From contig NZ_CP089538.1 of assembly GCF_021233055.1 (NCBI RefSeq), positions 4,294,501-4,358,500 of the forward strand: 64,000 nucleotides of DNA. The letters run 5' to 3'. The DNA is from Spirosoma oryzicola (GTDB taxonomy: Bacteria; Bacteroidota; Bacteroidia; Cytophagales; Spirosomataceae). Below, piece after piece: positions 1 to 64,000 of this stretch (position 1 is the first letter of the stretch; each line of letters opens with the position of its first letter). Made by a program: the position numbers and the translations under genes. The notes below the pieces were generated by a model. That model had not been told where the DNA came from, did not search any database, and was given only the letters and a program-made list of their open reading frames with translations.

Positions 1-1
1 T

Positions 2-313
2 CTCAAGACGGTTGAAACGTCTACGATTACGCCGATCACCGCGGTTAACGAACCTCTGATGGGCAATCTACGGGTATACCCTAACCCAACCGCCGAAACA
101 TTAACCGTTGACTTTTCAGTATACGCATCCGGCCCTGTCACATTAAGCCTCACCAATATGCTTGGCCAGCGGGTCCGAACGTTAACCGAATCAACGCTTG
201 GCGTCGGTGACCATACACGAACCATCAATCTAAGGGATCTAGCCAGTGGCCGTTATACCCTCACTATTCTTCAAGAAAGTGGGCAGTTTAGTCGGGTAGT
301 TTTGATTCATTGA
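2..313 (+). CDS. C-terminal end of a T9SS-secreted protein (5' truncated by window edge)
   Basis: The frame is open from base 2 to the stop at 313, so only the last ~103 residues of a larger protein are visible. They hold a typical type A sorting domain of the type IX secretion system. It begins with a YPNP motif, then a beta-sandwich with an LTNMLGQRV strand and a GRYTLTI strand, and ends in a hydrophobic VVLIH. In Bacteroidota this tail sends proteins through the outer membrane and is cleaved or anchored by the sortase-like PorU. The catalytic or adhesive part lies upstream of the window, so its function cannot be stated. The in-frame ATG at 59 is internal to the domain and is not a start. 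Confidence 0.85.
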   Translation, partial: LKTVETSTITPITAVNEPLMGNLRVYPNPTAETLTVDFSVYASGPVTLSLTNMLGQRVRTLTESTLGVGDHTRTINLRDLASGRYTLTILQESGQFSRVVLIH

Positions 314-327
314 TTACTTTCGTTTCT

Positions 328-786
328 ATGAAGAAACAACTCATTTTAATGCTTATCATGGCTGGTGCGCTTCTCTCCAGCACTGTTTTTGGACAAGACA
401 AATTAGGCATCATACGACATAATCACCTGTCTATTCACGTGAAGGATGTACCCAAAAGTGCCGCCTTTTACCGTGACGTAATGGGCCTGAAGCCGCTTCC
501 TGTTCCTGATAACCTGAAAGCAATCCGTGCCTGGTTTGACCTGGGCGACGGTCAGCAGATCCACTTGCTGGATGGCCGAACAGCTCAGATCAACCACGAT
601 AAAAATGGCAGTCACTTTGCTTTGTTTGTCGCTGACATTAACAAATCCGAGCAATACCTGAAAGAGCAGAATATTCCTTATCACCGGCAGGTACGCTTTG
701 ATGGCATCGTCCAAGTCTATTTTTCAGACCCTGACGGCTATCTATTCGAGTTGAACGAAGGAGCGAAACCTACGAAAGCGTACTAG
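328..786 (+). CDS. Exported VOC (glyoxalase/bleomycin-resistance) superfamily protein
   Basis: A 152-residue protein with a Sec signal peptide (KKQ, then a hydrophobic stretch, cleavage near VFGQ-DK) followed by one VOC domain. It has the opening HNHLSIHVKDV strand, the paired beta-alpha-beta modules and the closing DPDGYLFELNE strand with a metal-ligand-like Glu. VOC proteins bind a divalent metal and act as lyases, isomerases, dioxygenases or binding proteins, so the substrate is unknown. The ATG at 328 is preferred over the TTG at 310, which overlaps the upstream stop, because it starts directly at the signal peptide. It lies only 14 bp after the T9SS gene and may be co-transcribed with it. 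Confidence 0.8.
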   Translation: MKKQLILMLIMAGALLSSTVFGQDKLGIIRHNHLSIHVKDVPKSAAFYRDVMGLKPLPVPDNLKAIRAWFDLGDGQQIHLLDGRTAQINHDKNGSHFALFVADINKSEQYLKEQNIPYHRQVRFDGIVQVYFSDPDGYLFELNEGAKPTKAY

Positions 787-798
787 ATCATAAAAGAA

Positions 799-844
799 AA
801 ATCCGTTTGAGAGAAGCGATAAAGCCTTTACTCAAACGGATTTT
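799..844. terminator. Bidirectional intrinsic terminator between convergent genes
   Basis: Inverted repeat with arms AAATCCGTTTGAG (799-811) and CTCAAACGGATTT (831-843). A-rich and T-rich flanks lie on both sides, so it can stop transcription from the VOC gene and from the HIT gene. Confidence 0.85.
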
Positions 845-862
845 GTATTTGTGTTTTTTGCC

Positions 863-1252
863 TTAAATATACTGCCGAATCGTTGCCGCCGTCTCCGCCA
901 GCTCTTCCTGAGTTGGCTTCATTTTGTTATGAAAGTTCATGTCAGCCATCGAGTTAAGCGGAATCAGGTGGACATGCGCGTGAGGTACTTCCAATCCAAC
1001 AACGGCAACGCCAATGCGCTTGCACGGAATGGCTTTTTCAATGGCCGGTGCTACCTGCTTGGCGAATGCCATTAACCCAGCATACAGATCATCGTCCAGA
1101 TCGAAAATATAATCGACTTCTTTTTTCGGGATGACCAGTGTGTGCCCCGTGGTGGTCGGCATTACGTCCAGAAAAGCCAGATAATCGTCGGTTTCGGCAA
1201 TCTTGTGGGCCGGAATTTCGCCAGCAACGATACGGGAGAAAATAGAAGGCAT
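863..1252 (-). CDS. HIT family protein (histidine-triad nucleotide hydrolase, Hint-like)
   Basis: A 129-residue protein with the HIT signature HAHVHLIPL near residue 94 and the N-terminal FSRIVAGEIPAHKI segment of the Hint branch. Family members are dimeric nucleotide phosphoramidases that cleave AMP-linked substrates, using the middle His of the triad. The ATG at 1252 is chosen over a TTG two codons upstream, since MPSIFSRI is the usual Hint N-terminus. It lies downstream of greA on the same strand with an 83-bp gap and ends at the shared terminator at 799-844. It may be co-transcribed with greA. Confidence 0.93.
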   Translation of the reverse strand: MPSIFSRIVAGEIPAHKIAETDDYLAFLDVMPTTTGHTLVIPKKEVDYIFDLDDDLYAGLMAFAKQVAPAIEKAIPCKRIGVAVVGLEVPHAHVHLIPLNSMADMNFHNKMKPTQEELAETAATIRQYI

Positions 1253-1335
1253 AATCAACTTTTAGCGTTTGGTAGCTTTCCGATTCCGGAACAAAATCAG
1301 CTAGACTTTTCAGACTGAAACGGATAAGAAATTAA

Positions 1336-1809
1336 TTACCGCGCAATCTCAACCACTTCAAACTCCATAATTCCGGCCGGAACTTTGATTTCAGCGGTAT
1401 CACCAACGCGCTTACCCAGCAATCCTTTACCAATGGGCGATCCAACCGAAATACGCCCCGATTTGAGGTCCGCTTCTTCTTCCGAAACAAGCGTGTAAAG
1501 CATCTCAGCGCCGTTCTTTTTATTCTTGATCTTTACTTTCGAAAGCACCGATACCTGCGAAGCGTCAATGGTTGATTCGTCGAGAATACGGGCGTTAGCC
1601 AGCACCTCTTCCAGTTTTGATATTTTTAGCTCATGAAGACCCTGTGCGTCCTTAGCCGCGTCGTATTCCGCGTTTTCGCTAAGGTCCCCTTTGTCACGGG
1701 CTTCAGCAATCTGGCGGGCAATTTCAGCCCGGCCTTTAGTTTTCAAATCACTCAGTTCCGCCTTAAGCCGGTTGAGTCCTTCTTCGGTATAATATGAAAT
1801 CTTTGCCAT
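1336..1809 (-). CDS. greA: Transcription elongation factor GreA
   Basis: 157 residues, the normal GreA length. The N-terminal antiparallel coiled coil (about 1-75) carries the ARDKGDLSENAEYDAAK tip, whose acidic residues reach into the RNA polymerase secondary channel. The C-terminal FKBP-like domain ends in GIMEFEVVEI. GreA stimulates transcript cleavage in backtracked RNA polymerase. A Bacteroidota-type promoter lies at 2048-2078, so the leader is about 230 nt. That leader contains a terminator-like hairpin (1859-1890). Confidence 0.97.
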   Translation of the reverse strand: MAKISYYTEEGLNRLKAELSDLKTKGRAEIARQIAEARDKGDLSENAEYDAAKDAQGLHELKISKLEEVLANARILDESTIDASQVSVLSKVKIKNKKNGAEMLYTLVSEEEADLKSGRISVGSPIGKGLLGKRVGDTAEIKVPAGIMEFEVVEIAR

Positions 1810-1858
1810 AATACTTACATACTTACTCGTTTATTCATATTGGGCTAGGATCGCTCCT

Positions 1859-1890
1859 AAAAACAAAAAGAACGGTACACCGACCGTTCT
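1859..1890 (-). terminator. Terminator-type hairpin inside the greA leader (candidate attenuator)
   Basis: On the minus strand, arms AGAACGGT (1890-1883) and ACCGTTCT (1876-1869) close a 6-nt loop and are followed by a T-rich tract (TTTTGTTTTT). No minus-strand protein gene lies between this hairpin and the promoter at 2078, so it either attenuates greA or ends a short RNA of about 180 nt. A second inverted repeat (CTGCAA 1889-1894 with TTGCAG 1910-1915) shares two bases with the terminator stem and could compete with it. The structures are visible; the regulatory role is inferred. Confidence 0.55.
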
Positions 1891-2047
1891 GCAACCAAAT
1901 TGGTTTTCTTTGCAGCCGTGTCAGTGTCGCCGTCGGATAACCGAAGCGAGCGCTTTGGGAATATAGTAATTTTTTCGTCGCATGGGTAGAACCGTTTGCT
2001 AATCGATCAATCCTGACTTAGTCCGTTTGGGCAACGCATCACTGAGA

Positions 2048-2078
2048 CAAAAATAGAAATACTTCCCGGCTATATCAA
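2048..2078 (-). promoter_or_regulatory. Bacteroidota housekeeping promoter for greA
   Basis: Read on the minus strand: TTG at 2078-2076, 20 nt, then TATTTTTG at 2055-2048. This matches the -33/-7 consensus TTTG/TAnnTTTG. The expected start of transcription is near 2041. The rest of the 1810-2120 gap shows no protein gene. Confidence 0.65.
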
Positions 2079-2120
2079 CACTTGATTCATCAGCTAGGGT
2101 AAAAACTGAGTTATCAAATT

Positions 2121-3044
2121 ATGGATAAACCACTTCGCATCGTGTTTATGGGTACGCCCGATTTTGCTGTTGCCAGCTTACAGCGGCTATTGGGCGGTGG
2201 TTGTCATGTCGTTGCCGTTGTTACTGCGCCAGACCGACCATCCGGACGTGGATTGCAGCTCACTCCGTCCGCCGTTAAGAAAGCAGCAGAAGCAGCTAAT
2301 TTACCCGTGCTACAACCCGAAAAGCTCCGTGATCCGGCGTTTCTGGAACAACTGGCTAGCTATCAGGCTGATTTACAAATCGTCGTGGCTTTTCGAATGC
2401 TGCCCGAAGTTGTCTGGTCTATGCCTACTGTCGGTACGTTCAATTTACACGGTTCTCTGCTACCTCAGTACCGGGGAGCCGCTCCCATCAACTGGGCCAT
2501 CATCAACGGTGAAACCCAAACGGGCGTTACCACTTTTTTCATCGAGAAAGAAATTGATACCGGTCAGATGATTTTTCAGGACAACGAACCCATCTACCCC
2601 GACGACACAGCCGGAACAGTGCACGACCGGTTGATGGAACGCGGTGCCGATCTGGTTCTAAGAACGGTTCGGGCTATCGAAGCCGGAGACTATCCACGTA
2701 CTCCCCAGCCGACAACCGACGAGTTGAAAGCAGCCCCTAAACTTAGCCGGGAAACCACCAAAATAGACTGGAATCAGCCAACGATAATCATTCGAAATTT
2801 TGTGCGTGGCTTGTCGCCTTATCCAGCCGCATGGACAACGATAAATGGCAAGTTCTTTAAGGTTTATGCCGTTTCGCTAGCCAACGAATCGCCCTTCACG
2901 GCTGAAGTTGGCGAAGCTTATACCGATAACAAAAAGACGATCTTAATCCGGGCTACCGATGGCTGGCTCAGTCTTGATTCGCTACAGGCCGAGGGAAAAC
3001 GACGCATGACAGCCGAAGAGTTTTTACGAGGTAATCGCCTTTGA
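2121..3044 (+). CDS. fmt: Methionyl-tRNA formyltransferase
   Basis: 307 residues, the normal length. It transfers a formyl group from 10-formyl-tetrahydrofolate to initiator Met-tRNA in the cytoplasm. The N-terminal Rossmann domain starts RIVFMGTPDFAV. The catalytic NLHGSLLPQYRGAAPINWAI segment, with the conserved Asn, His and later Asp (EKEIDTGQM), lies near residues 107-150. The C-terminal OB-like tRNA-binding domain starts around residue 205 (KLSRETTKIDW). The neighbouring folA supplies reduced folate, a sensible partner. Confidence 0.97.
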   Translation: MDKPLRIVFMGTPDFAVASLQRLLGGGCHVVAVVTAPDRPSGRGLQLTPSAVKKAAEAANLPVLQPEKLRDPAFLEQLASYQADLQIVVAFRMLPEVVWSMPTVGTFNLHGSLLPQYRGAAPINWAIINGETQTGVTTFFIEKEIDTGQMIFQDNEPIYPDDTAGTVHDRLMERGADLVLRTVRAIEAGDYPRTPQPTTDELKAAPKLSRETTKIDWNQPTIIIRNFVRGLSPYPAAWTTINGKFFKVYAVSLANESPFTAEVGEAYTDNKKTILIRATDGWLSLDSLQAEGKRRMTAEEFLRGNRL

Positions 3045-3149
3045 TTGTTGGTAGTACTGAACGGTGAAGTCAGTTTCTCTAAACCGATTCCTACAAAGGC
3101 GCAAACAGGTGAGCGTAATTAACAGTAGACCAAGTCTCAACTTATTTGT

Positions 3150-3671
3150 ATGAAAATTAGTTTGATTGCCGCCGTTGCGCAAAACGGTACTATCGGGCGT
3201 GACAACGACCTGCCCTGGCACTTGCCGGATGACTTTGCTTTCTTCAAGCGTAAGACCAATCATCACCCCATCATCATGGGTCGTAAATCGCTCGACTCGC
3301 TCGGGAAGCCCTTGCCAAACCGCACCAACATTGTCATTACGCGCAATAAGGATTTTTCGGCAGATGGGGTTATTATCGTGCATACACTCGACGATGCGAT
3401 TGATGAAGCAAAAAAAGCGCTCCATCACCACGCGGAGCATCAACCGGCGGACGAAATCTTTGTGATTGGGGGTGCGGAGATTTACGCGATGGCCCTGCCT
3501 ATTGCCACGACGCTCTATCTAACCGAAGTTCAGAAAGCTTACGAGGGCGATACCTCCTTCCCTTCTTTCAGCAAAAACGATTGGCAGGAAGTTAGCCGAC
3601 GCCCGCATCCAGCCGACGAACGACATCAGGTTTCGTTTGACTTTGTGGAGTACGAACGAAAAAGCAACTGA
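3150..3671 (+). CDS. folA: Dihydrofolate reductase
   Basis: 173 residues, close to the family norm of about 160. It reduces dihydrofolate to tetrahydrofolate with NADPH. Visible landmarks are the N-terminal ISLIAAVAQNGTIGRDNDLPWHLPDD with the catalytic acid in LPDD, the PIIMGRKSLDSLGKPLPNRTNIVITR cofactor-binding region, and the IFVIGGAEIYAMAL motif. It follows fmt on the same strand after 105 bp. The stop codon is buried in the downstream terminator stem. Confidence 0.97.
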   Translation: MKISLIAAVAQNGTIGRDNDLPWHLPDDFAFFKRKTNHHPIIMGRKSLDSLGKPLPNRTNIVITRNKDFSADGVIIVHTLDDAIDEAKKALHHHAEHQPADEIFVIGGAEIYAMALPIATTLYLTEVQKAYEGDTSFPSFSKNDWQEVSRRPHPADERHQVSFDFVEYERKSN

Positions 3672-3692
3672 TGCCTGATCAGTTGCTTTTTT
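3659..3692 (+). terminator. Intrinsic terminator of folA
   Basis: Stem GCAACTGA (3664-3671) with TCAGTTGC (3679-3686), flanked by an A-run on the left and TTTTTT on the right. It probably also serves the convergent BatA-like gene. Confidence 0.85.
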
Positions 3693-3715
3693 ACGAGGTC
3701 AGAATCCAGCAGGCT

Positions 3716-5803
3716 CTAGCCTTTCATAAACCGTACCAGGCCAACTTCGATCAGCAGGAACGCTAAGGCCGCCAGCAAAAAGTATTTCCATAAGCTGCGC
3801 CCTAAGTTTTCCTGCTCCAGAACCTGCACAAAATCGCCGTCCTGAATACTATCGAAGACTTCGACGTTAGGCTGATTAGCAAAAGCCCGGCGCAACTCGT
3901 TAGCCGAATAAAAATCCATAACGGATTCTTTGTTGCCGTGGTTGAATGCCAATAAGCGCTCGGTTTTGCCATCGAGTTGCAGTTCGTAATACCCCGCTTC
4001 TACCGCCTGCCCCGCCGACAACTCGTTACTTTTAGGCATTTCAATCAACAGTTGGTTTCCTACCGTGCGCTGCACCGGAATAATTTCCAGCTTGTCGTGT
4101 TTCAACTTATAAACCGCCCGCTCCGACGGATTTGAAACGGGAATTGTGATCAAGTTATCCTCGAATGAATAAGCTGTCCGCTGAGCCCGAACACTAAGAG
4201 CGGCCATCTTATACATAACCGGCACAAAAAGAGCGTGTTCGGCCAAATTACCATAAGTGCTTGCCAAGGGATTAGCCAGAATATACACAATTCCCTGACC
4301 TGTTCTCGAGCGCGTCAGCATCGGATTCCCATCCCGTAAGCTAAGCAACCGCTCACCAGCACTCCACCGCCAAACCGGGGCCGCGCTAGGCATATTCAAT
4401 GGCTCCGACTGGTAGCTTTGTTGAAAAACATCCCGAAAAAATGGGTTACTCCGGTCAGGGTCGGCAATAGGTAAGCTTGATGGATTCGCACTGGCAGCAC
4501 TCACGGTACTTTGCGCATTGCCGACGCCGAGTGTGTTCAGAAACGGCTTGTACGAAGCCATATCGGGGTTTGTAGGCGGAATGATTGTCAAACTACCGCC
4601 TTGCTGAACAAACCGTTCTAACTCCGTGCGCAGCGCCCCGTTGACCTGGGTAACACCTTCCAGCACGACTAAATCTGTTTCTTTGAGCTGACCAACATCG
4701 AAGTTCTGTGCGTTAAAACTCCGGCGAACAAACAGGCTGTCATTCGAGTAAACCGCGTCCACATAATCCGTTGGGCGACCGGGAGCTCCTGACTTTTGTT
4801 CAAACAAGTGCAGCACCCGAACGGCGGGAGATGCTTCAATGACAAAGAAATACTGATTGTCGAAGGTTATCGGAAAATCCTCGAAGACAATCCGTCCCCG
4901 ATGGTATCCTTTCTTGGTCACGTTAAAGTTTAGAGATACGGTAGCCGAACCGCCCGGTAGCAGCGTTGCCGACGCCGTTGACGTCTGGGCATCGTCCAGA
5001 TACAACCGCACAGGCAAGTTCTTGACGTTTTCACGACCTCCGTTGTTTAGTTTTACGTTCAGGCTGTTGTTCTGTTGTTCACGAATGAAAGGCGTACTGA
5101 GCCAAACGGAGTCCACGTAAACATTCTTTGTAGCCTGTGCATCCAGTGGGACAATAAACACGCGATCTGTAGTATCGATTGTCAAGCGAGACAAATCGCC
5201 GACGGTGCTTTTCTGAAAATCGGAAAACCAAAACAGTTGATTACGCCCCCCTGGATTAAGACTAGTTAGCAGATTTCGTTGACGCCGGTAAACCGTTTCG
5301 AGCGTTCGGGGTGTATGGGCAAACCGCACGGACGTAACCCGGTCGCGCACAGACTCCGCAGAGCCCGTTTGCTGCTCCGCCGTCGAGAAATCGTTGGTGA
5401 GCAATTGTAACGATGTCGCATTACGAAACAGCGTCAGTAACTCGTCCAGCCTTCCGGTAGCAATGTCCAGATACCGCTTCGTATTCCGCTCGTTCTGCAT
5501 GCTGTACGAGTTGTCCAGATAAAGGCTCGTAACGCCCTGCCGCGATAAGCCCAGCTTGTTTTTACTTGGAATAAACGGCTGCGCAAACGCTAGTACCAGA
5601 CAAATCAGGAATAAACAGCGAGCTACCAGAATAAGCCAGTGCTTTAACCGACGGAACGACTTTGTTTCGGTCTGAACGGTACGCAGCAGAGCAACATTGG
5701 TAAAGAACACCCGACGCGTTCGACGGAAGTTGAAAAGATGAATTGCAATGGGAACCGATACAGCCAGCAGGCCGAAAAGGAACGAAGGATATAGGAAATT
5801 CAT
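3716..5803 (-). CDS. BatA-like membrane protein with VWA-type domain
   Basis: 695 residues. The N-terminus is the paired-anchor BatA domain: a first membrane segment about 4-24, a basic FNFRRTRRVFF loop, then a second segment about 56-76. A von Willebrand A-like domain follows, with a MIDAS-type D97-x-S-x-S (LDNSYSM). Next come Ig-like CARDB-type strands (about 235-330) and a glutamine-amidotransferase-like region containing a LVVLEGV strand. A last membrane segment (about 670-690) sits at the C-terminus. BatA proteins were named for aerotolerance in Bacteroides, and the family is linked to MoxR ATPases, though none is adjacent here. The exact function is unknown. Confidence 0.85.
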   Translation of the reverse strand: MNFLYPSFLFGLLAVSVPIAIHLFNFRRTRRVFFTNVALLRTVQTETKSFRRLKHWLILVARCLFLICLVLAFAQPFIPSKNKLGLSRQGVTSLYLDNSYSMQNERNTKRYLDIATGRLDELLTLFRNATSLQLLTNDFSTAEQQTGSAESVRDRVTSVRFAHTPRTLETVYRRQRNLLTSLNPGGRNQLFWFSDFQKSTVGDLSRLTIDTTDRVFIVPLDAQATKNVYVDSVWLSTPFIREQQNNSLNVKLNNGGRENVKNLPVRLYLDDAQTSTASATLLPGGSATVSLNFNVTKKGYHRGRIVFEDFPITFDNQYFFVIEASPAVRVLHLFEQKSGAPGRPTDYVDAVYSNDSLFVRRSFNAQNFDVGQLKETDLVVLEGVTQVNGALRTELERFVQQGGSLTIIPPTNPDMASYKPFLNTLGVGNAQSTVSAASANPSSLPIADPDRSNPFFRDVFQQSYQSEPLNMPSAAPVWRWSAGERLLSLRDGNPMLTRSRTGQGIVYILANPLASTYGNLAEHALFVPVMYKMAALSVRAQRTAYSFEDNLITIPVSNPSERAVYKLKHDKLEIIPVQRTVGNQLLIEMPKSNELSAGQAVEAGYYELQLDGKTERLLAFNHGNKESVMDFYSANELRRAFANQPNVEVFDSIQDGDFVQVLEQENLGRSLWKYFLLAALAFLLIEVGLVRFMKG

Positions 5804-5889
5804 TCAGGGTGTTTCAAGGAAATGAGTGCGCGAACGCGGGTCTTACTTAGTAACGACTCAAGCTATGAATTTGGTTTTTACAACCCAAG

Positions 5890-6594
5890 TTAATCAGGGA
5901 TTATGACTTCATAAAATGCTGTTTTGGTCTGTAACACGTCTGTATACGTTATCGAGCTGATCGCATCGCCAATTGTTCTGAACGTATCCGTTGGCGTATG
6001 CCCGACGATCTGGTGAAACCCCTGTAGGTAGTCGACACTGGTTTCTGAACGATCAGCCCAGATAGGACCGCTGAAGGCGTCATTACCTCCGCGCTTTGGC
6101 CCGACCTCAAATAAAATCCGTTGCATCTCCCAGGGTTGTTTGTGGACAGCGTTAAGTAATCCCGCCAGATCGTAACCAGGCTCAATTGACATTGCCTCCT
6201 GCCCAGCTTTCGCCAATAGTTGTGCCAACCATTTGTTTGTTACGCCAGCATGGCTAAATAAATAGGCACCAAGCTGATAAGACACCTGAAACAGATGGTT
6301 GTATTCTCGAAACATAGCGCTTAACTCTGGCTGTGCATTGCTGCGGAAGCCAGAACATCGGTAATGCGGGTAATGCAGGTATTGAGCGTCGTGGTTTCCG
6401 ATGAGCAGTATAAACTTGTCAGGCGTTTGACTTTTAAGCTGGATGATCGCTTTTAAATTCTCATAGATGGTTGAATCGTCGAAAACACGACTATCCGTGT
6501 AATCACCTAAAAAAATAACTTGATCATGGTCGGCAATAGCGGCTTCCCGCCATACAGTTCGTCCGTGCAGATCACTTATCACTAACATTTTCAT
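5890..6594 (-). CDS. Calcineurin-like metallophosphoesterase
   Basis: 234 residues with the dinuclear-metal phosphoesterase blocks in order: SDLHG (D8, H10), LGDYTD (D31), GNHD (66-69), SHAG, and a late GHTP. It has no signal peptide and should be cytosolic. Relatives hydrolyse phosphoprotein, diadenosine tetraphosphate or other phosphate esters, so the substrate is open. It lies 86 bp upstream of the BatA-like gene on the same strand and could share its transcript. Confidence 0.88.
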   Translation of the reverse strand: MKMLVISDLHGRTVWREAAIADHDQVIFLGDYTDSRVFDDSTIYENLKAIIQLKSQTPDKFILLIGNHDAQYLHYPHYRCSGFRSNAQPELSAMFREYNHLFQVSYQLGAYLFSHAGVTNKWLAQLLAKAGQEAMSIEPGYDLAGLLNAVHKQPWEMQRILFEVGPKRGGNDAFSGPIWADRSETSVDYLQGFHQIVGHTPTDTFRTIGDAISSITYTDVLQTKTAFYEVIIPD

Positions 6595-6730
6595 CGCTGC
6601 TCCCCGCTTATTTGTCTCTATCCAATCGCTTACTCCAATGTTTGTACCAATAGGAAGTACGATACTAAAACAGTTCTACCCATGCTTGCTATCATTTAAC
6701 GTACCTTTCCAGTAACTAAATCATAACCAC

Positions 6731-6765
6731 AAAAAAAGCCCCAGTCGAAAAAAACGACTGGGGCT
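6731..6765 (-). terminator. Intrinsic terminator of the rimP-nusA-infB operon
   Basis: An 11-bp perfect stem AGCCCCAGTCG (6737-6747) with CGACTGGGGCT (6755-6765), an A7 loop, and a T7 tract on the minus strand just after infB. Confidence 0.92.
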
Positions 6766-6791
6766 ACCTTGAGAACGTTGGTCCAGATGAA

Positions 6792-9700
6792 TTACAACGT
6801 ACGCTTCACTTCTTTTATTTCGAACGCTTCGATCGTGTCTCCCACTTCAATGTCATTGAAGTTTCGGACGCTCAAACCACATTCGTAGCCTGAACGCACT
6901 TCGTTAACGTCGTCTTTGAACCGTTTCAGCGCGCTGATTTCACCCGTATGAATCACGATAAAGTCGCGGATAACCCGGATTTTATTGTTCCGTTTGATGA
7001 TACCGTCCGTCACATAACAACCGGCTACTGTACCAACTTTGCTGATCTTGAACACATCACGGACTTCGATATTACCAGTCACAACCTCTTCTGTGGTTGG
7101 TGCTAGCAGACCTTCCATAGCGTCTTTGACTTCGTTGATCGCGTCGTAGATGATTGAGTACAGACGAATTTCAATCTGTTCCTGTTCTGCCAACCGCCTG
7201 GCATTAGCTGATGGCCGCACCTGGAAGCCGACGATAACCGCATCCGAAGCCGATGCCAGCAGAATATCTGACTCGGAAATCTGTCCGACCGCTTTGTGGA
7301 TGATGTTCACCTGAACTTCTTCCGTAGACAGTTGCAACAAGGAATCCGACAAGGCTTCGACCGAACCGTCCACGTCACCTTTCACAATCACATTAAGCTC
7401 TTTGAACGAGCCAATCGCTTTCCGACGGCCAATCTCTTCGAGTGTAATGTGCTTGCGGGTACGTAGCGTTTGTTCGCGCAGCAGTTGCTCCCGTTTGTTA
7501 GCAATTTCGCGGGCTTCGCGCTCCGTTTCCATCACGTTAAACTTGTCACCTGCCTGCGGAGCACCTGGCAACCCAAGAATCTGAACGGGTTGTGCTGGTC
7601 CTGCTTCTTTGATCCGCTCACCCCGGTCATTTGTCATAGCCCGAATGCGACCGTAGTGCGCACCGACAAGCATGACATCTCCCTGACGCAACGTACCATT
7701 TTCAACCAGTACTGTCGATACGTAGCCACGGCCTTTGTCGAGCGATGCTTCGATAACGGTACCAAGCGCCCGACGGTCCGGATTCGCTTTCAGTTCAAGT
7801 AATTCGGCTTCGAGCAGTACTTTTTCAAGCAGATCGTCAACGCCCATACCTGACTTGGACGAAATTTCCTGAGCCTGGTACTTACCACCCCATTCTTCAA
7901 CGAGGAAGTTCATAGCCGAAAGCTCCGTCCGTATTTTGTCAGCTTCGGCCCCCGGCTTATCTACTTTTGAGAAAGCAAATACGATAGGTACACCGGCTAC
8001 TTGTGCGTGGTTGATTGCTTCACGCGTCTGCGGCATCACGCTGTCGTCAGCCGCAATTACAATAATAACGACGTCGGTTACTTTCGCACCGCGTGCCCGC
8101 ATGGCCGTAAAGGCTTCGTGACCCGGTGTATCAAGGAACGTGATCATCCGGTCGTCAGTCGCTTTCACGCTATAGGCACCGATGTGCTGCGTGATACCAC
8201 CGGCTTCACCGGCGGCTACTTTTGCACGACGGATGTAATCAAGCAGCGACGTTTTACCGTGGTCAACGTGACCCATGATCGTAACGATTGGCGCACGAGG
8301 CTGAAGTTCATCCGGTTCGTCCGCTGTTACGTCAATACCCGCTTCCGTTTCATCTTCTGCCGATACAAACTGTACATCGTAACCGAATTCATCCGCAATA
8401 ACCGTAATCGCTTCCGCATCTAACCGCTGGTTGATCGAGACGAACATACCCAGGTTCAAACAAACCGAGATAACTTCGTTGATCGACACGTTCATAAGCG
8501 AAGCCAGATCGTTTGCCGATACGAACTCCGTTACTTTCAGGATTTTTGCTTCCAGTTCCTCCTGTTCGCTGGCTAAACGATCACGTTCAGCCCGGTCGGC
8601 CCGGCGGTCACGTCGGCGGTCAGCTCCCCGGTTGGGCGAATTACCCTGCATCCGGGCGTTTGTCTGCTGAATCGACTTACGAACATCAGCTTGCGTAGGT
8701 GCTTCACGACGGTTTCCTCCGCTACGGCCACTGTTGTTGCCACCACCTGCCCGATCACGGTTTCCACCGCTACGACCATTGTTGTTATTACCACCACCTG
8801 TCCGGTTGTTGGTATTTTGGTTGTCTGACGAAGGCTGGCTCTGAGCGTTCCGATTTTGGTTACCCTGACCTTGCGGCTGGGCGTTATTGTTCGAATTCGC
8901 AGAACGGTTTGCCGGTGCCTGGTTACGATCACCCTGTGGTCGGTTGTTATCCCGTTGTCCACCTTGGTTGCGATCACCCTGCGGCCGGTTGTTATCCCGG
9001 TTTACAGGACTACGATCACCTTGTCCGTCACGAGGTCCACGGTCATTCCGGTTTTGATTACCTTGGCCTTGTGGCTGATTACCGCCTTGATTCGGCTGGT
9101 TGGTACCACCAACAGCTCCATCGCGACCACCGCGAATGCGTTTCCGTTTTTTCTTATCGGCGTTGCTATTGCCACCACCACCCTGACGCGGGTTGTTGAC
9201 AGGCAATTCAATCTTGCCAAGAATTTTCAAACCACCAAGTTGATGGCTACCAGCCGCCCGAATTGTCTCGGTTTTAGCTGCTGGTTCCTCAGCGTCATTC
9301 GCGACTGGAGGAGTTGGCACAGGGGCAGCAGCTTTTGGCTGACTGCTTGCAGTAGTATCACGATTCTCCTGACGCGTCGGTTCCACCTTGGCAACTGGAT
9401 TATTTACAGGTTCAGCTGGTTTAGGGGTCTCCACACGAGGAGCTTCTGTACGAGCTACTGGCTGCGCTGGTTCAGGCCGTGGCTGAACAGGAGCGACCGG
9501 AGCTGGCTCGATTTTAGGCTGCGCAACGGGTGCTGGCTGAGGAGTCTCCACTTTGGGAGCTACCGCAGGAGCAGGGGTTACCACAGGTGGTGTAACGGTA
9601 GGCTTAACCTCAGCAGGTTGAACCGGCTTCGGTGTTTCTACAGGCGGCTGTGCAACTACCGGTTGTGATGGTACTGGTTTAGCAACCTCCGCTTGAGCTG

Positions 9701-10202
9701 GCTCTACACGAGGTGTTTCTACTGGTTTCGCTACCTGCGGAGCCGGAGCTTTAGCCGCCGGAGCTGGTTTCGCGTTAAGATCAATTTTGCCGATCACTTT
9801 TAGCCCTGGCAAACCGGTTGCTGCGGTTTGCGGAGCTGGTTTTGACTCGGCTGACACTGGTTTAGGAGTGTCTACCCGAGGGACGTCTGTTTTAGGGGCG
9901 TCCGCCTTCGCGTCCGAAATAGGACGACCTGCGTCATCACGACGGTACAAAATAACCTCTTCCTCCCGACGACGCGGTGGCTCGGCGACCGCAACCGACG
10001 GTTCGGACCGGCGAGCTCCGTTCAGGAGTTCCGTTGATTTATACTCCTTCGCTAACACCTCCAACTGTTCCATGTTGATTTTGGTGTTAGGATTAATTTC
10101 CACCTTAAACCCTTTGGCAGACAGACTATTCGCAACAGAGGAAAGTCCTTTGTTGAGAATTTTTGCCACTTGGCTCAGGCGCATTGACTTATCTTCTGCC
10201 AT
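6792..10202 (-). CDS. infB: Translation initiation factor IF-2
   Basis: 1136 residues, longer than the E. coli 890. It delivers fMet-tRNA to the 30S subunit and promotes 50S joining as a GTPase. The N-terminal winged-helix-like [11 protein letters not shown] segment (about 6-55) is followed by a Pro/Ala/Val-rich stretch (about 100-330), flanked by two similar motifs ([20 protein letters not shown]). An Asn/Gln/Gly/Arg-rich stretch follows (about 335-520). The IF2N domain is near 555-610 and the G domain starts with [10 protein letters not shown] near residue 644. Domains II, III and IV fill the rest. The core is intact; only the disordered N-terminal half is expanded. It is the last gene of rimP-nusA-infB, 168 bp after nusA. 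Confidence 0.97.
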
Positions 10203-10370
10203 ACGTTCGGTCTATATTCGGCAAATTTAATGGTTGTTGATATGGTATGAACAACAGTTAGGGCAATAAAAATCCCTTTTCCTGATAATGAAGAATGAAA
10301 AGTTAAAAAGTGAGGACTAACTGCGTATTATTTCAGCCTCCATATCTAACTCGGCAATCGTTTATCAGGC

Positions 10371-11615
10371 CTACTCAAATTCCTGCTTGAGGATATTTAC
10401 AATCTCCTCGACAGTGTCCTCCTCCAGATCGGTACGACGCACCAGTTCTTCTTTGCTCAGGGCAAGTACACTCTTGGCGGTATCGAGACCAACTTTACGA
10501 AGTTCATCGATCATCCACTCGTCGATTTCGTCAGAGAACTCCATCAAGTCAACGTCTTCGTCGTCTTCATGGCCTTCATTATCCCGGAAGACATCAATTT
10601 CCATGTCAACCAGTCGGCCCGCCAGTTTAATATTCTGGCCACCTTTACCGATTGCCAGCGAAACCTGATCAGGCTTCAGGAAAACAGATACGCGCTTCGT
10701 ATCGCGGTCGATTTGCATCGAACTGATCTTGGCGGGGCTCAACGCCCGGCTTATCAGCAGTTCGAGGTTTTCGGTATAGTTGATAACGTCGATATTTTCG
10801 TTACCTAGCTCGCGCACAATACCGTGTATACGCGATCCTTTCATCCCAACACAGGCACCTACGGGATCGATACGATCATCGTACGACTCAACGGCTACTT
10901 TAGCCCGTTCGCCCGGCTCCCGGACGATCTTACGAATCGAGATTAAGCCGTCATAAATTTCCGGAACTTCGACTTCAAATAACCGCTCCAGAAAAACGGG
11001 AGAAGTGCGCGACAAAATAATCTTGGGTGTACCGTTGAGCATGTCAACACGGCTTACAACCGCTTTTACGGGTTCGCCTTTGCGGTACCGGTCCTTCGAA
11101 ATCTGCTCTGTTCGAGGTAAGCTCAGCTCGTTATTTTCCGAATCAACCAGGATGATTTCGTGCTTTAGGAGTTGATACACCTCAGCCGTAACCAGATCAC
11201 CCACCTGATCCTTGTATTTCTGATAAAGGAGTTCTTTTTCCATATCCTTTATCTTCTGAATCAGCGTTTGACGAGCGGTTTGTACGACCCGACGGCCAAA
11301 ATCTTCCAGCTTCACTTCTTCGGCAACCTGTTCGCCAACCTCGAAGTCGTCCTGGATTTTGCGAGCCTCAGCGAGTGGAATTTTATCATAATCCCAAATA
11401 TCCTCTGAGTCGTCGTCCACAATTTCCCGCGTTCTCCACATTTCCAGATCACCGCTTTCGGCGTTGATGATCACGTCAAAGTTCTCATCGGTACCGTATT
11501 TTTTGCGAATCATCGTCCGGAAGACATCTTCCAGAATGGCGATCATGGTGGGGCGGTCAATGTTTTTCGACCGGGCGAAATCGGCAAACGATTCGATTAA
11601 TAATCCACTGGTCAT
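10371..11615 (-). CDS. nusA: Transcription termination/antitermination factor NusA
   Basis: 414 residues. Order: N-terminal RNA-polymerase-binding domain (about 1-125), S1 domain (about 135-200), KH1 (about 230-300, containing GACVGMKGSRIHGIVREL), KH2 (about 305-370, containing SLAIGKGGQNIKLA), and a short acidic C-terminal region with one helical repeat (MIDELRKVGLDTAKSVLALSKEEL). It is shorter than E. coli NusA (495 residues), which has two C-terminal acidic repeats. NusA binds the paused polymerase and modulates hairpin pausing and termination. It sits between rimP and infB, as in most bacteria. Confidence 0.97.
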   Translation of the reverse strand: MTSGLLIESFADFARSKNIDRPTMIAILEDVFRTMIRKKYGTDENFDVIINAESGDLEMWRTREIVDDDSEDIWDYDKIPLAEARKIQDDFEVGEQVAEEVKLEDFGRRVVQTARQTLIQKIKDMEKELLYQKYKDQVGDLVTAEVYQLLKHEIILVDSENNELSLPRTEQISKDRYRKGEPVKAVVSRVDMLNGTPKIILSRTSPVFLERLFEVEVPEIYDGLISIRKIVREPGERAKVAVESYDDRIDPVGACVGMKGSRIHGIVRELGNENIDVINYTENLELLISRALSPAKISSMQIDRDTKRVSVFLKPDQVSLAIGKGGQNIKLAGRLVDMEIDVFRDNEGHEDDEDVDLMEFSDEIDEWMIDELRKVGLDTAKSVLALSKEELVRRTDLEEDTVEEIVNILKQEFE

Positions 11616-11692
11616 GGTAGTGTTTCGTCTAGTTTCGTAAAGCGTTCATCAACGAGTGTTTGTACCTTCGTTAATGGCTAGTCCTTACGACT

Positions 11693-12205
11693 TCATTTGA
11701 ATGATATTTCTACGACAGCCTTCTTAATCTGTTCAAACGGCACTGACACGGGGCCAGAAACGGGGGTTTCAACAGTCAGATTTGCTTCTTTCTTCTTTTT
11801 GCTCTTAGGTTTCTTTTCCGGCTCAATAATCAACACAATACCCGTGTCATCTGCTGATTCCAGTTTGCCCTTATAGGTTGTACCATTGGTCAGCAAAACG
11901 GCGAGGTTTCTGCCTATATTACGAATATACTGCCGTGGAAACGTTAATGGGAAATCGACACCCGGCGAAGAAACTTCGAGTGTAAATGGAGCTTCGCCGA
12001 AGAAATTTGACTCATCCATCTGTAAACCCAGCCGACGGCTGATGTCAGCGCATTCGTCAATGGTAATCCCAGCATCGCTGTCCAGCAGAATGGTAACCTT
12101 GATTCGACCACCCTGCCGGCCAACTACCTGAACATCAACAATGTAAATTTGTCCATTGTTCAGGTAAGGCTGTAATAGTTCGGTTATTTGTGCTTTATCG
12201 TCCAT
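11693..12205 (-). CDS. rimP: Ribosome maturation factor RimP
   Basis: 170 residues. The N-terminal alpha/beta domain carries IDECADISRRLG and the family signature LEVSSPGVDFPLTFPRQYIRNIGR. The C-terminal SH3-like domain holds a lysine-rich insertion (EKKPKSKKKKEAN). RimP assists 30S subunit assembly. It is the first gene of the rimP-nusA-infB operon. A promoter (12274-12304) lies just upstream, and a perfect terminator-type hairpin (12220-12246) sits between that promoter and the start codon. Confidence 0.96.
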   Translation of the reverse strand: MDDKAQITELLQPYLNNGQIYIVDVQVVGRQGGRIKVTILLDSDAGITIDECADISRRLGLQMDESNFFGEAPFTLEVSSPGVDFPLTFPRQYIRNIGRNLAVLLTNGTTYKGKLESADDTGIVLIIEPEKKPKSKKKKEANLTVETPVSGPVSVPFEQIKKAVVEISFK

Positions 12206-12219
12206 AAGGTAGGGCTAAC

Positions 12220-12246
12220 AAAAAAGGGAGTTTGACTCCCTTTTTT
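12220..12246 (-). terminator. Perfect intrinsic-terminator hairpin in the rimP-nusA-infB leader
   Basis: AAAAAAGGGAG (12220-12230) and CTCCCTTTTTT (12236-12246) form a perfect 11-bp palindrome with a 5-nt loop. It begins about 20 nt after the predicted transcription start and ends 15 nt before the rimP ATG. Because it lies between promoter and gene, it should reduce read-through unless regulated. It could also be a protective 5' stem. Confidence 0.7.
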
Positions 12247-12273
12247 CACTAACGCCATACGGTAATTATGGGG

Positions 12274-12304
12274 CAAATATACAGTATGTTTTGCGGTTTT
12301 GCAA
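12274..12304 (-). promoter_or_regulatory. Bacteroidota housekeeping promoter for rimP-nusA-infB
   Basis: On the minus strand: TTG (12304-12302), exactly 20 nt, then TATATTTG (12281-12274). The predicted start is near 12267. Confidence 0.7.
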
Positions 12305-12391
12305 CTCCCTCGTCGGCGTCACATAGCGTGTTTGTCTGGCTAATGCCCTAATTTTAGCCCGAAAACGAATTTTGGGCTGCTCAACAACGCT

Positions 12392-13522
12392 ATGTCGGTA
12401 CGTTTCCAACTTGGTCGACTCGTTACATTTTTTTTTCGATCTTTATTCTGGTCACTCAATTTACTACTTGCTTTATATACCCTGTTAAGCTACTGGCTTT
12501 TACACTCGCTGCCTACAGAACACTGGACAGCCAGTATGGTCATGATTTCAATACCTGTAGCCTGGCTTCTCAACGGTATATGCATTATACTTTGGCTTAC
12601 CTGGCGTCCCTGGCGGAGTTGGCTATCGGGTTTGGTGCTTATTATCGGGGTGTTGTTATTTGGCCAGCGAACCTTTGTCTGGAATTCGCCGGGAGTGTTG
12701 ACCAACAACTATATCCCGCTAAAAGTATTTAGTTATAATGTCCAGTCGTTTGGACTGGATACTGAATGGGAGCGGATCGGCAGATCGCCTAGGGTACGAC
12801 GAATAATTGATTACACCGTGAGGTATGATGCTCCGGTTAAGTGTTTTCAGGAGTTTTTTTCGTCAACAACAACACCCGACTACGACGCCGTTCGGAGATT
12901 ACGCGAAGCTGGTTATAGCTATTCTGCTTTTCTGCATCCCGAGATGACCAACGTTCCCAACGGATCGGTTGGCGTAGCTATTTTTTCTATTTACCCAATC
13001 ATTCACTCGGGACGGGAAATATTCAGCAGAGGGAACGGCTTGGTCTGGGCCAATATAAAAGTGGGGAATGATACCGTACGCGTCATCAACGTTCACCTGC
13101 AATCAATGGGCATCCGGGTTGGGAAAGTGCTTCGTCAGGAAAAACTGACCGGTGTCAAACACGAAACGCACGGTGTTCTCAGTGCCCTCCGCTATGGTTT
13201 CATCGAGCGACGTAAACAGGTGCAACAGGTTGAACGACACATCCGGGAAAGCGAATTTCCGGTGATCGTCACGGGCGATCATAACGACACTCCTTACAGT
13301 GTCGTCTATGAGCGCATGCGTCGCATACTTCCGAATAGTTACGAAGATGCCGGTCGTGGTTTTGGCTTCAGTTATAATAAACTACCAGGCTTTATCCGCA
13401 TCGACCACCAGTTCCACGACCCACAGATTTCTTTGCTAAACTTTGAAACAATTAACTACGTCAGCTATTCAGATCATTATCCAATCGCAGGTACGTATTT
13501 AATCAACAAAGCGACGAAGTAA
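12392..13522 (+). CDS. Membrane-anchored endonuclease/exonuclease/phosphatase (EEP) family protein
   Basis: 376 residues. Three hydrophobic helices (about 10-35, 47-68, 75-92) precede an EEP domain. That domain has SYNVQSFG, CFQEFF (catalytic Glu), VINVHLQS, VTGDHNDTPYS, RIDHQF and a final YSDHYPI with the catalytic His. These are the metal-binding and catalytic blocks of the DNase I/sphingomyelinase/inositol phosphatase fold. The domain is likely on the outer face of the inner membrane. Substrate unknown. The GDHND block replaces the common GDFN motif but keeps the Asp and Asn. Confidence 0.85.
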   Translation: MSVRFQLGRLVTFFFRSLFWSLNLLLALYTLLSYWLLHSLPTEHWTASMVMISIPVAWLLNGICIILWLTWRPWRSWLSGLVLIIGVLLFGQRTFVWNSPGVLTNNYIPLKVFSYNVQSFGLDTEWERIGRSPRVRRIIDYTVRYDAPVKCFQEFFSSTTTPDYDAVRRLREAGYSYSAFLHPEMTNVPNGSVGVAIFSIYPIIHSGREIFSRGNGLVWANIKVGNDTVRVINVHLQSMGIRVGKVLRQEKLTGVKHETHGVLSALRYGFIERRKQVQQVERHIRESEFPVIVTGDHNDTPYSVVYERMRRILPNSYEDAGRGFGFSYNKLPGFIRIDHQFHDPQISLLNFETINYVSYSDHYPIAGTYLINKATK

Positions 13523-13545
13523 TCCACCAGATGCTTCCGTGGATT
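13521..13545. terminator. Short inverted repeat between convergent EEP gene and moaE
   Basis: AATCCAC (13521-13527) and GTGGATT (13539-13545), overlapping both stop codons. It may act as a weak bidirectional terminator; the flanks are not very T-rich. Confidence 0.5.
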
Positions 13546-13955
13546 TAGGGGTGCGCGTTGACCCAGACTTCACCATCCGTAAAAACCTCTTTTTTCCAAA
13601 TCGGCACGGTTTGTTTGATCGTGTCGATCATGAACCGACATGCGTCGAAAGCATCCGCACGGTGCGCAGTTGCGACCCCGATGAAGATAGCTGTTTCGCC
13701 AATGGCTAATACGCCTTTTCGATGAATGATTGTATAGCGCAGGATAGGCCAGCGACGATGCGCTTCATCCGCGATTTTCTGCATTTCGCTGATCGCCATA
13801 CGATCATAAGCTTCGTATTCCAGCCGGTCGACCGGGCGTTCCTGTGTGTTGTCACGGACAACGCCTAGAAATAAGTCAAGTGCTCCCGCCTGATCGGATT
13901 GCAGATACGTAAGAGCCGAAGCAACATCAATGGGATCGCTAGTTAGAGAAATCAT
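13545..13955 (-). CDS. moaE: Molybdopterin synthase catalytic subunit MoaE
   Basis: 136 residues, near the usual 150. Landmarks are GALDLFLGVVRD, LEYEAYDRMA, a RYTIIHRKGVLAIGE segment, ATAHRADAFDACRFMIDTIKQTVPIWKKE with the active-site lysines, and a W-x-N terminus. MoaE and MoaD convert cyclic pyranopterin monophosphate into molybdopterin by sulphur transfer. moaD lies directly upstream with a 55-bp gap. The other moa genes are not in the window. Confidence 0.95.
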   Translation of the reverse strand: MISLTSDPIDVASALTYLQSDQAGALDLFLGVVRDNTQERPVDRLEYEAYDRMAISEMQKIADEAHRRWPILRYTIIHRKGVLAIGETAIFIGVATAHRADAFDACRFMIDTIKQTVPIWKKEVFTDGEVWVNAHP

Positions 13956-14010
13956 GGTACAAGAAAAATTACCAGTAGAAGAAAAGTGGGCTACAGTAAC
14001 CGGATTACAA

Positions 14011-14259
14011 CTAACCTCCGCTAACGGGCGGAATCAGCGCAATCTCGTCTTTGCTGGTAAGCACTTGATCTACTTCCGCATACTCGCCATTGACAGCAAC
14101 CAACAAGGACCGAATGCCAGACAATTTGGGGTATTCCTGATAGAGTTGATCAAGCAGGTCACTCACGCGGGCGCCTTCACTAATCGGCACAGACACAGCT
14201 GATTGACCGGTCAGGTCACGAGTAATACCAAACAGAAGTACCGAAACTGGGGTGTTCAT
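14011..14259 (-). CDS. moaD: Molybdopterin synthase sulphur carrier subunit MoaD
   Basis: 82 residues with a beta-grasp fold pattern (VSVLLFGITRDLTG; LVAVNGEY) and the essential C-terminal PPVSGG, whose last Gly becomes a thiocarboxylate. The ATG at 14259 is preferred: the upstream in-frame start would add 11 residues (MLTILYNLFYL) absent from the family. It is the first gene of moaD-moaE. A GCAACGTT inverted repeat lies 30 bp upstream. Confidence 0.93.
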   Translation of the reverse strand: MNTPVSVLLFGITRDLTGQSAVSVPISEGARVSDLLDQLYQEYPKLSGIRSLLVAVNGEYAEVDQVLTSKDEIALIPPVSGG

Positions 14260-14288
14260 CAAGTAAAATAAATTATATAGGATGGTAA

Positions 14289-14312
14289 GCAACGTTGTGG
14301 TGATAACGTTGC
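14289..14312. promoter_or_regulatory. Inverted repeat upstream of moaD (candidate operator)
   Basis: GCAACGTT (14289-14296), 8 nt, AACGTTGC (14305-14312). It is a perfect 8-bp dyad with half sites one and a half turns apart, just upstream of moaD. It has no adjacent T-tract, so it is not a terminator. The binding factor is unknown. Confidence 0.4.
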
Positions 14313-14346
14313 GAGGGCAAAATGAAGTTTCTCAGTTGACCAATAA

Positions 14347-14384
14347 AAAACGGTACCATTACTTTATAGTAACGGTACCGTTTT
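14347..14384. terminator. Strong hairpin downstream of the small exported protein gene
   Basis: Outer arms AAAACGGTACC (14347-14357) and GGTACCGTTTT (14374-14384), with an inner TTACT/AGTAA stem (14359-14363/14368-14372). A and T runs flank both sides. Confidence 0.85.
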
Positions 14385-14409
14385 ACTCTCAAAAAACGAC
14401 AAAGATTCG

Positions 14410-14691
14410 TTATTTCGAGTTATCCATTTTGCGTTCGGCTTTTTTCATTTTCCGATCCGCTTTGTTAAGTGCTTTGTTTGTACCGTCTTTTACATCTTCA
14501 GCCGTATTTTTAGCGGCATTCGATACCTTCCGGCCAGCTTTTTTGGTCTCACGACCTGCTTTATCAGCCGCAGCATCAACTGTCTGACCTGCTTGACGAG
14601 CCGTTTCTTTTGCGTTTTGTTTTGTGTCCTGAGCTGAAGCAACGGTGATCGTGAACATCAGTGAAGCAGCCAGCAGCATTAATTTTTTCAT
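14410..14691 (-). CDS. Small exported Lys/Ala-rich protein of unknown function
   Basis: 93 residues: a signal peptide (about 1-20, ending ASAQ) then a charged, Ala/Lys/Asp-rich stretch with repeated A-x-K-A-G-R-E/K patterns. The mature part predicts as helical and lacks hydrophobic or catalytic motifs. It resembles LEA-like or apolipophorin-like stress proteins in composition only. It ends at the strong hairpin 14347-14384. It may belong to an envelope-stress set with the nearby ECF sigma factor, but no sigma-type promoter like those at 16437-16515 was found upstream. Confidence 0.75.
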   Translation of the reverse strand: MKKLMLLAASLMFTITVASAQDTKQNAKETARQAGQTVDAAADKAGRETKKAGRKVSNAAKNTAEDVKDGTNKALNKADRKMKKAERKMDNSK

Positions 14692-14757
14692 AGTAGTTGA
14701 GTGTTTGTGAACTTACCTCTATAAAACTATCAATACCGTAAATTGTTCGAGAAGCTG

Positions 14758-15789
14758 CTACTCTTTATGCTTAAAGACTTTCACCTGATACACGTACGCT
14801 TGCATCCGTTTGATCTGTAATTTACGGGGTAAGCGAGCAAGGGTATTTTTATGGTTCAGCCGTATGGGTAACCCTTTTAGGGAATCGCCCGGAATATTAT
14901 TCAGCGCTTTGAGCAGGTAGTTTGTTTTGACAGCGAAGCTTACCCCTTCCGACGTTGTCTGCTTGCCACTGATTATGCCAATCACGTTCCCTTTTTCGTC
15001 TAACAGCGGTCCACCTGAGTTACCGGGATTGACGCCAATAGCGACCTGATAAGCCGTTGTATCGCCCCTGTATCCAGTACCGGAGCTAAGGTAGCCCTCG
15101 CCATAAACGATTTCTTCACGCGGATAGCCTAGGGTAAAGACACGTTCACCCAGATCGCTCTGGCTGTTCTCGAAGCTATACGGTAACGACGGTAAAGCGC
15201 GAAACGCACTGTCGTCACAGAGTTGTAGAAAAGCCAGATCGTACGTCTGGTCGGCGTGAACAACCCGCGCTTTGTACACTTCACCGGCAGGACTCTGCAC
15301 GTACACCGAATCAGCTCCCCGAACAATGTGATTGTTGGTAACCATATAACCATCGGCTGTCAGCATAAATCCAGAACCGGACACCTGGGCCGGATTGACA
15401 AACAACGCCCGGCCTCTGCCGTTAAGATCATTCATCAATTTGCGTTGAGATGATTTGACGGCCTGAATTTCTTTACTGAGCAAACTGTATTGCTGTTCCT
15501 GTTGCTGATGGCTCTGCCGATACGAATGATACAGAAAGATAGATCCGAACGTGGTAATGGCGGCTACGGTAGCGGCAACTGCCAGTGTCGTACGGTAGGT
15601 GCGCCACAACGAACGAACCTGGCCCGATGGCTCTTGCTCCATGCTGTACGTACTTACCTCTTCCCGCACAGCATCCATATCCAGACTCGAATGAATGGCG
15701 GCTAGTTTCTGCCGAAGTCGGTTCCGTTCGCCATAAGCGTGTAAGGCTGCTTCGATATCTCTTTCCTCATTAGTTTCCATTGTTGTCAT
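14758..15789 (-). CDS. Membrane-anchored trypsin-like (S1C/DegP-type) serine protease, ECF partner
   Basis: 343 residues. A cytosolic N-terminal part (1-65), helical and charged, is followed by one membrane segment (about 68-88), a Gln-rich coiled coil (about 92-123) and a trypsin-like domain. The catalytic triad is H154 (TNNHIV), D184 (YDLAFL) and S258 (NPGNSGGP). There is no PDZ domain. The topology puts the protease in the periplasm and the N-terminal part in the cytoplasm. It follows the ECF sigma gene by 40 bp. By analogy, the cytosolic part could hold the sigma factor, making the protein a combined anti-sigma and protease; this is inference. It could instead be only a stress protease in the sigma operon. 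Confidence 0.88.
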   Translation of the reverse strand: MTTMETNEERDIEAALHAYGERNRLRQKLAAIHSSLDMDAVREEVSTYSMEQEPSGQVRSLWRTYRTTLAVAATVAAITTFGSIFLYHSYRQSHQQQEQQYSLLSKEIQAVKSSQRKLMNDLNGRGRALFVNPAQVSGSGFMLTADGYMVTNNHIVRGADSVYVQSPAGEVYKARVVHADQTYDLAFLQLCDDSAFRALPSLPYSFENSQSDLGERVFTLGYPREEIVYGEGYLSSGTGYRGDTTAYQVAIGVNPGNSGGPLLDEKGNVIGIISGKQTTSEGVSFAVKTNYLLKALNNIPGDSLKGLPIRLNHKNTLARLPRKLQIKRMQAYVYQVKVFKHKE

Positions 15790-15829
15790 CGTTCGTTAAG
15801 TACACAGATACCAGGGTACGGAATACTCC

Positions 15830-16420
15830 TCAATTTTGTTTGTACTCTGAAAAAAACAATCGCTTCAGCCGCATCAGGCATTTGTACTTCTGCGTCTTTG
15901 CGTTGTCCGCGTTGGTGTAGCCAAACTTATCCGTTATTGCCTGCATACTCAGATGCCGGATATAAAAATCTTCCAGCAGTGTGCGGCAGGGCTCACCAAG
16001 CTTTTCGAGCGAATCGGCCATTAAATCAAACTGTCGATCCCGCTCTTCATGCTCATTTAAATCACTGTCAATCTGCTGCCCCGCATCGTCATCGACGGCG
16101 GGCGTTTCTACGTCGCGAACCAAAAACCGATTGCGCTGCGTCAACTGCTTTAGCCAAAGACGACGGCCAACAGAATACAGGTACGTTTTCAACTGACAAT
16201 GCAGCTCTAATGAGCCGCTTTGCACTTTCTCGTATAAAACAACGATGGCCTCCTGGTAAATATCTTTAGCATCGTCTTCGCTCCCGCTATTGCTTGTAAC
16301 CAGGTGCAGCACCATTGGAAAATACCGTCGGTACAGTTGGTTAAGCACGTCATCGGAACCCGTAGCCAAGCCCGCCAGCAATTCATCGTCGGTTAATACG
16401 GGCCGCCTACTTTCCTTCAT
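15830..16420 (-). CDS. ECF-type RNA polymerase sigma factor
   Basis: 196 residues. Region 2 (about 20-90) contains LNQLYRRYFPMVLHLV and the DAKDIYQEAIVVLYEKV core-binding and -10 recognition helix. A linker of about 45 residues rich in Asp/Glu separates it from region 4 (about 130-190), with LEKLGEPCRTLLEDFYIRHLSMQAITDKFGY as the -35-binding helix-turn-helix. It has the size and form of Bacteroidota ECF factors. The start is preceded by a candidate promoter (16437-16467) identical in key bases to the one facing the divergent lipoprotein gene. This suggests autoregulation. It forms an operon with the protease downstream. Confidence 0.93.
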   Translation of the reverse strand: MKESRRPVLTDDELLAGLATGSDDVLNQLYRRYFPMVLHLVTSNSGSEDDAKDIYQEAIVVLYEKVQSGSLELHCQLKTYLYSVGRRLWLKQLTQRNRFLVRDVETPAVDDDAGQQIDSDLNEHEERDRQFDLMADSLEKLGEPCRTLLEDFYIRHLSMQAITDKFGYTNADNAKTQKYKCLMRLKRLFFSEYKQN

Positions 16421-16436
16421 CGCCTTGGCTCATTAC

Positions 16437-16467
16437 TTAATACAAAATCAATTTAAACGTAACCCAA
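16437..16467 (-). promoter_or_regulatory. Candidate ECF-dependent promoter of the sigma gene
   Basis: On the minus strand: TTGGGTTAC (16467-16459), 15 nt, GTATTAA (16443-16437). The sigma start codon follows 16 nt later. The same two elements with the same spacing occur on the plus strand at 16485-16515. Confidence 0.6.
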
Positions 16468-16484
16468 AAAAAAGTTAAAAAAAG

Positions 16485-16515
16485 TTGGGTTACCTTTTTC
16501 CCTATCGAGTATTAA
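16485..16515 (+). promoter_or_regulatory. Candidate ECF-dependent promoter of the small lipoprotein gene
   Basis: TTGGGTTAC (16485-16493), 15 nt, GTATTAA (16509-16515). It mirrors the element at 16437-16467. The two -35 boxes form a 9-bp inverted repeat with a 17-bp A-rich spacer. Confidence 0.6.
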
Positions 16516-16564
16516 CGTCGACATTGGTTTATTAATCACCCGTAAACAAAAACGCCCCAAAACT

Positions 16565-16768
16565 ATGAAAGCAATTACGAAATCTGCCTTCTTTTTCATG
16601 GCTATGATCGCCCTTGCAACCTCTTGCAGCTCGAAAAAGACTGAAACTGAAACGACTTCGACCGATTCTACGTCAACCATGATGTCTGATTCATCGTCTA
16701 CGATGGCTACAGATTCTTCGATGGCTGGTGATTCGGCTTCGACGATGTCATCTGATAGCGCGAAGTAA
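16565..16768 (+). CDS. Small Ser/Thr/Asp-rich lipoprotein
   Basis: 67 residues with a lipoprotein signal (MKAITKS, hydrophobic stretch, ATSC lipobox with Cys21). The mature 46 residues are nearly all Ser, Thr, Asp, Met and Ala in short imperfect repeats such as TDSS, SDSS and GDSA. It is probably an unstructured surface or periplasmic lipoprotein. It is transcribed away from the ECF sigma gene from a matching promoter and is therefore a candidate target of that sigma factor. It ends in a strong terminator. Confidence 0.82.
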   Translation: MKAITKSAFFFMAMIALATSCSSKKTETETTSTDSTSTMMSDSSSTMATDSSMAGDSASTMSSDSAK

Positions 16769-16823
16769 TTTTTGCTAAGGCACAACTGCCGGTACTAAAT
16801 ACCGACAACGCTATAAACGTATG

Positions 16824-16857
16824 GAAGCCCCTCGACTATCGAGGGGCTTCTTTTTTT
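16824..16857 (+). terminator. Intrinsic terminator of the small lipoprotein gene
   Basis: A perfect 11-bp stem GAAGCCCCTCG (16824-16834) with CGAGGGGCTTC (16840-16850), then seven T. Confidence 0.95.
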
Positions 16858-16897
16858 ATCTGAATACAAATAGAATAAAAAAGCGGTTCATTAAAAG

Positions 16898-16945
16898 CCT
16901 TTCACGGCTTCATTAGCAAACGAATCCGTGAAAGGTGTATTTTTT
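16898..16945 (+). terminator. Second hairpin with T-run in the 16769-17153 gap
   Basis: CCTTTCACGG (16898-16907) pairs with CCGTGAAAGG (16926-16935) over an 18-nt loop, followed by TGTATTTTTTT. No gene precedes it after the terminator at 16857. It could end a short RNA or be a back-up terminator. Confidence 0.5.
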
Positions 16946-17053
16946 TATGCAGCGTAGCACATCTGAGTAGCCCGTTTCGACAATCGATCAGTCGGCCCCA
17001 GAAATAAGCAGCGGCAACAAATCTAAAATCTAACGATTTTAGGCTTAACGAAT

Positions 17054-17093
17054 AAGTCCACTCAATGCGCGATATACTGCATTGAGTGGACTT
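17054..17093. terminator. Fifteen-bp hairpin facing the small hydrophilic protein gene
   Basis: Arms 17054-17068 and 17079-17093 pair perfectly (AAGTCCACTCAATGC with its complement). A T-rich tract follows on the plus side. It lies 60 bp past the end of the minus-strand gene at 17154 and likely stops transcription in this convergent gap. Apart from this hairpin and the one at 16898, I see nothing in 16858-17153. Confidence 0.7.
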
Positions 17094-17153
17094 GTATTTT
17101 TGGCATCGTCATTGACTTGCCCCTACCTATTACACGAAAACAACTTTACTGAG

Positions 17154-17411
17154 TTACCGGCTTCCATTCCGACTACCGCTGTGACCGGAGTGGCCATGCC
17201 CTCCGCGTTCATAAGCAAGCTCTGCTGTGGTTTTGTTTTCCGTCGAGTGATCGTCTTCCGGACCCTGTTTGCTTTTATTCGAGCTTGTCATTTCTCGTTC
17301 AGCATTTGGACGGTCTTTACCGGTGTCATGGGCTTCCTGATTACGGGTCCGCTTATGATTTGCCTGCAAATCTTTCGAACCGGGCTGATCTGTGGTTTTG
17401 TTGTGAGCCAT
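17154..17411 (-). CDS. Small hydrophilic protein of unknown function
   Basis: 85 residues, strongly hydrophilic (Lys, Asn, Asp, Glu, Thr, Ser, His), with no signal peptide and no hydrophobic core. It reads as intrinsically disordered, with a Gly/His/Ser-rich tail (GGHGHSGHSGS). Composition recalls small general-stress proteins, but no family motif is certain. It is flanked by hairpins at 17054-17093 and 17473-17504, which supports an independent transcription unit. The alternative plus-strand frame over this region has no plausible protein features. Confidence 0.6.
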   Translation of the reverse strand: MAHNKTTDQPGSKDLQANHKRTRNQEAHDTGKDRPNAEREMTSSNKSKQGPEDDHSTENKTTAELAYERGGHGHSGHSGSRNGSR

Positions 17412-17472
17412 GATAGTAATCTTGTTGTTGAGTAGGATAATAACAAACCACTAATCCGATTGTTTTTACAGC

Positions 17473-17504
17473 AAAAATCCACACCGGTACCAGTGTGGAT
17501 TTTT
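17473..17504 (-). terminator. Intrinsic terminator of the susC-susD operon
   Basis: A 12-bp perfect stem AAAAATCCACAC (17473-17484) with GTGTGGATTTTT (17493-17504), 8-nt loop, 25 bp after the SusD stop. Confidence 0.9.
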
Positions 17505-17528
17505 GTTAAAGTAACTAACTGTTTATGC

Positions 17529-19283
17529 TTAGTAGCCAGGATTCTGTTTCAGAATAGCTGCGCTACCATTTTGCAGGTCAAGCTGCGTTTGAGGAAGCGG
17601 CAGATACTCGTTCTTACCGGCTGTAAAGACCGCACCGCTATACGCATTCGACAGTTTCGTTTTCTCGTACGTCAGGAACGCCGTCAGCGTTGGCGCAGCA
17701 ATACCCCAGCGTACCAGGTCGAAGAACCGCTGTCCTTCTTGTGACAGCTCTAGCTTACGCTCGAACCGAACCGTGTTACGAGCTACATCCTGCGACGAGA
17801 AAGCCGAAGCCGGATATGGGCTGATTACGTAGTTAGCGGCTGGCTTACCATCAGACGTTGTTACGAAACCGGCAGGATTGGCCGCGCGATTCCGTACTAA
17901 GTTGACGTATTCCATTGCCTTCGATAGACTTCCTACTTCTACCTCCGCTTCAGCAGCCATCAGTAGAACATCCGAATAACGCATCAGTACGATGTTCGTC
18001 GCCGACCAGCCTTTCGTCCAGTTCGATACGTCAGCCACTTTGCCTTGTTGAGCTAGGTAGAAAACGTATTTTTTCGTCGAGTACGGACCGCCAAAGCCTT
18101 GGTTACGAGTCCAGGCGCTGGTGAAATTACCATAATCCAGATAAGGAATACCCCGACGGCCAACCGTATGGTCAAGACGTGGATCGACGGTTTTGGTGTC
18201 AGGCGTGAAAGCATCAGCTGGCAGAAGCCCCATATCCGTTTTCAGCTCGTTGGTAGCATTGTCGTACGCGCCGTTAGCCTGAGCCATATCAATCGGCAGA
18301 CCATTTGCACCCGTACGGAACGAGTTAGCTGCATCGAAGCTTGGCTTAAAGAAGTCGCAGCAAGTAGCGCCGATACCCGCACTATACGGATAGTTTAGGT
18401 TCAAATCGCCAGAAGCGGCATCTGAGCTACCGGCGTTTGCTACGTTCTGAGTAGAGAATACGGCTTCTTCGCTGTTTTCGTTGGCAGAGTTAAATACCTG
18501 AGCGTATTGCGATACGAGACCATATTTTTTACCGTTGGCCGTTTTACCGTTAGCGATAATGAGGTCGTATAGCTTCTTAGCATCAGAAAATTTCTTCTGA
18601 TACATATACGTTCTAGCCAGGTAAGTAGCCGCAGCCCATTTGTTCGCGCGACCTGCCTGAGAATTCGTTTCAGCCAGGTTGTCATATGCGAACTGGAAGT
18701 CAGCCTCAATTTTAGGCCAGATATCGACATCGTTCTTTACAGTAGTAGCACCACTTCCATAATCTAACGTCTCGTCGATATAAGGAACCATGTTAAAGGT
18801 CCGCTTAAGATCAAAGTAATACAGGCCTCTCAAAAAACGAGCTTCGCCAGCAAACTGCTGCTTCGAAGCGGCAGTTACGGTAGAGGCAGCGGAAGGCAGG
18901 GTACGAAGTACCGAATTAGCCCGACTAACCCCTTCGTATAATGCCTGCCACCGAGAGTTCACTTCAGCACTGGATGCGTTAATTAAGTAGGTTTCAAACG
19001 GTGTAATCGCACTGAAGTCAGATGGATCAGACCCTTTGTTGGCATCCCCACCCATAATGCTACCATAAACCCAGTTCGTAGGACTGGCCGTTTGCGAAAA
19101 GCCCCGTCCGTTCAGTTGTGTGTAAGCACTAATCACCAAGCCTTGCAGACCGGCATTTGTTGTTATATCTGCGTTTTGCAACTGACCAGTTGGCGCTACG
19201 TCCAAAAAGGAATCTTTGCAAGACACTGAGATTACGGTCAAAAGTAGTGTAACCCCCACTCCTTTTGTGATTATATTTTTCAT
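17529..19283 (-). CDS. SusD/RagB family outer-membrane nutrient-binding lipoprotein
   Basis: 584 residues. A lipoprotein signal ends at VISVSC. Then DSFLDVAPTGQL and the N-terminal SusD-like region lead into TPR-type helices (EARFLRGLYYFDLKRTF is the typical helix) and a C-terminal RagB/SusD region with MRYSDVLLMAAEAEVEVG and ELSQEGQRFFDLVRWG. SusD proteins sit as lids on SusC transporters and capture oligosaccharides or peptides. The ATG at 19283 gives the natural lipoprotein signal; seven upstream residues (MFLELIN) are excluded. It is second in the operon after SusC (62-bp gap). The ligand cannot be told from sequence. Confidence 0.95.
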   Translation of the reverse strand: MKNIITKGVGVTLLLTVISVSCKDSFLDVAPTGQLQNADITTNAGLQGLVISAYTQLNGRGFSQTASPTNWVYGSIMGGDANKGSDPSDFSAITPFETYLINASSAEVNSRWQALYEGVSRANSVLRTLPSAASTVTAASKQQFAGEARFLRGLYYFDLKRTFNMVPYIDETLDYGSGATTVKNDVDIWPKIEADFQFAYDNLAETNSQAGRANKWAAATYLARTYMYQKKFSDAKKLYDLIIANGKTANGKKYGLVSQYAQVFNSANENSEEAVFSTQNVANAGSSDAASGDLNLNYPYSAGIGATCCDFFKPSFDAANSFRTGANGLPIDMAQANGAYDNATNELKTDMGLLPADAFTPDTKTVDPRLDHTVGRRGIPYLDYGNFTSAWTRNQGFGGPYSTKKYVFYLAQQGKVADVSNWTKGWSATNIVLMRYSDVLLMAAEAEVEVGSLSKAMEYVNLVRNRAANPAGFVTTSDGKPAANYVISPYPASAFSSQDVARNTVRFERKLELSQEGQRFFDLVRWGIAAPTLTAFLTYEKTKLSNAYSGAVFTAGKNEYLPLPQTQLDLQNGSAAILKQNPGY

Positions 19284-19345
19284 ATTTATTAATTCTAGGA
19301 ACAAAGTTAATGCGTTTCGAAAAGCTGTTAGCTTCTTGAGTTTAA

Positions 19346-22300
19346 TTAAAAACCGATGTTCAGGCCCACATTATAGCTCCGGGTGATCGGATAGTTACCG
19401 ATGTCAACGCCAAGGTTCTGGTCAGCCGCTCCACCAACACCTGGATCTAGGCCTTTATAGCCTGTAACGGTGAAGACGTTGTTAGCCGCAAGCGAGATCC
19501 GAACCCGGCTCAGGTTGACCTTGTTCAGCAGCGTCGCTGGCAAGGTATAACCAAGCGTAATGTTCTGCATCCGCAGGAACGATCCATTCTCAACATAGAA
19601 CGAGTTAGGAACTGTGTTGGTACTGAGGTTTGCTACATCTTCAAAAATTGGCTGTGTCGTATTGGTATTTGTGGGTGTCCATGAATTTTTCACCCGCGCA
19701 CTAACAGCTGCTCCTGAGAAAGATGGGTAGAAGTCGGTATACCACTTCGACATGTTGAATATCTTACCGCCCAGTGATGTATACAGATACGTAGCCAGAT
19801 CAAATCCTTTGTACGTAAGGCGCAAATTCATACCGCCCGTGAACTTAGGTACTGGACTACCGATAAACGTACGGTCATTATTGTCAATTACACCATTACC
19901 ATCTACATCGGCGTAACGGAAACGTCCCAGACCCGCTCCTTCTTGTTTTGGCGCAGCATTAATTTCTTCCTGCGTGTTGAACAAACCAAGTACTTTATAG
20001 CCAAAGAACGAAGCAATCGACTGACCAGGTTGGTTACGAGTCATAGGCAATGAAAGCCGGTTCGTAGGTGGGCTCACGTCGAAGTAAGGAACGCCTGGTG
20101 CCAACGTTAGAATTTTGTTGCTCAAGAAACTACCATTTACGTCCACTTCATAACCTAGATCGTTAGCCACTTTACCCCGGGTAATCAGTTGAATATCGAT
20201 ACCCTGGTTTCTCATGCTGGCGATATTTACCGACGGCGCTGTTGCACGGACACCTACGACACCCGCAATAGGTACTTGGTATAACAGATCTTTGGTATCC
20301 TTCCGCCAAACATCGAATACAACATCAAGCTTGCCGTTGAAGAACGAACCATCGATACCGATGTTTGTCGTGGTACTGGTTTCCCATTTCGCATTTGGGT
20401 TACCGATCCGGCTACGGAAGAAACCGGGATCTACACCCGAGTTACCACCGCTAATATCGTACGAGTTCGCGATGTTCGACTGAAACAAGCTGTACTGGTT
20501 GTTTGGGTTTACGTTATTCGAGTTACCCATTTGTCCCCAACCACCACGAACTTTCAAATCCGTGATAAAGGGCAGGTTTTTCATGAAGTCCTCACCCGAT
20601 AACCGCCAAGCGGCCGAGAAAGCTGGGAAAACCCCGTAGCGGTTGCTAGCCCCGAAGCGTGATGAACCATCGCGACGAACTACTGCCGTAACAATGTATT
20701 TATCCATCAGGCTGTAGTTAACGCGGCCAAACTGCGAATAGAAGTTTACACCACTGAACAGATCACTGTTTGATTGCCGACCTGAAGCCTGTGACGTTGT
20801 GATACTAGCATACGCAGGATCCGTTGAGAATGGGTTCAGACCCACACCACTGATGTTCCGGCCAAATCCGTCGTTCAGTGCTTCAAGACCAGCTAACACA
20901 TCGAGGTGATGGATACCAAACGTCCGCTTGTACTGAGCGGTATTTGTAAACGTCCAAGCGATTGTATAGCCAGCTCCTTCGTTGATACGGAAACCGCCGT
21001 TGTTTCCTTCGGCATTTTCGTAGGTATTACGCGACGTAGTTTTGTTGTAGTAGTTCGAGAGAACACCACCGATGCTACTGCGAACGGTTAAATCAGGGAT
21101 GATGTCATATTCCAGATACGCATTCCCAAATAGGCTTACGTTGAAGTTCCGGTTATTTTTAGCCGCATCGCGGTTTGCTCTAGGGTTGGAAGGGTTGTTG
21201 AAACCTTTAGCTGCCGTACCTGCATAACCACCGAATACGTCGTATACGGGAACAATGGGAGCCATCCGAAAAGCAAGCAGAATATCATTCTCTTCTTGTG
21301 ATGCATTTTGACCATTGGTACCGCCAAACTGACCGGTGTTATCGATGTAAGTGGCCTGTAAGTTCTCACCAAACCGCAGTTTCTTGTTCTTCAGAACGTC
21401 GAAATCCGAGTTAACGCGGAAGGTATACCGAGCAAAGTTGTTGTTCAGGATAATACCAGGCTGCGACTGCTGACTGACACTCACGTAATAACGACCGCTT
21501 TCACTTCCACCCGAGAAGCCAAGGGTATGGCGCATTAAAATAGGGACTCTAGTGATTGCTTTATACCAGTCTGTACCTTCTTTGTTGGCACGTGTTACTT
21601 GATAAACAGCGCCTAGAGAAGGATCGATATTGTACTTTGCCCGCTCAGCATTCAAATCGACTCCACCCGTTACGCCAAAGCGGTTACCAACCTGTATATA
21701 TTCTGGCAAAACAGGGGTTGTTCCAGAACCATACTGACCACCAGCGATACCGGTAAAGCTGTCAGGTCCTATCGTTTCTCCATTGGCAACACGCCGATTA
21801 CGGATAGCGTTCCAGGTCCAGTCAGCCTGTTCTTGTGGTGTTAGCAGAGCAGGCGCATGACCCGGATCGGTAACCCCGTACAGACCATCATAGCTAACGC
21901 TCAGTTTCTGAGCCCGGCGCTGGCCTTTCTTGGTGGTAATAACGATAACCCCGTTCGCAGCACGAGCACCATAGATCGAAGCGGCAGCCGCATCTTTCAG
22001 TACCGTCGTTGACTCAATATCGTCTGGGCTGATGAAACCACTACCCTGGGTTGGAACCCCATCAACCACGTACAAAGGCTGGTTACCACCGAAGGCACCA
22101 AATCCACGGACACGGATGGTGTTGCTAGCTCCAGGCTGTCCGCTGGCGATAACGGTTACCCCGGCAACGCGCCCTTGCAGCTGGGTTTCAACGTTAGCTG
22201 AAGGAATAGCCGCTAAGTCCCGCGCTTTTACCGTGGCGACGGCACCTGTATTGTCCCGTTTACTGTCCGTTGTATAACCTGTTACAACGACTTCATTCAG

Positions 22301-22618
22301 CGTAGAGGATTCTTCTTCGAGTTGAATGGCAACAGCCGTTTGGCTACCTACAGTTACCTGCGTTGACTTAAACCCAATTGCGGATATCGTAAGTACATCA
22401 TCCGCTCCGCGCACAGACAAGGTAAAAGCACCATTGGCATCCGTCGATGTACCGATGGTCGTACCCTTAATAACTACGTTAGCACCCGGAACCGGATCGG
22501 TATTGCTACTCACTGTACCAGTGATCCGACGGTTCTGAGCAAAAACGGTTGTGCCCCACAGGAGCACCGATCCCCACAGCAGTAAAAACTGAAAGGTCTT
22601 GTAAAAATTTGTGTTCAT
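19346..22618 (-). CDS. SusC/RagA family TonB-linked outer-membrane transporter
   Basis: 1090 residues. Signal peptide (about 1-28, ending TVFAQ), a carboxypeptidase-regulatory-like domain (about 30-110: ITGTVSSNTDPVPGANVVIKGT), then NEVVVTGY as the TonB-interaction motif. The plug domain follows (IRVRGFGAFGGNQPLYVVDGVP; a SusC-type signature). A long beta-barrel ends in YNVGLNIGF, with the terminal Phe needed for barrel assembly. It imports large ligands across the outer membrane with TonB energy. The ATG at 22618 begins MNTNFYKTF; an upstream ATG would add six residues. No dedicated regulator or glycosidase is adjacent. Confidence 0.96.
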   Translation of the reverse strand: MNTNFYKTFQFLLLWGSVLLWGTTVFAQNRRITGTVSSNTDPVPGANVVIKGTTIGTSTDANGAFTLSVRGADDVLTISAIGFKSTQVTVGSQTAVAIQLEEESSTLNEVVVTGYTTDSKRDNTGAVATVKARDLAAIPSANVETQLQGRVAGVTVIASGQPGASNTIRVRGFGAFGGNQPLYVVDGVPTQGSGFISPDDIESTTVLKDAAAASIYGARAANGVIVITTKKGQRRAQKLSVSYDGLYGVTDPGHAPALLTPQEQADWTWNAIRNRRVANGETIGPDSFTGIAGGQYGSGTTPVLPEYIQVGNRFGVTGGVDLNAERAKYNIDPSLGAVYQVTRANKEGTDWYKAITRVPILMRHTLGFSGGSESGRYYVSVSQQSQPGIILNNNFARYTFRVNSDFDVLKNKKLRFGENLQATYIDNTGQFGGTNGQNASQEENDILLAFRMAPIVPVYDVFGGYAGTAAKGFNNPSNPRANRDAAKNNRNFNVSLFGNAYLEYDIIPDLTVRSSIGGVLSNYYNKTTSRNTYENAEGNNGGFRINEGAGYTIAWTFTNTAQYKRTFGIHHLDVLAGLEALNDGFGRNISGVGLNPFSTDPAYASITTSQASGRQSNSDLFSGVNFYSQFGRVNYSLMDKYIVTAVVRRDGSSRFGASNRYGVFPAFSAAWRLSGEDFMKNLPFITDLKVRGGWGQMGNSNNVNPNNQYSLFQSNIANSYDISGGNSGVDPGFFRSRIGNPNAKWETSTTTNIGIDGSFFNGKLDVVFDVWRKDTKDLLYQVPIAGVVGVRATAPSVNIASMRNQGIDIQLITRGKVANDLGYEVDVNGSFLSNKILTLAPGVPYFDVSPPTNRLSLPMTRNQPGQSIASFFGYKVLGLFNTQEEINAAPKQEGAGLGRFRYADVDGNGVIDNNDRTFIGSPVPKFTGGMNLRLTYKGFDLATYLYTSLGGKIFNMSKWYTDFYPSFSGAAVSARVKNSWTPTNTNTTQPIFEDVANLSTNTVPNSFYVENGSFLRMQNITLGYTLPATLLNKVNLSRVRISLAANNVFTVTGYKGLDPGVGGAADQNLGVDIGNYPITRSYNVGLNIGF

Positions 22619-22947
22619 AAAATTTGGCCTCATCAATTATTTCAAAACGGATCAATATTAATGAGTCGAATTAATTTTTCAAAGATCAATTTGTCATTTT
22701 TTAACGTTAACCTAATTTTATACTAACAAATACGTAAAAAACACCATGCGTATATTTACCAATTAACTGATTGTCAGAATATTGTATTTCATCCTTGTGA
22801 AATGATAATCTTTTGAGAATCTATAAATATTTTTTAATATTATGCCGTTATTCTCCAGTGAATAACAAAGGCAAAACCTCCTTTGTCTACACAAGAATCA
22901 GTTTATTGTACTAACGTCTAGCCGCTGTTTTTTTCATAAGTATTTTT
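22619..22947. other. Divergent AT-rich intergenic region between susC and the VCBS gene
   Basis: About 330 bp of strongly AT-rich DNA that must hold promoters for both directions. I find no full TTG-N20-TAnnTTTG match and no convincing operator, hairpin or small gene. A partial plus-strand candidate is TTTG followed later by TAATTTTA near 22695-22730. Confidence 0.5.
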
Positions 22948-25900
22948 ATGACCTACCGTTATCTGTATTTTGTATTACTCTTTTTATCCAGTTACCTTAT
23001 TACCTCCTGCCAGTCTTCGTCAAACCGATTATTTTCTTTGCTACCCGCTTCCGAGACGGGCATTACGTTTGCCAACCGGATCACCAACACTGACTCTACG
23101 AGTATTCTGGATGTTGAGTATTTCTATAATGGTGGTGGCGTGGCGTTAGGGGATTTTAACAAAGACGGACTACCCGATGTATTTTTTACCGGTAACCAGG
23201 TTGCGAACCGGCTTTACCTGAATAAAGGCGATTTCAAGTTTGATGACATTAGCACATCGGCAGGCATTACCGGGAACGGTAAGTGGTGTTCTGGTGCGAC
23301 GCTGATCGATATCAACAATGATGGTTGGCTGGATATTTATGTCAGTGCGACGCTTAGTAAGTCTGATAAGCAGCGCGAAAATCTGCTGTACGTAAACCAG
23401 GGGCTACGTGATGGCAAGCCTGTCTTTCGCGAAATGGCGCATGAGTACGGCATTGCGGACGACAGCCATACGACCAACGCGGCCTTTTTCGATTACGACA
23501 ACGATGGTGATCTGGACCTGTATTTGCTCACCGACCGCATCGATGAGTCGCCGAATGTGTACCGTACCAAAGTTAGCGATGGCTCTTCGCTGAATGCGGA
23601 CCGACTGTACCGTAATGATTTTGACAAAAAACTCGGTCATCCTTTTTTTACGAATGTTTCGAAGCAGGCTGGGATCGTACACGAAGGGTACGGATTGGGC
23701 CTAAACATTACGGATATCAACCGGGATGGCTGGAAAGACATTTACGTAACGAACGATTACGTTTCGGATGACCTAATGTACATCAATAACCACGACGGTA
23801 CGTTTACCGACCGGGCTGCCGAGTATTTCAAGCACACCAGCAACACGGCCATGGGGAATGATGTAACGGATATTAATAACGACGGCTTGGTTGATGTACT
23901 GGCGCTGGATATGTTACCCCGCGACAATTACCGAAAAAAGATGCTGCTGGCTCCCAACAACTACCAGACATATCTTTATAATGACGAATATAAGTTCAAC
24001 TACCAGGTCGTACGCAATACGCTTCAGCTTAATCAGGGGCCGCGTCCTAATTCGAACACTCCGGCATTCAGTGAAATCAGCTTATTAGCCGACGTAGCCG
24101 AGACCGATTGGAGCTGGACACCGATGGCCGCAGACTTTGACCACGATGGCTTTCGCGACCTGATCATCACCAACGGATTTCCGCAGGACGTTACCGACCG
24201 TGATTTTATGACGTTCATCACCGAGAACGCCAACATTGCGACCAAAGATTATAAGCTTTCTCAAATTCCGGTAGTTAAGATCAGTAATTACGCGTTTCAC
24301 AACAACGGCGATCTGACGTTTTCGGACGTTACGCAGAATTGGGGCATTGATAATCCTTCTTTCTCGAACGGGGCGGCTTACGGTGATCTTGACAACGACG
24401 GCGACCTGGACTATATCGTTAACAACATCAACGACTCCGCTTTCGTCTACCGGAACAACCTTATCGAGCGTAAGCCGGAAAAAGCCAATTACCTGCGCGT
24501 AAAATTTGCGGGTCCAACGTCGAACCCGATGGGCTTAGGCGCTTTCGTTGAATTGCACTACGGCGAAAACAACGGGCAACAGCAGGTGTATGAGCACAGC
24601 CCGTACAGGGGTTATCTGTCAACGGTTGAACCAGTCGCTCATTTCGGCTTAGGCAGCGCAAAGACAATTAGTGAAGTCCGCATTATCTGGCCAGGTACCG
24701 GGGGGCAAGCCGCACGGCAGCAGATCCTGCGGAACGTGAAAGCGAATCAGGTGCTAATCGTCGACAGTCGTAACGCGCATGAGCCTGTACCGGCTATCAA
24801 GCAACCGTCGAGTCTTTTCCACGAAGTAACCGACTCGCTAAAAATAGCTTTCCAGCATGAGGAGCCGGAATACATTGACTTCAACAACCAGAAACTATTA
24901 CCGCATAAGTTTTCGCAGTACGGTCCCAGCGTATCGGTTGGCGACGTTAACGGTGATGGCTTAGATGACTTGTTTATTGGTGGCTCCAAATCGAAAAAAG
25001 GCCATTTCTTAATTCAGACAGCGGCCGGTTCGTTCGTTGACCGAGATTTATTGCCCGAACAGAAAGGTCCGGAGGATAAGCCGGAAGAAGACATGGGGAC
25101 GCTGCTTTTCGACGCCGATGGCGATGGCGACCTGGATTTGTACATTGCCAGCGGTAGCATAGAAGGGCAGGCTAATACAACTGCTTTTCAGGATCGACTT
25201 TACATCAACGATGGGCCTAAAGGATCGGGTAAATTTATCCTGAGCCCCGGTGCAATTCCACAAAATGTGGTCAGCAAATCGTGCGTCAAAGCAGCCGACT
25301 TCGACCGGGACGGGGATCTGGACCTGTTTATCGGGGGACGTGTCGAGCCCGATCATTATCCAAAACCGGTATCAAGCTTTATCTTACGCAATGATGGCGG
25401 TTCATCGAAGACAGGCACACCTCACTTTACGGATGTTACAAAAACAGTAGCGCCAGGTCTGCAAACCATAGGGCTCGTGTGCGATGCGCTCTGGACTGAT
25501 TCGGATAACGATGGTTGGCCCGATCTGCTGCTGGCTGGTGAGTTCATGCCGTTGACATTGCTGAAAAACCAACGCGGCAAACTAGAGAAAACCACTTCTG
25601 GTCTCGAAGGTCAGAAAGGCTGGTGGAATTCATTGGTAGCGGGCGATTTTGACCGGGATGGCGACATCGATTACATAGCGGGCAATTTGGGTCGTAACGC
25701 CCGGATGCGGGCCAGCGATACGGAACCAGTACGTGTCTACGCCGGAGATTTCGACAATAACGGTTTTTACGACGCCATACCGACGATTTTTATTCCCGAT
25801 GCGGACGGAAAACGAAAAGAGTACTCCTTTCACGGGCGCGAAGATTTGATCAAGCAAATGATCGCCATGCGTCGCCGGTTCCCGTACTTCAAAGATTTTA

Positions 25901-26559
25901 CAACGGCCAGCATCGACCGGCTACTTACGCCGGAAGAGCGACAGAGTGCGCTGGTCCTAGAAGCCAATTACCTGGAGTCTGCTTACGTAGAAAACAAAGG
26001 TGACGGCACGTTCGCACTTCATACGTTACCGACGCAAGCTCAGTTGGGACCCATCTTTGGCATGGTTGCCGAAGACGTTGATCGTGACGGCAATCTGGAT
26101 GTCGTGCTGGTTGGTAACGACTATGGTGGCGAAGTTTTTGCGGGTCGGTACGACGCTTTGAATGGTCTGGTTCTTCGTGGCGACGGTAAAGGCAACTTTA
26201 TCCCCCAATCAATTGCTAGTAGCGGTTTGTTTGTACCGGGCAACGCGAAAGGACTGGCGCAATTTACGGATAGCCGAGGACGGGAGTTGGTAGTAGCCAC
26301 GCAAAATCGGGGTCGGCTATGCTTGTTCCGAAATAGTAAACCGGCTGCTAGCCTGCGGCTACGCCCTACTGATGCGTCGGCGTTACTTACCTTTGCGGAT
26401 GGCAAGAGACAAAAAGTAGAGTTTACGTACGGCAGTTCGTTTTTGTCTCAATCGGCACGAACGTTACTGCTAAGTCCGTTGGTGAAAGCAGTCGAGATAA
26501 CGGATTCACAAGGCCACAAACGGCAGGAACGTCCTCGCGTTGACGTAGCCTTAAAGTAA
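22948..26559 (+). CDS. CRTAC1-type VCBS/FG-GAP repeat lipoprotein with ASPIC/UnbV domain
   Basis: 1203 residues. A lipoprotein signal ends at LITSC. Many FG-GAP/VCBS repeats with calcium-binding D-x-N/D-x-D-G patterns follow (GDFNKDGLPDVFF, IDINNDGWLDIYV, DYDNDGDLDLYL, GDVNGDGLDDLFI and others). They form beta-propellers in two blocks, about 50-510 and 630-1130. Between them lies an ASPIC/UnbV segment (HFGLGSAKTISEVRIIWPG, about 570-600). Such proteins are common near SusC/SusD pairs in Bacteroidota and are thought to act on the cell surface in ligand binding. The function is not established. It is divergent from SusC and followed by a second VCBS lipoprotein. Confidence 0.9.
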   Translation: MTYRYLYFVLLFLSSYLITSCQSSSNRLFSLLPASETGITFANRITNTDSTSILDVEYFYNGGGVALGDFNKDGLPDVFFTGNQVANRLYLNKGDFKFDDISTSAGITGNGKWCSGATLIDINNDGWLDIYVSATLSKSDKQRENLLYVNQGLRDGKPVFREMAHEYGIADDSHTTNAAFFDYDNDGDLDLYLLTDRIDESPNVYRTKVSDGSSLNADRLYRNDFDKKLGHPFFTNVSKQAGIVHEGYGLGLNITDINRDGWKDIYVTNDYVSDDLMYINNHDGTFTDRAAEYFKHTSNTAMGNDVTDINNDGLVDVLALDMLPRDNYRKKMLLAPNNYQTYLYNDEYKFNYQVVRNTLQLNQGPRPNSNTPAFSEISLLADVAETDWSWTPMAADFDHDGFRDLIITNGFPQDVTDRDFMTFITENANIATKDYKLSQIPVVKISNYAFHNNGDLTFSDVTQNWGIDNPSFSNGAAYGDLDNDGDLDYIVNNINDSAFVYRNNLIERKPEKANYLRVKFAGPTSNPMGLGAFVELHYGENNGQQQVYEHSPYRGYLSTVEPVAHFGLGSAKTISEVRIIWPGTGGQAARQQILRNVKANQVLIVDSRNAHEPVPAIKQPSSLFHEVTDSLKIAFQHEEPEYIDFNNQKLLPHKFSQYGPSVSVGDVNGDGLDDLFIGGSKSKKGHFLIQTAAGSFVDRDLLPEQKGPEDKPEEDMGTLLFDADGDGDLDLYIASGSIEGQANTTAFQDRLYINDGPKGSGKFILSPGAIPQNVVSKSCVKAADFDRDGDLDLFIGGRVEPDHYPKPVSSFILRNDGGSSKTGTPHFTDVTKTVAPGLQTIGLVCDALWTDSDNDGWPDLLLAGEFMPLTLLKNQRGKLEKTTSGLEGQKGWWNSLVAGDFDRDGDIDYIAGNLGRNARMRASDTEPVRVYAGDFDNNGFYDAIPTIFIPDADGKRKEYSFHGREDLIKQMIAMRRRFPYFKDFTTASIDRLLTPEERQSALVLEANYLESAYVENKGDGTFALHTLPTQAQLGPIFGMVAEDVDRDGNLDVVLVGNDYGGEVFAGRYDALNGLVLRGDGKGNFIPQSIASSGLFVPGNAKGLAQFTDSRGRELVVATQNRGRLCLFRNSKPAASLRLRPTDASALLTFADGKRQKVEFTYGSSFLSQSARTLLLSPLVKAVEITDSQGHKRQERPRVDVALK

Positions 26560-26564
26560 GTAAT

Positions 26565-26616
26565 CCGCTTCACCCAAATCACTTGTCGGTGTAGACAAGT
26601 GATTTGGGTGAAGCGG
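26565..26616. terminator. Perfect 23-bp inverted repeat between the two VCBS genes
   Basis: Arms 26565-26587 and 26594-26616 are perfectly complementary with a 6-nt loop (GGTGTA). A short T-run (ATTTTTC) follows on the plus strand. It starts six bases after the upstream stop codon, so it is probably the terminator of the first VCBS gene or an mRNA end stabiliser. The length of perfect pairing is unusual for the window. Confidence 0.8.
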
Positions 26617-26669
26617 CACATTTTTCATACTGCTCAGCAGCCAGCAGTAAAAAGAAGGGTACATCGATA

Positions 26670-28217
26670 GTGACTTATAATCATCATTTCTTTTTTCGGG
26701 CGTACAGTAAGTTAGTCGTCATTGCAGCCCTGGGAATTGCTATTTACAGTTGTCATTCAGGAGCCAGTGATCAGTTGGATAATCCGTTGGTTAAGGCAGG
26801 GCAGCAACTAGCGATCAAGCACTGCGGTTCGTGTCACCTGGTTCCTGAACCCAGCATGCTCGATCAGGAAACCTGGGACACCCACGTTTTACCCGCGATG
26901 GCTCCTATGCTGGGCATAGAATCGTACGGAAACGGCTATTATTTCGCGGGGCAGAAAGCGGCTGTCTCGTACGATAACTGGCAAAAAATAATGCTTTATT
27001 ACAAAGCATTGGCACCCAGAAAACTTAAACCCGCCGACGTATCTACTTCGAATGACTGGTCCATTTTTTCGCTGACAAAGCCGCAGCGAGATACGACACA
27101 AACGTCGGAGACGACGATGGTTGTTATGGACTCAAGCCGTACCCATCTGTACTCCGGAGATGGAATACGTAATGACTTGACCTGCTGGGATCAGCAGCTA
27201 CACCCGGTATGGCGAAAGCAGCTTAAGTCCCCACCTGTCAACGTAGCCTTTTACCGGGACAAGCAAGGCAACGAACGAGGAGTGTTTACTGGTCTGGGTA
27301 CAATGGTGGCAGCCGATATTGCAAAAGGGGAACTACTTGACCTAGCGCTTTCTGGTAAGCCACGTAATGACTCGTCTACAATTCACAGCGATCTGCCCCG
27401 CCCGCTGCAATCACTAGCCGCCGACATCAATCGGGATGGACTAACCGACTGGATTGTATGCGGATTCGGTCACCTACGGGGTGGCTTGTACTGGCTGAAG
27501 CAAGAGAAAAATGGGCGGTTCACAAAACTGCCTATTAAAGAAATCCCGGGTGCTATTCAAGCCACCACGGGCGATTTTAACGCTGATGGCTGGCCAGATG
27601 TTATGGTTCTCTTCGCCCATGCCGACGAAGGAATCTGGCTTTTCCTAAACGATAAAAAAGGAGGATTTACTCAACAAAACCTGCTCCGATTCCCATCTGT
27701 CTACGGCTCAACCAGCTTTCAACTAGTCGATTTCAACAAGGATGGAAAGGTCGATATTCTTTACACCTGTGGTGACAACAGTGATTACTCTCAAATTTTC
27801 AAGCCTTACCACGGGGTGTATGTTTACCTCAACCAAGGTAATTTTCAATACAAGCAGGCTCATTTTTTACCCGTCAACGGTTGTACAAAAGCCATCGCCA
27901 ACGACTTCGATCAGGACGGCGATTTAGACATTATCAGCATTTCCTTCTTCGCGGATTTTAAAAACAATCCGGCCGAAGGCTGTTTGTATTTTGAGCAGGA
28001 AAAAGCCTTTGAGTTTAAGCGACATGCGCTCCCCGTTAGCGACTATGGCCGCTGGATTTGCATGGACGTGGGCGACTGGGATCATGACGGCGATTCGGAC
28101 GTAGTGTTAGGCAACTTTTCGAAGGGATTTCTCAACGAGCGCGATTTCAAACCCACCTGGGATACACACTTACCGTTTATCATCCTCACGAACACAACCA
28201 GAGATAAGAGCCGCTAA
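26670..28217 (+). CDS. VCBS-repeat lipoprotein with a haem c (CxxCH) motif
   Basis: 515 residues from a GTG start at 26670. The start is supported by an AAGAAGG Shine-Dalgarno-like stretch and by immediate entry into a lipoprotein signal (lipobox IYSC, Cys28). An earlier TTG at 26604 lies inside the 23-bp hairpin and is rejected. A CGSCH motif (52-56) with VPEPSMLD and a later Met-containing segment indicates a covalently bound c-type haem. FG-GAP repeats follow (DINRDGLTDWIV, DFNADGWPDVMV, DFNKDGKVDILY, DFDQDGDLDIIS, DWDHDGDSDVVL). The mix suggests a surface or periplasmic redox-linked binding protein working with the neighbouring CRTAC1-type protein. Function is unknown. Confidence 0.82.
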   Translation: MTYNHHFFFRAYSKLVVIAALGIAIYSCHSGASDQLDNPLVKAGQQLAIKHCGSCHLVPEPSMLDQETWDTHVLPAMAPMLGIESYGNGYYFAGQKAAVSYDNWQKIMLYYKALAPRKLKPADVSTSNDWSIFSLTKPQRDTTQTSETTMVVMDSSRTHLYSGDGIRNDLTCWDQQLHPVWRKQLKSPPVNVAFYRDKQGNERGVFTGLGTMVAADIAKGELLDLALSGKPRNDSSTIHSDLPRPLQSLAADINRDGLTDWIVCGFGHLRGGLYWLKQEKNGRFTKLPIKEIPGAIQATTGDFNADGWPDVMVLFAHADEGIWLFLNDKKGGFTQQNLLRFPSVYGSTSFQLVDFNKDGKVDILYTCGDNSDYSQIFKPYHGVYVYLNQGNFQYKQAHFLPVNGCTKAIANDFDQDGDLDIISISFFADFKNNPAEGCLYFEQEKAFEFKRHALPVSDYGRWICMDVGDWDHDGDSDVVLGNFSKGFLNERDFKPTWDTHLPFIILTNTTRDKSR

Positions 28218-28269
28218 ATATTTTAGGCAAAATGAAATGAGAAGCTCGTAAGCGGGGTTTTATAAGCTC

Positions 28270-28277
28270 TACCTTTG
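28270..28277 (+). promoter_or_regulatory. -7 element placing the transcription start at the rqcH start codon
   Basis: TACCTTTG matches TAnnTTTG. In Bacteroidota promoters transcription starts about 7 nt after this box, which falls on the ATG at 28285. No good TTG is seen 20 nt upstream, so the call rests on one element. Confidence 0.4.
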
Positions 28278-28284
28278 CCCGATT

Positions 28285-29952
28285 ATGCATACGAACTATT
28301 ATTTCCTTCGTCAACTGGCTCCCGCTCTTGAGACTCTATTGACCGGCCTCCGGTTTGTTGAGTGCTTCAGCCAGGATCGCGATGAGGTGGTGCTTGTCTT
28401 TGCCCAGGCCAAGGGAAAACAGAATTATTACAAGCCGTTTTACATAAAAGCCGTCTTACGGCCCGACTTTTCGGGGCTGTTGTTTCCTCAAACGGTGCAG
28501 CGCGCTCGTAACAATAGCGTCGATTTGTTTGAAGAAGTAACGAATTCACTGCCAGGGCAGGAAGAGGTTCAGGGCAGTAGTGACGAAACGGTAGAAGCAA
28601 ATCGGCCGGGACGCGCGGTTATCGGTGTCCGCTCGTTTCTGAATGAACGATGCCTGGCAATCTTGCTGGAAGATAAGTACACTATGCTGTTCAAATTTTT
28701 CGGCAATCGTCCTAATCTCCTGGCGTTTCACGAGAATACGGTTACCGATCTATTTAATCAAAAGCTGTTGACAGATCGTCAGCTCGTGCTCGATGCCCTT
28801 GACCGACCTATTGATCAATCCTGGGAAGCGTTTGAAAAAGCAGGGTACGATCATCGAAAATTGTTTCCCACTTTCGGTAAGGTTGTAAACGAGTGGCTGA
28901 ATGAACAGGCCGTCAATAATACGCTAACAACCCCGGAGGCCAAGTGGACGCTGATCCAGCAAACCTTACAGCAACTCGAACAGCCTCACTATTATTTAAC
29001 CAAGCTTCATCACAAACCGACGCTTAGTTTGTTGCCTCTGGGCGATATACAACGTGAGCTTACGGACCCGGTCGAAGCCGCCAACCGTTTCTTTATTACG
29101 TACAATGGCCTAACTGCTTTTGAGCACGAAAAAGGGAACCTGCTTCGACTGCTGGAAAAGAGACGGAAGCGAGCTGAAGCCTTAATCGAAATTAACCTGC
29201 AACGCATCGTTGATCGGGAGGAAGGAGCCAGCCATGAAGAGATGGGTCATATTCTGATGGCTAACTTACATGACATTCCTATGGTGTCTGGAAGTAAATC
29301 GCCCGAAACCGTAACATTGACCGATTTTTACCGGGATCAACCCATCACAATCCGACTGAAACCAGACCTGAGTCCACAAAAAAACGCCGAGAATTACTAC
29401 CGAAAAGCGAAGAACGAAAAAATCGAGGAAGACTATTTGACCGGACAGATCACAGCTCGGGAAGAAGAAATTACGCTTCTCGACCGGCAGAAAGCGGATC
29501 TTGAAGTAATTCAAACCTTAAAGGAGCTGCGCCGATACAGCAAGCAGCATAATCTACAGAGCGACCAGCTGGCTAATCAACTGGCAAGCGGTGACACAAC
29601 GAATCTTTTTAAAGAGGTAATCATCGATAAGTTTCGCATTCTGATCGGACGAAACGCAAAAAACAACGATCTACTGACGCAGAAATACGCGTACAAAGAA
29701 GATTTGTGGCTTCATGCCCGCGATGTTGCCGGTTCGCACGTCATTGTAAAATATCAGGCCGGTAAACCGTTTCCCAAAAACGTGATTGAGCGAGCAGCCG
29801 AGCTAGCCGCCTGGTACTCAAAACGCCGAACGGACAGCTTGTGTCCGGTTATTGTGACGCCGAAAAAATACGTTCGTAAGCCCAAAGGCCTCGCCGAGGG
29901 CCAGGTAATTGTGGATAAGGAAGACAGCATTCTCGTTGTACCCCGCGAATAA
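28285..29952 (+). CDS. rqcH: RqcH/Rqc2-type NFACT ribosome quality-control protein
   Basis: 555 residues, the length of bacterial NFACT (FbpA/RqcH) proteins. The NFACT-N domain covers about 1-250, a coiled-coil and helix-hairpin-helix middle lies at about 260-430, and the NFACT-R (DUF814) domain lies at about 445-555. The latter carries the signature KEDLWLHARDVAGSHVIV and ends in the PKKYVRKPKGLAEGQVIV segment. RqcH binds stalled 50S-peptidyl-tRNA complexes and recruits tRNA-Ala to add alanine tails; this is known from Bacillus, and the role here is by homology. It is a single-gene unit ending in a strong terminator. Confidence 0.92.
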   Translation: MHTNYYFLRQLAPALETLLTGLRFVECFSQDRDEVVLVFAQAKGKQNYYKPFYIKAVLRPDFSGLLFPQTVQRARNNSVDLFEEVTNSLPGQEEVQGSSDETVEANRPGRAVIGVRSFLNERCLAILLEDKYTMLFKFFGNRPNLLAFHENTVTDLFNQKLLTDRQLVLDALDRPIDQSWEAFEKAGYDHRKLFPTFGKVVNEWLNEQAVNNTLTTPEAKWTLIQQTLQQLEQPHYYLTKLHHKPTLSLLPLGDIQRELTDPVEAANRFFITYNGLTAFEHEKGNLLRLLEKRRKRAEALIEINLQRIVDREEGASHEEMGHILMANLHDIPMVSGSKSPETVTLTDFYRDQPITIRLKPDLSPQKNAENYYRKAKNEKIEEDYLTGQITAREEEITLLDRQKADLEVIQTLKELRRYSKQHNLQSDQLANQLASGDTTNLFKEVIIDKFRILIGRNAKNNDLLTQKYAYKEDLWLHARDVAGSHVIVKYQAGKPFPKNVIERAAELAAWYSKRRTDSLCPVIVTPKKYVRKPKGLAEGQVIVDKEDSILVVPRE

Positions 29953-29953
29953 A

Positions 29954-29983
29954 AAAATGGGCTAGGATGTCCTAGCCCATTTT
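29954..29983. terminator. Bidirectional terminator between rqcH and the glycosyltransferase gene
   Basis: AAAATGGGCTAGG (29954-29966) with CCTAGCCCATTT (29971-29982); a 4-nt loop, with A-run and T-run on either side. It serves convergent genes. Confidence 0.88.
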
Positions 29984-29992
29984 CGCTGTAGT

Positions 29993-31207
29993 TTACTGCT
30001 CGATAGCAAGGCTTAGGTTGGCGACCATCAACCGGTTCATATCGTTCCAGGTGTGGTTCCAGGAATTTTCCATCAGGAAGCTGTCGATGGCGGCCCAGTC
30101 GGCTGGGTGTCCTCCGTTGAGCGCTTTCTCGATGGCCGCTTCGAAGGCATCCGCCGAATCAGCAATCTGGACGAAATCGGCGTTGCCGTAGGTACGCACT
30201 ACATCACGAATTGGCGTAGACACAACGGGCAATCCACCGGCTAGATACTCAGGCGTCTTAGTCGGGCTGATGAATCGGGTTGAATCGTTGAGTGCAAAAG
30301 GCAGCATCGCAACGTCCCAGTTACCGAAATAAGCTGGTAGATCTTTGTACGCCTTCATGCCCAGGTAATGCACGTTATCTCCTTTCGGCAATAAATCCCG
30401 GCTGATCTTAACGATTGGACCGAGTAAGATAAACTGCCATTCGGGCCGACGCTGGGCTACTTCACCAAGCAATTTGTAATCAAACCGTTCGTCGATAACT
30501 CCACTAAAGCCAATCCGTGGGTTGGCTAGCGAACGCTGATCTGCCGGATCGGGCTGCGGCTGGCGAGCTGCCGAAAAATGCGAGAAATCGATACTGCTTG
30601 GGAACGCGAATACCTGCGAATGCCGGTTGCGCTTGGCTTCGTACAGGCTATGGCCGCCCGTAAATACGATATCGGCTTTGTCGATGAGTCGCTTTTCTTC
30701 GGCCAGCAATTGCGGAGGAGCTCCCCAGAAAGCCGACAGTTCGTCCATGCAATCGTAAATCGTCAGGCGCGGTTGCAGATGATCACTGAACAACAGAGCC
30801 ATCGGAGTGTAATACCAAGCTATAAAATTCCCAATACGTTCGTTCTGCAAAAACTCATCCAATAGCTGACGCTGTAAGCGAATGGCTTCGTCAGGTTTCG
30901 TTCCATGAGGAAGATGCGGCACCAGCACGGTTAGCCGGTCGGTCTGCTGACAAGTAGTAAGTCGTGTTTCGTTACTCCAGATGGGCTCCTCAATAAACCA
31001 TACACGGTAGTTTTTCGTAGCTCGGGTCAACAGATGTTGCGGACGTTGATAAACGAAGTTCCACCGTAAGTGCGAAAAACAGATCAGATCATGGACATCA
31101 TCGACTGAGAACGAGGAGGAAGGGCGATTTGTACTAGTCGTCGTTGATGGGCGGCTAGTTAAATTAAGAGCATTTGCTGAATCAGGCGTTGCGTCCGTAA
31201 TTTTCAT
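29993..31207 (-). CDS. Glycosyltransferase (GT-B, family 1/4-like)
   Basis: 404 residues. The N-terminal half starts after a Ser/Thr-rich leader (about 1-38) with DLICFSHLRWNFVYQRPQHLLTR. The C-terminal half carries RIGFSGVIDERFDYKLL, WQFILLGP, NVHYLGMKAYKDLPAYFGNWDVAMLPF and the nucleotide-sugar-binding SPTKTPEYLAGGLPVVSTPI. No membrane segments. This type builds surface or extracellular polysaccharide; acceptor and donor are unknown. It stands alone rather than in a polysaccharide cluster. A long inverted repeat and a TAAGTTTG box lie directly upstream. Confidence 0.9.
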   Translation of the reverse strand: MKITDATPDSANALNLTSRPSTTTSTNRPSSSFSVDDVHDLICFSHLRWNFVYQRPQHLLTRATKNYRVWFIEEPIWSNETRLTTCQQTDRLTVLVPHLPHGTKPDEAIRLQRQLLDEFLQNERIGNFIAWYYTPMALLFSDHLQPRLTIYDCMDELSAFWGAPPQLLAEEKRLIDKADIVFTGGHSLYEAKRNRHSQVFAFPSSIDFSHFSAARQPQPDPADQRSLANPRIGFSGVIDERFDYKLLGEVAQRRPEWQFILLGPIVKISRDLLPKGDNVHYLGMKAYKDLPAYFGNWDVAMLPFALNDSTRFISPTKTPEYLAGGLPVVSTPIRDVVRTYGNADFVQIADSADAFEAAIEKALNGGHPADWAAIDSFLMENSWNHTWNDMNRLMVANLSLAIEQ

Positions 31208-31216
31208 AAGCTGTTA

Positions 31217-31278
31217 GCAGAAGAAGGGTGACAAATTAGAATGGCCAATAAAACACCAAACTTATATCCTTCTTCTGC
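31217..31278 (-). promoter_or_regulatory. Inverted repeat bracketing the -7 box of the glycosyltransferase gene
   Basis: GCAGAAGAAGG (31217-31227) and CCTTCTTCTGC (31268-31278) are a perfect 11-bp inverted repeat 40 nt apart. A TAAGTTTG box (minus strand, 31264-31257) lies between them. No clear -33 TTG is visible. It could be a paired operator or a 5' mRNA hairpin next to the start codon. Confidence 0.4.
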
Positions 31279-31353
31279 GAAAACCTGATGTGTAACAAAA
31301 ATGTTGATCAGCCGAAAGATTTATTGAGGCAGTGGCCCCTGCAAGAGTAGCCT

Positions 31354-32952
31354 CTACGCTCTAGGCAGAAAAACACGAAATATTGCACCGTTACCTTCCT
31401 GACTGCTCGCCGTAATGTAGCCGCCGTGAATATCAGCCACTTTTCTGCAAATGGCTAGACCCATTCCGGTTCCGTCGTACTGCATTCGGCCATGAAGCTG
31501 CTGAAAAATGGTGAATATTTTGTCCAGATAGCGCTCATCAAATCCGATTCCGTTATCAGCGACGGTCAGGACTGCAAACCGCCCCTCCGCCGACGGCCCA
31601 TCTAACAGCGTTGCGGGCAAATCGGATTCCGTGGCTACATAGCCACTGATACGAACCTGGGGAGGAATTGGCGTTCCGGCAGAATCGATTTGCTGAAACT
31701 TCAGCGCATTACTGAGCAAGTTCTGAAACAACTGACGCAGCAAAGCTACGTCGCCCTGGACCATGGGCAGCGGATCGACAGTAAGCTGTGCCTTGCGATC
31801 ATAAATCGTTAGTTCGAGATCGTCAGCCACTAAGTCAATCAACTTGTTGAGATCAACCGGACTAAATGTTTTAGCATCTCCCGATAGCCGGGAAAAAGTC
31901 AGCAGATCTTGAACCAATGACCGCATACGCCCCGCCGAGACCTGCATGCGCTGGATCAGATCGGTTGCAGCCGCACTTAATTCTTCAGTAAACTGATCGT
32001 TCAGCACATCACCGAATGAAACTATTTTCCGCAGCGGCTCTTGCAGATCGTGCGACGCTACGTAAGCAAACTGTTCCAGGTTATGATTCGACCGGTGAAG
32101 TTCCTGCACGGTTGCCTCCAGCTGCTGCTGCAATTGTTTGGCCTCCGTTACATCTTGTATTGTAGCAACAAATCCATCGTTCAGGTGATTGAGGGTAACG
32201 TTGAACCAGCGATCCAGCGACGGAGCATATTCTTCGAAACAAATGGCGTCTCCCGTATCGAGCATATGCCGCAACTGCTCCATCCATTCCGGTTTTACTG
32301 GATAAATATCGGTCAGCAGTAACCCCGTAAAGTGCATAGGAGTCTGGCTGATCAGCCGTTCGAACTGTTGATTAGTGAGTGCAATGCAAAAGTTTAGCAG
32401 GTTATGCTGGTCGTCGCGAACCGCTTCAAAGACGACGATAGAATTAGGCGAAGAGTTTAATACACCATTGAGTAGCGTGGTTTGTCGGGCTAATCGACGG
32501 GCGGCATGGTGCAGATCACTGGTTTCGCTGTAAGAAAGTAGCAGGCCGTCGTGACCAAACGGAGCCGCCGACTGAACGATCCACACGTCGTGGTCACCGA
32601 CCTTATAAGTCTGCTCAACCCGCTGCGCTTCATTCGTTTCAATTACCTTGATGTAGGTCTGCCACAACTTCGTTTCGCGAACTGTCGGAAAAAAATCCGT
32701 TAGCAGTCGTCCTGTGATATCGGCGCTTTCTTCGTGGTTGTTACCCAGTGTATCGCGTAGTGCTGTATTATTGGCAAAACGATATTGAAAATTGACGATT
32801 GGTCCATCGGGAGAAGCCCCTTCGCGAACGGCCACAAGTCCTACTAAGCCGTTTATGGAATGATTCAGTACTTGTTGCCAGAGAAAGGCGCGCTCGTCAG
32901 TAGATAGTTCAAATCCGGGAGGTGCAGTTTGATAAAGAGACAGGTTAGTCAT
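31354..32952 (-). CDS. Cytosolic PAS-domain sensor histidine kinase
   Basis: 532 residues with no membrane segments. Two PAS-like domains (about 20-145 and 155-270) precede a short coiled coil, a HisKA domain with AYVASHDLQEPLRK (phospho-acceptor His about 301), and a HATPase domain ending FTIFQQLHGRMQYDGTGMGLAICRKV. The ASHDLQEPLRKI form is typical of phytochrome-related and Bacteroidota cytosolic kinases that use small stand-alone receivers. No response regulator is adjacent; the receiver at 60515-60979 is one possible partner, but it has its own kinase. The signal is unknown. Confidence 0.93.
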   Translation of the reverse strand: MTNLSLYQTAPPGFELSTDERAFLWQQVLNHSINGLVGLVAVREGASPDGPIVNFQYRFANNTALRDTLGNNHEESADITGRLLTDFFPTVRETKLWQTYIKVIETNEAQRVEQTYKVGDHDVWIVQSAAPFGHDGLLLSYSETSDLHHAARRLARQTTLLNGVLNSSPNSIVVFEAVRDDQHNLLNFCIALTNQQFERLISQTPMHFTGLLLTDIYPVKPEWMEQLRHMLDTGDAICFEEYAPSLDRWFNVTLNHLNDGFVATIQDVTEAKQLQQQLEATVQELHRSNHNLEQFAYVASHDLQEPLRKIVSFGDVLNDQFTEELSAAATDLIQRMQVSAGRMRSLVQDLLTFSRLSGDAKTFSPVDLNKLIDLVADDLELTIYDRKAQLTVDPLPMVQGDVALLRQLFQNLLSNALKFQQIDSAGTPIPPQVRISGYVATESDLPATLLDGPSAEGRFAVLTVADNGIGFDERYLDKIFTIFQQLHGRMQYDGTGMGLAICRKVADIHGGYITASSQEGNGAIFRVFLPRA

Positions 32953-33278
32953 GAAGGTTACGGTACGATATTGGACAGCTACTTAATTATAAGAACTTCA
33001 GGATTAATGATTTCGTATAAATAGTTTAGTAGCAGGCAGAAAATAGGCGATTTTAGGTAAGTTGACTAGAGAGCCCAAACAGAAGTCAGGCAGGAATTTC
33101 AGACACTTGTAAATCAGCCATTTACGCATACAAGTGTTTATCCATCGAAACTAGCCATTTCGACATTCAAAGATGAGTAACTGTTTCGATATATTGTTTA
33201 CCGATGAATAGATACGATCTAACCGCACCAGTGGGGTCTGACTACTCGCTACGGGCCTTTCTGCAACAGGCGGGACTA
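32953..33278. other. Gene-free region with two short inverted repeats
   Basis: 326 bp without a convincing gene. Visible are ACACTTGTA (33103-33111) with TACAAGTGT (33129-33137), an inner GTAAAT/ATTTAC pair that would compete with it, and TCGAAA/TTTCGA near 33147-33165. These may form a terminator for the GH5 gene or part of the kinase promoter region, but no TAnnTTTG box was found. Confidence 0.4.
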
Positions 33279-34376
33279 CTAATATTTTTGTAACAAAGTT
33301 AGCATTCGTTCATCCAGCAGCATTCCCTGATGCTCTTTGTAGGTTACGTCGGCTCGGTCGCTGTTAAGGATACCGAATGCGCCCCGAAAATTCCAGAGCG
33401 CCCAGCCCCATCCGGCCTCTTTCCAAAGCTTCAGGTGATCTTCCATATACCGCAACGCAACGTCGTGGGGCGTTTTATTGTAACAACCCCACTCGCCAAC
33501 GTGAACGCCTACCCCTTGCTTTTGTAGTTTCTTCCAGGGGTCAATGGTAATTTTTTTCAACGTCTCGGCGTTCCAGACCACGTTCATCCAAGTATTCGGC
33601 CAGGTAGGCGAAGGTGCGTCTTTCAGCATGGGCACCCATTCTGCCTTGTAGTGGCTCACATTCATCGGTAGGTAACCGCGCGTACTCTGACCAACATGCA
33701 GATTAACCAGGTCAAATACGGGCTGGTTACCGTATTGCAAGCCATCAACAATAATCAACCGGTTAGGGTCAACAGAACGAATTCCTTCGACCAGCGCCGT
33801 TACGACGCGAATGTATTTTGCCTCGTCGGTATTCGGCTCGTTGATCAGGTCGAACGAAACCTCCCGGTTAGGCCGACCTTTGTAACGCTCGGCCAGATGC
33901 TTCCAGTGAAAAACGGCAGCTTCCAACGCCCGATCATCGGTCCAGAGATCGAGTGGTTCGGCGGGCGGGTTCACGCAGTAGCCGGGAATCCGGTGCAAAT
34001 TTAGATTGACGTGAATTTTATGTTGCTTTCCGTAGTCAACGGCCTGATCTACTTCTTTCAACACGCGCTCGTTTAGTTCGGTCCAGTGTGCCGGATCGGG
34101 CGTAGCCCAGCAATGGTACGACATAGGCAACCGAACGAAATTGAAGCCCCAGTTTGCAATCCATTCGAAGTCCCGTTCCTGATACGGTCCGGCAGGTTCG
34201 GGGCCGGTCGTACCCGCAACAAATTTTTCGAGTAGGTTAAACCCCCGCCAGCGCGGCAGCTTGCCCGGTTTTGGTTCCGGTAAAATTGACGAATCAGCGT
34301 CGGCCATAACGGATGTTAATTGGTTCAACCCAACGGCTGCGGTTAGCGATGTTTGCAGAAACAGACGACGCTCCAT
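33279..34376 (-). CDS. Glycoside hydrolase family 5 (cellulase-like) enzyme
   Basis: 365 residues. An RR-containing signal (MERRLFLQTSLTAAVGL) suggests export, possibly by Tat. A GH5 TIM barrel covers about 40-360: WRGFNLLEKF, WGFNFVRLPMSYHCW, VNLNLHRIPGYC, FDLINEPN with the acid/base E180, and VHVGEWGCYN with the nucleophile E295. GH5 enzymes hydrolyse beta-linked glucans or mannans by a retaining mechanism; the exact substrate is open. No carbohydrate-binding module or T9SS tail is attached. The nearest SusC/SusD pair is more than 10 kb away. Confidence 0.92.
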   Translation of the reverse strand: MERRLFLQTSLTAAVGLNQLTSVMADADSSILPEPKPGKLPRWRGFNLLEKFVAGTTGPEPAGPYQERDFEWIANWGFNFVRLPMSYHCWATPDPAHWTELNERVLKEVDQAVDYGKQHKIHVNLNLHRIPGYCVNPPAEPLDLWTDDRALEAAVFHWKHLAERYKGRPNREVSFDLINEPNTDEAKYIRVVTALVEGIRSVDPNRLIIVDGLQYGNQPVFDLVNLHVGQSTRGYLPMNVSHYKAEWVPMLKDAPSPTWPNTWMNVVWNAETLKKITIDPWKKLQKQGVGVHVGEWGCYNKTPHDVALRYMEDHLKLWKEAGWGWALWNFRGAFGILNSDRADVTYKEHQGMLLDERMLTLLQKY

Positions 34377-34483
34377 AAGCGATGTATACTGTAGGATGGC
34401 AACTGTATGCTAAACCATTCCGGCGATCAATAGGATTTCAATTAGCCGAAATAATAAGCTGGCCTCCCAGTCGTACGTCGTTC

Positions 34484-37201
34484 TTACCGCCCGAACTTAA
34501 GTGTCGTGCCTACCCGGAAACCCAATCCCTGGTATTTCGCATCCTGCCACTGCGAAACAATTTCTACCCGAAAAAACGGAAACACCTGCGGAATCAGACC
34601 GTCCAGTCCATAGCCTACTTCGGTATAGTTTTTAGAAACGAGCGTGTACAGGGAATGCACAAACAGATTTTCTTTCATACCGAGCAGCCGCATAAACGTT
34701 ACCTGCGTAAGAAGAAACTTACGGAACTCGGCCAGCACGTGACCTTCTACAAAACGCTTGCCGGTACTGTACTGGTAATACGGCAGCATTCGGAATGTTG
34801 ATACAACATCGCCCTGCTGCAAGAAAAACTGGTTACCAGCGAAGTGCTTGAAATCAGGAAAATATAGTTGCTTATCATTCAGGAAAGCGCCGGCTCCGAT
34901 TTGGTAATTCAGACGGCTCCGAATACCCGTTTCGAACGAATGACTGATACTTGCCTGCAAGAAATCATAGTCGACAGCGGAATTAGCAATGCCGTGAATG
35001 CCTTTCCGGTAGTTGACACTCAGTAATGGGCTTTCATTATTGCGTAGTGCAGTCCGTCGGCCGTTGCGCATGGTGTACTGCATGGCCCCTAGCCGAGCCG
35101 ATGCCGTCAGATTTAGGACTACTGCATTGTGTATTGGGAAGCCCGTGTTGGCCAGTTCGTTATTATCGGGTCGGTTTGCCGTAAACTCCCGCCTTGGCGA
35201 ATCGATCCACGGTTTCAGATCCTCCCGATAATTCGCCAGTTCGGTCCGCTGGGCGTACTCTAACCCGCCCGTCAGACTGACGCGCTGCTTAAACGGTGTT
35301 GCCGTAACGGATAGATTCAGAAAATCTTTCTGGTACAGTTTGGCAAAGTTCTGCTCGAACAGCAGCGTCGTCAGCGAGTTCAGGAACGGGCTAATCGGAT
35401 TGTTGGGATTGAACTGGTACAGATACCGCCCACCCGACAGACTCACGAGCGTATTTTTGTGCTGATAACTAGCCAACCCATACCCCACGAATTGCTTACG
35501 CCCAAACTGATAACGGCCCGTTCCGCCGATATTCCACTCCCCCAACGGAATTTTGCGGAATCGATTGATCGAGTCAACTCGGGCCTGGTACCGGTAATTA
35601 AGCGCCCCTTCCAACGTGTAGCCTTCTACGGTGTTGTATTCGATTCGCGTGATGGGGCTGGTATAAATTAGGGAACTCCGTTTGTTGAACCGCCAGGTAT
35701 TACCACCGATCAGCTGCCCTACCGAAAACGCTTTTGACTTCTTTTGTTGTGTGGTGTCGCGTCCGGTGGTATCTTTTGTTCCGGGTGCTTTTATTTCCCG
35801 TGTCAGGCCCAAACTATCAGCCTTGCGGTAGCTCTTAACCTCGGCAGATGTCAGGGGCACCGACCGTAGTGAATCCCAGAAAACGTTAGACCGTTTACGC
35901 GCCAGGGAATCGACCTCCAGTGAGTCGTCACGCACTACCGTTACATCCTCTTTGCGATTTTTCCGGGCCTGCTTTTCCTGCTTCTCGTATTCTTTGACAA
36001 GCTGCCGTAAGTTCTTGGTCGAAAATTCTTTCTGTTTCTTGACTAGTTCATCAAACTGCTTTCCCTTGATATCGCTCTTGGCAAGCGTATTCGCGGGAGC
36101 GCCTTTTTTTTCATCGGCCACTTCGATATCCTCCACAAAAGCCGGGTTGACCACAAATTCGGTGAATGTCAGGTTACGGATGTAATACCCATTCCCTTTT
36201 ACGCCCAGGTAGGAACCGCTGCCGCTGAACCGTTGGTTGGTTGGCATCCAGACACCCTGAATTGGTGTACATACGTGCCGGATACTGATCAGGATACCGA
36301 TGTTGTTGACCGTTTCCAATTGCAGGCTATGGATTGCCCAGGTGTTTTCAATGATGTAAATAGTACCCCGAAAAACGCCCTCACCCCACTGCCGGGGAAT
36401 AACCTGAATCTTGCTAATCTCAATTGCTTTTCCGTCCGGCCCATTCTCCCGAAACGTACCCTTGTATTCAAACTTGTAGTAAGCAAACGCTTTGGGCGAC
36501 AACGGAGAAACCGTTCCGGCTATGGTTGGGTTGTAGAAGCTGGCGTTGTAGAACTGGTTAGGACTTAAGAAATCACCCTGTGAGTTGCGGTTGGCGATAA
36601 TGCGCTGCCGATACGTATTGGGCTGACTAAACGACACTTCAGCAACGGTTTCGTTCAGCATCGGCACCCCCACCTTAAAATTGGCTTCTTTCTCCGCTTC
36701 TTTCAACTGCTTCCGAAACGCCATTTCGGCCAGGTTCGGCAAATCCGTTACGGTGAAGGATGACTTCGTGTACACCCGCGCTTTGAACCGCTGTACCTGC
36801 AACTGATGGAATCGGCTCTTGGCAATCGCCCGGCGCATAATGGTGTAAGCTGGATCTTCGTTACCCGCCTTCGTTTCCACTTCCGCGAGTCGCAGGGCCT
36901 GTTCTTCCAGCGTCACATCCAGGCTCGTAAAACCGGTTCCTACTTCTATTGATTTTTGAACAGTTTGAAAGCCCAGGTACTGAAAAACAACAACGTAATT
37001 TCCCGGCGCAAGTCCAATCTCGTACCGTCCTTCTGCGTTTGTGATGGTCCCGTTGGGCGTACCTTTGATCACAACAGCGGCATACGGCAAAGCCTCTCCC
37101 TGGACGTTTTTGACAACGCCCCGCAGGCCCGTGCTGCTCGTCTGGGCTAGAACGAATGTCGAGTAAAAAAAGGCAATGAATAGTAGTAACGTGGACTTCA
37201 T
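34484..37201 (-). CDS. DUF5686 family outer-membrane protein with carboxypeptidase-regulatory-like domain
   Basis: 905 residues. A signal peptide (about 1-19, ending VLAQ) is followed by a carboxypeptidase D regulatory-like beta-sandwich (about 25-105: LRGVVKNVQGEALPYAAVVIKGT). A DUF5686 region runs to the end and looks like a beta-barrel, with alternating hydrophobic strands and a terminal GFRVGTTLKFGR. A lysine-rich helical insertion (about 370-480: KQFDELVKKQKEFS, KQEKQARKNRKED) interrupts it. The family is widespread in Bacteroidota and its function is not established. No operon partner is seen. Confidence 0.85.
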   Translation of the reverse strand: MKSTLLLFIAFFYSTFVLAQTSSTGLRGVVKNVQGEALPYAAVVIKGTPNGTITNAEGRYEIGLAPGNYVVVFQYLGFQTVQKSIEVGTGFTSLDVTLEEQALRLAEVETKAGNEDPAYTIMRRAIAKSRFHQLQVQRFKARVYTKSSFTVTDLPNLAEMAFRKQLKEAEKEANFKVGVPMLNETVAEVSFSQPNTYRQRIIANRNSQGDFLSPNQFYNASFYNPTIAGTVSPLSPKAFAYYKFEYKGTFRENGPDGKAIEISKIQVIPRQWGEGVFRGTIYIIENTWAIHSLQLETVNNIGILISIRHVCTPIQGVWMPTNQRFSGSGSYLGVKGNGYYIRNLTFTEFVVNPAFVEDIEVADEKKGAPANTLAKSDIKGKQFDELVKKQKEFSTKNLRQLVKEYEKQEKQARKNRKEDVTVVRDDSLEVDSLARKRSNVFWDSLRSVPLTSAEVKSYRKADSLGLTREIKAPGTKDTTGRDTTQQKKSKAFSVGQLIGGNTWRFNKRSSLIYTSPITRIEYNTVEGYTLEGALNYRYQARVDSINRFRKIPLGEWNIGGTGRYQFGRKQFVGYGLASYQHKNTLVSLSGGRYLYQFNPNNPISPFLNSLTTLLFEQNFAKLYQKDFLNLSVTATPFKQRVSLTGGLEYAQRTELANYREDLKPWIDSPRREFTANRPDNNELANTGFPIHNAVVLNLTASARLGAMQYTMRNGRRTALRNNESPLLSVNYRKGIHGIANSAVDYDFLQASISHSFETGIRSRLNYQIGAGAFLNDKQLYFPDFKHFAGNQFFLQQGDVVSTFRMLPYYQYSTGKRFVEGHVLAEFRKFLLTQVTFMRLLGMKENLFVHSLYTLVSKNYTEVGYGLDGLIPQVFPFFRVEIVSQWQDAKYQGLGFRVGTTLKFGR

Positions 37202-37418
37202 ACACGAATAGGTTGGTATTCAAATGGGTATAGCAAGCTAACGAACGAAAGGCACCATTCTATGCTTCGAGAGAAGATTTCAACTCGCGTGCCAGCCATA
37301 CGCGAAGAGTGCTTTTGTCAACAGATACGCGAATAAACGCAATGGTTGGCAGTAGACACTGTTAAAAATCCATAAGGTCTTGCGTATCTTGCCACAAACT
37401 GCTCACAACCTGAACACT

Positions 37419-38786
37419 ATGCATCGATCATTACAGTTTCTTCTTTTATTTTTCTTACTCTCTTCTACCCTATCCATTGCTCAGCCGTCTGCTGTGCTGA
37501 CCGAACGCGAACGGGCGCGGGTGGTTGATGACATTTTGGATGACCGCTTCACGAATCTGCTGCCCCAACTTATGCGCCGGGAAGGCATCGATATGTGGGT
37601 GATTATCTCCCGCGAGTACAACGAAGATCCGGTTCTGCGGACGATGTTACCGTCAACCTGGCTATCGGCCCGCCGACGTACCATCATCGTCTTTTTCGAC
37701 CAGGGGAAAGATGCAAAAGGAAACGATAAGGGCGTCGAAAAGCTGGCAATCGCTCGCTACGACGTAGGTAATTTACTCAAAGGAGCCTGGGATATCGACG
37801 TTCGCCCGAACCAGTGGGAAGCGTTGTCGAAGATTATCGAAGAGCGAAAGCCGAAGAAAATCGGACTGAACAGTTCCACCAACTACGGCCATGCCGACGG
37901 ACTGTCGTTTACAGAGCACGAAGAATTTTTAAAGAAGCTACCAGCCGATTACCAGAAGCGGATTGTTTCGGCGGAGAAAATAGCCGTTGGCTGGCTCGAA
38001 ACGCGGACCGAGAAAGAAATGGCGATCTATCCGCTTATTTGCCGTCTGTCGCACCAAATCATTCAGGAAGGCTTTTCAGAACAGGTCATTCAGCCCGGCG
38101 TTACCACGACCGACGATGTCGTCTGGTGGTTTCGCCAGCGCATCACGAATCTTGGTCTCGACACGTGGTTTCACCCGACGGTTGATGTGCAACGCGCCGA
38201 CGAGCAGGATTTTAACCACCTGCGCACGTTTTCGAAGCGGCCCGACAAACAGGTGATCATGCCGGGTGATCTGCTTCACGTCGATTTTGGCATTACCTAC
38301 CTGCGCCTGAACACCGATCAACAACAACACGCGTACGTGTTGAAGCCCGGCGAAACCGATGTACCGGAGTCGCTTAAAGCCGCTTTCAAGCAAGGCAACC
38401 GGTTGCAGGACATTCTTACCGAACAATTTAAAGCTGGAAAAACGGGCAATCAAATGCTTCTGGCCGCGCTGGAGCAATCGCAGAAAGAAGGTATCAAAGG
38501 AACCATCTACTCCCACCCGATTGGCGTTCACGGCCACGCGGCTGGCCCAACCATTGGCCTGTGGGATCAGCAGAAAGGCGTTCCCGGCGCTGGCGATTAT
38601 CCACTGCTGGCCAACACTGCCTATTCGATTGAACTGAATGCCGCCGTCGAAATTCCGGAATGGAAGAAAGTGGTGCGGATCATGCTCGAAGAAGACGGTT
38701 TTTTCGACGGAAATACGTTCCGCTACATCGACGGTCGACAAACGGAAATTTATACCATCCCCCGAAAATTGGGATATGTCAAATAA
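37419..38786 (+). CDS. Exported M24 family metallopeptidase (Xaa-Pro aminopeptidase-like)
   Basis: 455 residues from the ATG at 37419. A 13-residue longer start is rejected because the signal peptide (MHRSLQFLLLFFLLSSTLSIAQ) starts here. A creatinase-like N-terminal domain (about 25-190) is followed by the pita-bread fold with metal ligands in order: HVDFGITYLRLNTD (two Asp), HGHAAGP (His), SIELNAAV (Glu) and MLEEDGFF (Glu). These bind two divalent metals and cleave N-terminal residues, often before proline. The protein should act in the periplasm. It stands alone with its own terminator. Confidence 0.92.
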   Translation: MHRSLQFLLLFFLLSSTLSIAQPSAVLTERERARVVDDILDDRFTNLLPQLMRREGIDMWVIISREYNEDPVLRTMLPSTWLSARRRTIIVFFDQGKDAKGNDKGVEKLAIARYDVGNLLKGAWDIDVRPNQWEALSKIIEERKPKKIGLNSSTNYGHADGLSFTEHEEFLKKLPADYQKRIVSAEKIAVGWLETRTEKEMAIYPLICRLSHQIIQEGFSEQVIQPGVTTTDDVVWWFRQRITNLGLDTWFHPTVDVQRADEQDFNHLRTFSKRPDKQVIMPGDLLHVDFGITYLRLNTDQQQHAYVLKPGETDVPESLKAAFKQGNRLQDILTEQFKAGKTGNQMLLAALEQSQKEGIKGTIYSHPIGVHGHAAGPTIGLWDQQKGVPGAGDYPLLANTAYSIELNAAVEIPEWKKVVRIMLEEDGFFDGNTFRYIDGRQTEIYTIPRKLGYVK

Positions 38787-38787
38787 C

Positions 38788-38824
38788 AAAAAGAGCCGCA
38801 AGGGATGACTTGCGGCTCTTTTTG
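38788..38824. terminator. Bidirectional terminator between the M24 gene and the RND operon
   Basis: AAAAAGAGCCGCAAG (38788-38802) with CTTGCGGCTCTTTTT (38809-38823); A-run and T-run flanks serve the convergent genes. Confidence 0.93.
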
Positions 38825-38839
38825 TTTACTTCGGTATTA

Positions 38840-39967
38840 CTATTTCACATTTACCGGCGTACCATCGCGAATCTCTTCGTTGGCTGCCGTAATAAACTGA
38901 TCGCCTTCGGTCAGCTGGCCAAATACTTCTACTTTGTCGTTGGCCTCAATTCCTCGTTTAACCGGCACATATTCCGCTTTCTTGTCTTTAACCCGAATCA
39001 GAAAAATGCCTGTTGTCGAGTTCACAACCGCCGATTTTGGGACAATAAACGTGCTGTTTTTAGTGGGCAGCGGTATGTTAACCTCCGCGATCATACCGGG
39101 CAACAACTTCTTGTCATTATTGATCACATCGACCTCGACCCGCTCCGACCGTAGTCGTTTGTCCAATGCGCCGGCCAACCGTTTCACTTGCCCGGTAAAG
39201 GTCTTATCGGGGAACGTCTTTACCGTAAAGCTCACCTGGTCGTTCTGATCGACATAGCCCGTGTACGTTTCGGGAACAGAAACTACCAGACGCAACCTTT
39301 TTTGCTCCGTCAACACAAAGAGCGGGAATTCAGACCCTTTGCCCGCTGGTCCGACATACGCGCCTGTGCTGGCATTCCGCGCACTGATAACGCCATCAAA
39401 CGGAGCCCGGATTTGCAGGTATTGTCTCAGATCAGCCACTTCCCGATAGGCCGACTTAGCCGCATCCAATTGAGCCAGATCGGCATTGCGTTTGGCTAGT
39501 GCCTGATCCACGTCATTCTTCGAAACGGCCCCAGAAAATTTGCTGGCTTCGAGAATACGCTCGTAATTGGCTTTACTGGCGATAGACAAAGCCTCCTGCG
39601 CTTTCAGCTTTGATTCCGCCGACGCGAGCTGAGCGCCTAGTTCGGGGGCTTCGGCCAGGGCCAGCAACTGCCCTTTTTTTACTTCCGAACCGACATCCGC
39701 GTTCAGCGTTTTGATGTAACCCGTCACTCGGGCGTAAATATCGACATCCCGAAAGGCTACCAGTTCGCCGGGTAACTGTAGCGACGAAGCCAGTTTTCCT
39801 TTAGTCAGGCTAAACACCTCCAGAGCGGCCGGGGCTTCGGGAGCTTCGGATTCAGCTTCTTCTTCCTTTCCTTCGGATGAATGACAACTTGATAAAGCAC
39901 TAAGCAGGAGTATTCCCCCCACAAGGGTAAGCAAACTACGGTATGGTTTATTAATGAACTGGTTCAT
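38840..39967 (-). CDS. RND efflux periplasmic adaptor (membrane fusion protein)
   Basis: 375 residues. Lipoprotein signal (lipobox ALSSC, about residue 28), acidic linker, then lipoyl half-motifs (VARVTGYIKTLNADVGSEVKKGQLLA; IRAPFDGVISARNASTGAYV) flanking an alpha-helical hairpin (about 110-180). A beta-barrel and a membrane-proximal domain follow (LLPGMIAEVNIPL). It links the inner-membrane RND pump to an outer-membrane channel. The ATG at 39967 gives the lipoprotein signal; a 43-residue upstream extension of Arg-rich sequence is rejected. The start overlaps the end of the RND gene by 17 bp, which suggests translational coupling. Confidence 0.94.
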   Translation of the reverse strand: MNQFINKPYRSLLTLVGGILLLSALSSCHSSEGKEEEAESEAPEAPAALEVFSLTKGKLASSLQLPGELVAFRDVDIYARVTGYIKTLNADVGSEVKKGQLLALAEAPELGAQLASAESKLKAQEALSIASKANYERILEASKFSGAVSKNDVDQALAKRNADLAQLDAAKSAYREVADLRQYLQIRAPFDGVISARNASTGAYVGPAGKGSEFPLFVLTEQKRLRLVVSVPETYTGYVDQNDQVSFTVKTFPDKTFTGQVKRLAGALDKRLRSERVEVDVINNDKKLLPGMIAEVNIPLPTKNSTFIVPKSAVVNSTTGIFLIRVKDKKAEYVPVKRGIEANDKVEVFGQLTEGDQFITAANEEIRDGTPVNVK

Positions 39968-42900
39968 AGGAGGATGGAATATAAAACTTACTTTCTTTGT
40001 CTTCAGGATCAAGCGATACCGACTCGGTCGAGGTGTTACCCTGTACCCAGGCAAATACCATCGGAAGAATAAACAAGGCCGCAAACGTCGATGCAATCAG
40101 ACCACCAATCACGGCACGTCCCAGCGGAGCCGCCTGCGAACCACCTTCACCCAAACCTGATGCCATCGGAATCATCCCCACTACCATCGCAACACTCGTC
40201 ATCAGAATAGGCCGTAATCGGACCGAAGCGGCTTCTTTGGCCGAAAGCAACGCATTGCCGTTTTTCAGGCGCAGTTCTTCGGCATTCGTTACCATCAGTA
40301 CGGCGTTCGAAATAGAAACCCCCACCGACATGATCATACCCATATACGACTGCAAATTAAGCGTCGAACCAGTCAATATCAGCAGCAGCAGCGAGCCAAG
40401 CAATACCGCTGGTACCGTACACAAAACAACCAGCGATACTTTGAACGACTGGAAATTGGCAGCCAGCATCAGAAAAATAACGATGATGGCCGTGAACAAG
40501 CCCGTTTGCAGACTGTCCAGCGTTTCGATCAGTACTTGTGTCAGCCCCTGCATTTTAACCGTCAATCCACGGGGTAGTTCGCCCAGCGAATCGATGGCTT
40601 TCTGCACATCGTGCGCAGCGGTTCCCAGGTCCATATCGTTCAGGTTGGCCGTAACCGATAGCACCGGAATAGCCCCGACGTTGTCGTTTTCGCCGTAAGT
40701 CGTTCCGGTCCGGATGGTCGCGACATCGCTTAGTACCGGCCGGTTGGCGTTTGGCGTAATCGGAATTTCACCCAGATCGTTGACGCTTTTCATCTGGTTT
40801 TCCGGGACCTGCACCTGTACACTATAGCTCTGATTCGACTTTGGGTCGATCCACACGCTTTTCTCGGTATAACGCGACGACGAGGTCGAAGCAATCAACG
40901 AACGCGAGATAGACGACATATCCGTTCCTAACTGGGCAGCGCGGGTCCGGTCAACCGTTACGTTGATCGTTGGATACTTCGTAGCCTGCCCGATCTGCAC
41001 ATCACGCAGGTATGGGATCTTCTGAAGTTTCGCGATGACTTTATTCGCGTACTCTTCGTTTTGTTTTTTGTTTTTCCCCGTCAGCTTTACTTCAATCGGC
41101 GTTGGTGACCCCTGACTCAGGATCTTATCGGTCAACTCAATCGGTTCAAACGAAAGCTTAACGTCAGGTAACGCTTTGTTAATGCTGGCTCTGAATTTGT
41201 CTTTCAGTTCATCCAGGTCAACGTCATAGTCTCTTTTCAAACTTACCTGCAAAACGCCTTCCTGCGGTCCCGCCATAAACAGGTAAATCGGACTCGTCGA
41301 AAACTGAGCACCGTGCATCCCAACCATCGCTGACGTAATTTCGATGTTTTCCTTACCGACCAGCTTGTTCAGCACGTCAATGGTTTTGAGCATGGTGGTT
41401 TCGGTTTTTTCAAGCCGGGTTCCGTCGGGATTCCGCAACCGAACCTGAAACTGTCCCCCACCCGCTTTGGGCAACACGTCCCGGCCAATCGTCGTGATCA
41501 GCAGTCCAGCAATCGCCAGTGAGCCAACGACATAAACCAACACGATAGGCTTCCGGTACGGCATCGACCGCTCCATGAATCGCATGAAACGAGCCCGTAC
41601 TCGTTCGAAGAAGCTGATTTTACCGTCGTTGTTCGCGTCGATCCGGTGCGCCATTTCTTCTTTCTGACTCAATATATCGTCGTGCGAATGATGACCATTC
41701 GAGCCGGTTTTACCGGTACCATTGACCGATATACGCTGCCCGTTTGCCGCTAGCACATCCTGTTTCGTGCCTTTTCCGTTCCCAACGGCATTGTGCTCTT
41801 TCATAAACCAGTTGGCCAGAACAGGAACCAGCGTCTGTGCCATCAGGTACGAGGTGATCATCGAGAAACCAATCGCCAGCGAGAGCGGCAGAAACAAGGC
41901 ACCCGGAATGCCTTTCATGGTAAAAGCGGGTGCAAACACCGCCAGAATACAGAACAGAATCAGCAATTTCGAGAACGCGATTTCCTTACAGGCATCCCAG
42001 ATGGCGAGCGCTTTGGGTTTGTGCATGTCCATATGCTGGTGGATATTTTCGATGGTTACCGTACTTTCATCGACCAGGATCCCGATAGCCAGCGACAACC
42101 CGCTCAGGGTCATAATATTGATCGTCTGCCCGAATAAGGACAGGAACAGAACGCCCGCAATGATACAGGTAGGAATGGTCACGATAACGATCAGCGCCCC
42201 GCGTAAATCACCCAGGAATAGGAGTACCATCAACCCCGTCAGGATAGCACCAATGGCGCCTTCCGTTATCAAGCTTTCTACGGCATTGATCACATAGACC
42301 GACTGGTCAAACGTATAGGTAAGTTTTACGTCTTCTGGCAATAGAGCCTGGAAGCGCGGCAGAGCCGCTTTCAAGTTCTGAACAACCTCCCAGGTCGATG
42401 CATCCGCCGACTTGGTAATCGGCAGATAAACCGAGCGTTTTCCGTTGACCAGCACGTAACCCTGCGTGATATCAGCGCCATCTTCAATGGTGGCAACGTC
42501 TCTCAGATACAGGTTCTGCACGGTACCGGTGTACAGCGGAATATTACCAAAATCATCAATTGTCTTGATGGTTGTATTGGCCGGCGTAAAATAGTTTAGA
42601 TCGCCCACCCGCACGTTTCCGGCGGGGGTTGCCTGGTTGTTGATACGCAGAGCAGCTACCAGCTGATCGGGGGTCAGGTTATGCGCCCGCAGTAGAGTCG
42701 GGTCTGCTTTGATAACCACGGAACGCGAGTTACCGCCGAAGGGCGCTGGCGATACCAGACCCGGAATCGACGTAAAGCCGGAACGAATGTAAACGTTGGC
42801 TAAATCCTGTAATTCGTTGTTGGATCGATTGGGGCTGCTCAATACCAATTGCCCGACCGGCAACGTGGACGCATCGAAACGCAGAATAAACGGCGGCTGC

Positions 42901-43268
42901 GAACCGGGCGGAAACACCGCCTGTGCTCGGTTGGAGTAAGCCGACACTTCCGCAGCCGCCTGCGCCATATTGGTGCCTTCGTAGAACGACAGTTTAAGCA
43001 GCGTTATCCCCTGAATATTTTTGGTTTCAATACTTTTTACCCCCGATACATACAGGAGCAAGTTGACATACTGCTTACCAAAAAATGCCTCCATCTGGTC
43101 GGGGGTGTACCCACCAAACGGTTGAGAAATGTAAATAACCGGCAGATTCAGGTTTGGGAATATGTCAATTTTGATGGTACGAACGGCACCTACGCCGAAG
43201 TAAAATAAGCTAGCTACGATAACCAGAATCGTAATTGGCTTACGCAACGCGGATCGAATTAAATTCAT
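39951..43268 (-). CDS. RND (AcrB/HAE1-type) multidrug or solute efflux transporter with EF-hand loop
   Basis: 1105 residues. The usual RND plan: TM1 (about 12-30), porter loop, TM2-6 (about 335-490), second TM7 (about 575-600), second porter loop, TM8-12 (about 895-1060). The AIGILVDESTVTIENIHQHM segment in TM4 carries an Asp of the proton relay region. The cytoplasmic linker between halves (about 500-570) is long, His-rich (GHHSHDD), and holds DANNDGKISFFE (544-555), which matches the EF-hand calcium loop at every consensus position. RND pumps use proton import to expel substrates. The adaptor gene follows. No outer-membrane channel gene is nearby. Confidence 0.94.
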   Translation of the reverse strand: MNLIRSALRKPITILVIVASLFYFGVGAVRTIKIDIFPNLNLPVIYISQPFGGYTPDQMEAFFGKQYVNLLLYVSGVKSIETKNIQGITLLKLSFYEGTNMAQAAAEVSAYSNRAQAVFPPGSQPPFILRFDASTLPVGQLVLSSPNRSNNELQDLANVYIRSGFTSIPGLVSPAPFGGNSRSVVIKADPTLLRAHNLTPDQLVAALRINNQATPAGNVRVGDLNYFTPANTTIKTIDDFGNIPLYTGTVQNLYLRDVATIEDGADITQGYVLVNGKRSVYLPITKSADASTWEVVQNLKAALPRFQALLPEDVKLTYTFDQSVYVINAVESLITEGAIGAILTGLMVLLFLGDLRGALIVIVTIPTCIIAGVLFLSLFGQTINIMTLSGLSLAIGILVDESTVTIENIHQHMDMHKPKALAIWDACKEIAFSKLLILFCILAVFAPAFTMKGIPGALFLPLSLAIGFSMITSYLMAQTLVPVLANWFMKEHNAVGNGKGTKQDVLAANGQRISVNGTGKTGSNGHHSHDDILSQKEEMAHRIDANNDGKISFFERVRARFMRFMERSMPYRKPIVLVYVVGSLAIAGLLITTIGRDVLPKAGGGQFQVRLRNPDGTRLEKTETTMLKTIDVLNKLVGKENIEITSAMVGMHGAQFSTSPIYLFMAGPQEGVLQVSLKRDYDVDLDELKDKFRASINKALPDVKLSFEPIELTDKILSQGSPTPIEVKLTGKNKKQNEEYANKVIAKLQKIPYLRDVQIGQATKYPTINVTVDRTRAAQLGTDMSSISRSLIASTSSSRYTEKSVWIDPKSNQSYSVQVQVPENQMKSVNDLGEIPITPNANRPVLSDVATIRTGTTYGENDNVGAIPVLSVTANLNDMDLGTAAHDVQKAIDSLGELPRGLTVKMQGLTQVLIETLDSLQTGLFTAIIVIFLMLAANFQSFKVSLVVLCTVPAVLLGSLLLLILTGSTLNLQSYMGMIMSVGVSISNAVLMVTNAEELRLKNGNALLSAKEAASVRLRPILMTSVAMVVGMIPMASGLGEGGSQAAPLGRAVIGGLIASTFAALFILPMVFAWVQGNTSTESVSLDPEDKESKFYIPSSYEPVH

Positions 43269-43707
43269 TACTCGACTGAGCTAGTTAAATTGTTTACCTA
43301 CAGATTGCATCCGAATCTGAAGCGTCACCCGGATTCTTACTAGTTTTCCAGAAAATATTACATTTCCCAGAATTCGATCTCAAAAGTTACGAATTTGACT
43401 GGTACTTTCCCAGGCTTATCAAAATGCTTTATAGCCTGACTGACCGTGTAAAAAATTTCCGCAACCCTCTATGCATGATCTACTTATGCATATATACCGA
43501 GTAGAAATCCTTAGTGTTTATTGTAAGCTTTGGTGATACTCAGTGCCTTTCGAAGAAGCCGATCTGATTTGTACTAGACTAGAAAAAAGTATTATTAAAA
43601 AGAGTTCAATGCTACAATTATAATTATGCGCATAAAGATCAATACATACCTTATATTTGACCCCGTTTTAAACAATCAATTCTCATTAGTTCATTTTATC
43701 ATTCACC
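43269..43707. other. Divergent intergenic region upstream of the RND operon
   Basis: 439 bp, AT-rich, without a plausible gene. On the plus side TATATTTG (43652-43659) is a good -7 box for the lipoprotein gene (predicted start near 43666), although no TTG lies 20 nt before it. TATGCAT (43470-43476) and ATGCATA (43486-43492) form a 7-bp inverted repeat, a possible operator for the RND operon. No minus-strand promoter was recognised. Confidence 0.45.
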
Positions 43708-44295
43708 ATGCAACGTAAAGTTTATTTACTTCTATCCACTCTGTTCACTGCCACCTTATTAAGCTGCTCGAAGTCTGATGACAACGTAACTCCCGCCGTA
43801 ACCGTCACCCCTAAATCGCTGGCACGCTCTTGGTCTTTCTCTGATGTTAGCGTCAAGACACAGGCTAAATCGTATGTTATTCCATCTACCATCATAAAAT
43901 CAGCAGATCAGAGAATATTTGGAGATGACAATACTATAACTATCGATTCAGCAGGTACATTTAGCTATTTGGAAGATGGCAACAAAATGACTGGCAAATG
44001 GAAGTTAGCGGATGCAAACACATTAGTGCTGACAGAAGCCGACGGTGAAAAATCGAACTGGAAAGTCAATAGCATCACCAGTACGGACATCGAATTGGCC
44101 AGTGTTAATGTGGATCTTACAAAAGGCATGACCAACGGTAATACCACTGTTTACTCGGATGAAGAAAATAACGTTGGGTTCTTGTCCCTTGTGCTTCTAA
44201 CTTCCCTTGACAAGAAAGTGGGTGGCCCCTTTGACATGACCAATGAGCCGCAGCCTACGAGTGTTCAGCTGATTATGAAGGGTAAAGCGAAATAA
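43708..44295 (+). CDS. Lipocalin-like lipoprotein of unknown function
   Basis: 195 residues. Lipoprotein signal with lipobox LLSC (Cys about 20), then KSLARSWSFSDVSVKTQAKSY and a chain of beta-strands with SAGTFSYLEDGNKMTGKWKLADANTLVLTEADGE, the pattern of Bacteroidota lipocalin-like lipoproteins. The ligand is unknown. A -7 box lies about 50 bp upstream and a strong terminator follows, so it is a single-gene unit. Confidence 0.75.
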   Translation: MQRKVYLLLSTLFTATLLSCSKSDDNVTPAVTVTPKSLARSWSFSDVSVKTQAKSYVIPSTIIKSADQRIFGDDNTITIDSAGTFSYLEDGNKMTGKWKLADANTLVLTEADGEKSNWKVNSITSTDIELASVNVDLTKGMTNGNTTVYSDEENNVGFLSLVLLTSLDKKVGGPFDMTNEPQPTSVQLIMKGKAK

Positions 44296-44323
44296 GCTTC
44301 CTTTATTTAACAGCTTCTAAATA

Positions 44324-44354
44324 AAAAGGGCCTGTACAGTGTACAGGCCCTTTT
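44324..44354. terminator. Bidirectional terminator between the lipocalin-like gene and fbaA
   Basis: AAAAGGGCCTGTAC (44324-44337) with GTACAGGCCCTTTT (44341-44354); a 14-bp perfect stem, 3-nt loop. Confidence 0.93.
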
Positions 44355-44370
44355 CGTTGTTCGTATACAT

Positions 44371-45450
44371 TTACGCCAGACGGTTGATGCAATTCAGATC
44401 TTCGAATGCTACTTTCAGGCGTTGTACCATGCTTTCTTCACCTTTACGAAGCCATACCCGTGGATCGTAGTATTTTTTGTTTGGCGAATCCGCTCCTTCG
44501 GGGTTACCCAGCTGCGATTGCAGATAGCCTTCTTTCGCTTTGTAATACATCAGAATACCTTCCCACATGGCCCACTGCATGTCCGTGTCGATGTTCATTT
44601 TCACGGCTCCGTAGCGGATCGCTTCCCGGATTTCGTCACGGCTCGAACCTGAACCACCGTGGAATACGAAGTTAACAGGCAGTGGTCCGGTGTTGTATTT
44701 CTCCTGGATGTAATTCTGTGAGTTGTTCAGAATAATCGGCGATAACTTCACATTACCGGGTTTGTACACACCGTGTACGTTTCCGAAGGCCGCAGCAATC
44801 GTGAAGTTTGGCGAAATTTTGCTTAGTTCTTCGTAAGCATAAGCGACTTCCGAAGGCTGGGTGTACAGTTTCGAATCGTCAACGTCTGTATTGTCAACGC
44901 CATCTTCTTCACCACCCGTTACGCCCAATTCGATTTCAAGCGTCATACCAATCTTGGCCATCCGCTCGAAGTATTTTGCGCAGATTTCGATGTTCTCTTC
45001 GAGAGGCTCTTCTGATAGGTCGAGCATGTGCGACGAGAAAAGCGGTTTACCTGTCTGGTCAAAGTGTTTTTCGCCAGCCGTGAGCAGACCGTCGATCCAA
45101 GGCAGCAATTTCTTAGCGCAGTGGTCCGTATGCAGGATTACGGGTACACCGTACAGTTCGGCAACGTGGTGCACGTGTAATGCTCCCGAGATAGAGCCTA
45201 CAATAGCAGCCTGTTGTTTGTCGTTGGGCAAGCTTTTTCCAGCGTAGAAGATACCTCCTCCGTTCGAGAACTGGATGATTACCGGCGAGTTAACAGCTTT
45301 GGCCGTTTCTAACACGGCATTGACGGAGTCCGTACCGACAACATTGACAGCCGGAAGGGCGTAATCATTTTCGTTGGCGTGGCGGAAAATTTCGGTGACG
45401 CCTTCTCCGGTTACAACGCCGGGTGCAAAACGTGTGGCTACTTCGCTCAT
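44371..45450 (-). CDS. fbaA: Class II fructose-bisphosphate aldolase
   Basis: 359 residues, the same length as E. coli FbaA. It cleaves fructose 1,6-bisphosphate into dihydroxyacetone phosphate and glyceraldehyde 3-phosphate in glycolysis and runs in reverse in gluconeogenesis. HTDH places D109 and the zinc ligand H110 at the E. coli numbers. The EIELGVTGGEEDGVDN loop, NVHGVYKPG, VFHGGSGSS and the phosphate-binding NIDTDMQWAMWEG segment are all present. It is a single-gene unit with a terminator. No sugar-operon neighbours. Confidence 0.97.
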   Translation of the reverse strand: MSEVATRFAPGVVTGEGVTEIFRHANENDYALPAVNVVGTDSVNAVLETAKAVNSPVIIQFSNGGGIFYAGKSLPNDKQQAAIVGSISGALHVHHVAELYGVPVILHTDHCAKKLLPWIDGLLTAGEKHFDQTGKPLFSSHMLDLSEEPLEENIEICAKYFERMAKIGMTLEIELGVTGGEEDGVDNTDVDDSKLYTQPSEVAYAYEELSKISPNFTIAAAFGNVHGVYKPGNVKLSPIILNNSQNYIQEKYNTGPLPVNFVFHGGSGSSRDEIREAIRYGAVKMNIDTDMQWAMWEGILMYYKAKEGYLQSQLGNPEGADSPNKKYYDPRVWLRKGEESMVQRLKVAFEDLNCINRLA

Positions 45451-45592
45451 AGCTAGGGCTAAATTTTGGATTCGTTCAAGAAATAGTTTACCGAAAGATA
45501 TTCGATTTAACTATTTGATTTCAGGGACAAAATTGCGGATATTCTGTAAATATTGCTACTATTACTTGATCTTACCTGTAATTCATCAATCC

Positions 45593-46240
45593 ATGCCTTT
45601 TCTACTCCTTTTTGCTTTTCTTCTGGCTATTCAAAGTCAATTTGCTCATGGTCAGAAAGTCTATCCTGAATTGCCAGAACAGGACTATACTGTCTACTCC
45701 GCCGTTATCAATGAATACGCAAACTGTGGCGATACCAAATATGCTTCCCGGCAAAATCAGTTGATCTTTGTGAATACCGTTACCGAAGTCAAAACCCGGC
45801 ATGGCTTTAGTTTTGACTTCGTAAACATACCGCAGGAATTAAACGAGTTGCTGCCCGCTCAATCCACCTTTCAGAATGAGCCGGCCTGGAAACAATTTAT
45901 TGCGTCGATTGATACAAGTGCGTTTACTAAGCACACACTTACACGACCCATCAAAGCGCAGTGTCAACAGACCCAACTGTGGACGGATGCGCAGAACGCG
46001 TATTATTTTAGCGAACAAACAGCGCCACAACGAGGCTATGATGCCCTGCAAAAAGACTACGAAAACTTCGGCGCTATCGTTAGTTTCTCCAAAGTTGCTT
46101 ATTCCAATGACCGTTCAAAAGCCGTTTGCTATTACGCCAGCGTACGTGATGGCTTAGCGGGCTCCGGCTATATTCTTTTTCTGGAACGATCAGGTACCTC
46201 CTGGAAAATAGCAGGGCGGGCGATGCTCTGGATAGCCTAG
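45593..46240 (+). CDS. Exported protein of unknown function
   Basis: 215 residues from the ATG at 45593. The longer frame upstream (from 45374) overlaps fbaA on the other strand and is rejected because a signal peptide starts at MPFLLLFAFLLAIQSQFAHGQ. The mature part has no motif I recognise. Visible points are two Cys-containing segments (EYANCGDTKY; IKAQCQQTQLW) and a C-terminal half, SKVAYSNDRSKAVCYYASVRDGLAGSGYILFLERSG, resembling a small beta-sheet domain. Similar reading appears in uncharacterised Bacteroidota periplasmic proteins. It is 61 bp upstream of the next gene. Confidence 0.75.
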   Translation: MPFLLLFAFLLAIQSQFAHGQKVYPELPEQDYTVYSAVINEYANCGDTKYASRQNQLIFVNTVTEVKTRHGFSFDFVNIPQELNELLPAQSTFQNEPAWKQFIASIDTSAFTKHTLTRPIKAQCQQTQLWTDAQNAYYFSEQTAPQRGYDALQKDYENFGAIVSFSKVAYSNDRSKAVCYYASVRDGLAGSGYILFLERSGTSWKIAGRAMLWIA

Positions 46241-46301
46241 CTTGTTTTTCGAATGCGTTTTCTACCAACTTTGACGTACTAAACTAAGTCCTGAAACCAT
46301 C

Positions 46302-47108
46302 TTGAAAACCTTATTTTTTTGCCCCTTGTGGGGAATGGAAAGTTTATCGTATCCCGAAGCCGCCCGTCGTGTAAAAGCCGCCGGTTATGACGGCATGGAA
46401 ATTTCGGCGGGGCCTGACAAGCGCAAAGAAGCGGTTCAGGTAACGCACGATCATGGTCTCGAACTTGTACTGATGGCGTTCGGTGGGGGCAGCAACTTCC
46501 CTGAACACAAAAAGAAATACCGCGACGACCTTCTGGACATTGCTTCGCATAAGCCGCTCTTTATAAACGCACACACGGGTCATGACTACTTTACGTTCGA
46601 GCAAAATGCGGAGTTGATCCAAGTAGCAACCGAGGTGCAGAAACAAACCGGCATTCGTATTTTGCACGAAACCCACCGGGGACGGTTCTCGTACAGCGCT
46701 CCGGCCATTCAGTACTACCTGCTCAAAATTCCGGAACTGCGTCTGACCGCCGATTATTCACACTGGGTCAACGTAGCCGAGTCGTATTTAGGCGATCAGG
46801 CCGACAACGTGAATCGCGCCATTGCGGTCAGTGATCACATCCACTGCCGGGTTGGTCATCCCGAAGGGCCGCAGGTCAACGATCCCCGAGCCCCCGAATG
46901 GAAGGACGCCCTCGAAAGCCACGCGAAGTGGTGGGATGCGATTCGAGACCGCTTACAGAAAGCCAATACCCCCACCCTAACCGTCACCTGCGAATTTGGA
47001 CCAGCCGGTTATCTGCCAACCCTGCCGTACACCCAGCAGCCGATTGCTAGCCAGTGGGACATTAACGTGTTTATGAAAGATTTTTTGAAAAAACGGTGGC
47101 AAGTCTAG
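46302..47108 (+). CDS. Sugar phosphate isomerase/epimerase-type TIM-barrel protein
   Basis: 268 residues from a TTG start at 46302. No ATG or GTG occurs between the upstream stop (46272) and this TTG, and KTLFFCPLWGM is the first barrel strand, so the unusual start is needed. AP-endonuclease-2-like fold: AGYDGMEISAG, LELVLMAFGG, FINAHTGHDYF, RILHETHRGRFSY (metal-ligand Glu and His), LRLTADYSHWV (Asp, His), DHIHCRVGHPEGPQ (His), TVTCEFGPAGY (Glu). These match a divalent-metal site of the xylose isomerase-like family. The substrate is unknown; it could act on a keto or inositol-type sugar. Confidence 0.85.
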   Translation: MKTLFFCPLWGMESLSYPEAARRVKAAGYDGMEISAGPDKRKEAVQVTHDHGLELVLMAFGGGSNFPEHKKKYRDDLLDIASHKPLFINAHTGHDYFTFEQNAELIQVATEVQKQTGIRILHETHRGRFSYSAPAIQYYLLKIPELRLTADYSHWVNVAESYLGDQADNVNRAIAVSDHIHCRVGHPEGPQVNDPRAPEWKDALESHAKWWDAIRDRLQKANTPTLTVTCEFGPAGYLPTLPYTQQPIASQWDINVFMKDFLKKRWQV

Positions 47109-47206
47109 CCGTTTTCTGGTTCTCCATATACGTAGAGTTCGGCCAATGCAATAAGATTTCGCCGGGATCTGTGTAATTGGAAAACGTACTTCGTAAATTC
47201 GGCTAT

Positions 47207-48769
47207 ATGACTCGACTTTTTATCATATGCTTTCTGCTTCTGGCCGTTATCCAGCGTCCGGCAAAGGCTCAATTGGCCCAGTCACTCCGAATTGAGATCC
47301 CGTCGGACCCCAACGAGTCAGAATCCTTTGACGTAACTCCGCTGGCCGAACGAGGGGTACTGATGACTATCCAGTCGGGCGGTTATTACGACAATGCCCC
47401 AATCCTGTTCAATTTCCAACGCTACAACAACGATCTCAAACAAATCTGGCGCACCGAGTTCAAACAAGACATCAAATTCCGATCTGTTCTTTCCTATAAC
47501 AACGATCAGTACGTTTATTATCTTTTCCGGGAGTATGATACCGATAAGTTTCAGTTTCTGCGGCTACACCTTGACGATGGCGTTATTGAAACATTTGACG
47601 GCATCTTGCTCGATCAATTTGACATTCGACAGTTCAAAGTAATGGGTGGGCAGGCTTACGTCGGAGGCTATCACCACAGTCGCCCGGTCGTGATGTCGTT
47701 TTCTTTCTTCGACCACTCAACGAAGGTGCTGCCCGGCATGTACGTCAACCACATGGAAATCAGCAGCCTCGAAATTGACGAAGCGCGGCAGGAAGTTAAC
47801 GTACTGGTTCACTCGACAAAGCGGCATTGCCGGTTCTCAATCCGGACGTACGCGTATGATAGTAAGCTGGTAAGAACAATTGATTTTGATAAAGCAAAAT
47901 ACACCCTGATCTCCGGCAAACTCTTACCGGTCAGTCAGAATGAATCGGTACTCGTCGGTAATTATTCAACCGACTGTACGCCTTATTCGCAAGGGATTTA
48001 CGTAACGCGCATCCATCACGGCGATCAGGTCGATGCATCAACCGAAGCGGTAAATAACACGCAATACATTGAATTTTCGCAGCTTCAGAATTTCTTTAAT
48101 TATATGAAACCCCACCGGCAACAGAAACTGCTGGCACGGGCCATGAAAAAGAAAGAAGAAGGCAAAGATTATAAGTTTCGGTATCGGCTGCTTGTACACG
48201 ATCTTCAACCCACGCCCGATGGGTTAACATTGGTTGCCGAAGTGTATTACCCGCAGTATCGGGGCAATACGTTGGCGTACAGCGGTTATCTGCGCGGAGC
48301 TGATCGCTACGAAGGTTACCGGTACACCCACGCTTTCATTTGTGGGTTCGATCTTCAGGGAAAACTGCTTTGGGACAACTGTCTTCCGATCAAAGAATTG
48401 CTTAGCCCGGAGTTAACCGAAATGGTTCAAGTATCGCACCAGGGCGACCGAATGGTGCTTGCCTACCCCAACGACGGCGAAATTACAACGGAGGTCATTC
48501 AGGGGAATAAGGTTCTGAAAGAAACAGAAAAGTTTAAGCTTCAAACCAACACGGAAGACGAGAAGGTGACGTATTCAACGCAGGAAAATCTGATGGCCTG
48601 GTACGACCGGCATTTTCTCGCCTATGGCTTCCAGAAAATTGCGCCTTCGAAGAATTACGCCAGTCAACGAGAAGTCTTCTACCTTAATAAACTTACCTAT
48701 ACCCCAGAACCTGTCGACACAAAATCAGCCAACGCAGCTAGCCGAAGAAACGGCGGATCAGAACGATAA
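47207..48769 (+). CDS. Exported protein of unknown function, probably beta-propeller-like
   Basis: 520 residues from the ATG at 47207, which begins the signal peptide (MTRLFIICFLLLAVIQRPAKAQ). The mature part is rich in short beta strands with aromatic and Asp residues (VLMTIQSGGYYDN, YVYYLFREYDTDKFQFLRLHL, QAYVGGYHHSRPVVMSF). A basic helix (KPHRQQKLLARAMKKKEEGK, about 310-330) interrupts it. I recognise no family. The 3' end overlaps the convergent DUF2905 gene by 32 bp. It may be periplasmic. Confidence 0.78.
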   Translation: MTRLFIICFLLLAVIQRPAKAQLAQSLRIEIPSDPNESESFDVTPLAERGVLMTIQSGGYYDNAPILFNFQRYNNDLKQIWRTEFKQDIKFRSVLSYNNDQYVYYLFREYDTDKFQFLRLHLDDGVIETFDGILLDQFDIRQFKVMGGQAYVGGYHHSRPVVMSFSFFDHSTKVLPGMYVNHMEISSLEIDEARQEVNVLVHSTKRHCRFSIRTYAYDSKLVRTIDFDKAKYTLISGKLLPVSQNESVLVGNYSTDCTPYSQGIYVTRIHHGDQVDASTEAVNNTQYIEFSQLQNFFNYMKPHRQQKLLARAMKKKEEGKDYKFRYRLLVHDLQPTPDGLTLVAEVYYPQYRGNTLAYSGYLRGADRYEGYRYTHAFICGFDLQGKLLWDNCLPIKELLSPELTEMVQVSHQGDRMVLAYPNDGEITTEVIQGNKVLKETEKFKLQTNTEDEKVTYSTQENLMAWYDRHFLAYGFQKIAPSKNYASQREVFYLNKLTYTPEPVDTKSANAASRRNGGSER

Positions 48770-48968
48770 CCAGGTTCAAGACAATACTAACAACGATACA
48801 AGTCACGATAGGAAAGTAAAACCCTCCACCGTCTTTCCCCTCAATTCGGATGTCGCCGGGTAGGCGGCCTAACCAGTTCAGTTTGTCGCCCAAAAAGTAA
48901 AAGACAATCCCAATGACCATCAGTACCGCCCCAATGGCGATGATGTATTTAGCGATACCTACGTTCAT
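48738..48968 (-). CDS. DUF2905 family small membrane protein
   Basis: 76 residues with two membrane helices (about 5-27 and 51-71) joined by a short loop, KLNWLGRLPGDIRIEGKDGGGFYFPI, which is the DUF2905 signature (GRLPGDI). Function unknown. It overlaps the end of the convergent gene by 32 bp. Confidence 0.85.
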   Translation of the reverse strand: MNVGIAKYIIAIGAVLMVIGIVFYFLGDKLNWLGRLPGDIRIEGKDGGGFYFPIVTCIVVSIVLNLVIVLIRRFFG

Positions 48969-49137
48969 GCGGTCTATTCTAACGAGTTTGAAACACTAAC
49001 AGTCAGCGATGGGCAAATGATTTCGGCGCTTAATTGCCAATGTTATTAATACATCAGGAGTTTGAACTTTTTTATTCGACCAGCGTGTTATCAAGACGTA
49101 AACATTCTGAAATAAGTCCAATCATTTTAAGCCAAAT

Positions 49138-49168
49138 TTGCTTTTTTCCGGATTATTTCTTAGTTTTG
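49138..49168 (+). promoter_or_regulatory. Bacteroidota housekeeping promoter for the DEAD-box helicase gene
   Basis: TTG (49138-49140), 20 nt, TAGTTTTG (49161-49168). The predicted start is near 49175, about 320 nt before the start codon. Confidence 0.65.
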
Positions 49169-49174
49169 CACTAG

Positions 49175-49498
49175 ATTTTTACAAGCGACATCCGTCGTTT
49201 CTCTGTTTCTCTCCTTTTTTATACGCTGAGCTAGGTCTGACAGAGTCCGGTATGGATGTACAGGATGGGTTTCTGTGTGGATTCTCTTGCGCGTGGGCTA
49301 ATCGTCTAATTGTTCGGGTCAGTAGCTGACTTATTGTCGTCCTCCTTTGCTAGGGTGAGACCAGGCCGCAGAAGCGGTTTGTGGTCCTTGTTGGGTCGTT
49401 TGGGCAATCGTTCGTTGGGCAATTCTTGCAGTATCGCGCCGTTTATGGCCACTAACTCGTCTTCGCTTGGATGATTATGACAATCTTTTTCCAAGTTA
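49175..49498 (+). promoter_or_regulatory. Long, partly structured 5' leader of the DEAD-box helicase gene
   Basis: About 320 nt with no convincing protein gene. A clear two-part hairpin lies at 49359-49386 (GACCA/TGGTC outer stem, CCGC-AGAA-GCGG inner stem), and TTGGGCAAT occurs twice near 49404-49430. Long leaders that fold differently in the cold are known for cold-shock DEAD-box genes in other bacteria. A comparable role here is inference. Confidence 0.45.
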
Positions 49499-51541
49499 AT
49501 GAACACGACAAACACAAACATTGACGGTCAGGACGAAAACCTGATCGTAGATCAACAAACAACCGACGTTGCACAAAACGACGCAAACGACGTAGAAACG
49601 CCGGTTTCGAACACGGAGGTTCAGCAGGCTGTCGCCGAAGTAGTTTCTGTAGAAGACGCTCCTGTAGATAGCGCTCCTAAAGCCGATCCGAACAAGCCTT
49701 TGTTCTCTAGTCTGGACATTTCCGATGAACTGTTACAGGCGGTTACCGATATGGGTTTCACTAGCCCATCGCCCATTCAGGCCGAAGCGATTCCACCGAT
49801 TCTTGCTGGACGTGACGTTATTGGACAGGCACAGACGGGTACGGGTAAAACAGCCGCTTTTGGTATTCCGGCTCTTGAATTGATTGATGTTCAGGACCGT
49901 TCGGTCCAGACACTGATCCTTTGCCCAACGCGTGAGCTGGCTTTACAGGTTGCCGATGAGATCAAAAAATTGGCAAAATACAAGCGTGGTGTTCGCGTTG
50001 AAGCGATTTACGGTGGTGATTCCATCGAGCGGCAGATTCGTTCGTTAAAGAGTGGTGTTCATATCGTGATCGGTACACCAGGCCGGGTTATGGACCACAT
50101 GGAACGGAATACCCTCAAGCTCGACCACGTTAAGATGATGATTCTTGACGAAGCGGACGAAATGCTGGATATGGGCTTCCGGGAAGATATCGAGAGCATT
50201 CTGGACGAAATGCCCGAAGAGCGTCAGACGATCCTGTTCTCGGCTACGATGTCGAAGCCGATCATGCAGATCACGCAGAAATTCCAGAAAGATCCGGTGC
50301 TGGTGAAAGTTGTCAAGAAAGAATTGACAAACACCAACATCGAACAGGTTTATTTCGAAGTAAAACCAAAGGCGAAAGTTGAGGTTATGTGCCGTCTGAT
50401 CGACATGTACGACCTGAAACTGCTGCTGGTTTTCTGTAATACGAAGCGGAAAGTCGACGAGATCGTTGAAGACCTGCAAATTCGGGGCTATCAGGCCGAA
50501 GGGTTGCACGGTGATCTGCGTCAGGCACAACGCAACAATGTGATGAGCAAATTCCGGTCGGGTACAACCAGCATCCTGGTTGCTACGGACGTGGCTGCTC
50601 GTGGTATCGACGTTGACGATGTAGACGCGGTGATCAACTTTGACATTCCGCTCGACGAAGAATATTACGTACACCGCATTGGCCGGACGGGCCGCGCGGG
50701 CAAATCGGGCCGGGCGTTCTCGCTGGTTGGCCGGGACGAAAAATACCGTTTCCGCGAAATCCAGTCGTACACCAAAGTACGCGTTGAAAAAGGCGTAATT
50801 CCTTCTTTTGAAGATATCGTTGGTGTCCGCAAAGCCCGGTTCATCGAACAAATCCGGCAGACCGTTGCAGACAGTCAGGATCTCGACCTGTACACGGACA
50901 TGCTTACCCAACTGCAACACGCGGGCTTCTCGACCGAGCAGATCGTAGCCGCCCTAGTGAAACGCAGCATGGGTCTGGAGAAAAACGAATTTGCCGATCA
51001 GAACCTTGGTCTGGAAGATGACCGTCGTCGGGAACGCAATGAAGGTCGTGATCGCTATGCTGATCGGGGCCGTGGTGACCGGGGCGAAAGCCGCTTTGGC
51101 GATCGTCGGGGTCGTAGCGAAGGAGCGGGTAGCCGCTTTGGTGATCGGGATCGCAATGACCGGGGTGGCTCACGCTTCGGTGATCGGGATCGTAATGATC
51201 GGGGTGGTTCTCGCTTCGGTGATCGCAACGAAGGTCCACGTGATGGAGGTGGCCGCCGTGGTTATTTCGACCGCGACGATCAACGTGCTCCCCGCGAACG
51301 CGATGCGAACATGACTCGTCTGATGGTAAGCATCGGTCGTAAAGATTACGTCCGTCCGGGCGACATCGTTGGTGCCATTGCTGGTGAAGCTAATATTCCC
51401 GGCAACACAATCGGCAGCATCGATATTTTCGACAAGCACACCTACGTTGACGTTCCGAAAGAAGTTGCCAACCGCGTTCTTGACGTGATGGAAGGCAATA
51501 CAATTAAAGGACGCCGGGTGAACATTGAGATTGCTCGGTAG
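49499..51541 (+). CDS. DEAD-box ATP-dependent RNA helicase (DeaD/CsdA-like)
   Basis: 680 residues. A disordered acidic N-terminal extension (1-65) precedes the helicase core (about 70-440), with AQTGTGKT (motif I), PTRELA, TPGR, DEADEMLDMGF (motif II), SAT and HRIGRTGRAG (motif VI). An Arg/Asp/Gly-rich repeat region (about 505-590) holds three or four near-identical DRGGSRFGDR units. The DbpA-type RNA-binding domain comes last (about 603-680: TRLMVSIGRKDYVRPGDIVGAI to the end). Such helicases unwind RNA duplexes during ribosome assembly and cold growth. The placement of the RGG-like repeats between the core and the DbpA domain is unusual. It has its own promoter and terminator. Confidence 0.95.
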   Translation: MNTTNTNIDGQDENLIVDQQTTDVAQNDANDVETPVSNTEVQQAVAEVVSVEDAPVDSAPKADPNKPLFSSLDISDELLQAVTDMGFTSPSPIQAEAIPPILAGRDVIGQAQTGTGKTAAFGIPALELIDVQDRSVQTLILCPTRELALQVADEIKKLAKYKRGVRVEAIYGGDSIERQIRSLKSGVHIVIGTPGRVMDHMERNTLKLDHVKMMILDEADEMLDMGFREDIESILDEMPEERQTILFSATMSKPIMQITQKFQKDPVLVKVVKKELTNTNIEQVYFEVKPKAKVEVMCRLIDMYDLKLLLVFCNTKRKVDEIVEDLQIRGYQAEGLHGDLRQAQRNNVMSKFRSGTTSILVATDVAARGIDVDDVDAVINFDIPLDEEYYVHRIGRTGRAGKSGRAFSLVGRDEKYRFREIQSYTKVRVEKGVIPSFEDIVGVRKARFIEQIRQTVADSQDLDLYTDMLTQLQHAGFSTEQIVAALVKRSMGLEKNEFADQNLGLEDDRRRERNEGRDRYADRGRGDRGESRFGDRRGRSEGAGSRFGDRDRNDRGGSRFGDRDRNDRGGSRFGDRNEGPRDGGGRRGYFDRDDQRAPRERDANMTRLMVSIGRKDYVRPGDIVGAIAGEANIPGNTIGSIDIFDKHTYVDVPKEVANRVLDVMEGNTIKGRRVNIEIAR

Positions 51542-51562
51542 TTTTAAACCATAGAAGTACGC

Positions 51563-51591
51563 AAAAAGCCACCCGAGAAAGGTGGCTTTTT
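51563..51591. terminator. Bidirectional terminator after the DEAD-box helicase gene
   Basis: AAAAAGCCACC (51563-51573) with GGTGGCTTTTT (51581-51591), loop CGAGAAA. Confidence 0.93.
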
Positions 51592-51599
51592 GTTTTTAA

Positions 51600-52685
51600 C
51601 TAATCTTCGCTTCGGACGGAGAAAAGGCGCTTAAGCCAGCTTTTCTTTTCGTCGTCGTCTTCTTTTCGTTCCTGTTCAGTCAGGTCATACTTCGCCAGCG
51701 ACCTTAGATCGGGTTGCCCGGCATCGACCCAGCAGGTATACCAAAAATCGCCGACCATTTTGACCGACGCGCGCATCTGTCGCTCAATCTGCCCACTAAG
51801 CCGCTCGTGATACTGTTGCGAAAAAGCAGACGAATAAACTTTGGTAGTAACCCCGTTACGCTCTTCAAAACCAAATTTGCGGCTTTCGCTAACCTCGGTC
51901 GTTAGTTGCTCTTCAAAGCGCAACACCGAATCCAGCGCAGCATTAGCGTTAAACACAGCTCGCCAGGCCGCTTTCTGAGGAGAATAGACATACTCGGCCT
52001 GCCCGGTCAGAAAATCGTACTCAGCACTGAACAGTTCGGGCAAACGCGACTCCCAAAAGCCGTGGATACCCTGTTGATTCGTTAATTGTCCATTGTAATT
52101 TCGGGTTGTGTGTAATGGCACATTAGCATCAGCAATGTAATGGCCAAGATCGGCGGCTACGCGTAGAATCCGTCGGATATTTCGTTGTTTAAACGCTTCT
52201 GTTAGGTGATACTTGGTCAATTGGATCTGCCAGGGTACCAGACCATGCAACGCCAGCGAGTCCTCCCCGTAACGTTCGGTGGCTTGTTTATAGAATCGAG
52301 GCAGCGTGGTAGACGATGTATCCGGGTAAGCATCCAGATCTATGAAATGCCTTGGAGCCTCCCCTACCACCGCATAACGCCGTTTGTCAGGATTAACAGC
52401 ATTATCCGTTAAAAACTGAATGTGCTTTTTAAAGAACGGCATCATCTCGGCGGGCAGTGTAAAAACGGCTAGCCGGTTAATCTGCTGATGCGCATAAAAC
52501 CCCCATACCGGTCCCCGATCTTCTACCCAAAGGTGATTAGTACTTTTCCTTGATTCGTTCGAATGAGTGGGAGCAAGTTCGCGTATCTTTTCTGTCTGAG
52601 CAGCATAGCCGTTAGAAAGGCTTTTATAAAAAAGAACAGAAAAATAAGTCAACCAAATAAAACGACTGTATATTTGATAAAGCAT
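51600..52685 (-). CDS. Zinc-dependent phospholipase C / S1-P1 nuclease-like protein
   Basis: 361 residues. The N-terminus looks like a signal or anchor (about 1-28). The mature part has an N-terminal WGFYAHQQINR with Trp and His as in zinc-dependent phospholipase C and S1/P1 nucleases. PRHFIDLDAY, DLGHYIADANVPLHTTRNY and QGIHGFWESR supply further Asp and His ligands for a trinuclear zinc site. A charged Lys/Glu tail ends the protein. It could cleave phospholipids or nucleic acid 3' ends outside the cytoplasm; which one cannot be decided by eye. It stands alone. Confidence 0.8.
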   Translation of the reverse strand: MLYQIYSRFIWLTYFSVLFYKSLSNGYAAQTEKIRELAPTHSNESRKSTNHLWVEDRGPVWGFYAHQQINRLAVFTLPAEMMPFFKKHIQFLTDNAVNPDKRRYAVVGEAPRHFIDLDAYPDTSSTTLPRFYKQATERYGEDSLALHGLVPWQIQLTKYHLTEAFKQRNIRRILRVAADLGHYIADANVPLHTTRNYNGQLTNQQGIHGFWESRLPELFSAEYDFLTGQAEYVYSPQKAAWRAVFNANAALDSVLRFEEQLTTEVSESRKFGFEERNGVTTKVYSSAFSQQYHERLSGQIERQMRASVKMVGDFWYTCWVDAGQPDLRSLAKYDLTEQERKEDDDEKKSWLKRLFSVRSED

Positions 52686-52776
52686 GGTACTTTACAGTTA
52701 AAATATTTAACTATTCATAACAATCTCCATGCCAAAGCAAATAAAATTCTAAAAATTACATAAATTACAACTGATC

Positions 52777-53172
52777 ATGAATGCCAAATCCCGGGGCTAT
52801 GCCATTATTGTTGTGCTGATGTGTGCTTTCGCTTTGACAATCTACGGTGCCTATTCACCCGCAAGAAAAGCGCAGAAACAGCAGATCGTCTGCATAAAAT
52901 TTAAAAAAGGGGTCGAAACCGCAGCTGTTGAACAGCATATGCACAGTTTTGCGGCCCTAAAGCACGAAATTCCACAGATCGTCAATTACACATCAGGTAA
53001 GACGATTTTGCCCAATCAGGCCGTTGCCGACTACGATGTTGTGCATTATCTGACCTTTCAGAGTGAAGCCGACATTCGTGCATTTGAGCAAAGTAGCGCT
53101 TACAAACAGTTTGTTGCGCAGAGCCAGGCCATTTGGGATAAAACCTTGATCGTCAACGCTGATATTCGGTAG
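52777..53172 (+). CDS. Membrane-anchored Dabb (stress-responsive A/B barrel) domain protein
   Basis: 131 residues: an N-terminal membrane segment or signal (about 8-27) then a Dabb ferredoxin-like fold with the starting IVCIKFKKGVE, HSFAALKHEIPQIVNYTSG and the DVVHYLTFQSEADIRAFEQSSAYKQFV core. Dabb proteins form dimeric alpha/beta barrels; some are enzymes in polyketide or hydrocarbon pathways, most are uncharacterised. It lies 107 bp upstream of rpsT, and its 3' region holds the nested palindrome. Confidence 0.85.
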   Translation: MNAKSRGYAIIVVLMCAFALTIYGAYSPARKAQKQQIVCIKFKKGVETAAVEQHMHSFAALKHEIPQIVNYTSGKTILPNQAVADYDVVHYLTFQSEADIRAFEQSSAYKQFVAQSQAIWDKTLIVNADIR

Positions 53173-53190
53173 TTGTTGAGCAAAACTTAG

Positions 53191-53232
53191 GGAATTTTGG
53201 CGGGAATTATTGATAATTCCAATCAAAATTCC
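53191..53232. repeat. 42-bp nested palindrome covering the rpsT promoter spacer
   Basis: The outer arms GGAATTTTG (53191-53199) and CAAAATTCC (53224-53232) and the inner arms GGAATTAT (53203-53210) and ATAATTCC (53213-53220) share one dyad centre at TG 53211-53212. Each pair is separated by 3 nt, so the arrangement is symmetric over all 42 bp. It overlaps the -33 box and abuts the -7 box of rpsT. It could be an operator, or the terminator of the Dabb gene, since TATTTTTG follows. Confidence 0.75.
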
Positions 53233-53240
53233 TATTTTTG
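53210..53240 (+). promoter_or_regulatory. Bacteroidota housekeeping promoter for rpsT
   Basis: TTG (53210-53212), 20 nt, TATTTTTG (53233-53240). The predicted start is near 53247, giving a leader of about 33 nt. Confidence 0.72.
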
Positions 53241-53279
53241 CGCCCTCATATCGCGATAACGATTTTATAATACATACAA

Positions 53280-53546
53280 ATGGCAAACCATAAGTCAGCA
53301 AAAAAAGCCATCCGGTCGAGCGCTAAGAAGCGGTTGTTGAACCGTTACCAGCACGTAACGACTCGGAACATGGTAAAAAAACTACGTACCACGACCGATC
53401 ACGCAATGGCGGTTGAATTGTTCAAGTCGGTTTCTTCAGCTTTGGATAAACTTGCAAAACGCAACATCATCCACAAAAACAAGGCTGCTAACAATAAATC
53501 GAAACTGGCTCGTTTCGTAAACGGACTGAAAGTAGCTACCGCTTAG
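53280..53546 (+). CDS. rpsT: 30S ribosomal protein S20
   Basis: 88 residues, basic and helical, with the typical MANHKSAKKAIRSSAKKRLLNR start and HKNKAANNKSKLARFVNGL end. It binds 16S rRNA near the 5' domain and helix 44. It has its own promoter within the nested palindrome and its own terminator. In other bacteria S20 represses its own translation; nothing here shows that directly. Confidence 0.97.
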   Translation: MANHKSAKKAIRSSAKKRLLNRYQHVTTRNMVKKLRTTTDHAMAVELFKSVSSALDKLAKRNIIHKNKAANNKSKLARFVNGLKVATA

Positions 53547-53591
53547 TATAAAGCAAGCACTTCTCGTTTGTAAACAACTTTTTTGGTTATG

Positions 53592-53623
53592 AAACCTTAT
53601 CTCTTTGCGGATAAGGTTTTTTT
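53592..53623 (+). terminator. Intrinsic terminator of rpsT
   Basis: AAACCTTATC (53592-53601) with GATAAGGTTT (53610-53619) and T7. The first possible radC ATG (53624) follows directly, which argues for the later start. Confidence 0.85.
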
Positions 53624-53665
53624 ATGCACTTTGGAAGCGTAATACCCCGTAACAAATCCGCTTTC

Positions 53666-54361
53666 ATGGCTTACGAAAACGCTGGTACCATTCAAAGCTG
53701 GGCTGAAGAAGACCGGCCTCGCGAAAAACTCATGCTTAAAGGCAAAGCCGCGCTTTCCGAAGCCGAGCTTATTGCCATTCTGATTAATTCCGGCACAGTT
53801 GACCTGACCGCCGTTGACGTAGCTAAAATTATTCTTAAAAGCGTTGGTAACAACCTCAATGAACTGGCTAAACTCAGCATTAAGGATTTGTCTAAATTTC
53901 GGGGAATCGGCGAAGCAAAGGCCATTAGCATCGTTGCGGCACTCGAGCTGGGCCGACGTCGTAAAGAACAGGATCGCCCCCAGCGAGCGCGGATAACCTG
54001 CTCTCGCGATGCCTACAACGAGTTACGCCCGCACCTGCTCGACAAACCGCACGAAGAATTTTGGATTTTACTCCTGAACCGAGCGAACGAAGTTCTCCGA
54101 CCGGCTCAGATCAGTTCGGGTGGCGTATCGGGTACGGTTGCCGACGCCAAACTTATTTTTAAGCAGGCCGTTGAGCATTTGGCTTCGGCAATAATTCTTA
54201 TTCACAACCACCCGTCCGGAAATCTTACGCCCTCGCAAGCTGACAAAGACTTAACGCGTAAACTAAAAGAGGCAGGTCGGGTATTGGAAATTCCCGTACT
54301 CGATCACCTGATCTTTACCGACAAAAGTTATTTCAGTTTTGCCGATGAAGGGTTGTTATAA
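53666..54361 (+). CDS. radC: RadC/JAB-domain protein (DUF2466)
   Basis: 231 residues from the ATG at 53666, matching the usual SWAEEDRPREKLM start. The ATG at 53624 abuts the rpsT terminator and is less likely. An N-terminal helix-hairpin-helix (FRGIGEAKAISIVAALELGRR, about 70-92) precedes the JAB/MPN+ metalloprotease-like domain (about 105-228), with the HNHPSGNLTPSQAD zinc motif near 180. RadC was once linked to DNA repair; its real role is unresolved. It is convergent with the M50 protease gene. Confidence 0.94.
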   Translation: MAYENAGTIQSWAEEDRPREKLMLKGKAALSEAELIAILINSGTVDLTAVDVAKIILKSVGNNLNELAKLSIKDLSKFRGIGEAKAISIVAALELGRRRKEQDRPQRARITCSRDAYNELRPHLLDKPHEEFWILLLNRANEVLRPAQISSGGVSGTVADAKLIFKQAVEHLASAIILIHNHPSGNLTPSQADKDLTRKLKEAGRVLEIPVLDHLIFTDKSYFSFADEGLL

Positions 54362-54376
54362 TAAAGATTAAGGTGC

Positions 54377-55528
54377 TTATGAAATTAGGAAAGGCTTCGG
54401 ACTAAAGCAGAGTATAAAAACAAGCAATGCCAGCCAGCCTAATACCTTTCGCTTGGTATCGAGTGGTTCCTGGAGTTCTGTTTCGGGGTGATAGACACCC
54501 AGGAAACGCCCCAAGACAAACACAAATACCAGAAAACCAGAGTACCCTTCCCACTGAGGCTGAATCCACGAAAAGATTAGCTGCATAACGACTACGCTCA
54601 GGGTAATCAACAACGAGGTCATGCGGCTTTCGCTGATGCGTGAAAAAGCCAGGTACAAAAAGGTAATGTAAAGCCCGAACGAGACTAATTCCGAGAAGAA
54701 AGCATCATCATTGGCCAGGGCAAAATCCGACGGCTTAAACACGCCCAATCCGGCATAGAACGCAAAAACAATAAACAGTGACGGAGCAACCCACCGGTAC
54801 AAGTCACGACCTATGAGCGCATACAAAATATGCCCGCCATCCAGTTGTCCGATTGGAATCAGGTTGAGGGAAGTAAAAAAGAGTGCCAGATACCCTGCCA
54901 GCAAATACGGGTAATGAATCATTTCGTACCTATGTGGTATCCGCGCAGGATCGGCTACATACGTTTTAAAGAAGGTAAACAGTAGGTTATCGCCTAAACC
55001 GACTGCTCCGCCCGGCGGAAGGTTTTGGTAGGCATACTGTCCGTAATCCAGTCCCCATTTCTGGTACTCCGGGTGGATGGTAAAAATAAATTCGGGTGGC
55101 GGCAAATGCGAAAACCCGTACCAAAGCACTACTAAAGCTAGTACAAACCCGGCTAGTGGACCAGCAATGCCGATATCGAAGTATTTTCTACGGCTATTAA
55201 TGTAATCCTTAATGCGGATAAACGCGCCCAGCGTCCCGATGCTTTGTCCGATACCTAACCAGAGCGGAATATAGTACGGCAGCGAAACGCGTACGTTGTT
55301 GGCCCTCGCCGTGAAGTAATGCCCGAATTCATGGACAGTCAGGATAGCCAGAAATGGAATAGAGAACTGAAACCCGTCCACAAACTCCTTCCAGCCCAGC
55401 GTTGGCATATTCTCGAACGGAATAAACAACCGGCCATACATCCACTCTGCTCCGGACATCGTGGTTGTAATCAGGGTAATTAAAAAAAGACCTCCTTGTA
55501 GGAGGTACGTTTTTGTACGTTGGCGCAT
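54377..55528 (-). CDS. M50 family site-2-type intramembrane metalloprotease
   Basis: 383 residues with about eight membrane segments. The zinc-binding HEFGH (66-70) lies early, and the second motif LIPIGQLDGGHILYAL is near residue 228. No PDZ domain is present. Family members cleave membrane-spanning substrates, often anti-sigma factors. The one ECF system in the window is about 40 kb away, so a link is only possible. The gene is single, between HAD and radC. Confidence 0.93.
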   Translation of the reverse strand: MRQRTKTYLLQGGLFLITLITTTMSGAEWMYGRLFIPFENMPTLGWKEFVDGFQFSIPFLAILTVHEFGHYFTARANNVRVSLPYYIPLWLGIGQSIGTLGAFIRIKDYINSRRKYFDIGIAGPLAGFVLALVVLWYGFSHLPPPEFIFTIHPEYQKWGLDYGQYAYQNLPPGGAVGLGDNLLFTFFKTYVADPARIPHRYEMIHYPYLLAGYLALFFTSLNLIPIGQLDGGHILYALIGRDLYRWVAPSLFIVFAFYAGLGVFKPSDFALANDDAFFSELVSFGLYITFLYLAFSRISESRMTSLLITLSVVVMQLIFSWIQPQWEGYSGFLVFVFVLGRFLGVYHPETELQEPLDTKRKVLGWLALLVFILCFSPKPFLIS

Positions 55529-55585
55529 TAATGCTTTATGCTGTATATGATCTACGATGTAGCCGTATGTCGTACAGGCAATACA

Positions 55586-56203
55586 CTATAGATTTTCGTT
55601 TAAGTAATCCAGAATCGTCTTAGGTGGCTGAACCTGCACAGCCCGAATACCTAACTCAGCAGCCGCCCGGATGTTCGCGGCATTGTCATCAAAAAAGGCC
55701 GTTTCCTCGGCAACCAGGCCAGCCTCACTTAGCACATGCTGATAGATTTCGGGTGATGGCTTAGCTATCCGGACTTCATAGGAATAAAAGACCCGTTCAA
55801 AGATTTCATCCAGTCTTGGTTGGCCCATAGCAGTTAGCACTTCGTTAACGCGCCGAATATGGATAGGACTGGTGTTACTTAGCAGAAAAATGCGGTAATG
55901 TTGTTTCAGTTCTTTGATGCGCTCAATTCGTTCAACAGGCAGATCAAGCAGGATGGTATTCCAGGCCGTATCGATAACCTCATCGGCCCAGGCATCATTT
56001 TTCAGCAATTGCCGGATGTGGCTCCGAAAGCCTTCATCGTCGAGGATACCTGTTTCGTAGTGATTGATGAAATCGTACTGCTGCCAAATTGTTTCGACCT
56101 CAGCCTCGGGTAAGTTAGCCAGCGTAGCAAAGTTCCGAATAGGCGCCGTCAGATCAATTGGAATAATAACGTCGCCGAGATCAAAAATAAGGTTATGAAG
56201 CAT
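55586..56203 (-). CDS. HAD superfamily IA phosphatase (YihX-like)
   Basis: 205 residues. Motif I is IFDLGDVI (nucleophile D8, with D11 in a place where YihX-type enzymes often have Asn), then LLSNTSPIHIRRV (motif II), RIAKPSPEIYQHVL with the motif III Lys, and FFDDNAANIRAA (motif IV). YihX relatives dephosphorylate hexose phosphates such as alpha-glucose 1-phosphate; the substrate here is not shown. It ends 57 bp before the M50 gene start and lies downstream of accA. Confidence 0.9.
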   Translation of the reverse strand: MLHNLIFDLGDVIIPIDLTAPIRNFATLANLPEAEVETIWQQYDFINHYETGILDDEGFRSHIRQLLKNDAWADEVIDTAWNTILLDLPVERIERIKELKQHYRIFLLSNTSPIHIRRVNEVLTAMGQPRLDEIFERVFYSYEVRIAKPSPEIYQHVLSEAGLVAEETAFFDDNAANIRAAAELGIRAVQVQPPKTILDYLNENL

Positions 56204-56302
56204 GGGTCCAGAATAGTATCGTAAAAACGATTACGCTGATAACGATGATTATAACAATCATTTTAGCAGCGTAATGCGGTAATAGAAAGAAAAAGATCAG
56301 CG

Positions 56303-57256
56303 CTATTCGATGACAACACCCATCGAACAGAATTTATCGATACGCTGGCTGATTCGTTCCTGCGGATCAATTGCATTCAGTTCGCCCAGTGCATCGAGAA
56401 TAACTTTTTTGAGTTGGTAAGCCATCTGCTGATGGTCGTTATGAGCGCCACCCAGCGGCTCTTCAACAATACCATCAACCAGTTTGTACATCTCCATATC
56501 ACGCGCGGTAAGCTTCATGGCTTCAGCCGCCTGCTCTTTGAAATCCCAGCTACGCCAGAGGATCGTTGAGCAGTTTTCCGGCGAAATAACCGAGTACCAC
56601 GTATTTTCAAGCATCAGCACGCGGTCTCCGATAGCGATACCCAATGCGCCCCCCGACGCCCCCTCACCAATGACGATGCAGATAACCGGTACGGTAAGCA
56701 TGAACATTTCCTTGAGGTTACGTGCGATGGCTTCGCCCTGTCCGCGCTCTTCCGCTTCCAGCCCTGGAAAAGCACCCGGCGTATCGATCAGCGTAATGAT
56801 TGGTTTATTGAACTTCTCGGCTAGCTTCATCAGCCGCAGCGCTTTCCGATAGCCCTCCGGGTTTGGCATACCGAAGTTACGGTGCTGACGCTGTTTGGTG
56901 TTGCGTCCTTTCTGCTGGCCGATAATCATAACGGTTTGACCGTCCAGTTCACAGAATCCACCCACCATCGCCGGATCATCACGCACAGTACGGTCACCAT
57001 GCAATTCGACGAACTGCTCGCACATGAGCGAAATGTAATCGAGTGTATAAGGCCGGTCTGGATGGCGCGACAGCTGAACCCGTTGCCACCGTGTCAGGTT
57101 TTGGAATATTTCCCGGCGCAGTTTATCAATACTTTGCTCCAGTACACCAACGGCCTCACTAACATTTACATTACTGCTTTGGGCTAGTCGTTTGGTTTCT
57201 TCCAACCGCGCTTCCAGATCAGCGATGGGCTTTTCAAAATCAAGGTATGTTCTCAT
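56303..57256 (-). CDS. accA: Acetyl-CoA carboxylase carboxyltransferase subunit alpha
   Basis: 317 residues, as in E. coli (319). It works with AccD to transfer the carboxyl group from biotin to acetyl-CoA, making malonyl-CoA for fatty acid synthesis. Landmarks: the N-terminal helix ([17 protein letters not shown]), [57 protein letters not shown] and [37 protein letters not shown]. accD is not in the window. Confidence 0.97.
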
Positions 57257-57332
57257 AAACTGGTCATTCGGAGCGAGACAAGAGCAGTAAAACAGCGTTG
57301 ACCGGTTCTACTTCTCACTTCTGTCTCCCACA

Positions 57333-58778
57333 CTATAAGTCAAAGCTCTCGCCTTTTTTGGGAATAACAACCTGCGGATAACCTGCTTCGGCCAGTGTAG
57401 CCTTGAAGGATTCCATGCTTTCGTATTCACCGTGGACGAGGAAAATATTTTTAAGCGTTTCGGGCGACTGCATCTCGACGAAATTCATCAGATCATTCCG
57501 ATCACCGTGACCGCTAAACACGTCAATTTTTTCGATGTTAGCCAGTACCTGATGGTCTTTGCCTTTGATGCTCAGCGTTTGTTGCCCGTTCAGCAACCGC
57601 CAGCCGAGCGTTCCTTCGGCGCAGTAGCCAATAATAAGAATTGTCGAGTACGGGTTGCTGATGTTTTCGGCAACGTGGTATTCGACGCGTCCGCCCTGGA
57701 CCATGCCCGACGACGAGATAATGATGCAGGGTTCGCCGTAATTCGATACCGCTTTGCTGGCCTTGGACGATTCGAGAAACTGAAAGTTCTGGAAGTCAAA
57801 CAGCGCTTCGTTCTCCGCGTAAAACTCCTTGGCTTCGCCGTTCAGCATTTTGATGTGCTGCGAGTAGATCTTTGAACTCTCGAACGCCATAGGGCTATCT
57901 GAGAAGACCCGTATCGGTGGGAAGTCACGCTCAGTATAGAGCCGATTCAGCGTATACAGCAATGCCTGCGTACGCCCAACGCTGAACGAAGGAATAATGA
58001 GACGCCCTGGAATATCAATGCAGGTTCGCTGAATAATATCGGCCAGCGCATCTTCCGGCGACATCAGATTCTCGTGGAGCCGATTGCCGTAGGTGCTTTC
58101 GCAGACCAGGTAATCAACCGGTGGTACGGGTGCGGGGTCAACCAGCAACGGATAGTTTTTCCGACCTATATCCCCCGAAAAACAGATGCTTTTCCGAACG
58201 CCATTCTCGAACACATTGATGACGATATGAGCCGCTCCGAGCAGATGCCCCGCCGGAATAAAGGTAACATCGACGCCGTCGGCTACTCTAAACTTGCGGT
58301 TGAAAGCAATCGGGACGACATTCTCCATCGTCTCGCGCACCTGCCGATCCAGAAAAAGATCTTTCTGCATCTGTGCCTGCCGATCCTTGACGCGCTGTTT
58401 TTTACTGGCGTTCAGTTCGTTAATCCGCTTTTGATTGAGCGAAGCCGCATCTTTCAGCAGTACATTCGTCAGCGCAAACGTGGGTTCTGTGCATAGGATC
58501 TGCCCTTCGTACCCTTCCCGAAAAAGGTTAGGCAGGTTTCCTGAATGGTCTACGTGCGCGTGGGTCAGCAGCACTAAATTTATACTTGAAGCCTCAAATG
58601 GGAAAAAACCCATGTGAGGAGTGGTTTGGGCGATATCCTGTGATCCGGCCTGCCCGTTGGACTTGGGCCGTTCCATGTCCGACCCACAGTCAATCAGGAT
58701 GCGGTAATCATCCTCCAACTCCAACAGGTACATGCTGCCTGTTACCTGTCGGGCCGCCCCCATAAACGATAATTTCAT
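57333..58778 (-). CDS. MBL-fold/beta-CASP RNA-processing exonuclease-like protein
   Basis: 481 residues. A metallo-beta-lactamase part has LTHAHVDHSGNLP (zinc ligands), the FIPAGHLLGAAHIVI His and the CFSGDIGRKNYPLL Asp. The beta-CASP insertion has IIPSFSVGRTQALLY. The C-terminal motifs are SSSGMVQGGRVEYH, FSGHGDRNDL and LVHGEYESM. This order is that of CPSF73-like and YsH1-type ribonucleases. In bacteria such proteins process or degrade RNA in the cytoplasm. The gene stands alone, divergent from dacB. Confidence 0.92.
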   Translation of the reverse strand: MKLSFMGAARQVTGSMYLLELEDDYRILIDCGSDMERPKSNGQAGSQDIAQTTPHMGFFPFEASSINLVLLTHAHVDHSGNLPNLFREGYEGQILCTEPTFALTNVLLKDAASLNQKRINELNASKKQRVKDRQAQMQKDLFLDRQVRETMENVVPIAFNRKFRVADGVDVTFIPAGHLLGAAHIVINVFENGVRKSICFSGDIGRKNYPLLVDPAPVPPVDYLVCESTYGNRLHENLMSPEDALADIIQRTCIDIPGRLIIPSFSVGRTQALLYTLNRLYTERDFPPIRVFSDSPMAFESSKIYSQHIKMLNGEAKEFYAENEALFDFQNFQFLESSKASKAVSNYGEPCIIISSSGMVQGGRVEYHVAENISNPYSTILIIGYCAEGTLGWRLLNGQQTLSIKGKDHQVLANIEKIDVFSGHGDRNDLMNFVEMQSPETLKNIFLVHGEYESMESFKATLAEAGYPQVVIPKKGESFDL

Positions 58779-58921
58779 GCGTACAGCTTAAAAAACCTAT
58801 GTCGTTTGTTCGATGTCTCGTAAAGGGTGGGAGTTAACACAAGCTAGGTGGTCAGTATTACGTAAGTTTGCAAAAGTACGAAATACAGCCCGAATCCCCT
58901 AACTGTCTCCAAACGCTCTTT

Positions 58922-60451
58922 ATGCCCCGCTTGTTCCTATTTATTTTTTTATTAACCAGTCTGTTCCACTGTTCTGTTTCAGTAAACGCATTTTCCGGCT
59001 CGAATTCTACTACCGACTCACTGGCAACTCAGCGTTTGTTGGCCCGTGTCGAAGCGTTTCAGTCAAGTCCAGCCGCTCGGTTTGGCACTGTAGCTTTGTC
59101 GGTTCGTCGGGTAAGCGATGGGGCTGAGATTATTGGTTATAATGCCCGCCTAAGTTTACCCTCAGCCTCTACCCTGAAGCTTATCACAACAGCTACAGCA
59201 ATGATTGTACTGGGCAGTAATTACACATACACGACAACACTGGAATACGACGGCATACTAAAGGACAGTACATTGACGGGCAATCTTTACATTCGCGGAA
59301 CGGGCGATCCTTCGCTGGGGAGTTGGCGGTTTCCAGCTTACTACGACCTGAGCGCTTTGCTGAAATTCTGGTCGGGAGCGGTTAAAGCGGCTGGCATCCG
59401 CCGGATTCAGGGCGCGGTAGTAGGCGATGCCCGCTTGTATACCGATTTGACCACGCCCGATACCTGGCCTTATGGCGATCTGGGTAATTATTACGGGGCT
59501 AACCTGAGTGCGTTGAACATCAACGAAAATCTGTATCGTGTATTTTTTAAAACTGGTAAATCAGTCAACGTTCCGGCTGGCGTATTACGAACCGACCCAT
59601 CCCTACCCTACCTCACGTTGCAGAATAGTGTTGTTACAGATGCCGCTCATACCGGCGATCAGGTTACTATTTATGGAACACCGTTTATGAATCAGCGATG
59701 GTTGACGGGCAAAGTACCCATTGGAGAGCCAGACAATGAATTCAGCGTGAAAGGATCGCTTCCCGACCCGGCCTATTTTGCGGCTTACGCTCTTCAGGAG
59801 CAGCTACGCCAAGACAGCGTAGCGATCAGCGGTTTACCCATATCCGTCGGCGGAGGATTGACCAGTACTATTACCGAAAACGGTAAGCGAACAGCATTAA
59901 ATCAGCATCGATCGCCCACGCTGGCCGAGCTGATTCAGCAAACCAATTTTCAGAGTATCAATCTGTACGCCGAAGCCCTGTTACGAACAACGGCGCTGAC
60001 GTTAAAAAAATCGGTTCGTTCGACTAGCGCTAGCATTGACGCGCTCACTGAATTCTGGAAAGCCAAAGGGGTAGATGTATCCGGTTTCCGGATTCGGGAT
60101 GGCAGTGGTTTATCAACTGTTGGCGCCCTTACCGCCGACAACATGACGGGTATTCTGAGCGTGATGGGTCGGGACAAATCGTTTCCCCAATTCTATGAAA
60201 CGATTCCGGTAGTCGGCCAGACAGGAACCGTTAGAAGCCTGGCGCGTGGCACAGCCGCAGCCGGTAACATTCGGGCAAAGAGTGGCTCTATTGAAGGCGT
60301 CCGGGCCTACGCCGGTTATTTTACCGCAGCAGACGGCGAACGGATGACATTTTGCGTGTTGGTCAACAAATTCACCCCTGGTCAAAACCGCACCGTAACG
60401 GCAGAGTTGGAAAAGATTTTTGTGGGACTGGTTGGGCTAAGTGGAAAATAG
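58922..60451 (+). CDS. dacB: D-alanyl-D-alanine carboxypeptidase/endopeptidase (PBP4, class C)
   Basis: 509 residues from the ATG at 58922, at the start of the signal peptide (PRLFLFIFLLTSLFHCSVSVNA). An 18-residue upstream extension is rejected. Active-site motifs: S83-T-L-K86 (SxxK), SINLYAE (SxN) and KSGSIEGVRAY in the KTG position. It trims or opens peptidoglycan cross-links in the periplasm. A TAAGTTTG box (58863-58870) fits a -7 element about 50 bp upstream. Ends in a long terminator. Confidence 0.94.
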   Translation: MPRLFLFIFLLTSLFHCSVSVNAFSGSNSTTDSLATQRLLARVEAFQSSPAARFGTVALSVRRVSDGAEIIGYNARLSLPSASTLKLITTATAMIVLGSNYTYTTTLEYDGILKDSTLTGNLYIRGTGDPSLGSWRFPAYYDLSALLKFWSGAVKAAGIRRIQGAVVGDARLYTDLTTPDTWPYGDLGNYYGANLSALNINENLYRVFFKTGKSVNVPAGVLRTDPSLPYLTLQNSVVTDAAHTGDQVTIYGTPFMNQRWLTGKVPIGEPDNEFSVKGSLPDPAYFAAYALQEQLRQDSVAISGLPISVGGGLTSTITENGKRTALNQHRSPTLAELIQQTNFQSINLYAEALLRTTALTLKKSVRSTSASIDALTEFWKAKGVDVSGFRIRDGSGLSTVGALTADNMTGILSVMGRDKSFPQFYETIPVVGQTGTVRSLARGTAAAGNIRAKSGSIEGVRAYAGYFTAADGERMTFCVLVNKFTPGQNRTVTAELEKIFVGLVGLSGK

Positions 60452-60455
60452 CCGA

Positions 60456-60516
60456 TAGCTGTTTGGTTTACACAACCGTCGATCCGGACCGTTGTAAACC
60501 AAACAGCTACGTTTTT
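60456..60516. terminator. Long hairpin terminator between dacB and the response regulator gene
   Basis: TAGCTGTTTGGTTTAC (60456-60471) pairs with GTAAACCAAACAGCTA (60494-60509), with an AAC/GTT extension across a bulge. T5 follows. It serves both convergent genes. Confidence 0.88.
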
Positions 60517-60979
60517 ATCCTTCTACTTCATGATCGCAAACGGTAACGACATTGAACCAATACTGGCCAATGGCTTTTGTCACTTCGCTGAGCCGCTGAA
60601 AGGTAGGCGGTTTAGTAATAAAGCTATTCGCTCCATTAAAATAGGATGTCTCGATATCGTCTTTTGCATCAGAAGTCGTTAGCACCACAATGGGAATGTG
60701 GCGAAGCTCATCGTTCGCTTTGATTTCCCGCAAAGCCTCTCGGCCGTCTTTACGGGGCATATTCAGGTCCAGCAAAATCAGCTCAGGCAACGTATGGCCC
60801 GATTGCGCATAGCGTCCCTTGTAGTTCAGAAAATCAAGCAAATCTTCCCCGTCTTCCGCGAACGAAATACGGCTGGATGGGTAATGCTGATGAAATGCTT
60901 CACGAGTGAGGTAACGATCGTCCTCATCATCGTCAACTAGCAGAATATGAATAGCTCTCTGTTGGGTTTGATCGGTCAT
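60515..60979 (-). CDS. Single-domain response regulator (Rcp1-like receiver)
   Basis: 154 residues, receiver domain only, with no output domain. LLVDDDEDDRYLT (acidic pocket D16-D18), LLDLNMPRKDG with phospho-acceptor D71, VVLTTSD and FITKPP (the conserved Lys followed by cis-Pro). Rcp1-like receivers pair with phytochrome-type kinases. The ATG at 60979 is chosen over an upstream start that would add 11 residues. Its 5' end overlaps the 3' end of the kinase gene by 47 bp in another frame, so the two are likely coupled. Confidence 0.93.
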   Translation of the reverse strand: MTDQTQQRAIHILLVDDDEDDRYLTREAFHQHYPSSRISFAEDGEDLLDFLNYKGRYAQSGHTLPELILLDLNMPRKDGREALREIKANDELRHIPIVVLTTSDAKDDIETSYFNGANSFITKPPTFQRLSEVTKAIGQYWFNVVTVCDHEVEG

Positions 60980-62420
60980 AATCTTGTAGTGATTGACTTT
61001 CAGGCAAGACAACGATAAACGTTGTTCCCTGTCCTGGCTGACTTTTAGCGGTTATGTATCCGTGGTGCGAAACCGTGACCCGCTTACAAATGGCTAGCCC
61101 GATACCTGTACCTTCAAATTCACTCTTGCCGTGCAATCGCTGGAAAACTTTAAAAATATGGTCTAAATATTTTTCGTCAAAACCAATTCCATTGTCCTGA
61201 ACCGTGATTTCCGAGTAAAGTCGTTCTGAAATCAATTCAGGGTAGGCTGACCCCTTCACAGAACGGGCCTGTATTCGAATCAACGGCTGCACATCCGGCC
61301 TGGTGAACTTCAATGCGTTGGAAATCAAGTTTGTAAACAGATGATCCATCTGACTGCTGATAGCCGGAATCGTTGGCAAGCTGCCCACCTCGACCCGAAC
61401 ATTTAGCCCCTTGATACGCAATTCCTGATCGTCAAGGATACGCTGAATAATCATACCCAACGGCACCGGTTTGAACTCTTCCTGATGGTTGGAGATGCGG
61501 GAAAAATTAAGCAGATCCTTAATCAATTTTGACATACGCTCAGCAGAATGAACAATCTTGTTCATAAACAAGAGGCTGTCGCCATCAAACAAGTTACCGT
61601 AACGATCCGTAATCAGGTTGGCAAACGACTGAATCTTCCGGAGCGGCTCCTGCAAGTCATGGCTGGCAACGAACGCAAACCGCTCTAACTCTTCGTTAGA
61701 CGATTCCAGTTGCCGGATTTGCTCCCTCAGTCGCGCTTCGTATGCTCTCAACTGGTCTTCGTTCTGCTGCCGTCTGGCTAGCTCCTGTTCCAACAGTTGA
61801 TAAGAAACAACCAGTGATAGGAATGTAAGCAGCGATAAAGCGAATATGATGATAAGCGTATTGCGGAATGAGCGGGCCGCCTGGCGGTTTCGGGTTTCCA
61901 TCAGCGACCGTTCGGTATCGACCATAACGGCAATATGCCGTCGGAGCACATCCATTCGGCGCTTACCCTCCCCGTTTAAACTGCGGGTGTAGGGCACATT
62001 CATCGAGCGATTTTTAACGCGCAACTGCGAAAGCGCCAACTTATCCGCTACCAAATGATCGAGTTTACCCGCCCGCTGTATCTGTACGGTATTGTCATTG
62101 TCGGCCATGAGCGTGTGCAGCTGCTCCAGTCGGCTTGGAAGCACCGTTATGGCTACCTGATAATTGTCCAGGTAAGCTGAATCGCTGGTGATAATATAGC
62201 CTCGCGATCCCGTTTCAACGTCTTTGACCAACGATAAAATACTTTCCAGTGAACCGACAACCTCGTAGGTGTGGCGAACGCGTTCAGTATCTGTACGATA
62301 CTGATTATAACTGTAAAATGACAAAGTGAACCCTGACGCAATGAGAACCATCGCCACGAAGAAGCCCAGCGCAATGCGTCGGTTCATAATCTTCGGGGCC
62401 GATTGTTTGAGTAATTTCAT
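60933..62420 (-). CDS. CHASE3-domain membrane sensor histidine kinase
   Basis: 495 residues from the ATG at 62420 (the nine upstream residues of a longer frame are rejected). A membrane segment (about 15-35) and a second one (about 178-200) bracket a CHASE3 periplasmic domain with VKDVETGSRGYIITSD (about 64-79). A coiled coil follows, then HisKA with FVASHDLQEPLRK (His about 254) and HATPase ending FKVFQRLHGKSEFEGTGIGLAICKRV. A TATATTTG -7 box lies at 62452-62445, giving a leader of about 18 nt. It drives the adjacent receiver. Confidence 0.94.
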   Translation of the reverse strand: MKLLKQSAPKIMNRRIALGFFVAMVLIASGFTLSFYSYNQYRTDTERVRHTYEVVGSLESILSLVKDVETGSRGYIITSDSAYLDNYQVAITVLPSRLEQLHTLMADNDNTVQIQRAGKLDHLVADKLALSQLRVKNRSMNVPYTRSLNGEGKRRMDVLRRHIAVMVDTERSLMETRNRQAARSFRNTLIIIFALSLLTFLSLVVSYQLLEQELARRQQNEDQLRAYEARLREQIRQLESSNEELERFAFVASHDLQEPLRKIQSFANLITDRYGNLFDGDSLLFMNKIVHSAERMSKLIKDLLNFSRISNHQEEFKPVPLGMIIQRILDDQELRIKGLNVRVEVGSLPTIPAISSQMDHLFTNLISNALKFTRPDVQPLIRIQARSVKGSAYPELISERLYSEITVQDNGIGFDEKYLDHIFKVFQRLHGKSEFEGTGIGLAICKRVTVSHHGYITAKSQPGQGTTFIVVLPESQSLQDYDRSNPTESYSYSAS

Positions 62421-62517
62421 TACGCTAATAAAATCTATAGACTGCAAATATAAATAAAGAAATGGGCAAACTTGCCTTTGTTAAGCCGTCTATAGAGGGT
62501 TGATCACCTGGCACTTT

Positions 62518-63057
62518 CTAGAGTGTTTCGACAACTAAATTGTGATTCGTGTAAATACACACATCAGCGGCAATGTGTAGGCTTTCGCGTACCATTTCTT
62601 CGGCGGATAACGAGGACGCATGCTTCTTTAGAGCTACGGCCGCCGATTGGGCATACACCCCACCTGACCCAATGGCTGCAATCTCGTTGTCGGGCTCAAT
62701 AACATCACCCGTACCTGATACCAGCAGCAAATCATCTTTGGTAGCGACAATCAACATCGCTTCCAGTTTGCGTAAATAGCGGTCTGTACGCCACTCTTTT
62801 GCCAGTTCGATAGCCGCTCGCTTCAGATTACCGCCGTAAGCGTTCAGCTTTTCTTCAAATCGTTCGATTAGTGTAAAGGCGTCAGCCGTTGAACCGGCAA
62901 AGCCAGCCAGCACTTTACCGCCCATTAGTACGCGAACTTTACGGACATTACTTTTGGCAACGGTATTGCCCATAGTGGCCTGGCCATCGGCGCCTAGTGC
63001 GACTTGACCATTGTGCCGGATACCGACCACCGTAGTTGCATGAATTATAGGTTGCAT
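62518..63057 (-). CDS. hslV: ATP-dependent protease proteolytic subunit HslV (ClpQ)
   Basis: 179 residues. The mature N-terminal Thr nucleophile comes after processing of [25 protein letters not shown]. The [14 protein letters not shown] segment and the [11 protein letters not shown] end are typical. HslV forms a twelve-subunit chamber that works with the HslU unfoldase. hslU is not in the window, which is unusual since the pair is often adjacent. It is upstream of the histidine kinase gene on the same strand. Confidence 0.96.
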
Positions 63058-63153
63058 GGAATAAAATTGTTAGCTTCTATAACGCACAAAAGCCTGTTTA
63101 CGGTTCATGTAGTGCCGTTTGCTCATCTCCCATAAGGCGTCGTGATGCAGAAG

Positions 63154-63633
63154 TCATTCTTTCACTTCGGCAAATGGGATAGGCCGATTAACGCTCTCTT
63201 CCAGGGATATAAACGTTTCGGTGCGTTGAATACCAGCCACTTTTTGAATCTTGTCGTGCAATACTTCACGCAGATGCTGCGTGTCGCGGCAGACGATTTT
63301 GGCAAAAATGCTGTAGATACCCGTTGTGTAATGAACGTTAACTACCTCCGGAATTTTTTCCAGTTGTTCGGACACTTCACCATACAGTGAGCTTTTATCG
63401 AGGTAAATTCCCAGAAAGGCGCTAATGTCCCAACCCAGTTTGGCGTGATCGATCACCAGTTGCGACCCGCGAACGATACCCATCTGCTTTAACTTGTTCA
63501 TTCGAACGTGAACCGTACCTCCCGAAACAAAAATACGTTTACCGATTTCGGTGTAAGGCATGTTGGCGTCCTGCATTAATAAACTCAGTATTTTTAGATC
63601 AGTATTATCAATTTCTAAATTTTTCTCGGTCAT
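63154..63633 (-). CDS. Lrp/AsnC family transcriptional regulator
   Basis: 159 residues from the ATG at 63633 (MTEKNLEID). An N-terminal helix-turn-helix (about 8-60: DLKILSLLMQDANMPYTEIGKRIFVSGGTVHVRMNKLKQMG) precedes the RAM ligand-binding domain (about 70-150: ISAFLGIYLDKSSLYGEVSEQLEKIPEVVNVHYTTG). Family members sense amino acids and regulate amino-acid metabolism or transport. It is divergent from the tRNA-like gene, separated by a 170-bp AT-rich region. Confidence 0.93.
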   Translation of the reverse strand: MTEKNLEIDNTDLKILSLLMQDANMPYTEIGKRIFVSGGTVHVRMNKLKQMGIVRGSQLVIDHAKLGWDISAFLGIYLDKSSLYGEVSEQLEKIPEVVNVHYTTGIYSIFAKIVCRDTQHLREVLHDKIQKVAGIQRTETFISLEESVNRPIPFAEVKE

Positions 63634-63716
63634 TTTTAGTTTGTTTTTGATAACTGTTAACAATAATAGCCATTTTTTAAATATATTATAAATTTTGCGA
63701 ATTTTTTATATGAAAT

Positions 63717-63748
63717 TTGCAATAGAGCAATAGACTGTATTATCTTTG
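63717..63748 (+). promoter_or_regulatory. Bacteroidota housekeeping promoter driving the tRNA-like gene
   Basis: TTG (63717-63719, within TTTG), 21 nt, TATCTTTG (63741-63748). The predicted start is near 63755, giving a 5' leader of about 53 nt. No protein gene on the plus strand begins before the RNA, so the RNA is its evident target. Confidence 0.7.
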
Positions 63749-63807
63749 CATTGTCAAGTTGATCGAGCGGGGTCACACGCCGGTCTTCTTGATAACTTTT
63801 CTCACAC

Positions 63808-63965
63808 TGTAGGATGTCGAAATTGGCAGACGTGCCCTCCTGTCTCGGGGGTGGTGATAAAGGATAAACGCAGCATAATGCCGCCTGCAAAGGCGACTGG
63901 GGTTGACCACCAGAGTTGTACTGTGGCTAACTGCACCGTGGGCGGTTCGAGTCCCCCTCCTACAG
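63808..63965 (+). tRNA. tRNA-like gene with Asp (GUC) anticodon and an 89-nt insert at the variable loop
   Basis: TGTAGGA (63808-63814) pairs perfectly with TCCTACA (63958-63964); C63807-G63965 could extend it. The D-arm is TCG-AAATTGGCAGA-CGT with a G18G19-like GG (63825-63826) and one T-T mismatch at the 10-25 position. The anticodon arm is CCCTC-CTGTCTC-GGGGG (63835-63851), with U33, anticodon GUC and C38. The T-arm is GGCGG-TTCGAGT-CCCCC (63941-63957), with the canonical TTCGA and one C-C mismatch. Of the E. coli tRNA-Asp identity features, anticodon GUC, C38, the G2-C71 pair and discriminator G73 are all present. Position 37 is T where decoding tRNAs have a purine. Between the anticodon and T arms lie 89 nt (63852-63940) that can fold into several hairpins. 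No CCA is encoded. It could be a functional tRNA with a giant variable arm, an intron-containing tRNA or a non-decoding RNA. Confidence 0.7.
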
Positions 63966-64000
63966 CATTTGGTTTTTAGTTTGTTGATGAAGTGTAATTG

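Follow-up and report, generated by a model that had tools for sequence, protein, structure and literature searches.

The locus analysed here raises the question of why a bacterium that has an ordinary tRNA-Asp also encodes a second tRNA-like RNA, which carries the aspartate anticodon and in which a large domain takes the place of the variable loop. The element lies near the right end of the window, the whole stretch of 64,000 nucleotides from Spirosoma oryzicola that was analysed. We have found that it is real and strongly conserved, having a class II tRNA fold in which the size of the variable domain differs between copies. As judged from sequence comparison, it is probably a non-decoding, tRNA-like RNA whose dedicated task is to act as the carrier in tRNA-dependent formation of asparagine.

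The RNA is encoded on the plus strand and runs from T1 to C74 (63808..63966; T1 at 63808, G73 at 63965 and C74 at 63966), with a score of 140.8 bits in the covariance model R1. The 5' strand of the acceptor stem (63808..63814) pairs with 63958-63964 in seven of seven positions, U1-A72 lying at 63808/63964 and G2-C71 at 63809/63963. It is followed on the same strand by the D arm (63817..63833), in which a stem of 63817-63819/63831-63833 closes the loop AAATTGGCAGA (63820-63830), and by the anticodon arm (63835..63851), with its stem at 63835-63839/63847-63851, the loop CTGTCTC at 63840-63846 and GUC at 63842-63844. The expanded variable domain (63853..63937, +) was delimited on the basis of covariation; its closing stem, GGTG/CACC (63853-63856/63934-63937), spans 85 nt between the anticodon arm and the T arm, and its interior holds an internal loop, GGATAAA (63862-63868)/CTAA (63927-63930), a helix of 63869-63875/63919-63925, and hairpins between the two strands of that helix. 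The T arm (63940..63957, +) carries the loop TTCGAGT at 63946-63952. An earlier note, made from the letters of the window, had placed the element correctly and was right about the fully paired acceptor stem, the CTGTCTC and TTCGAGT loops and the GGTG/CACC pairing; its list of tRNA landmarks stands with one correction, as the T stem contains a bulged C in this copy (GGG[C]GG/CCCCC). The single base by which it had set the anticodon loop apart from that of tRNA-Asp was also borne out in the organism itself. At least 46 tRNA matches were found in the genome (150 of 309 candidates scored), including an ordinary tRNA-Asp with G1-C72 and the loop CTGTCAC, as against CTGTCTC in the element. In seven tRNAs of this genome whose 3' ends were compared, the gene stops at C74 in five, includes CC in one and, in the case of tRNA-Asp, has the whole CCA; thus, the encoded G73-C74 end of the element resembles that of local tRNA genes.

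Standard annotation tools passed the element by. No match was obtained at E <= 1 with the Rfam 15 covariance models, including those for tRNA, tmRNA and group I introns, in positions 60000-64000 of the window. In the own-genome locus that reaches beyond the window end (L032), a search of positions 7600-8200 at E <= 5 returned only an AsrC match, which was below the gathering score and outside the element. ARAGORN did not call the element in the window or in L032 and reported no tmRNA there, and on 40 loci of relatives it found one tRNA, the element not being among its calls. The earlier note had allowed for an intron, but among these Rfam models no known intron family matched the insert, which sits in the variable region and contains covarying stems. 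No paper on the element was found among the openly licensed papers of PubMed Central.

Folding of the single sequence was uninformative, the minimum free energy being ordinary (z -0.01), and therefore the case for the structure rests on covariation. The structure that was scored consists of 31 hand-placed pairs, comprising the cloverleaf, the variable-arm stem and the distal helix. On 45 diverse sequences (alignment A1) 94.1% of these pairs were standard, compared with at most 60.9% when the structure was slid along the alignment, and double-sided changes were seen in 18 of the 31. In the same 45 sequences the T stem was paired in 100% of cells, with double-sided changes in three of five pairs, and the D stem has such changes in two of its three pairs, the first being T-T in the window copy. 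The acceptor stem of 7 bp and T stem of 5 bp fit, and since most elements are preceded by C at position -1, G73 might form an eighth pair with it. Within the variable domain, the CGCC/GGCG helix drawn in the earlier note was supported where present (89.4% paired, double changes in 4/4 pairs). The hairpin that it had proposed at 63902-63910/63923-63931 turned out to be weak (79.4% of cells paired, double changes in 2/8 pairs), and its 3' strand competes with the helix to 63869-63875, which shows double changes in 7/7 pairs yet is broken in many rows (74.7% paired).

Across loci the variable domain is made up of a 4-bp stem, a 3-bp helix that adjoins the conserved GATAAA/CTAA internal loop, and a distal part that differs in size. 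When counted in the rows that fit the pattern (46 of 74 viral and 75 of 90 bacterial), the 3-bp helix was paired in 91% of the viral rows versus 45% in shuffles, and in 78% of the bacterial rows versus 63% in shuffles. The domain varies greatly in size, the elements being 109 to 176 nt long. In one locus (L335, positions 1501-1577, genome G101) a 77-nt form was found in which the variable domain has shrunk to an ordinary short loop. This form has the lowest score of the 96 rows scored by the covariance model (69.4 bits), and its genome, which is GlnRS-negative, was counted as RNA-negative at the threshold used in spite of it; nevertheless, U1-A72, a CTATCTC loop, G73 and C74 are all kept. As only a short loop is left in L335, the large variable domain has been dispensable at least once. 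This reduction, together with the range of sizes, weakens the proposal of the earlier note that a regulatory domain might have been added to a tRNA.

Conservation in related genomes, which the earlier note had singled out as a check, was confirmed. A DNA search located the element in 115 of 149 relatives, far beyond chance, and the covariance model, applied at E <= 1e-16 to the best 12 to 20 candidates per genome, in 121 of the 149 and in 44 of the 246 class genomes. The scores of full elements range from 77 to 152 bits. When the best 12 to 20 candidates of each genome were scored in a phylum sample of 198, matches over 80 bits were obtained in 22 genomes, all inside the class, and none over 80 bits was seen in the 149 genomes outside it. 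Among named genomes, the element pattern was seen in Spirosoma, Dyadobacter, Runella and Algoriphagus, to give examples. Most relatives have one copy. Tandem arrays were also observed, with six copies in L066 (3003-4108), four in L065 (2950-3729), five in L159 (3687-4630) and three in L383 (1501-1870), and the variable domains differ between the tandem copies of L065 and L066. The element is also common on viral contigs, where 91 stretches were found by one pattern and 98 by another that leaves the anticodon loop unconstrained, 114 different ones in all; each of the 90 of these 114 loci that were scored matched at 80 bits or more. These are IMG/VR contigs, and they hold the element although distant blastn searches with the window element against public records of phages and plasmids, and with one viral element against those of phages, gave no match.

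The bases that have been kept point to what the RNA might do. All of the 90 unique bacterial elements have U1-A72, G2-C71, U35, C36, C38, G73 and C74, and 87 have G34, which is replaced by A in two and by C in one. At position 37, 87 elements have U, two C and one G, so that a pyrimidine is present in 89/90, and U33 is found in 80 and lost in 10. Among 74 unique viral elements, which come from a sample in which most loci were found by a pattern fixing the loop CTGTCTC (71 of the 90 scored, against 19 from the scan that leaves the loop unconstrained), GUC and C38 are invariant, 73 have a pyrimidine at 37 and 73 have U33, one having lost it, and U1-A72 occurs in 68, with A1-U72 in five and one cut off. 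These base counts exclude two viral loci, L362 (loop CAGTCAC) and L363 (loop TTGTCTG, G38), as well as L335.

Aspartate identity has been ascribed to G73, G34, U35, C36 and C38, G2-C71 making a minor contribution (PMC9976931), and amidotransferases have been described as relying on U1-A72 (PMC9976931; for GatCAB, PMC4206432). In the genome studied here tRNA-Asp has G1-C72, and both tRNA-Asn and tRNA-Gln have U1-A72; thus, the RNA joins the anticodon of aspartate to the mark read by the amidotransferase. When compared with an elongator tRNA-Asp, it possesses GUC (G34 with the exceptions given above), C38, G73 and G2-C71, and departs from it in the purine 37, in U33, which some copies have lost, in the G1-C72 pair and in the short variable loop, which is present only in L335; when compared with a substrate of tRNA-dependent asparagine synthesis, it has the expected U1-A72 in all bacterial and most viral copies. 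G1-C72 is reported to be strictly conserved in bacterial tRNA-Asp and to help position the 3' end on the AspRS of E. coli (PMC9976931), so that an RNA with U1-A72 may be charged less well or require a different AspRS. In the formation of Asp-tRNA-Asn by a non-discriminating AspRS, however, U1-A72 can be tolerated (PMC4206432). Taken together, the requirements of decoding seem to have been relaxed, with a pyrimidine at 37 and a variable position 33, while the aspartate identity bases stay. Of the options raised in the earlier note, charging by AspRS for use off the ribosome is the one favoured by this combination of kept and departing bases.

As U33 is present in those 80 bacterial and 73 viral copies, sequence alone leaves decoding possible. 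A true tRNA that reads Asp codons in spite of its unusual body, and which phages carry as they do other tRNAs, would agree with the GUC anticodon, the U33 of most copies and the intact landmarks, as well as with the finding that 20 of 24 viral loci scanned contain other tRNA genes. Yet an ordinary tRNA-Asp(gtc) was found in six of these viral loci and in the genome studied here, the pyrimidine at 37 and the loss of U33 in 10 of 90 bacterial elements do not suit a decoding role, U1-A72 stands in place of the G1-C72 of tRNA-Asp, and the coupling to gatB described next would be left unexplained. We therefore regard a decoding function as very unlikely.

If the RNA is a carrier for asparagine formation, it should be a client of GatCAB. 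Among the 149 relatives, AsnRS was over its cut-off in 144 and GlnRS in 108, and GatB matches were obtained in 142; GlnRS was over the cut-off in 96 of the 246 class genomes. Where GlnRS is present, GatCAB is not needed for Gln-tRNA, and the RNA and gatB are then expected to stand or fall together if one is the client of the other; as AsnRS is present in nearly all of these relatives, GatCAB has no evident translational task in the genomes with GlnRS. In the class genomes with GlnRS, the RNA and stand-alone gatB agreed in 96 of 96, 29 having both and 67 neither (Fisher p 3e-25, a value that overstates the support because the genomes are not independent and kinship was ignored), and the families f23, f24 and f59 each contain both states. 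The 67 genomes without the RNA comprise 53 with no gatB match, seven with a divergent gatB, all of family f68, and seven with weak matches only, the latter two groups being counted as without stand-alone gatB and any genome absent from a list of positives being taken as negative; the genome lists, compiled by hand, agree with the tallies of the separate searches. The 108 relatives with GlnRS gave a similar picture, as 96 have both, nine neither and none the RNA only, and three have gatB without the RNA (G025, G043 and G059, the last of which is 66% complete). Four relatives, G011, G015, G047 and G069, are below the glnS cut-off and lie outside this count; G011 was counted as without both, yet holds a 65-nt piece of the RNA in a genome that is 80% complete. 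In the 150 class genomes in which GlnRS was not over the cut-off, stand-alone gatB was found in 147 and the RNA in 15, all 15 with gatB. Every RNA-positive genome encodes gatB, 121/121 among relatives and 44/44 in the class.

The genome studied here has no asnB over the cut-off, as judged by E-value (8.7e-50). In RNA-positive members of the family asnB was over the cut-off, counted by E-value, in 27 of 81, and hence the RNA is not the sole source of asparagine there. The idea that asnB is a simple complement of the RNA was considered and gave no clear pattern.

The same coupling could be produced by an uncharged RNA with the structural role of a scaffold for AspRS and GatCAB, the complex of which would work on tRNA-Asn, which in this genome has U1-A72 itself, and it is known that tRNA can play a scaffold role in transamidosomes. 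The invariant G73-C74 and the conserved acceptor stem suggest, on the other hand, that the 3' end is used, and we consider the chance that the RNA is a mere scaffold to be very small indeed.

Further information was provided by divergent gatB genes, most of them from genomes lacking the RNA. Six weaker gatB matches (E 1e-100 to 1e-110) were inspected, and all were found to be single chains in which GatB is followed by a bacterial AspRS. The open reading frames are about 1100 aa long and are located at L384 754-4059, L386 1289-4639, L387 2450-5767, L388 2405-5728, L389 1527-4904 and L390 2330-4957, the last being cut by the contig end. Both halves pass their curated cut-offs (333 to 366 bits versus 314.8 for gatB, and 387 to 657 versus 373.85 for aspS_bact), and each fusion adjoins an open reading frame that best matches gatA, below the gatA cut-off (424 to 443 versus 481 bits). 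Five of the six genomes are without the RNA; the sixth, G138, also has a stand-alone gatB and the RNA. It appears, then, that in some RNA-less lineages one enzyme may join both of the activities that we assign to the partners of the RNA. No gatB match was obtained in 53 of the 67 RNA-less class genomes with GlnRS, and hence the fusion does not stand in for the RNA everywhere.

A second conserved motif, TTTGGTTTTTAGTTTGTTGATGAAGT (26 nt; 63968..63993, +), lies directly 3' of the RNA, and is the single match in the window when up to three mismatches are allowed. It was found within 150 nt 3' of 49 of 83 elements and, by an exact pattern scan, on no viral contig. Three of the six fusion genes are followed by a copy as well, some 90 to 150 nt past the stop (L384 640-664, L387 5914-5938 and L389 1366-1390). 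The copy of the genome studied here, together with a terminator-like hairpin, occupies about 7968-8030 of L032; the hairpin (about 8004-8030), which lies just outside the window, was seen by eye, and a terminator scan did not report a hairpin behind the motif. As the motif follows both the RNA and the fusion genes, it links the RNA with the fusion operon through a common genetic context, and it may itself be a small RNA distinct from the element. Further downstream in this genome the next gene, recognised by eye, is lepA (EF4; L032 8018-9910), and the lepA family was found in seven of 41 loci.

Upstream, the consensus promoter that the earlier note had seen facing the element is present (TTTG...TATCTTTG, 63716..63748, +, with TTTG at 63716-63719 and TATCTTTG at 63741-63748), and we take it to be of the Bacteroidota type. 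TAnnTTTG occurs within 110 nt upstream in 66 of 83 elements versus 6.5% of base shuffles, 30 of the 83 elements with scanned flanks coming from the same genus. Divergent from the RNA is a gene for an AsnC/Lrp-family regulator (63154..63663, minus strand; Pfam AsnC_trans_reg), the best NCBIfam match of which is AsnC at 161.8 bits, under the cut-off of 227. An AsnC-type gene is present in 36 of 41 loci. Of 119 named loci, among which 99 extend upstream by 1 kb or more, 59 have it in divergent orientation within 2 kb; it is missing in the other 60, some of which are too short upstream. Ten neighbours from seven loci without an AsnC-type gene belonged to unrelated families or to none. AsnC of E. 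coli responds to asparagine, and the presence of such a neighbour fits the asparagine reading but proves nothing.

This neighbourhood also gives ground for proposing that the RNA is a sensor, a charging-dependent riboregulator of the AspRS-GatCAB system, perhaps of the AsnC-type gene or acting with the downstream motif. The adjoining gene, the conserved motif next to the RNA and the GATAAA/CTAA internal loop kept in the variable domain could all be accommodated by such a regulator. Nevertheless, half of the named loci (60/119) have no AsnC-type neighbour, the viral contigs bear the RNA without the motif (exact scan), the variable domain was lost in L335 while the identity bases stay, and a GatB-AspRS fusion in RNA-less genomes fits an enzymatic role better. 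A regulatory function is thus unlikely, though less so than the other alternatives weighed here.

The viral copies have features of their own. Ten large open reading frames from eight viral contigs include terminase, portal, major head protein and DNA polymerase, and RNA ligase genes were found on two of the eight contigs sampled (L266 and L285). In 48 of 68 viral forms a palindrome of 8 to 12 nt occurs after a GACCAC motif, compared with 7.6% in base shuffles, which suggests that viral RNAs might form dimers through self-pairing between two molecules. In bacterial forms palindromes of at least 8 nt were seen in five of 54 versus 8.5% in shuffles, so that there is no excess and self-pairing is unsupported there. 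Perfect palindromes of many different sequences were observed in the variable domain of viral loci such as L222, L224, L225, L228 and L259, and a hairpin-like insert in the D loop was noticed in the viral copies L228, L248, L259, L261, L275, L302 and L309.

It could be argued from the 114 viral contigs, the RNA ligase genes on two of eight of them, the palindromic loops and the occasional D-loop inserts that the RNA, which hosts and phages have in common, acts as a decoy against defence systems or is itself attacked by tRNA-cutting immunity. A role of this kind would leave unexplained both the coupling to gatB in genomes with GlnRS and the GatB-AspRS fusion. In addition, the mostly single bacterial copy, with a common neighbour in 36 of 41 loci, is unlike a mobile defence locus. 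We find this explanation highly improbable.

Returning to the carrier for asparagine formation, a route in five steps can be proposed. The RNA would first be processed to G73-CCA, as local tRNAs are, and would then be aspartylated by AspRS by way of G34/U35/C36, C38, G73 and G2-C71. GatCAB would recognise U1-A72 and amidate Asp-RNA to Asn-RNA. The pyrimidine at 37, the variable position 33 and, in most genomes, the bulky variable arm would keep the RNA out of decoding, so that asparagine is not read into Asp codons, and finally the asparagine would be released or handed on. The product is likely to be free asparagine, though the asparagine might instead be transferred to another acceptor. Comparison between genomes argues for the structure, the identity bases, the coupling to stand-alone GatB and the presence of a GatB-AspRS fusion in some RNA-less lineages, and it is from these that we infer the chemistry of the five steps, above all of the last two. 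Phages may bring their own copy in order to keep up the supply of asparagine during infection. The full picture, in which the RNA is a biosynthetic carrier (aspartate on, asparagine off), the fusion a protein-only substitute in sister lineages and the viral copies auxiliary metabolic RNAs of phages that possibly dimerise, is put forward tentatively, its chances as a whole being just short of even.

Such an RNA, common on viral contigs, would constitute an undescribed RNA family devoted to the synthesis of an amino acid and not to decoding. In form it comes close to the class II tRNA-Leu genes of the same genomes, which share the D loop GAAAYTGG.AG and the 3-bp D stem; the model R1 also matches tRNA-sized sequences, at up to 62 bits, and two of those in the genome studied here are tRNA-Leu genes. 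The element is set apart from tRNA-Leu by G73 instead of A73, by its GUC loop, by the size of the domain and by its scores of 77 to 152 bits. Like tmRNA it is a tRNA-like molecule with an extra domain, but no coding tag was seen in it, and the D and anticodon arms are complete.

Other tRNA-like RNAs offer partial parallels. The tRNA-Other of Bacillus cereus, a pseudo-tRNA, is likewise thought to act outside translation; it differs in its Trp anticodon and in its poor aminoacylation with lysine in vitro, and the sections of that report used here make no link to GatCAB (PMC3399842). Allo-tRNA and tRNA-Sec also combine a non-standard architecture with a long variable arm, but they have a longer acceptor domain (12 bp in allo-tRNA, as 8/4 or 9/3) and are used in translation (PMC7609411), whereas the RNA described here has an aspartate anticodon and what appears to be a 7/5 body.

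In chemistry the nearest system is the tRNA-dependent asparagine synthesis of, for example, Bdellovibrio, which employs a non-discriminating AspRS, tRNA-Asn and GatCAB (PMC4206432). As in our proposal, AspRS attaches aspartate to an RNA with U1-A72 and GatCAB amidates it, and this type of synthesis was also proposed for organisms that have both AsnRS and GlnRS (PMC4206432). The RNA studied here differs from tRNA-Asn in its aspartate anticodon, so that a discriminating AspRS might charge it too, as well as in its expanded variable domain, its non-decoding features and its copies on viral contigs. It has been considered a puzzle that GatCAB is kept despite the presence of AsnRS and GlnRS, a combination reported for 68 genera, in some of which GatCAB was called possibly vestigial (PMC4206432). 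If the RNA is indeed a dedicated carrier for asparagine formation, this would answer, for the group studied here, why bacteria with both synthetases keep GatCAB.
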